Assembly: GCA_027062325.1 (NCBI GenBank)
Contig: JAMOTN010000074.1
Location: 1-18,228, forward strand
Reading direction: 5' to 3'
DNA: 18,228 nucleotides
Source: a bacterium
GTDB taxonomy: Bacteria > JAMOTN01
In this document: positions 1 through 18,228 of the stretch, piece after piece
Layout of the letters: the number at the start of each line of letters is the position of its first letter
How positions within the stretch are numbered: the first letter of the stretch is position 1
Notes under the pieces: model-generated
Told to the model about the DNA's origin: nothing
Database searches by the model: none
The model's input: only the letters and a program-made list of their open reading frames with translations
Program-made: the position numbers and the translations under genes

Positions 1-3000
1 GATGGAAAGGATACGGTTATTGGGAATGCAGCGGTTGTTGTTACTAATATAAGCACGAATAAAAGATATACAAAGCTGACTGATAACTCAGGAGTTGCTT
101 TGTTTATTGGTTTAGATATTGGTGTTTATAAGGTGGAGGTTTCAAAAGAAGGATATCAGAGTTCAGAAACAACTGTTGTTCTTGATACCCCTAAGGAGAT
201 AATAGTTTATTTGAAAGTTGAACAGAGTCCCAATACTGTTAGTGGAAAAATATACGATGCAGATACTAATGAGCCAATTAGTGGTGCAGCAATTGAAGTA
301 AGGGATGCAGACAATGCAATGACTTTTTACGGTTCTGCTAGGAGTGATTCTGATGGAGAATATGTGGTTTACCTAAAAAATCTTCCTACTGATAGGGATC
401 AGGTTTATTTGAAGGTTGGAGTTACAGCTACAGGTTATAAACTAGCTGAGAAGTATCCAATTCTTACAATAGGAGAGTATATTAAAGATTTGGATTTTGC
501 TCTTAAAAAAGCAACTACTGAAGATACAGGAAAAGCTCAATTAACTGGTATTGTAAAAGATGCTGTTACAAATCAATTATTATCAGGAGTTCAAGTTTAT
601 CTGAAAGGAGAAGGTTTTGAAAATACGAAAGTGACGGATAGCTTTGGTGTTTTCAGTTTTTCAGATTTAACTTCTGGAAAATATTTACTGGTAGTGAAAG
701 ATTCTAATAATAAGTACCAACCTTATATGACAGAGTTGGATTTAAGTAGTGGCTTAAATACTATTACAATAGAGCTTCATTTGGTTGGAGAAGGGGCTAC
801 GTGTGAGTTAAGAGGGTTGGTTATTGACAAAGATACAGGGGCTACTGTAGAAGGTGCAGTTGTTGGCGTACTGTTTGAAGGAGGTAGTAAAGAGGTAACT
901 ACTGATTCAGCTGGGAAATTCGAGTTTAAAAAACTGGAGACTGGTCAAGTTACAATGTATGTTCTAAAAGATGGATATAAACCTTATAATGAGACGTTTA
1001 CTCTTAATGCTGGTTTAAATCTTAAAACAATTAAACTTGAGAAGTCTTTTAAAGATAGTGCTTATCTTGGAGTTACAGTTTATGATGAGAGTGGCAAAAT
1101 ATTAAGTTTTCCAAGTGATGAGGCGACAATCTACGTACAAATTTTTGGAAATGGTAGCACTATTGAGATGGAGGCTACGTATGGACTTGCTTTCCCTTAT
1201 GTAGAAGTGAGTAGTGAAATTGATTATGTTATGAAGGTATGGGCGGATTACTATTATCCTACAGTTGAGACTGTAAATTTGAGGCCCTCAGAAGTTAAGC
1301 AAATGCCGGTTGTTCTTTTCCATTATAAAGGGAGTATAGGAGGACGTATTATAGATAAGGATAGTGAAATGCCGGTTGCATCTGCTACTATTGTCTTAAC
1401 TTCAGATATAAAAACTTATACTGGTCAGACAGATGATAATGGTTATTTTTCTTTTGATACTTTGCCTTATGGGACGTATGATATATATATTACAGCTGAT
1501 TATTATCAATCTACTTCTGAGGAAATTGTGTTAGATGCTACTAATCCGACCTACTTTAAAGTTTACAAGCTTGAAAATAGTCAAACAGCTAATATTGTTG
1601 TTCTCTTAAAGGATTACAGTACAGGACAGCCTATAAAAAAAGCCAGTGTTGAATTGGTTTATAATGGTTCGATGTATGATTTTACTTCTCAGGGAAGTGG
1701 AGTGTACGTTTATCAAGGTGCTACTGCGAATGTTCTATTGGTATTACTTGTCACAGCAGAAAATTTTGTAACTACGACGGAGAGTTTTACTTTGAAACTT
1801 GGAGAAACTAAAGTAATGAATGTTAATCTACGCCCAATGTCGTTTACAATTGGTGGAGTTGTTGTGGATAAGACTGATCATAGTAAGATACAAGATGCGT
1901 TTGTAGTGGTATATGGAGAAGGAACATACGCAGTTACTACAAGTGCTGCTGATGGTAGCTTTAATGTTACAGGACTTAGAGCTGGAACCTACTCTGTAAG
2001 AGTTAGTGCAGATGGTTACAATACTTATAGTACGGAGGAAATCCTATTAGGTAAAGCAACTCCATCTGTATTTTTAGAGGTTGAGTTGTCTAAGTTTAAA
2101 GGAACTTTAATAGGATGGGTATTGGATGCTTCAAGTTCTGCTCCAATAAGTGGAGCACAGGTGAACTGTGTCTATGGTAATGAAACTACGGATACTTCTG
2201 GTTTCTTCAAGTTCGAAGATTTGCCTTCAGGTGAGATACTTTTAAACTTCTATGCTGCAGGTTATGAGTTTGTAACTAAATCTGTAACGGTTAACGGTGG
2301 AGATGTTGCTAGTATTACTGTTAAGTTGCCGCCTGCAGCGGGGGGAATAGAAGGACGTTTGAGAACTCCGGACTTTGAGCCTCTTGAAAAGGTGAGCGTT
2401 GAGATAATACAGCTTGGATTAGTGGCAACTACAGAAAGTGATGGTAGTTTTAGATTTACAGGGGTTCCTGCTGGAGATTACCTTATATATGCGTTTTCTC
2501 CTACAATAGAGGCTACTTATGATAACATCACAGTTAATTATTATGCTACTGCTTATGTTGAATTGATTACTGAAAGAAAAACAACTCCGGAATTAATGTT
2601 TTATGTATATGACGCTTCGACTTCTTTAGGAATTGAAGGGGCAACGGTTAGGGTTTTGTGGGTAGATGAAAAAACTAGTGAAGAAGTTAAGACTGCAACT
2701 TATGGTTTTACCACTCTAGGTGTAAAGGTTATAGGGAAAAAGTATATTTATCTTGTTTATAAGGAGGAGTATGCCACTTATTCTTCAGATGTAATAGAAG
2801 CCCCTACTAGTAATGTACTTATAAAAGTACCGCTTGCTCCAATTACTCGAGTTGTTACAGTTACAGTTGAGAATACAATTGATAATTCTCCAATTGCTGG
2901 AGCAAGAGTTGAAATAACAGAAGGAGATAATGTTGGCTATGTGGGCTATACGAATAGTAAGGGAGTCCTGGTGTTACCGCCTGTTTCGAAATATTCCACA

Positions 3001-5100
3001 GTATCTGTGCATGTTACAAAGGGAGATAATTTTGAGGACGGTTACGGAAGCGCAGGTGCAAATGAAAAACAAATTTTAGTTAAACTTATTCCAAAATATG
3101 CATTGGTGTATGGTACTGTAGAAGATTCGGAAGGTTATGGAATGAAGAACGTGCATGTTTATGAGGAAAGTGAATTACTTGCTACAACAAATTCAACTGG
3201 AGAATTTTCTCTTACAGTGCTTTTGACAGATGTTGTGGGGAAAGTTGTTAACTTAAGGTTTGAAAGGGATGGTTATGAAGTTTTATATAAAACCTTCTAT
3301 GTCTCAAGGGGAGCAAGCTATGAATTAGTTGCTACAATGGAAAGCTTACCTTCTGGCTCGGTTACATTCAAGTTAATGGATAAGGATGGAGGTTTAATTT
3401 CTTCTGATAAAAACGCGACTATTGAGATTGTTGGAGCACTATACTCTACTACTGCAGTTTTCAAAGGACCAATTCAGACTATAGAGTTACCTTCGGGAGA
3501 GTATACAGCTATTGCAACAGCAGATTGGTACTGCTCTAGTGTGGATAGTTTTATTGTTGGAGCTGGAGAAAGTTTAATTAGAGAAATACAACTTTCTCCT
3601 AAAAAAGGAAAGGTTTGGGGTTATGTTTATATTCGCCGCATAATAAATGGTGCTACGTTTGAAGAGCCTCTTGAAAATGTTAGTGTTGTTGTTAAGGATT
3701 CGGCTGGGAATGTAGAAGAAGTAATCACTAATAGTAGTGGGTTGTGGTTTGCAACTGTAGAATACGGTACGTGTTCAATAGTAAGAGCTTATCATCCGAC
3801 GTATGGAATTTATGATACTTATGAAGTGGTAAATAAAACTGGAAGTATTAGCGTTTTTCTAGATGAGCCTGCTACTCAGATGGCAACGCTTATATTCTAT
3901 GATAAATACTGGTATATAACTGGTGAGATTTATATGAAGTATCATAAGGATTTAAATGATATTGATGTTTCACAGGAAATCCCTCCGTTTGCTTCGGTAA
4001 CAGTTAAGTTATTAGGTTATGATGAAGCTACTTGGTCTACTGCAGTTGTGAATAACGGTCAGTATATTTTTAGAGGCGTCCCGGAGAGAAAAAGTGGTTA
4101 TAAAATATATGTTATTTCAAACGAGTTTTATCCATTGTTTGCTGATGTAGGTTACACTGTGGAGAGTAGATTTACGGGTCCAACTTTGGAGCTTTCTCCT
4201 AAATTTTACAAAGTTTCGGGACGGGCCTTGGATTTATTCTATTATAATTTAACAGGGAACGATAAAGAGATTCCGGGGGTTACAATTGAAGTTTATGACT
4301 TATTGGAAAATTCTGTGGAAACACGTGTGAATGCTGATTTTGCAGGTAGCTTTGAGTTTAGTGTGCCAATTGGTGTTTACAGAATTGTTGCAGCTTCACC
4401 TGAAAGATGTTGGTTGGAAAAGATAGTTTCTTCTTCTCTTGTGGCTACAGCTGATGTGAATTTAGGGAATGTATATTTATTTCCCAGTACTGAAACTGTG
4501 ACGGGAAGTGTGTACTTGGATGAAGATAAAGATGGAGTTAAGGATGCTGATGAAGATTGGATAAGAGTTGCTAAAAATTATCTTTATAAAGATACCAGTT
4601 TGAAGATTTTATATACATACAGAGGGTTATGGGTTTCTACAGAAAATTATGTTGATTCAAATTCAAGTTTTGAGCTAGTTGTCCCGGTAGCAACCTCGAG
4701 TTGCTCGTATTTGGGGGTTGATGCTTATAGAACTATAAGAGTTAGTGCGGAGAATAAACTGGCGAATGCTGATGTGAATGTGTGGTTGTATAAAAAGAGC
4801 AAAAGTTTGAAAATAGGTATGACTGAATATTCCAGTATTGGGGCTTGGATATGTGGTAGGTTAATAGATGCTTATCTCTACAATTTAAGCGGAGCAGTGT
4901 TAACTGTAAATCAAGCTACAGTAGGGGTCTATTCTCAAGATGGAACTGTTAAGTACGCCTCGGCAAATGTGGATGCAGCAGGTGTATTCCGCGTTTATAT
5001 TCCAAGATGGCCTGAAGAAAAGGTTTTACTGAGGATAGTGCCAACGGAGGAACTTAGCTTAAAGTGTAATAATCAACTTGTTACAGAGAGAAGATACGCC
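1..5100 (+). repeat. Tandem array of about 19 diverged Ig-like modules in the giant protein
   Basis: Approximate module starts, judged by eye from the recurring pattern, are at 1 (partial), 238, 541, 802, 1060, 1330, 1588, 1843, 2098, 2341, 2587, 2848, 3100, 3355, 3607, 3874, 4204, 4492 and 4834. The early spacing is 240-300 bases, growing past 3874 as modules acquire insertions. The clearest copies are those at 541, 802, 1330, 1843 and 2098, for example TDDNGYFSFDTLPYGTY near 1430. The repeats are recognisable only at protein level. I see no long DNA identity between copies, so the array is old rather than a recent tandem expansion. Boundaries are uncertain by about ten residues. Confidence 0.75.
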
Positions 5101-6159
5101 ACATTAGAGCTTTATCAAAAAACTTCTGCGGAATGTAATGTGAATACCACATATGAGATAAACCCAGTTTTTGGTGTTGTTAAATTGGTAATTAAATATG
5201 ATGCGCGTTTTTGGGAGTGGGAGTTTAAAAAGAAAAATGAGTGGGCTGTTGCTTATGGTGTTAAGAGTAATACTCTTCATGCTGGGGATTGGAATATGAA
5301 GCCTGATCCTACGGAGGAGCTTATAACGAATATTACTCCAAATTATTACAACGAAAAACAGAGTGATTCTAGCAAAAAAATTGCAGTTCAATATCCGGGT
5401 ATAGATTTATCAAACTTTACCTCTGATATACGTTACAGTTATTGGGTTAATGGATATTCCATGTGGGTAGAGTTGCAAAATATGCCGGGAGCTGTAATAA
5501 CCCTTACTCATGTTCCGGTAGGAAGTCATGAATTTTATGTATCAGCGGAAGGGTTCTGGACTTCTCGTGTTTACAGGTTGATTGAGTATAATGTTGGCGA
5601 TGGGACTGGAACTTGGGAGGGAATAATAGGAGTTTGTAAAGACGTGTTGGTTACGGCTGAAGCTGCGATGATGCCGATGGGAGTTAATGCCATAGTAGGT
5701 TATTATGGATCATTTAAAGTTACAGATGAGAGTAGTGATAAATGGTTGGCTTGGAAGTGGTGGTTGGCGTCTGATGAGACAAATTATGCTACTGGGTATG
5801 TTGAATTTCTACCAATGGGATGGCGTTATCCATTGAATTCTTCTAGTGATCCTTATTTGTTTACTGTGTATTCATTCCCTGCATCGGGTAATCCAGCTTG
5901 GATTTTGCCGCATCCAGCTTTGTTGCCAAGTTATGGAACGGGGACAGGAGAATACGGGGCATATTACTACGGTACTGTATTTTTCTCAACGTATGGTGCG
6001 GGTATAGATCAACCGAAACCACCTGATCCGACGGTGAGTGTAAAATTGTATGCTCCGATACCTTCTTCTAACTTTTATGTAGGACCTGGTGGATATTACG
6101 GAGATTTTTCAGTTACAGCCGAACAGTGGTTTGAGCCTCAAATTCAATTAGGTGAGTAG
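1..6159 (+). CDS. Giant Ig-like modular surface/secreted protein, 5' partial
   Basis: The reading frame is open from the first base, and those codons already encode a module of the same kind, so the true start lies upstream; the TTG at 100 is not a credible start. At least 2052 residues are visible. The chain is a series of roughly 80-residue modules with the pattern G-x-V-x-D, then PI-x-GA-x-V, then T-D-x-x-G-x-F-x-F, then L-x-x-G-x-Y-x-L-x-V and a GY element. This is the signature of carboxypeptidase-regulatory-like (prealbumin/Ig-type beta-sandwich) domains, common in exported adhesins and stalk-like surface proteins. The last third is less regular and ends in a Trp/Tyr/Gly-rich region. 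There is no C-terminal membrane helix, LPXTG motif or obvious sorting tag. A tail region with its own fold could be the adhesive or anchoring end. The exported location is inferred from domain type, since the N-terminus is not visible. The specific role is unknown. Confidence 0.9.
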   Translation, partial: DGKDTVIGNAAVVVTNISTNKRYTKLTDNSGVALFIGLDIGVYKVEVSKEGYQSSETTVVLDTPKEIIVYLKVEQSPNTVSGKIYDADTNEPISGAAIEVRDADNAMTFYGSARSDSDGEYVVYLKNLPTDRDQVYLKVGVTATGYKLAEKYPILTIGEYIKDLDFALKKATTEDTGKAQLTGIVKDAVTNQLLSGVQVYLKGEGFENTKVTDSFGVFSFSDLTSGKYLLVVKDSNNKYQPYMTELDLSSGLNTITIELHLVGEGATCELRGLVIDKDTGATVEGAVVGVLFEGGSKEVTTDSAGKFEFKKLETGQVTMYVLKDGYKPYNETFTLNAGLNLKTIKLEKSFKDSAYLGVTVYDESGKILSFPSDEATIYVQIFGNGSTIEMEATYGLAFPYVEVSSEIDYVMKVWADYYYPTVETVNLRPSEVKQMPVVLFHYKGSIGGRIIDKDSEMPVASATIVLTSDIKTYTGQTDDNGYFSFDTLPYGTYDIYITADYYQSTSEEIVLDATNPTYFKVYKLENSQTANIVVLLKDYSTGQPIKKASVELVYNGSMYDFTSQGSGVYVYQGATANVLLVLLVTAENFVTTTESFTLKLGETKVMNVNLRPMSFTIGGVVVDKTDHSKIQDAFVVVYGEGTYAVTTSAADGSFNVTGLRAGTYSVRVSADGYNTYSTEEILLGKATPSVFLEVELSKFKGTLIGWVLDASSSAPISGAQVNCVYGNETTDTSGFFKFEDLPSGEILLNFYAAGYEFVTKSVTVNGGDVASITVKLPPAAGGIEGRLRTPDFEPLEKVSVEIIQLGLVATTESDGSFRFTGVPAGDYLIYAFSPTIEATYDNITVNYYATAYVELITERKTTPELMFYVYDASTSLGIEGATVRVLWVDEKTSEEVKTATYGFTTLGVKVIGKKYIYLVYKEEYATYSSDVIEAPTSNVLIKVPLAPITRVVTVTVENTIDNSPIAGARVEITEGDNVGYVGYTNSKGVLVLPPVSKYSTVSVHVTKGDNFEDGYGSAGANEKQILVKLIPKYALVYGTVEDSEGYGMKNVHVYEESELLATTNSTGEFSLTVLLTDVVGKVVNLRFERDGYEVLYKTFYVSRGASYELVATMESLPSGSVTFKLMDKDGGLISSDKNATIEIVGALYSTTAVFKGPIQTIELPSGEYTAIATADWYCSSVDSFIVGAGESLIREIQLSPKKGKVWGYVYIRRIINGATFEEPLENVSVVVKDSAGNVEEVITNSSGLWFATVEYGTCSIVRAYHPTYGIYDTYEVVNKTGSISVFLDEPATQMATLIFYDKYWYITGEIYMKYHKDLNDIDVSQEIPPFASVTVKLLGYDEATWSTAVVNNGQYIFRGVPERKSGYKIYVISNEFYPLFADVGYTVESRFTGPTLELSPKFYKVSGRALDLFYYNLTGNDKEIPGVTIEVYDLLENSVETRVNADFAGSFEFSVPIGVYRIVAASPERCWLEKIVSSSLVATADVNLGNVYLFPSTETVTGSVYLDEDKDGVKDADEDWIRVAKNYLYKDTSLKILYTYRGLWVSTENYVDSNSSFELVVPVATSSCSYLGVDAYRTIRVSAENKLANADVNVWLYKKSKSLKIGMTEYSSIGAWICGRLIDAYLYNLSGAVLTVNQATVGVYSQDGTVKYASANVDAAGVFRVYIPRWPEEKVLLRIVPTEELSLKCNNQLVTERRYATLELYQKTSAECNVNTTYEINPVFGVVKLVIKYDARFWEWEFKKKNEWAVAYGVKSNTLHAGDWNMKPDPTEELITNITPNYYNEKQSDSSKKIAVQYPGIDLSNFTSDIRYSYWVNGYSMWVELQNMPGAVITLTHVPVGSHEFYVSAEGFWTSRVYRLIEYNVGDGTGTWEGIIGVCKDVLVTAEAAMMPMGVNAIVGYYGSFKVTDESSDKWLAWKWWLASDETNYATGYVEFLPMGWRYPLNSSSDPYLFTVYSFPASGNPAWILPHPALLPSYGTGTGEYGAYYYGTVFFSTYGAGIDQPKPPDPTVSVKLYAPIPSSNFYVGPGGYYGDFSVTAEQWFEPQIQLGE
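4519..4554 (+). other. EF-hand-like calcium-binding loop inside an SdrD-B-like module
   Basis: The twelve residues DEDKDGVKDADE place acidic side chains at loop positions 1, 3, 5, 9 and 12 with Gly at 6, the canonical EF-hand/dockerin loop spacing. The preceding residues TGSVYL make the whole resemble SdrD B-type repeats of surface proteins, which bind calcium to rigidify a stalk. It is the only such loop I see in the protein. Calcium binding is inferred from the pattern. Confidence 0.6.
5128..6156 (+). other. Unique C-terminal region of the giant protein, Trp/Tyr/Gly rich
   Basis: After the last module the sequence changes character. It is rich in Trp, Tyr and Gly (for example WEWEFKKKNEW near 5215 and WLAWKWWLAS near 5743) and has short Pro/Gly loops near the end such as PSSNFYVGPGGYYGDF. 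One partial module-like element (MPGAVITLTHVPVGSHEFYV, near 5482) is embedded. I do not recognise a family. Its position at the free end of a long stalk suggests a binding head or an outer-membrane attachment domain, which is inference only. Confidence 0.55.
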
Positions 6160-6230
6160 TCCTGTTATTTTGAGTTGTGTAAAGTTTGTTTTAAAGGGGC
6201 TTTAATGATTTAGCATTTTTCAATAAGATG

Positions 6231-6235
6231 GGAGG
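6231..6235 (+). promoter_or_regulatory. Shine-Dalgarno site that sets the tyrS start
   Basis: GGAGG lies six bases before the ATG at 6242 and nine before the ATG at 6245. A TTG at 6236 is in the same frame but directly abuts this site, leaving no spacing, so it is rejected as the start. Confidence 0.75.
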
Positions 6236-6241
6236 TTGAAA

Positions 6242-7429
6242 ATGATGTTGGATCTTGCCCTTGTAAAAAGGGGAGTAGTGGATTTTATAAGCGAAGATGA
6301 GCTTTTGAGTAAGGTAAAGGAAAAGGGTGTGGAGAATATTGTTGTAAAGTATGGAGCAGATCCCACTTCCAAAGATTTACATCTGGGACATACTGTACCT
6401 TTGAGAAAATTACGTCAACTTCAGGAAATGGGGATGCAGATAGTGTTTTTAATTGGAGATTTTACTGCTATGGTGGGAGATCCTACTGGGAGGAATAAAA
6501 CTCGCCCGCCGCTTTCTGAAGGTGAGATAAGGGAGAATGCGAGAACATACCTTGAACAGGTTGGTAAGATTTTGGATGTTGATAAGATAAAGGTAGTTAG
6601 AAATTCAGAGTGGTTTGCTGATATGAAATTGCCGGAGTTTATTAAAATAGCTGCAAACTACACTGTAGCTCGCATGATAGAGAGAGATGATTTTGCGAAA
6701 CGTCTGAAGGAAGGTATACCAATTTTCATGCATGAGATAATGTATCCACTTTTGCAAGGATATGATTCTGTTGTTTTGAAGGCAGATGTAGAGGTGGGGG
6801 GAAGTGATCAGCTCTTCAACTTTATAGTGGCAAGAGAACTTCAAAAGGCTTACTCTGAGGAACCAGAAGTGGTTATAACTATGCCGCTTTTAGTAGGATT
6901 GGATGGAAAGGCTAAAATGAGTAAATCTTACGGCAATTATGTTGCAATTAACGATGATCCTGATACCATGTTTGGAAAAATTATGTCAATACCAGATGAT
7001 TTGATGTGGGATTGGTGGTTGCTTTTGACTGATGAGAGTGAGGATAAGATAGAAAAGATGAAGCGAGAGGTAGAAGCTGGGAAAAATCCAAGGGATATTA
7101 AGTTGGATCTTGCTCGTACAATAACTAGTCAGTTTTGGGGTGAAGTTAAGGCAAAAGAAGCTCAAGAGAAGTTTATAAAGGTGTTCAGCAGGAGAAACTT
7201 TGAAGATATGGCTATTGAAGTTAAGGTAAAGCCTGGAGAAAAACTCATAGATTTACTAGTAAGGATAGGGTTTGCATCTTCTAGAAGTGAAGCTCGCCGA
7301 CTCGTAAAACAAGGAGGGGTTAGTATTGGAGGAGTAAAGCAGACAGATCCTTTTGTCGAATTAAAGTTTGAAGATGGTGTAATTTTGAAAGTTGGAAAGA
7401 GAAGATTTGCAAAACTTTTTAAAGAGTGA
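6242..7429 (+). CDS. tyrS: Tyrosyl-tRNA synthetase
   Basis: This enzyme activates tyrosine with ATP and charges tRNA-Tyr in the cytoplasm. It is a class I synthetase: the HIGH-type motif is HLGH (residues 47-50), GGSDQ in the tyrosine/adenylate pocket follows, and the signature loop is KMSKS (225-229), typical of the TyrZ-like bacterial subgroup rather than the KFGKT form of E. coli. The C-terminal part (about 335-366) is an S4 RNA-binding domain with SRSEARRLVKQGGVSIGG. At 395 residues it is full length for the family. Start 6242 is chosen for its spacing to GGAGG; the next codon is also ATG. It sits alone between the giant surface gene (82 bases away) and the lipoprotein gene (98 bases away), with no T-box or other leader visible. 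No unusual features were noted. Confidence 0.97.
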   Translation: MMLDLALVKRGVVDFISEDELLSKVKEKGVENIVVKYGADPTSKDLHLGHTVPLRKLRQLQEMGMQIVFLIGDFTAMVGDPTGRNKTRPPLSEGEIRENARTYLEQVGKILDVDKIKVVRNSEWFADMKLPEFIKIAANYTVARMIERDDFAKRLKEGIPIFMHEIMYPLLQGYDSVVLKADVEVGGSDQLFNFIVARELQKAYSEEPEVVITMPLLVGLDGKAKMSKSYGNYVAINDDPDTMFGKIMSIPDDLMWDWWLLLTDESEDKIEKMKREVEAGKNPRDIKLDLARTITSQFWGEVKAKEAQEKFIKVFSRRNFEDMAIEVKVKPGEKLIDLLVRIGFASSRSEARRLVKQGGVSIGGVKQTDPFVELKFEDGVILKVGKRRFAKLFKE

Positions 7430-7449
7430 GAAAAAAGAGTGTAGTTATC

Positions 7450-7478
7450 GGTAGAATTTAAGTTAGCTTTTGTCTACC
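7450..7478 (+). terminator. Possible weak hairpin terminator after tyrS
   Basis: GGTAGA at 7450-7455 and TCTACC at 7473-7478 are a perfect six-base inverted repeat separated by 17 bases, followed by TTTAT. The loop is long and the T tract short, so termination would be inefficient. It lies 21 bases beyond the tyrS stop, where a terminator would be expected. Confidence 0.3.
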
Positions 7479-7527
7479 TTTATGATTAATGTTATTTAAC
7501 AATTTAAGAGTTGGCGAGGTGTCAGAG

Positions 7528-8160
7528 ATGCAGCTTACCCGTTTCTTAGTTGGATTAGTGGGGCTATTGTTTGGAGTGTTTGCAGTTACAGGTTGTGATG
7601 ATGATGGAACTTCGAGTCTTGGAGATGTTTTGGGAAGCGTGAATTCTAAGTATGGAACATTAGTTTTGGAGATTATCAACCGTGCTGTGTTTGAGAATGG
7701 CTTGTCTTTTTCACGTGTGGAGACGAAAACAGATTACCTTGAAAAAGTTTATTTTCACACTTTTCAGGTGGTTTTGAGTAATTTTAAAATTTACGATAAG
7801 AATGGTCGTGCTTATGAGTTAAGGCAAGAGCCTGTAAGTATTGATTTGGAGAATGCAAAAATTGAACCTCTACCTCTTCTTACCAAGAGTGATCTGCCGA
7901 TTGGGGAGTATGTGGCTTTGAAGTTTTATTTGCAAAGTGTAAGAATTGTTGGAGAAAACTTTGATACTACTTTGTCCCTAAATAAGGAAATATTTTTAAG
8001 TGTTGATAACTTTACAATGAGTCGTCTGGAGATAAAAGGGGGAGAGGAGTTGACAGCCAATCTCATTTTTGATATTGAGGATAAGGTTTTTAAAGACGTC
8101 AGTAATAGGTGGAGGATATATCCAGCAGTGATATTGACCGAAGGGGGAATGGATCTGTGA
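7528..8160 (+). CDS. Hypothetical lipoprotein, coupled to cheB
   Basis: The ATG at 7528 is preceded by GGCGAGGTG at proper spacing. It yields a classical lipoprotein signal peptide: Arg near the N-terminus, a hydrophobic run FLVGLVGLLFGVFA, and lipobox VTG-C with Cys23. An upstream in-frame ATG at 7489 would put 13 extra polar residues before the signal and lacks a good ribosome site. The mature part is about 190 residues and beta-rich by appearance, including a phrase like LPIGEYVALKFYLQSVRI. The layout (GTLVLEI at the start, a DLPIGEYVALKF-type middle) loosely resembles DUF4382-type lipoproteins, but I cannot confirm that. The stop codon overlaps the cheB start as GTGA, so the two are translationally coupled. 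The function is unknown; an envelope role is likely from the lipid anchor. Confidence 0.85.
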   Translation: MQLTRFLVGLVGLLFGVFAVTGCDDDGTSSLGDVLGSVNSKYGTLVLEIINRAVFENGLSFSRVETKTDYLEKVYFHTFQVVLSNFKIYDKNGRAYELRQEPVSIDLENAKIEPLPLLTKSDLPIGEYVALKFYLQSVRIVGENFDTTLSLNKEIFLSVDNFTMSRLEIKGGEELTANLIFDIEDKVFKDVSNRWRIYPAVILTEGGMDL

Positions 8161-9239
8161 AGAAAATTAAAGTTGTTATTACCGATGATTCCTTGGTTGC
8201 TAGGAAGTTTTTGGAGAAATTTGTTACTTCTGATGATGAGTTAGAGTTAGTTCAAACTTTCAGCAGAGCTACTCACTTACTTGAATGGTTGGAGAACAAT
8301 TCCCAAATGGTAGATGTTATTCTGTTGGATATAGCAATGCCTGAGATGTCAGGGCTAGAAGCGTTAGAGATAATCAAAAAGAAGTGGCCAAAGATTCAGG
8401 TCATAGTTGTCTCCTCGCTATCCGACAGGGATACCATATTTGAGGCTATGGAAAAGGGAGCATTTGATTTTGTTGTTAAAGAGAGACAGACTATAGAACT
8501 TACGCGTTTGAAGGATGACATTATTGAGAAAATCAAAGCTTCAGTTGGTCGCAGTAAAGGGTTGGATACTGCTCAAATTAAAGAGAGTTTGAAAGTTGGA
8601 TTAATAAAAGATGTTGTAAAAAAAGTTGCTTTATCTCCAACTTCTTTGAGGAAATACTTTATAATAGGAGCTTCTACTGGTGGTCCTGCTACAATTGAGG
8701 AGATATTAAAGAATTTAAAATATTTTCCCGATGTCGCAGGATTTATAATACAGCACATGTTTCCTGGTTTTACTTCAACGTTTGCTAACCGATTAACAGA
8801 GCAACTTAGGGCTCTTAATCCCAATAAGCACTGGATTGTTAAGGAAGCTGAAGATGGAGAAATGGTAAAGGGAGGAGTAATATACGTAGCTCCCGGTGGA
8901 AAGAATATGATATTTAGAAAAGAGGGACTTGACATATACATAGTCATAGAGGATCCTAAGCCGGAACATACTTATGTTCCGAATGTAAATTACGCATTTG
9001 AGAAGATAATAGAAGTGGTAAGACCTTCCCAACTTGTTGCTGTTCTGCTCACAGGGATGGGAGATGATGGGGCTGTAGGACTTAAAATAATCAAAGAAGC
9101 AGGGGGTTGGACAATAGTTGAGAGTAGGGAAAGTGCTGTAGTATGGGGAATGCCACGAGTTGCTTATGAGATTGGAGCGTATTGTGAGGTGCTGCCGAAG
9201 TGGAAGATAGCAGAGGCGATGAATGCAAAACTATTGTAG
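8157..9239 (+). CDS. cheB: Chemotaxis protein-glutamate methylesterase/deamidase CheB
   Basis: CheB removes methyl groups from chemoreceptor glutamates and deamidates glutamines when phosphorylated by CheA, giving sensory adaptation. The N-terminal receiver domain (about 1-125) carries the acidic pair D10-D11 and the phosphoacceptor D58 in LLDIAMPEMSG. A linker leads to the methylesterase domain, where the catalytic triad is visible: S173 in GASTGGP, H200 in IQHMF and D304 in MGDDG. At 360 residues it is full length. The GTG at 8157 is chosen because AAGGGGGA (8141-8148) lies eight bases upstream and the protein then begins KKIKVVITDD, as in the family. A longer open frame upstream overlaps the lipoprotein gene. 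There is no cheR, cheA, cheW or receptor gene in the window, so this is an isolated copy inside a non-chemotaxis operon. Confidence 0.96.
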   Translation: MKKIKVVITDDSLVARKFLEKFVTSDDELELVQTFSRATHLLEWLENNSQMVDVILLDIAMPEMSGLEALEIIKKKWPKIQVIVVSSLSDRDTIFEAMEKGAFDFVVKERQTIELTRLKDDIIEKIKASVGRSKGLDTAQIKESLKVGLIKDVVKKVALSPTSLRKYFIIGASTGGPATIEEILKNLKYFPDVAGFIIQHMFPGFTSTFANRLTEQLRALNPNKHWIVKEAEDGEMVKGGVIYVAPGGKNMIFRKEGLDIYIVIEDPKPEHTYVPNVNYAFEKIIEVVRPSQLVAVLLTGMGDDGAVGLKIIKEAGGWTIVESRESAVVWGMPRVAYEIGAYCEVLPKWKIAEAMNAKLL

Positions 9240-9721
9240 AGGCAGGGACAGAGGATGTCTATTTAGAAGATAAAATAGGTGTGATAAAAAAAATAGATGA
9301 AGAATTTGTTGCAGTGAAAGTTTTCCCTTCGCGGGCGTGTATTGGTTGCAAAGGATGTTCAAATGATGTGGTCAGAGTGCTGAAGTTTCCGAAGAGTTTA
9401 TTTAAAGAATACGAGATTGAGGTGGGAGATGTTGTTTACTTAAGTTTTGATACGCTAGCGGCGTTGAAATTGAGCCTCAAAGTTTTTGTTGTTCCTGTGA
9501 TTACTTTTTTGCTTCTAATTTTTACTTTGTTGCCCTATCTGAAGCACCTTTTTAGCTCTCAAATTGCTGAATTTACTGTTATAATTATCTGGGGTGCAAT
9601 GTTGTGGTTATACTTAAAAATCTTAAATAATCGCGGGAGATGGGACTTTTTTGTTGTTAAGGAGGTGCTAAAAAGTGGTCAAAGGGTTAAGAATCCTCAT
9701 TCTAATGGTGTTAGGGATTAG
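9200..9721 (+). CDS. RseC/MucC-family membrane protein (RnfF/RseC-like)
   Basis: The family includes E. coli RseC, linked to SoxR reduction and sigma-E control, and RnfF. The N-terminal cytoplasmic part contains IGVIKKIDEEFVAVKV followed by C47-x2-C50-x2-C53 (ACIGCKGC), the Cys-rich motif of the family. Two membrane segments follow at about 94-114 and 124-141, and a short basic tail ends the protein. The start is uncertain: GTG 9200 has AGGTG eight bases upstream and gives 173 residues with a 40-base overlap of cheB, while GTG 9281 would be nearer the homologous start but lacks a good ribosome site and would cut into the domain. The 3' end overlaps the next gene by 47 bases. No rnf or sigma-E genes are in view, so the redox partner is unknown. 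Confidence 0.8.
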   Translation: MEDSRGDECKTIVEAGTEDVYLEDKIGVIKKIDEEFVAVKVFPSRACIGCKGCSNDVVRVLKFPKSLFKEYEIEVGDVVYLSFDTLAALKLSLKVFVVPVITFLLLIFTLLPYLKHLFSSQIAEFTVIIIWGAMLWLYLKILNNRGRWDFFVVKEVLKSGQRVKNPHSNGVRD

Positions 9722-10613
9722 CTTCCTATTTTTCATGGCAGGTTGTGGTGCGGAAAAGAAGCCCCAGAATACTTCTACAAAGAGTGCAGCTTTAGAGGAT
9801 GAGAGCGCGGGGAAGGTTTTAAAGCTTGGGAGAATAACTTATTTGGATCCGCGTGAGATGATAAAGCAACACAAGCCACTTCTTGATTATCTTGCGAATC
9901 GCTTGAAAAAATACGGTTATAAGAAGGTAAAACTTGTTTTGGCAAAGGATTACGAAGGGGTTTTGAAAAAACTTTTGAGAGGGGATATAGATGTGGCTTG
10001 GTTGGGAACAGCTGTTTATGCCCAGCTTTTAAATCAGGGTAAGGAGTTGCCGGTTTTAGTCAGAGCCGTGTGGAAAGGTAAACCTACTTACAAGGGCATG
10101 ATAGTGGTCAGAGCAGATTCTCCTATAAATGCTATAAAGGATTTGAAGGGGAAAAAGTTTGCTTTTGTGGATGAGCATTCAGCAAGTGGATTTGAGTATC
10201 CTTTTGCGCTCCTTGTTGAGAATGGAATAAATCCGCGTACGGATTTTGCTCAGATTGGATTTTTGAAACAGCATGATAGAGTTTTGAAAGCAGTTTTTCT
10301 CGGCAAATTTGATGCAGGGGCGGTTTATAAGGATGCGAGGAAAAGAATAAAGGATGAGATACCACCTAGTAAGTTTAAGATAATTGCAGAAACAAAGAAT
10401 ATTCCCAATGAGCCAATTGTGGTTAGGAAAGATCTAAGTGAGAATGTGAAAGAGGAGATAAAGAAAGCGCTTTTGGACTTAAAGATAGATGATCCCCAGT
10501 CGAGAAAAATATTGAAGAGTTTCGGAGAGCTTACAGGTTTTATTGAAGCAAGTCCGAAAGATTACTACTATGCGGCGAAAGTTTTAAGAATTATAAAAAA
10601 GTATTGGCATTAA
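9675..10613 (+). CDS. PhnD-like periplasmic substrate-binding lipoprotein
   Basis: This protein belongs to the phosphate/phosphite/phosphonate-binding (PhnD, type II periplasmic binding) superfamily. AAGGAGGTG sits seven bases before the GTG at 9675. The signal peptide has a hydrophobic run and lipobox MAG-C at Cys24, so it is anchored to a membrane facing the periplasm. The mature chain starts LKLGRITYLDPREM, continues with KPLLDYLANRLKKYGY, then DIDVAWLGTAVYAQLL, then IKDLKGKKFAFVDEHSASGF, all standard PhnD-like landmarks, and ends in a helical C-terminus. At 312 residues it is full length. No permease or ATPase gene is nearby. Instead the next gene is a membrane diguanylate cyclase 59 bases on, which suggests a sensory rather than a transport role. 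The ligand is not predictable; phosphonate itself is not established. Confidence 0.88.
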   Translation: MVKGLRILILMVLGISFLFFMAGCGAEKKPQNTSTKSAALEDESAGKVLKLGRITYLDPREMIKQHKPLLDYLANRLKKYGYKKVKLVLAKDYEGVLKKLLRGDIDVAWLGTAVYAQLLNQGKELPVLVRAVWKGKPTYKGMIVVRADSPINAIKDLKGKKFAFVDEHSASGFEYPFALLVENGINPRTDFAQIGFLKQHDRVLKAVFLGKFDAGAVYKDARKRIKDEIPPSKFKIIAETKNIPNEPIVVRKDLSENVKEEIKKALLDLKIDDPQSRKILKSFGELTGFIEASPKDYYYAAKVLRIIKKYWH

Positions 10614-10672
10614 AGGGCGTAAATTTTGTGGTACGGTTTTGTGTAAGTTGATGCGATACGGGGGAAGCAGGA

Positions 10673-12427
10673 GTGAGTGTAGACAAAGAAGGGGAAGTGT
10701 TGAGTTTCAAAGGATTAAGAGGGAGCATTAGAGGGAAGAAGTGGGTTCCATTGGGACTAAAGCTATCCTTGTTGTTGATGTTTTTGATAATAGGTATAAC
10801 TCTCATACTCACTTTCTTTTTTATACGGCGTCAGACACAATATATAAAGATGACAGCTGTTGAGTTCGCTCAGTTTGTAGCAGAGAATGCGGCACATGCG
10901 TCTTTGAATTTTTTGGTAACGAGTGATTATAACTCTCTTGATAACTTAGTAAAGAAGATTAGTCGTCACCCTGATATTGAAAAGGTCGCTATAGTTGAGA
11001 GTGCGACTAATCGCATAGCTGCTACGAATGATAAAGACTTGCTTGGTAAAAAGGCTGATGTTTTAAAAACTTACCTAGTTAATAAGGAAAAGGTATTTGT
11101 TGGAGAGAAAAATGTTATTGTAACAGTTCCCATTCAGGAAAGTGGGGAGGTGTACGGCTACTTAGTATTATGGTTAAAGCTAGATCGTGCTTTTGCAGAG
11201 ATCAGTAAAGCACGAAATTTTGCTGTGGGAATGGGAGTTTTTGCAGTTGTTATAGCGATTTTTCTTGGATTTTTGTTTATGAAGAAGACAGTTATTACTC
11301 CTATCCAAACTGTTATAGATGGTATGCAGAAAGTTGCAGGGGGAGACTTGGATTATGCAATAGATTTGAGGACAAATGATGAATTTGAGATAGTGGCCAA
11401 CAACTTCAACAAGATGACTAAGAATGTTTCTGTTTTGTATTATATATCCCAAGTTAGTAACTATTCCTCAAATGTTGAGAGTTTGTTGAAGGTGATTTTA
11501 GAAAAAGCTATAGAAGTTACCAATGCTGAAAGGGGTTCTTTGTTGCTTATTTCTGAAGATGGAATGAGGATAGAGACAAAACTTGTTGTTGGTTTATCTG
11601 AAGAAGCAGCGGGATTTGTCAGTTTTGAATTGGGAGAGGGAGTTGCAGGGCAAGTGGCTCAAACCCAAAGGGCTGTTATAGTGAATTTGGGTGCGAAGGA
11701 TCCGCGATTTAAACTGAAAGCTGAGTGGAGTTCTAATGTCAGAAATTTGCTTGTTGTTCCTATGGTATATCACGATGAACTTGTAGGAGTATTGAATATA
11801 GTGAATAAAAGAGATGGTGATTTTACGGAGGGGGACTTGAATATTGTTAAAACAATGGCAACGCAGGCTGCAAGTGCTATTCTCAAAGCGAAGCTTTATG
11901 AAGCCTCGATAACGGATGGATTGACTGGCTTATTTGTGCACAAGTACTTTCAGGTGCGCCTTGCTGAGGAAATAAAGAGGATAAAAAGATACGGTGGATC
12001 TGTTTCACTTGTTATGACTGATGTTGATCATTTCAAAAGCTTTAATGATACGTATGGGCACCAGCAGGGAGACATAGTCCTGAAGTATGTGGCTAAACTT
12101 ATTAAAGAGACTGTAAGACAAAATGTTGATGTTCCTTGTAGGTATGGAGGAGAGGAATTTGCGGTTATTATGCCAAATACGGATTCGGATGGAGCTTTGA
12201 CTTTTGCAGAACGCCTTCGCAAAAAGGTAGAGGAGTTTCCATTTCCAGGTCAGGAGAAGCCATTACATGTTACCATAAGTATAGGAGTGGCTACTGCTCC
12301 TGATGATGCAGATGATAAGTTGGATCTTATCAAAAAAGCGGATATGGCTCTTTATTTTTCAAAGGAAAACGGTAGAAACAGAGTTACGGCGTGGAGGGAT
12401 ATTACAGATAAAGTATCTGAAACTTGA
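10673..12427 (+). CDS. Membrane HAMP-GAF-GGDEF diguanylate cyclase
   Basis: The product probably makes c-di-GMP from two GTP in response to signals. The order is: short cytoplasmic N-terminus, membrane helix about 29-51, periplasmic sensor of about 130 residues (single-Cache-like size; contains TNRIAATNDKDLLGK), second helix about 182-204, HAMP (about 203-256), GAF (about 267-410), GGDEF (about 412-580). The catalytic motif is intact as GGEEF at 492-496, and DGLTGL marks the domain start. The feedback inhibitory I-site RxxD is not canonical: the expected Arg is Gln483 (QNVD, with Arg one residue earlier), so product inhibition may be weak. The start at GTG 10673 has GGGGG (10660-10664) eight bases upstream; TTG 10700 is an alternative. 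It follows the PhnD-like gene and precedes an unknown coiled-coil gene by 16 bases. Confidence 0.94.
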   Translation: MSVDKEGEVLSFKGLRGSIRGKKWVPLGLKLSLLLMFLIIGITLILTFFFIRRQTQYIKMTAVEFAQFVAENAAHASLNFLVTSDYNSLDNLVKKISRHPDIEKVAIVESATNRIAATNDKDLLGKKADVLKTYLVNKEKVFVGEKNVIVTVPIQESGEVYGYLVLWLKLDRAFAEISKARNFAVGMGVFAVVIAIFLGFLFMKKTVITPIQTVIDGMQKVAGGDLDYAIDLRTNDEFEIVANNFNKMTKNVSVLYYISQVSNYSSNVESLLKVILEKAIEVTNAERGSLLLISEDGMRIETKLVVGLSEEAAGFVSFELGEGVAGQVAQTQRAVIVNLGAKDPRFKLKAEWSSNVRNLLVVPMVYHDELVGVLNIVNKRDGDFTEGDLNIVKTMATQAASAILKAKLYEASITDGLTGLFVHKYFQVRLAEEIKRIKRYGGSVSLVMTDVDHFKSFNDTYGHQQGDIVLKYVAKLIKETVRQNVDVPCRYGGEEFAVIMPNTDSDGALTFAERLRKKVEEFPFPGQEKPLHVTISIGVATAPDDADDKLDLIKKADMALYFSKENGRNRVTAWRDITDKVSET

Positions 12428-12443
12428 AGGCGCGGTGGTGTAG

Positions 12444-14105
12444 GTGGCAGAGATAGCGAATTTAAAAGAGGGGCTCACGGATAAGGAGTTATTGGCTGAA
12501 ATTGATGCTATAGATAGACGTATTGAGAAGGAGATAGAAAGACTCAATATCAAAGAGGAAAAGAACGATGCTTGGAGGAGTTTGATAAGTGTTTATTGGC
12601 AACTGTGCGAGTGGATAATAAAAAAGCAACTCAAAAGTTTTGGAATATTTGACTCTCAAAATTTAACACCTCTAGAGAGAAGTATTTTAGACTTTGGATT
12701 TTTAGATTCGAGGATTTCAGGAGATCTTGTTAATAAGTTAGGGACTCTTTTGGAAAGGTATAAAAAAGTGGTGAGGATCAATAAATTTGTTTTTTATCCA
12801 GTTAGTGAATATTTGAAGGAGATTTTTTTAAGAAAAGTTGGATGGTATGCACTTCAAGAGGAGAAAAAGAAATTGGATGAGCTGAAGGCTCAGTACTCTA
12901 AAGTTGTTGAGACAATAAAAGTGTTAGCCGGTAAATTACAGCAACAGTTGCATTATAACTTTTTTGAGTTCATGAAAAAGGTTGATAGGAAAAGTTTTTT
13001 AAGGTTTAAGTTAAATTCTGGGCAAGTTTTGCCTCCTGAAGAAAAACAAGAGTTACTTTCACTTGAGGAGGAATTAAATGCTACTAGTGAGACTATAAAA
13101 ATGGCTGCAAGGAAGGTTTCGGAAGGGCTCGCTTCTATGGTTACTCAATGGTTTGGGTTATTCGATACTCAAAATAAACTTGCTTCTGAATTAGAGAAGC
13201 AACAGGGAAAAGTGACAGCAATGCAGAATGATTTTGACAACATGAGATTAGCTGTGAAAGAGGATAGAGTTTTAGAGGCGTATAGGTTGTTAAGGCAGTA
13301 CATAAAACATACTCCACTTTTGAGCATGTGGGGAGAGGAGATAGAGCCTTTTAAGGTGGTTTCATACTTTGAAAATTTAATTTTCCTAAATGATAGGCGC
13401 TTTTCTGAGAATAGTAGGGTAAAAAATAAGATAATAGAGATAGTAGTAGTTCCCGGATGTAATCGCTACGGAACTTTCATTTTTGAGGAGAGTTTCTTTA
13501 TGTTTCCTTTGGTGGCAGAAAGGAACGTTTTGGAGGTTATAGCTTCTTCTGTTGCAGATTTTCATTGGTATACAGATGACATGTATGAATTAAGGGGGAG
13601 TTTTCAAACGATCAGTAAAGAGCTTATGCGAATGTCCACTGCTGGATTGAAAAAGGAGTGGTTTAATAGCTACATTCTGTGGATAGTTAAGGAATCTCAA
13701 GGTTACAAGGTTATGGATAAGAATTATAGGAAGTGGTTTAAAGGATTTTTGAGGCCTATTTCTAAGAAAAAGTTAGAAGAGATGTTGAGGGGTAAAGAGG
13801 AGAAAGAGCAGAAGAAAGAGATTGAAGTTAAGGATGATCGGGAGGAGCAGAGTAGAAAAGAGTTGGAGGCTAAGCAAGAGCAATTGAAGAGCATTGTAGC
13901 AACAGTTAATAATACCTTTTCTCAGGTGGTGGAGAAATTAGCTTCTCAAAATAAATTTTTTAAAGAAAAATTAAAGGTAAGTGCTCGAATAAATGTTGAC
14001 AAAGTAGTATTTGATTTAAGTATATCGGATTGCAGTGCTAGTGAACTTGAAACTATTATGAGTGAATTGATAAAAGTTATCTCTGTTGTGAAAAAAATAG
14101 TTTAA
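12444..14105 (+). CDS. Uncharacterised 553-residue coiled-coil cytoplasmic protein
   Basis: I do not recognise this family. It lacks a signal peptide and membrane helix. It is strongly helical and charged, with coiled-coil-like stretches at roughly 140-180, 200-275 and 440-500, the last being Glu/Lys-rich. Between them (about 331-385) is a more compact segment with beta-like patches, IEIVVVPGCNRYGTFIFEES and MFPLVAERNVLEVI, followed by Trp/Tyr-containing helices. The C-terminal 60 residues (ARINVDKVVFDLSISDCSAS and on) form another short folded unit. It begins 16 bases after the diguanylate cyclase, with GTG 12444 behind a GGTGGTG stretch, so the two are probably co-translated. A scaffold or c-di-GMP/GAF-linked effector role would fit the context but is not shown by any motif. 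Confidence 0.85.
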   Translation: MAEIANLKEGLTDKELLAEIDAIDRRIEKEIERLNIKEEKNDAWRSLISVYWQLCEWIIKKQLKSFGIFDSQNLTPLERSILDFGFLDSRISGDLVNKLGTLLERYKKVVRINKFVFYPVSEYLKEIFLRKVGWYALQEEKKKLDELKAQYSKVVETIKVLAGKLQQQLHYNFFEFMKKVDRKSFLRFKLNSGQVLPPEEKQELLSLEEELNATSETIKMAARKVSEGLASMVTQWFGLFDTQNKLASELEKQQGKVTAMQNDFDNMRLAVKEDRVLEAYRLLRQYIKHTPLLSMWGEEIEPFKVVSYFENLIFLNDRRFSENSRVKNKIIEIVVVPGCNRYGTFIFEESFFMFPLVAERNVLEVIASSVADFHWYTDDMYELRGSFQTISKELMRMSTAGLKKEWFNSYILWIVKESQGYKVMDKNYRKWFKGFLRPISKKKLEEMLRGKEEKEQKKEIEVKDDREEQSRKELEAKQEQLKSIVATVNNTFSQVVEKLASQNKFFKEKLKVSARINVDKVVFDLSISDCSASELETIMSELIKVISVVKKIV

Positions 14106-14141
14106 AATTTGCCAGTTGTGCTGTTTTAAGGAGGGTTTGTC

Positions 14142-15353
14142 ATGATTGGAAATTCGGGAGCAAATTTTTCTAGAAGATTAAAGGATTTTCCATCTTCTCC
14201 TATAAGAAAACTTGTCAAGTATGCAGATGAGGCCAAAAAAAGAGGAAAAGAGGTTTACCACCTCAATATAGGTCAGCCGGATATTCCAGCTCCCGATTAT
14301 GCCTTGAAGAATTTTGCTTATCGGATTCCTGAAGTGGTTGCTTACACGCACTCTTACGGTTTAGAGGATTTAAGAAGATTGTGGGCAGAGTATTATAAAG
14401 ACATAGGTATCGATATAGATTATTCAAACTTAGTGGTTACAACTGGTGGTTCTGAAGCAATAATGTTTGCACTTTTTAGCATAGCTGACTTTGGAGATAA
14501 TGCCATAGTGTTTGAGCCTGTTTATACTAACTACCTAGGATTTGCAGAATTTTGCGGAGTTGAGTTGAGGGCGTATCCTTTGGATGTAAGAAATGGTTTT
14601 CATTTTGATAATTTGAATGGAATGGAGAAACTGGTAGATAGTAAAACTCGAGCGATAATAGTTGTAAATCCAAATAATCCAACAGGAGTTGTGCTTTCAA
14701 GGGAAGAGGTAGAGCTTATAGTAGAGTTTGCACGACGACACAACTTGTGGATAATAGCAGATGAAGTTTACAAGGAGTTTGTTTTTGAAGGGGATTTTGT
14801 GAGTTTTCTTAGTACGGGTTACGAGAAAGTAATAGTTGTTGACAGTTTGTCAAAGTTGTTTAGTATGTGTGGAGCGCGTGTTGGAGCTTTGGTGTCTCAT
14901 GTCAGAGAGATTTTAGAAGGAGTTTTGAAGTTGGGGCAAGCAAGGCTTTGCCCTCCTCTTCTTGGACAACTTTTGGCTATTGAGGTTTTTAAAGATAAAG
15001 ATAGCTACAGAAAATATTTAAAACAGGTAAAAGATGAGTACAGATTGAGAAGAGATGTGGTTTGGCAAGAGAGTGAAGGGAGTTCTGAGATTAAGATCTA
15101 CAAAAAGCCAGAAGGGGCCTTTTACGTTGTAGCTGCTTTAGATGTTGAAAATGCAGAAGAGTTTGCAAAATGGATGTTAACAGATTTTGATAGGGATGGC
15201 AGGACAGTTATGGTGGCTCCAGCAGCTGGCTTTTATGTTTCTGATAGAGGAAAAGATGAAGTTAGGATAGCTTATGTTTTGAATTCTGATAAATTGAGAA
15301 ATGCAATAAAAATTCTGAAAGAGGGTGTGCGTGTTTATAAGAATAGAGGGTAG
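14142..15353 (+). CDS. PLP-dependent aminotransferase, class I/II (AspC-like)
   Basis: This is a fold-type I aminotransferase that moves an amino group between an amino acid and a 2-oxo acid. Landmarks are NIGQPDIPAPD near the N-terminus, VTTGGSEAIMFAL for the cofactor phosphate region, NPNNPTG with N179, ADEVY with D207 and Y210, the Schiff-base Lys K238 in SLSKLF, R246 in GARVG, and the carboxylate-binding Arg R375 in DEVRIAY. All catalytic positions are present. At 403 residues it is full length. AAGGAGGG lies six bases before the ATG at 14142. It is not assigned to aspartate, tyrosine or another donor, since the specificity residues are not decisive by eye. It lies 36 bases after the coiled-coil gene and 67 before the PHP gene and may or may not share their transcript. 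Confidence 0.95.
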   Translation: MIGNSGANFSRRLKDFPSSPIRKLVKYADEAKKRGKEVYHLNIGQPDIPAPDYALKNFAYRIPEVVAYTHSYGLEDLRRLWAEYYKDIGIDIDYSNLVVTTGGSEAIMFALFSIADFGDNAIVFEPVYTNYLGFAEFCGVELRAYPLDVRNGFHFDNLNGMEKLVDSKTRAIIVVNPNNPTGVVLSREEVELIVEFARRHNLWIIADEVYKEFVFEGDFVSFLSTGYEKVIVVDSLSKLFSMCGARVGALVSHVREILEGVLKLGQARLCPPLLGQLLAIEVFKDKDSYRKYLKQVKDEYRLRRDVVWQESEGSSEIKIYKKPEGAFYVVAALDVENAEEFAKWMLTDFDRDGRTVMVAPAAGFYVSDRGKDEVRIAYVLNSDKLRNAIKILKEGVRVYKNRG

Positions 15354-15420
15354 AACTAGATTTTAAGTAATATTTTGAGAGGTGATGGTAATCAAGGGGT
15401 AAGCTAGAAGGGGGCGTCTT

Positions 15421-16104
15421 GTGGTGAGATTTAAATCTGGTGCTGAGAGTAAGGTTTTTAAAGTAGATTTGCATTGTCATACTTCTGACTTTTCAGCATG
15501 TGCTCGTTCAAGTTTAGAAGAAGTTTTGGAAGTTGCTTTTTCTAAATTGGATACGTTGTTTATAACGGAGCATCACGTTATTTATCCTCACGAACAGATA
15601 AATTTTGTACTCTCTAAATACTCTGGTTTATTTGGAATTTTAAGTGTTATTCCTGCGCAAGAGGTTACGGTTTATGAAGGAGGAGACGTGTTAATCTACG
15701 GTGTGGATTTTGACATTCCTGCTCGGATAAGCTTGAAAAATTTAAGAGAAATTGTTCTCTCTTACAACTATGATGAAAGAGATGTTGTTGCTATATGGGC
15801 GCATCCTTATAGATTTGGAGCTCCTTTGGTTGAATATGTTGAGTTGATGGATTTTATTGATGCAATAGAGGTTTTGAATGGCAACTGCACAGATTATGAG
15901 AATGCGTTGGCTATTGAGCTTGCGGAGCGTATGGGGAAGCCTATGGTTGCAGGAAGTGATGCTCACAGGGCAAAAGATGTGGCAAGGCTTTACAATCTAT
16001 CCTATGTTCCAATTCACAATGTTGGTGATTTAAAATTGGCTTTAAAGAGTGGAAAGATTAGGCCGTGCTGTTTGGAGAGAATTGTAAATGGAAGTAAGAA
16101 TTAG
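15421..16104 (+). CDS. PHP-domain metal-dependent phosphoesterase
   Basis: PHP-family enzymes hydrolyse phosphate esters (as in histidinol phosphatase or nucleotide/RNA 3'-end phosphatases) using two or three metals. The metal-ligand set is complete: H18-x-H20 in DLHCHT, E50-H51 in ITEHH, E81 in AQEV, H128 in WAHP, and D180-x-H182 in GSDAH. At 227 residues it is a stand-alone PHP domain with no polymerase or helix-hairpin-helix extension. GTG 15421 follows GAAGGGGG by six bases; the adjacent GTG 15424 is an equally possible start at nine. It overlaps the ferredoxin-fusion gene by 17 bases, implying translational coupling. The substrate is unknown and the odd partner gives little clue. Confidence 0.9.
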   Translation: MVRFKSGAESKVFKVDLHCHTSDFSACARSSLEEVLEVAFSKLDTLFITEHHVIYPHEQINFVLSKYSGLFGILSVIPAQEVTVYEGGDVLIYGVDFDIPARISLKNLREIVLSYNYDERDVVAIWAHPYRFGAPLVEYVELMDFIDAIEVLNGNCTDYENALAIELAERMGKPMVAGSDAHRAKDVARLYNLSYVPIHNVGDLKLALKSGKIRPCCLERIVNGSKN

Positions 16105-17440
16105 GGAAGAAGATCACGAACAAACAGATAGTTTTAATAAAAGTTTGAAACTGAAATGGAATAGAGAAAAATGCACGGGCTGCAGGGCTTGCGAAGTTGC
16201 ATGTTTGGCAGCTTACAATGAGCAGCCTTTAGCGGTTAGTCTTTTATTTGTTGCTTCATCTCCGTTGAGATTCAAGAATGGGGAGATTGTTTTGTGTAAG
16301 CTTTGTAATGAATGCAAAGCTCAAGAGGCTTGTACTTCTGGTGCTTTTAGAAGATCAAGCAAAGGTTTTGAAATAGATAGATATAGATGCACTTCTTGTT
16401 TGAGTTGCGTTGTTGCTTGTCCGTACGATGTGCCTTTTTACGATGGTAGTCGTGTTGTTATGTGTAATGCCTGTGACGGAGAATTTTCGTGCGTTAAAGC
16501 ATGTAAAGGTGGAGCTTTAAGATTGGAAAGTTTGAAAGAAGAAAATTTTATAGGGAAAAGATGTGGAGAAGATGAAAATGAGTTGGAAGTATCGCGTTCA
16601 GAGATGAATTTTGTTGTTGGAGAAGGAGAGGTTGCATGGGAGGTATTGAGAAGTTTAAAGGGGAAAAACAACTTTTTAGTGGGGCGCGTTTTTCCTTACT
16701 ACTGTAGAAATATATCACTCATTGTTTTTAATTATTCTTCGTTTAGAAAAGCAGAGATTGCGTCAAAAGATGAATTCTTTAAGGTTTGCAATGAGTTTAT
16801 AGAAATTAAATATTATAGTGGTTTTGAAGAGAAAATTTTAGAAGTTTTGGAGGAAAAAGTTGTCCGAAAAGAGGGTGATTTTGAAGTAAATATCTATCTT
16901 ACTCCTGTTTTTGATATAAATGGAGTTTTGTTTGAGTTAGCAAGGAAGAGGGTTTATACTGAACCTAACAGAAGATTTTTGATTTATGGTACGGGCTTTA
17001 GAGCTCTCGAGTTTTGTTTGTTAGCTTCAGAAAAGGGATTTGAAGTTTTCTGGGCTTATCCTGGTAATTTCGGAGTTAAAACAGATCAAGAGGGGTTACT
17101 AAAAAGACTGTTATTTAGAAAGGGTATAAAAGTTTTTCCATGGTTTGAATTGGTGGAAGTGAAGCGTGGGTTTCTCTCCAACACTTATAGAATTATTTCT
17201 AAGAATGGGGAGATATTGGTTGGAGACTACTTTGTTGATTTTAGAAATTTAACTTACACCTATCCTTCATTTGATGTTGTTCAATTCAAAAATGCGCTGA
17301 AAAACTACAAAGTTAATTTAAAATTTGTTTCATTTTCAAAGCAAGAAATTTTCTCTAGGAGGTTTGAGGATTGGTGGATTTTTGAAAAAGATTACAAGGT
17401 GATCGTTAGGTATCCCTATAAAGTTAGTTTTAATAACTAA
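16088..17440 (+). CDS. CooF/DMSO-reductase-beta-like ferredoxin fused to a decayed NAD(P)/FAD oxidoreductase
   Basis: Residues 29-139 hold four Cys quartets: C29-C32-C35-C39, C70-C73-C76-C82, C101-C104-C107-C111 (followed by P) and C126-C129-C135-C139. This is the four-[4Fe-4S] arrangement of electron-transfer subunits such as CooF, HycB or DmsB. From about 173 the sequence resembles the N-terminal FAD region of pyridine-nucleotide disulphide oxidoreductases (NFVVGEGEVAWEVLRSL, then VFPYYCR, like the usual PYYSRPLL). From about 296 it resembles the NAD(P) Rossmann region (LIYGTGFRALEFCLLASEKG). Both glycine motifs are degraded (GEGEVA; GTGFRA), and the C-terminal FAD-contact GD region and dimer domain are not recognisable; the protein ends at 450 residues. 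GGAGAG lies eight bases before ATG 16088. It could be an electron carrier whose reductase half is now structural. The first half is certain and the second is inference. Confidence 0.85.
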   Translation: MEVRIREEDHEQTDSFNKSLKLKWNREKCTGCRACEVACLAAYNEQPLAVSLLFVASSPLRFKNGEIVLCKLCNECKAQEACTSGAFRRSSKGFEIDRYRCTSCLSCVVACPYDVPFYDGSRVVMCNACDGEFSCVKACKGGALRLESLKEENFIGKRCGEDENELEVSRSEMNFVVGEGEVAWEVLRSLKGKNNFLVGRVFPYYCRNISLIVFNYSSFRKAEIASKDEFFKVCNEFIEIKYYSGFEEKILEVLEEKVVRKEGDFEVNIYLTPVFDINGVLFELARKRVYTEPNRRFLIYGTGFRALEFCLLASEKGFEVFWAYPGNFGVKTDQEGLLKRLLFRKGIKVFPWFELVEVKRGFLSNTYRIISKNGEILVGDYFVDFRNLTYTYPSFDVVQFKNALKNYKVNLKFVSFSKQEIFSRRFEDWWIFEKDYKVIVRYPYKVSFNN

Positions 17441-17444
17441 AAGA

Positions 17445-17473
17445 TTGACAAGTTAACAATTAGAGTGTAAAAT
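17445..17473 (+). promoter_or_regulatory. Sigma70-type promoter for kamA
   Basis: TTGACA (17445-17450), a perfect -35 hexamer, is followed after exactly 17 bases by TAAAAT (17468-17473), five of six matches to the -10 consensus. It begins four bases beyond the stop of the ferredoxin-fusion gene and points at kamA. Transcription would start near 17480. Confidence 0.75.
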
Positions 17474-17667
17474 AAAAGTAGGATTTTCTTACTTCTGTAT
17501 TAATAGAAATTAATTGAAGAATTTTGCTTTTAACTTTTCAAGTGCTAGGCAGATAGTCTTGCATGGAATAGATAGTTATTTTGATTGAGCAGTTTTAATC
17601 TGAAATGTTGCTTTGGTATTAGTATCAAAAGGGATTTCATATATAGGAGTCCAGGAGGTGAAGAGGT
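17474..17667 (+). promoter_or_regulatory. Long untranslated leader of kamA with small hairpins
   Basis: About 190 bases separate the promoter from the kamA start. AAGTA/TACTT (17476-17494) could pair at the 5' end. CAAG-CTA/TAG-CTTG (17539-17561) forms an interrupted stem. TTTGGTA/TATCAAA (17612-17629, one G-T pair) closes a four-base loop of TTAG. I recognise no known riboswitch class (no lysine, SAM or c-di-GMP aptamer consensus) and no T-rich terminator. The ribosome site AGGAGGTG (17653-17660) is seven bases before the ATG. Confidence 0.4.
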
Positions 17668-18228
17668 ATGCCTGTGAAATTTTACAACAAAATTGACGAT
17701 GTGCCGTATCTTAGCGAAGAGGAGAAAAAAGAGTTGAAACCAGTTGCAGAAAAATTTAACTTTTTAGTCAATGATTATTATCTGGGACTTATAAATTGGA
17801 ATGATCCCAATGATCCAATAAGAAGGCTTGTGATTCCAACAGCTGATGAAATAAATGATGATTGGCCAACTGATCCTTCTAAAGAGTCCCACTACACGAT
17901 TATGAAAGGAGTACAGCATAAGTATAAATCTACATGTCTTTTTTTGGTTAGTTCTGTATGTGCGGGGGTTTGTCGCTATTGTTTTAGAAAGCGTATATTC
18001 TTTCAGGGAAAAGATCCTGAAAAACTTGAAGATTTGGAAAAGGCTTTGGAGTATGTGCGTGAGCACAAAGAGATTACAAATGTGTTGTTGACAGGTGGGG
18101 ATCCACTCATGCTTCCTACAAAAGATTTGAGGCGAGTAATAGAGGGGCTTCGTCAGATAGAGCATGTTAGGACTATAAGATTGGGAACACGTGTTCCAGT
18201 TTACTATCCACAGCGTATTTTGGAAGAT
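17668..18228 (+). CDS. kamA: KamA-family radical SAM protein (lysine 2,3-aminomutase-like), 3' partial
   Basis: The open frame runs to the last base with 187 codons visible. Family members migrate an amino group from C2 to C3 of lysine or related substrates (glutamate, EF-P lysine) using S-adenosylmethionine, a [4Fe-4S] cluster and PLP. The cluster motif CAGVCRYCF (C-x3-C-x2-C) is followed by RKRIFFQGK, and TGGDPLMLP and RLGTRVPVYYPQR match the conserved SAM and substrate-binding stretches of KamA. The N-terminal part with DYYLGLINWNDPNDPIRRL is also typical. The PLP lysine lies beyond the window, so the activity cannot be judged complete. No beta-lysine acetyltransferase (AblB) or EF-P gene is in view, so true lysine 2,3-aminomutase, glutamate aminomutase and EpmB-like roles remain open. 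It has its own promoter and long leader. Confidence 0.9.
   Translation, partial: MPVKFYNKIDDVPYLSEEEKKELKPVAEKFNFLVNDYYLGLINWNDPNDPIRRLVIPTADEINDDWPTDPSKESHYTIMKGVQHKYKSTCLFLVSSVCAGVCRYCFRKRIFFQGKDPEKLEDLEKALEYVREHKEITNVLLTGGDPLMLPTKDLRRVIEGLRQIEHVRTIRLGTRVPVYYPQRILED

Follow-up and report, generated by a model that had tools for sequence, protein, structure and literature searches.

One open reading frame of the window (the whole stretch of DNA analysed, 18,228 nt) encodes a complete 16-Cys ferredoxin domain fused to a flavoprotein-like part that appears to have lost its flavin-contact motifs. Such a fusion, put forward in an earlier note on this DNA, is borne out by a single 450-aa ORF, by Fer4 matches and by the 16 Cys. 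The preferred reading, which is given an even chance, is that of a fused pair of AorA-AorC/CooF-FNOR type, the flavoprotein half of which would serve in docking and would no longer reduce NAD. Coordinates of the features below are those of the window.

15421..16104, + strand: PHP-domain protein (PHP_C); 17-bp overlap with the fusion gene.
16074..16079, + strand: Shine-Dalgarno-like GGAGAG, read from the sequence, 8 nt upstream of the ATG of the fusion gene.
16088..17440, + strand: fusion ORF, polyferredoxin and putative FNOR/AorC-like relic, 450 aa (ORF call, codon usage).
16145..16537, + strand: four-cluster ferredoxin domain of AorA/CooF type, residues 20-150 (16 Cys, Pfam/NCBIfam Fer4 matches, PDB matches, tree, gene context).
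16538..16600, + strand: linker, residues 151-171, placed between the two domains.
16601..16891, + strand: FAD-half-like region, residues 172-268 (collinear motifs VVGEGEVA and PYYCR, LTP replacing ATG; not significant alone).
16892..17287, + strand: predicted NAD-binding-domain fold, residues 269-400, with GTGFRALE at 301-308 (AF2, Foldseek, VIA, sequence z).
17288..17437, + strand: C-terminal tail, residues 401-450, without AAGD and with no detectable Rubredoxin_C domain.

The 16 Cys of the ferredoxin domain form four [4Fe-4S]-type motifs (29, 32, 35, 39; 70, 73, 76, 82; 101, 104, 107, 111; 126, 129, 135, 139), and four additional Cys are found downstream. Pfam Fer4 models match residues 23-139. 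The PDB sequence matches of the domain are HycB4 and WorS-like and AorA-like FeS subunits. Membership of two described families was rejected: the AegA/YgfT models NF009451 and NF009408 match residues 25-148 only, i.e. the ferredoxin part, and the PadI model NF045766 (phenylglyoxylate dehydrogenase beta) matches residues 22-148 only (model positions 7-137 of 443). The second cluster is atypical, CxxCxxCx5C versus CxxCx4CxxxC in 57 of the 62 rows of the ferredoxin tree, which represent 61 different ferredoxins. Among the latter, this spacing is common to the fusion protein and L006 only; L006 adjoins an AOR. At L189:5780-6208 (G048:C7), an AOR-adjacent ferredoxin with a CxxCxxCx5C second cluster is followed by a MoaD-like small ORF.

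In the tree of 62 rows, the fusion ferredoxin, whose branch is very long (2.23), lies inside a set of 23 rows (support 97/88). AOR genes adjoin 18 of the 21 other ferredoxins of this set and none of the 40 outside it. With the duplicate removed, the fusion ferredoxin and the AOR set form one side of a branch (support 68/93). The ferredoxin had been described as CooF-like. It does belong to the four-cluster AorA/CooF type; tree and gene context make it lean towards the FeS subunits of tungsten aldehyde oxidoreductases (AorA type) rather than towards CooF, the CooF/GltS alternative not being rejected by the AU test (p 0.20).

No Pfam, NCBIfam or PHROG model matches the C-terminal part (about 280 residues), and FNOR profile HMMs score it no better than shuffled sequence. 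Recognition of the NAD half required pairwise family scores and folds. In pairwise comparison with FNOR-like and related proteins, the C-terminal part as a whole has a mean z of 0.98, higher than 300 of 300 shuffles. For the NAD half against the NAD halves of the FNOR family, mean z is 1.8 and max z 8.3; none of 400 shuffles reaches as high. The sole plausible phmmer match of the C-terminal part in the PDB is 1xhc, at the NAD domain (E 0.073, not significant alone). Similarity of the C-terminal tail to the FNOR-family tail is not significant on average. Matches of the C-terminal part in 386 genomes are at chance level, the best open-frame ones being kinase-like and glycosyltransferase-like ORFs (by eye).

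AlphaFold2 models were built from the single sequence, without templates. For residues 164-450 the model is of low quality (pLDDT 40); its best 50 Foldseek matches are all pyridine-nucleotide oxidoreductases, 1xhc included, and the VIA alignments are confined to model residues 103-215, with a best Z of 8.0. Modelled alone, residues 264-400 reach a pLDDT of 62.7 and a pTM of 0.62. Their best matches are thioredoxin reductase 5j60 with Foldseek (E 1.2e-4) and ferredoxin reductase 3fg2 with VIA (Z 9.8, rmsd 2.9 over 105 residues), and all top matches of both programs are GR-family NAD domains. The structural comparison proposed in the note, made with Foldseek and VIA, yielded the NAD-domain fold of pyridine-nucleotide oxidoreductases for the second Rossmann region; the refuting outcome, a lack of any structural match, did not occur. 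From the predicted fold and the sequence scores taken together, residues 269-400 are established as an NAD-binding domain of FNOR/ferredoxin-reductase/NADH-oxidase type.

Both Rossmann regions had been claimed. The second (NAD) stands, by fold and sequence z; the assignment of residues 172-268 to the first (FAD) is only suggestive. Compared with shuffles, the FAD half has a mean z of 0.0 and its max z is equalled in 10% of cases, i.e. not above chance when taken alone. The NAD-binding-like domain might be the only relic, residues 172-268 being unrelated and GxGxxA and PYYCR matching by chance. Both the mean z of 0.0 and the limitation of structural alignments to model residues 103-215 agree with this explanation; it is nevertheless held to be unlikely, given that VVGEGEVA...PYYCR...NIYLTPVFDINGV...GTGFRALE follow each other in the order and spacing of the FNOR layout and that some Foldseek alignments (1xhc included) cover 250-290 model columns, at high rmsd.

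In the fusion protein, GEGEVA is located at 178-183, YYCR at 204 and GTGFRA at 301. R207 (PYYCR) occupies the place of AorC Arg41, by motif alignment. Each glycine motif had been described as broken; the damage is smaller than stated. Both keep GxGxxA, which in the case of GTGFRA is the form of NADPH-type motifs. The first motif is variable among 31 FNOR-family relatives (G..G, 14; S..A/S..S, 7; S..G, 6; G..A/G..S, 3; not found, 1). Because it is often GNSxAx or GNSxAG in FNOR-like relatives, GEGEVA does not, as judged from sequence, appear clearly broken, and the term is an overstatement. The second motif is G.G..G in 30 of the 31 relatives, among which the form of GTGFRA is unusual.

What the flavoprotein half has clearly lost are the motifs ATG and AAGD, along with any detectable C-terminal flavin part. 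G104 of the ATG motif and A270-D273 of AAGD are invariant in the FNOR alignment A1. The fusion protein has LTP where ATG is expected and has neither AGD nor AAGD. No Pfam match to a Rubredoxin_C-like C-terminal domain and no C-terminal flavin part were detected in it. The loss of the flavin-contact part, as first proposed, is therefore upheld. A reductase that still works, i.e. a fused ferredoxin:NAD(P)H oxidoreductase using NADP(H) via GTGFRA and binding FAD atypically, would be in keeping with the retention of both GxGxxA motifs and of an Arg at the place of AorC Arg41, and with GNSxAx being normal in the FNOR-like family. It is likewise considered unlikely: the ATG Gly and AAGD, both invariant in alignment A1, are missing, the second strand (FEVFWAYPG) is not followed by an acidic or Arg residue, and no C-terminal flavin part was detected.

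The coordinates 16088-17440 (+) of the ORF are exact, and the ORF is complete. Its in-frame codon-usage score (0.253) lies within the range of its neighbours (PHP, 0.312; KamA, 0.24; TyrRS, 0.27). For the C-terminal part alone, the score (0.221) is only slightly better than in the shifted frames (0.202 and 0.142). The neighbouring genes encode an aminotransferase, the PHP protein and a radical SAM protein; the contig ends at 18228. Because of the 17-bp overlap, the PHP gene and the fusion gene are probably co-translated. Decay of the gene, or a misassembly joining a ferredoxin gene to a degenerate flavoprotein gene, is very improbable: the sequence does come from one draft genome (84% complete, 81 contigs) with no second copy, but 450 codons are open with neighbour-like codon usage, all 16 Cys are kept, the gene has a ribosome-binding site and is coupled to the PHP gene, and the two domains are separated by a linker of about 20 residues instead of being joined abruptly. 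A link to [FeFe]-hydrogenase via the PHP gene found no support; no conserved ferredoxin or other redox neighbour was found beside relatives of the PHP protein.

Separate genes of AorA/CooF type and AorC/FNOR type form a common adjacent pair in many genomes, frequently overlapping by a few bases, as had been stated for ferredoxins and flavoproteins of these kinds. Of 68 ferredoxin matches from 59 genomes, 12 have a Rubredoxin_C flavoprotein on the same strand at a distance of up to 8 kb, most of them at the spacing expected for an FNOR gene directly next (about 1-1.2 kb). Many such pairs are inside split glutamate synthase clusters, recognised from sequence. Those at L089, L093, L096, L097, L103, L104, L106 and L170 belong to several unrelated genomes; an FMN part, an amidotransferase and/or a GXGXG part were recognised from sequence in these clusters. 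No fused ferredoxin-FNOR ORF was found in the loci examined up to that stage. The search for the same fusion in other genomes returned no orthologue from GTDB r220 contigs, viral contigs, plasmids or the 386 sampled genomes, so that the fusion is represented by one sequence only. A search of one library of papers returned none on a CooF-FNOR fusion.

The best solved match of the FNOR profile is AorC (chain 8c0z_E, E 4.5e-93). AorA and AorC of Aromatoleum aromaticum (8c0z) are, like the two parts of the fusion, a four-cluster ferredoxin and an FNOR-type flavoprotein, docked on each other, and the fusion ferredoxin leans towards AOR-associated FeS proteins. They are encoded by two genes versus one chain in the fusion, which is not flanked by an AOR gene; AorC is an FAD-binding subunit that reduces NAD+, whereas the fusion is without the flavin motifs. 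In CODH gene clusters, CooF and an FNOR assigned to COG1251 form a pair (PMC6344411, PMC4703632). The two-part layout is the same, as neighbouring genes; these are unfused with intact FNOR motifs, whereas the window has no CODH gene and the host only a shortened CooS-like one. Split glutamate synthase clusters likewise have a CooF-like ferredoxin gene followed directly by an FNOR gene, often overlapping, but as separate genes, and the host has no detectable glutamate synthase domain. The NADH oxidase/nitrite reductase 1xhc of Pyrococcus furiosus resembles the fusion by the sequence match of its NAD domain and by being among the top fold matches; it is an intact flavoprotein without a ferredoxin. 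A four-cluster ferredoxin-flavoprotein fusion is already known, with another type of flavoprotein: in E. coli AegA/YgfT, a HydN-like four-cluster ferredoxin is fused to a flavoprotein (PMC8097209), the C-terminal half being GltD-like.

Under the preferred reading, that of a fused pair with a docking flavoprotein half, the protein would derive from the widespread combination of a four-cluster ferredoxin with an FAD/NAD reductase, brought together in one chain. A catalytic partner, most likely an enzyme of tungsten aldehyde oxidoreductase type, would feed electrons into the four [4Fe-4S] clusters, and these would travel down the wire. In AorABC, the flavoprotein on the last cluster receives the electrons and hands them to NAD+. 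In the fusion, the flavoprotein half keeps the NAD-domain fold but is without ATG, AAGD and a detectable C-terminal flavin part, and would be a covalent docking platform or a cap for the wire. If it carries out no NAD reduction via FAD, electrons must leave to another acceptor. By analogy, an AorC relic devoid of flavin could plausibly act in docking, because AorC also nucleates the AorABC complex/filament and 9.5 A separate the last AorA cluster, FS4, from the AorC flavin, FAD (PMC10413684). That FAD is no longer bound, that the half serves in docking, that an AOR is the partner and that the gene is under selection are all inferred. Points against this reading are the single known sequence, the lack of an AOR or CODH gene in the contig, the separate FeS partner of the host's AOR, the AU result, the very long ferredoxin branch and the non-significant FAD half. 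Of the proposed repurposed electron carrier or docking module, the fusion and the lost flavin motifs are retained; the loss of cofactor sites lies outside the glycine motifs. Together they suggest that a reductase was turned into a component for docking or relay.

Flavoprotein subunits capping ferredoxin wires are usually seen as the NAD exit, and AorC is also reported as a nucleator. In a copy that is fused and has no flavin motifs, these two roles would come apart, which would provide a natural test of whether the structural one can persist on its own. Besides AorA/AorC-type proteins encoded by separate genes and AegA with its GltD-type half, the module would then have a third arrangement, that of a fusion lacking flavin.

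The host belongs to a poorly sampled lineage and has no phylum-mate among the comparison genomes. Its genome encodes one ordinary AOR (C80), accompanied by an FeS protein of its own, and contains Rnf genes and [FeFe]-hydrogenase genes, the hydrogenase being read from sequence. The Rubredoxin_C domain (PF18267) has no match in its genome. No AOR or CODH gene is present in the 18-kb contig, and the ferredoxin adjoins no catalytic partner. A CODH partner was rejected, the only matches of PF03063 being a hybrid-cluster protein (hydroxylamine reductase) and a shortened CooS-like protein, with no intact CooS; a glutamate synthase partner was also rejected, PF01645 being absent from the host genome. 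The CooS-like protein (251 aa; G000:C67:12075-12827, L169:3076-3828, +), the only one found in this genome, matches TIGR01702 at residues 31-71 (E 7e-5) and has six N-terminal CooS Cys (D and B clusters, by spacing), with no C-cluster domain found. G000:C4:470-2236 (-) (L261:470-2236 -) encodes a 588-aa AOR-like protein with AFOR_N at 169-304; its aldolase-like N-terminus resembles the adjacent DeoC-like protein (blastp E 6e-8). DeoC releases acetaldehyde, which is an AOR substrate. A speculative reading, quite doubtful, is that this lineage rebuilt parts of its aldehyde/CO redox machinery from eroded modules (the fusion, the AOR-like protein and the CooS-like protein). The fusion could then act as both wire and cap in an AOR-like complex of a new kind, the former NAD reductase having a purely structural role.

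Elsewhere in the window, 12444-14105 encodes a 553-aa protein with no Pfam match above cut-off. Positions 1-6159 code for the last >2050 aa of a very long protein, the start of which is cut off; it is made up of repeated CarboxypepD_reg domains.
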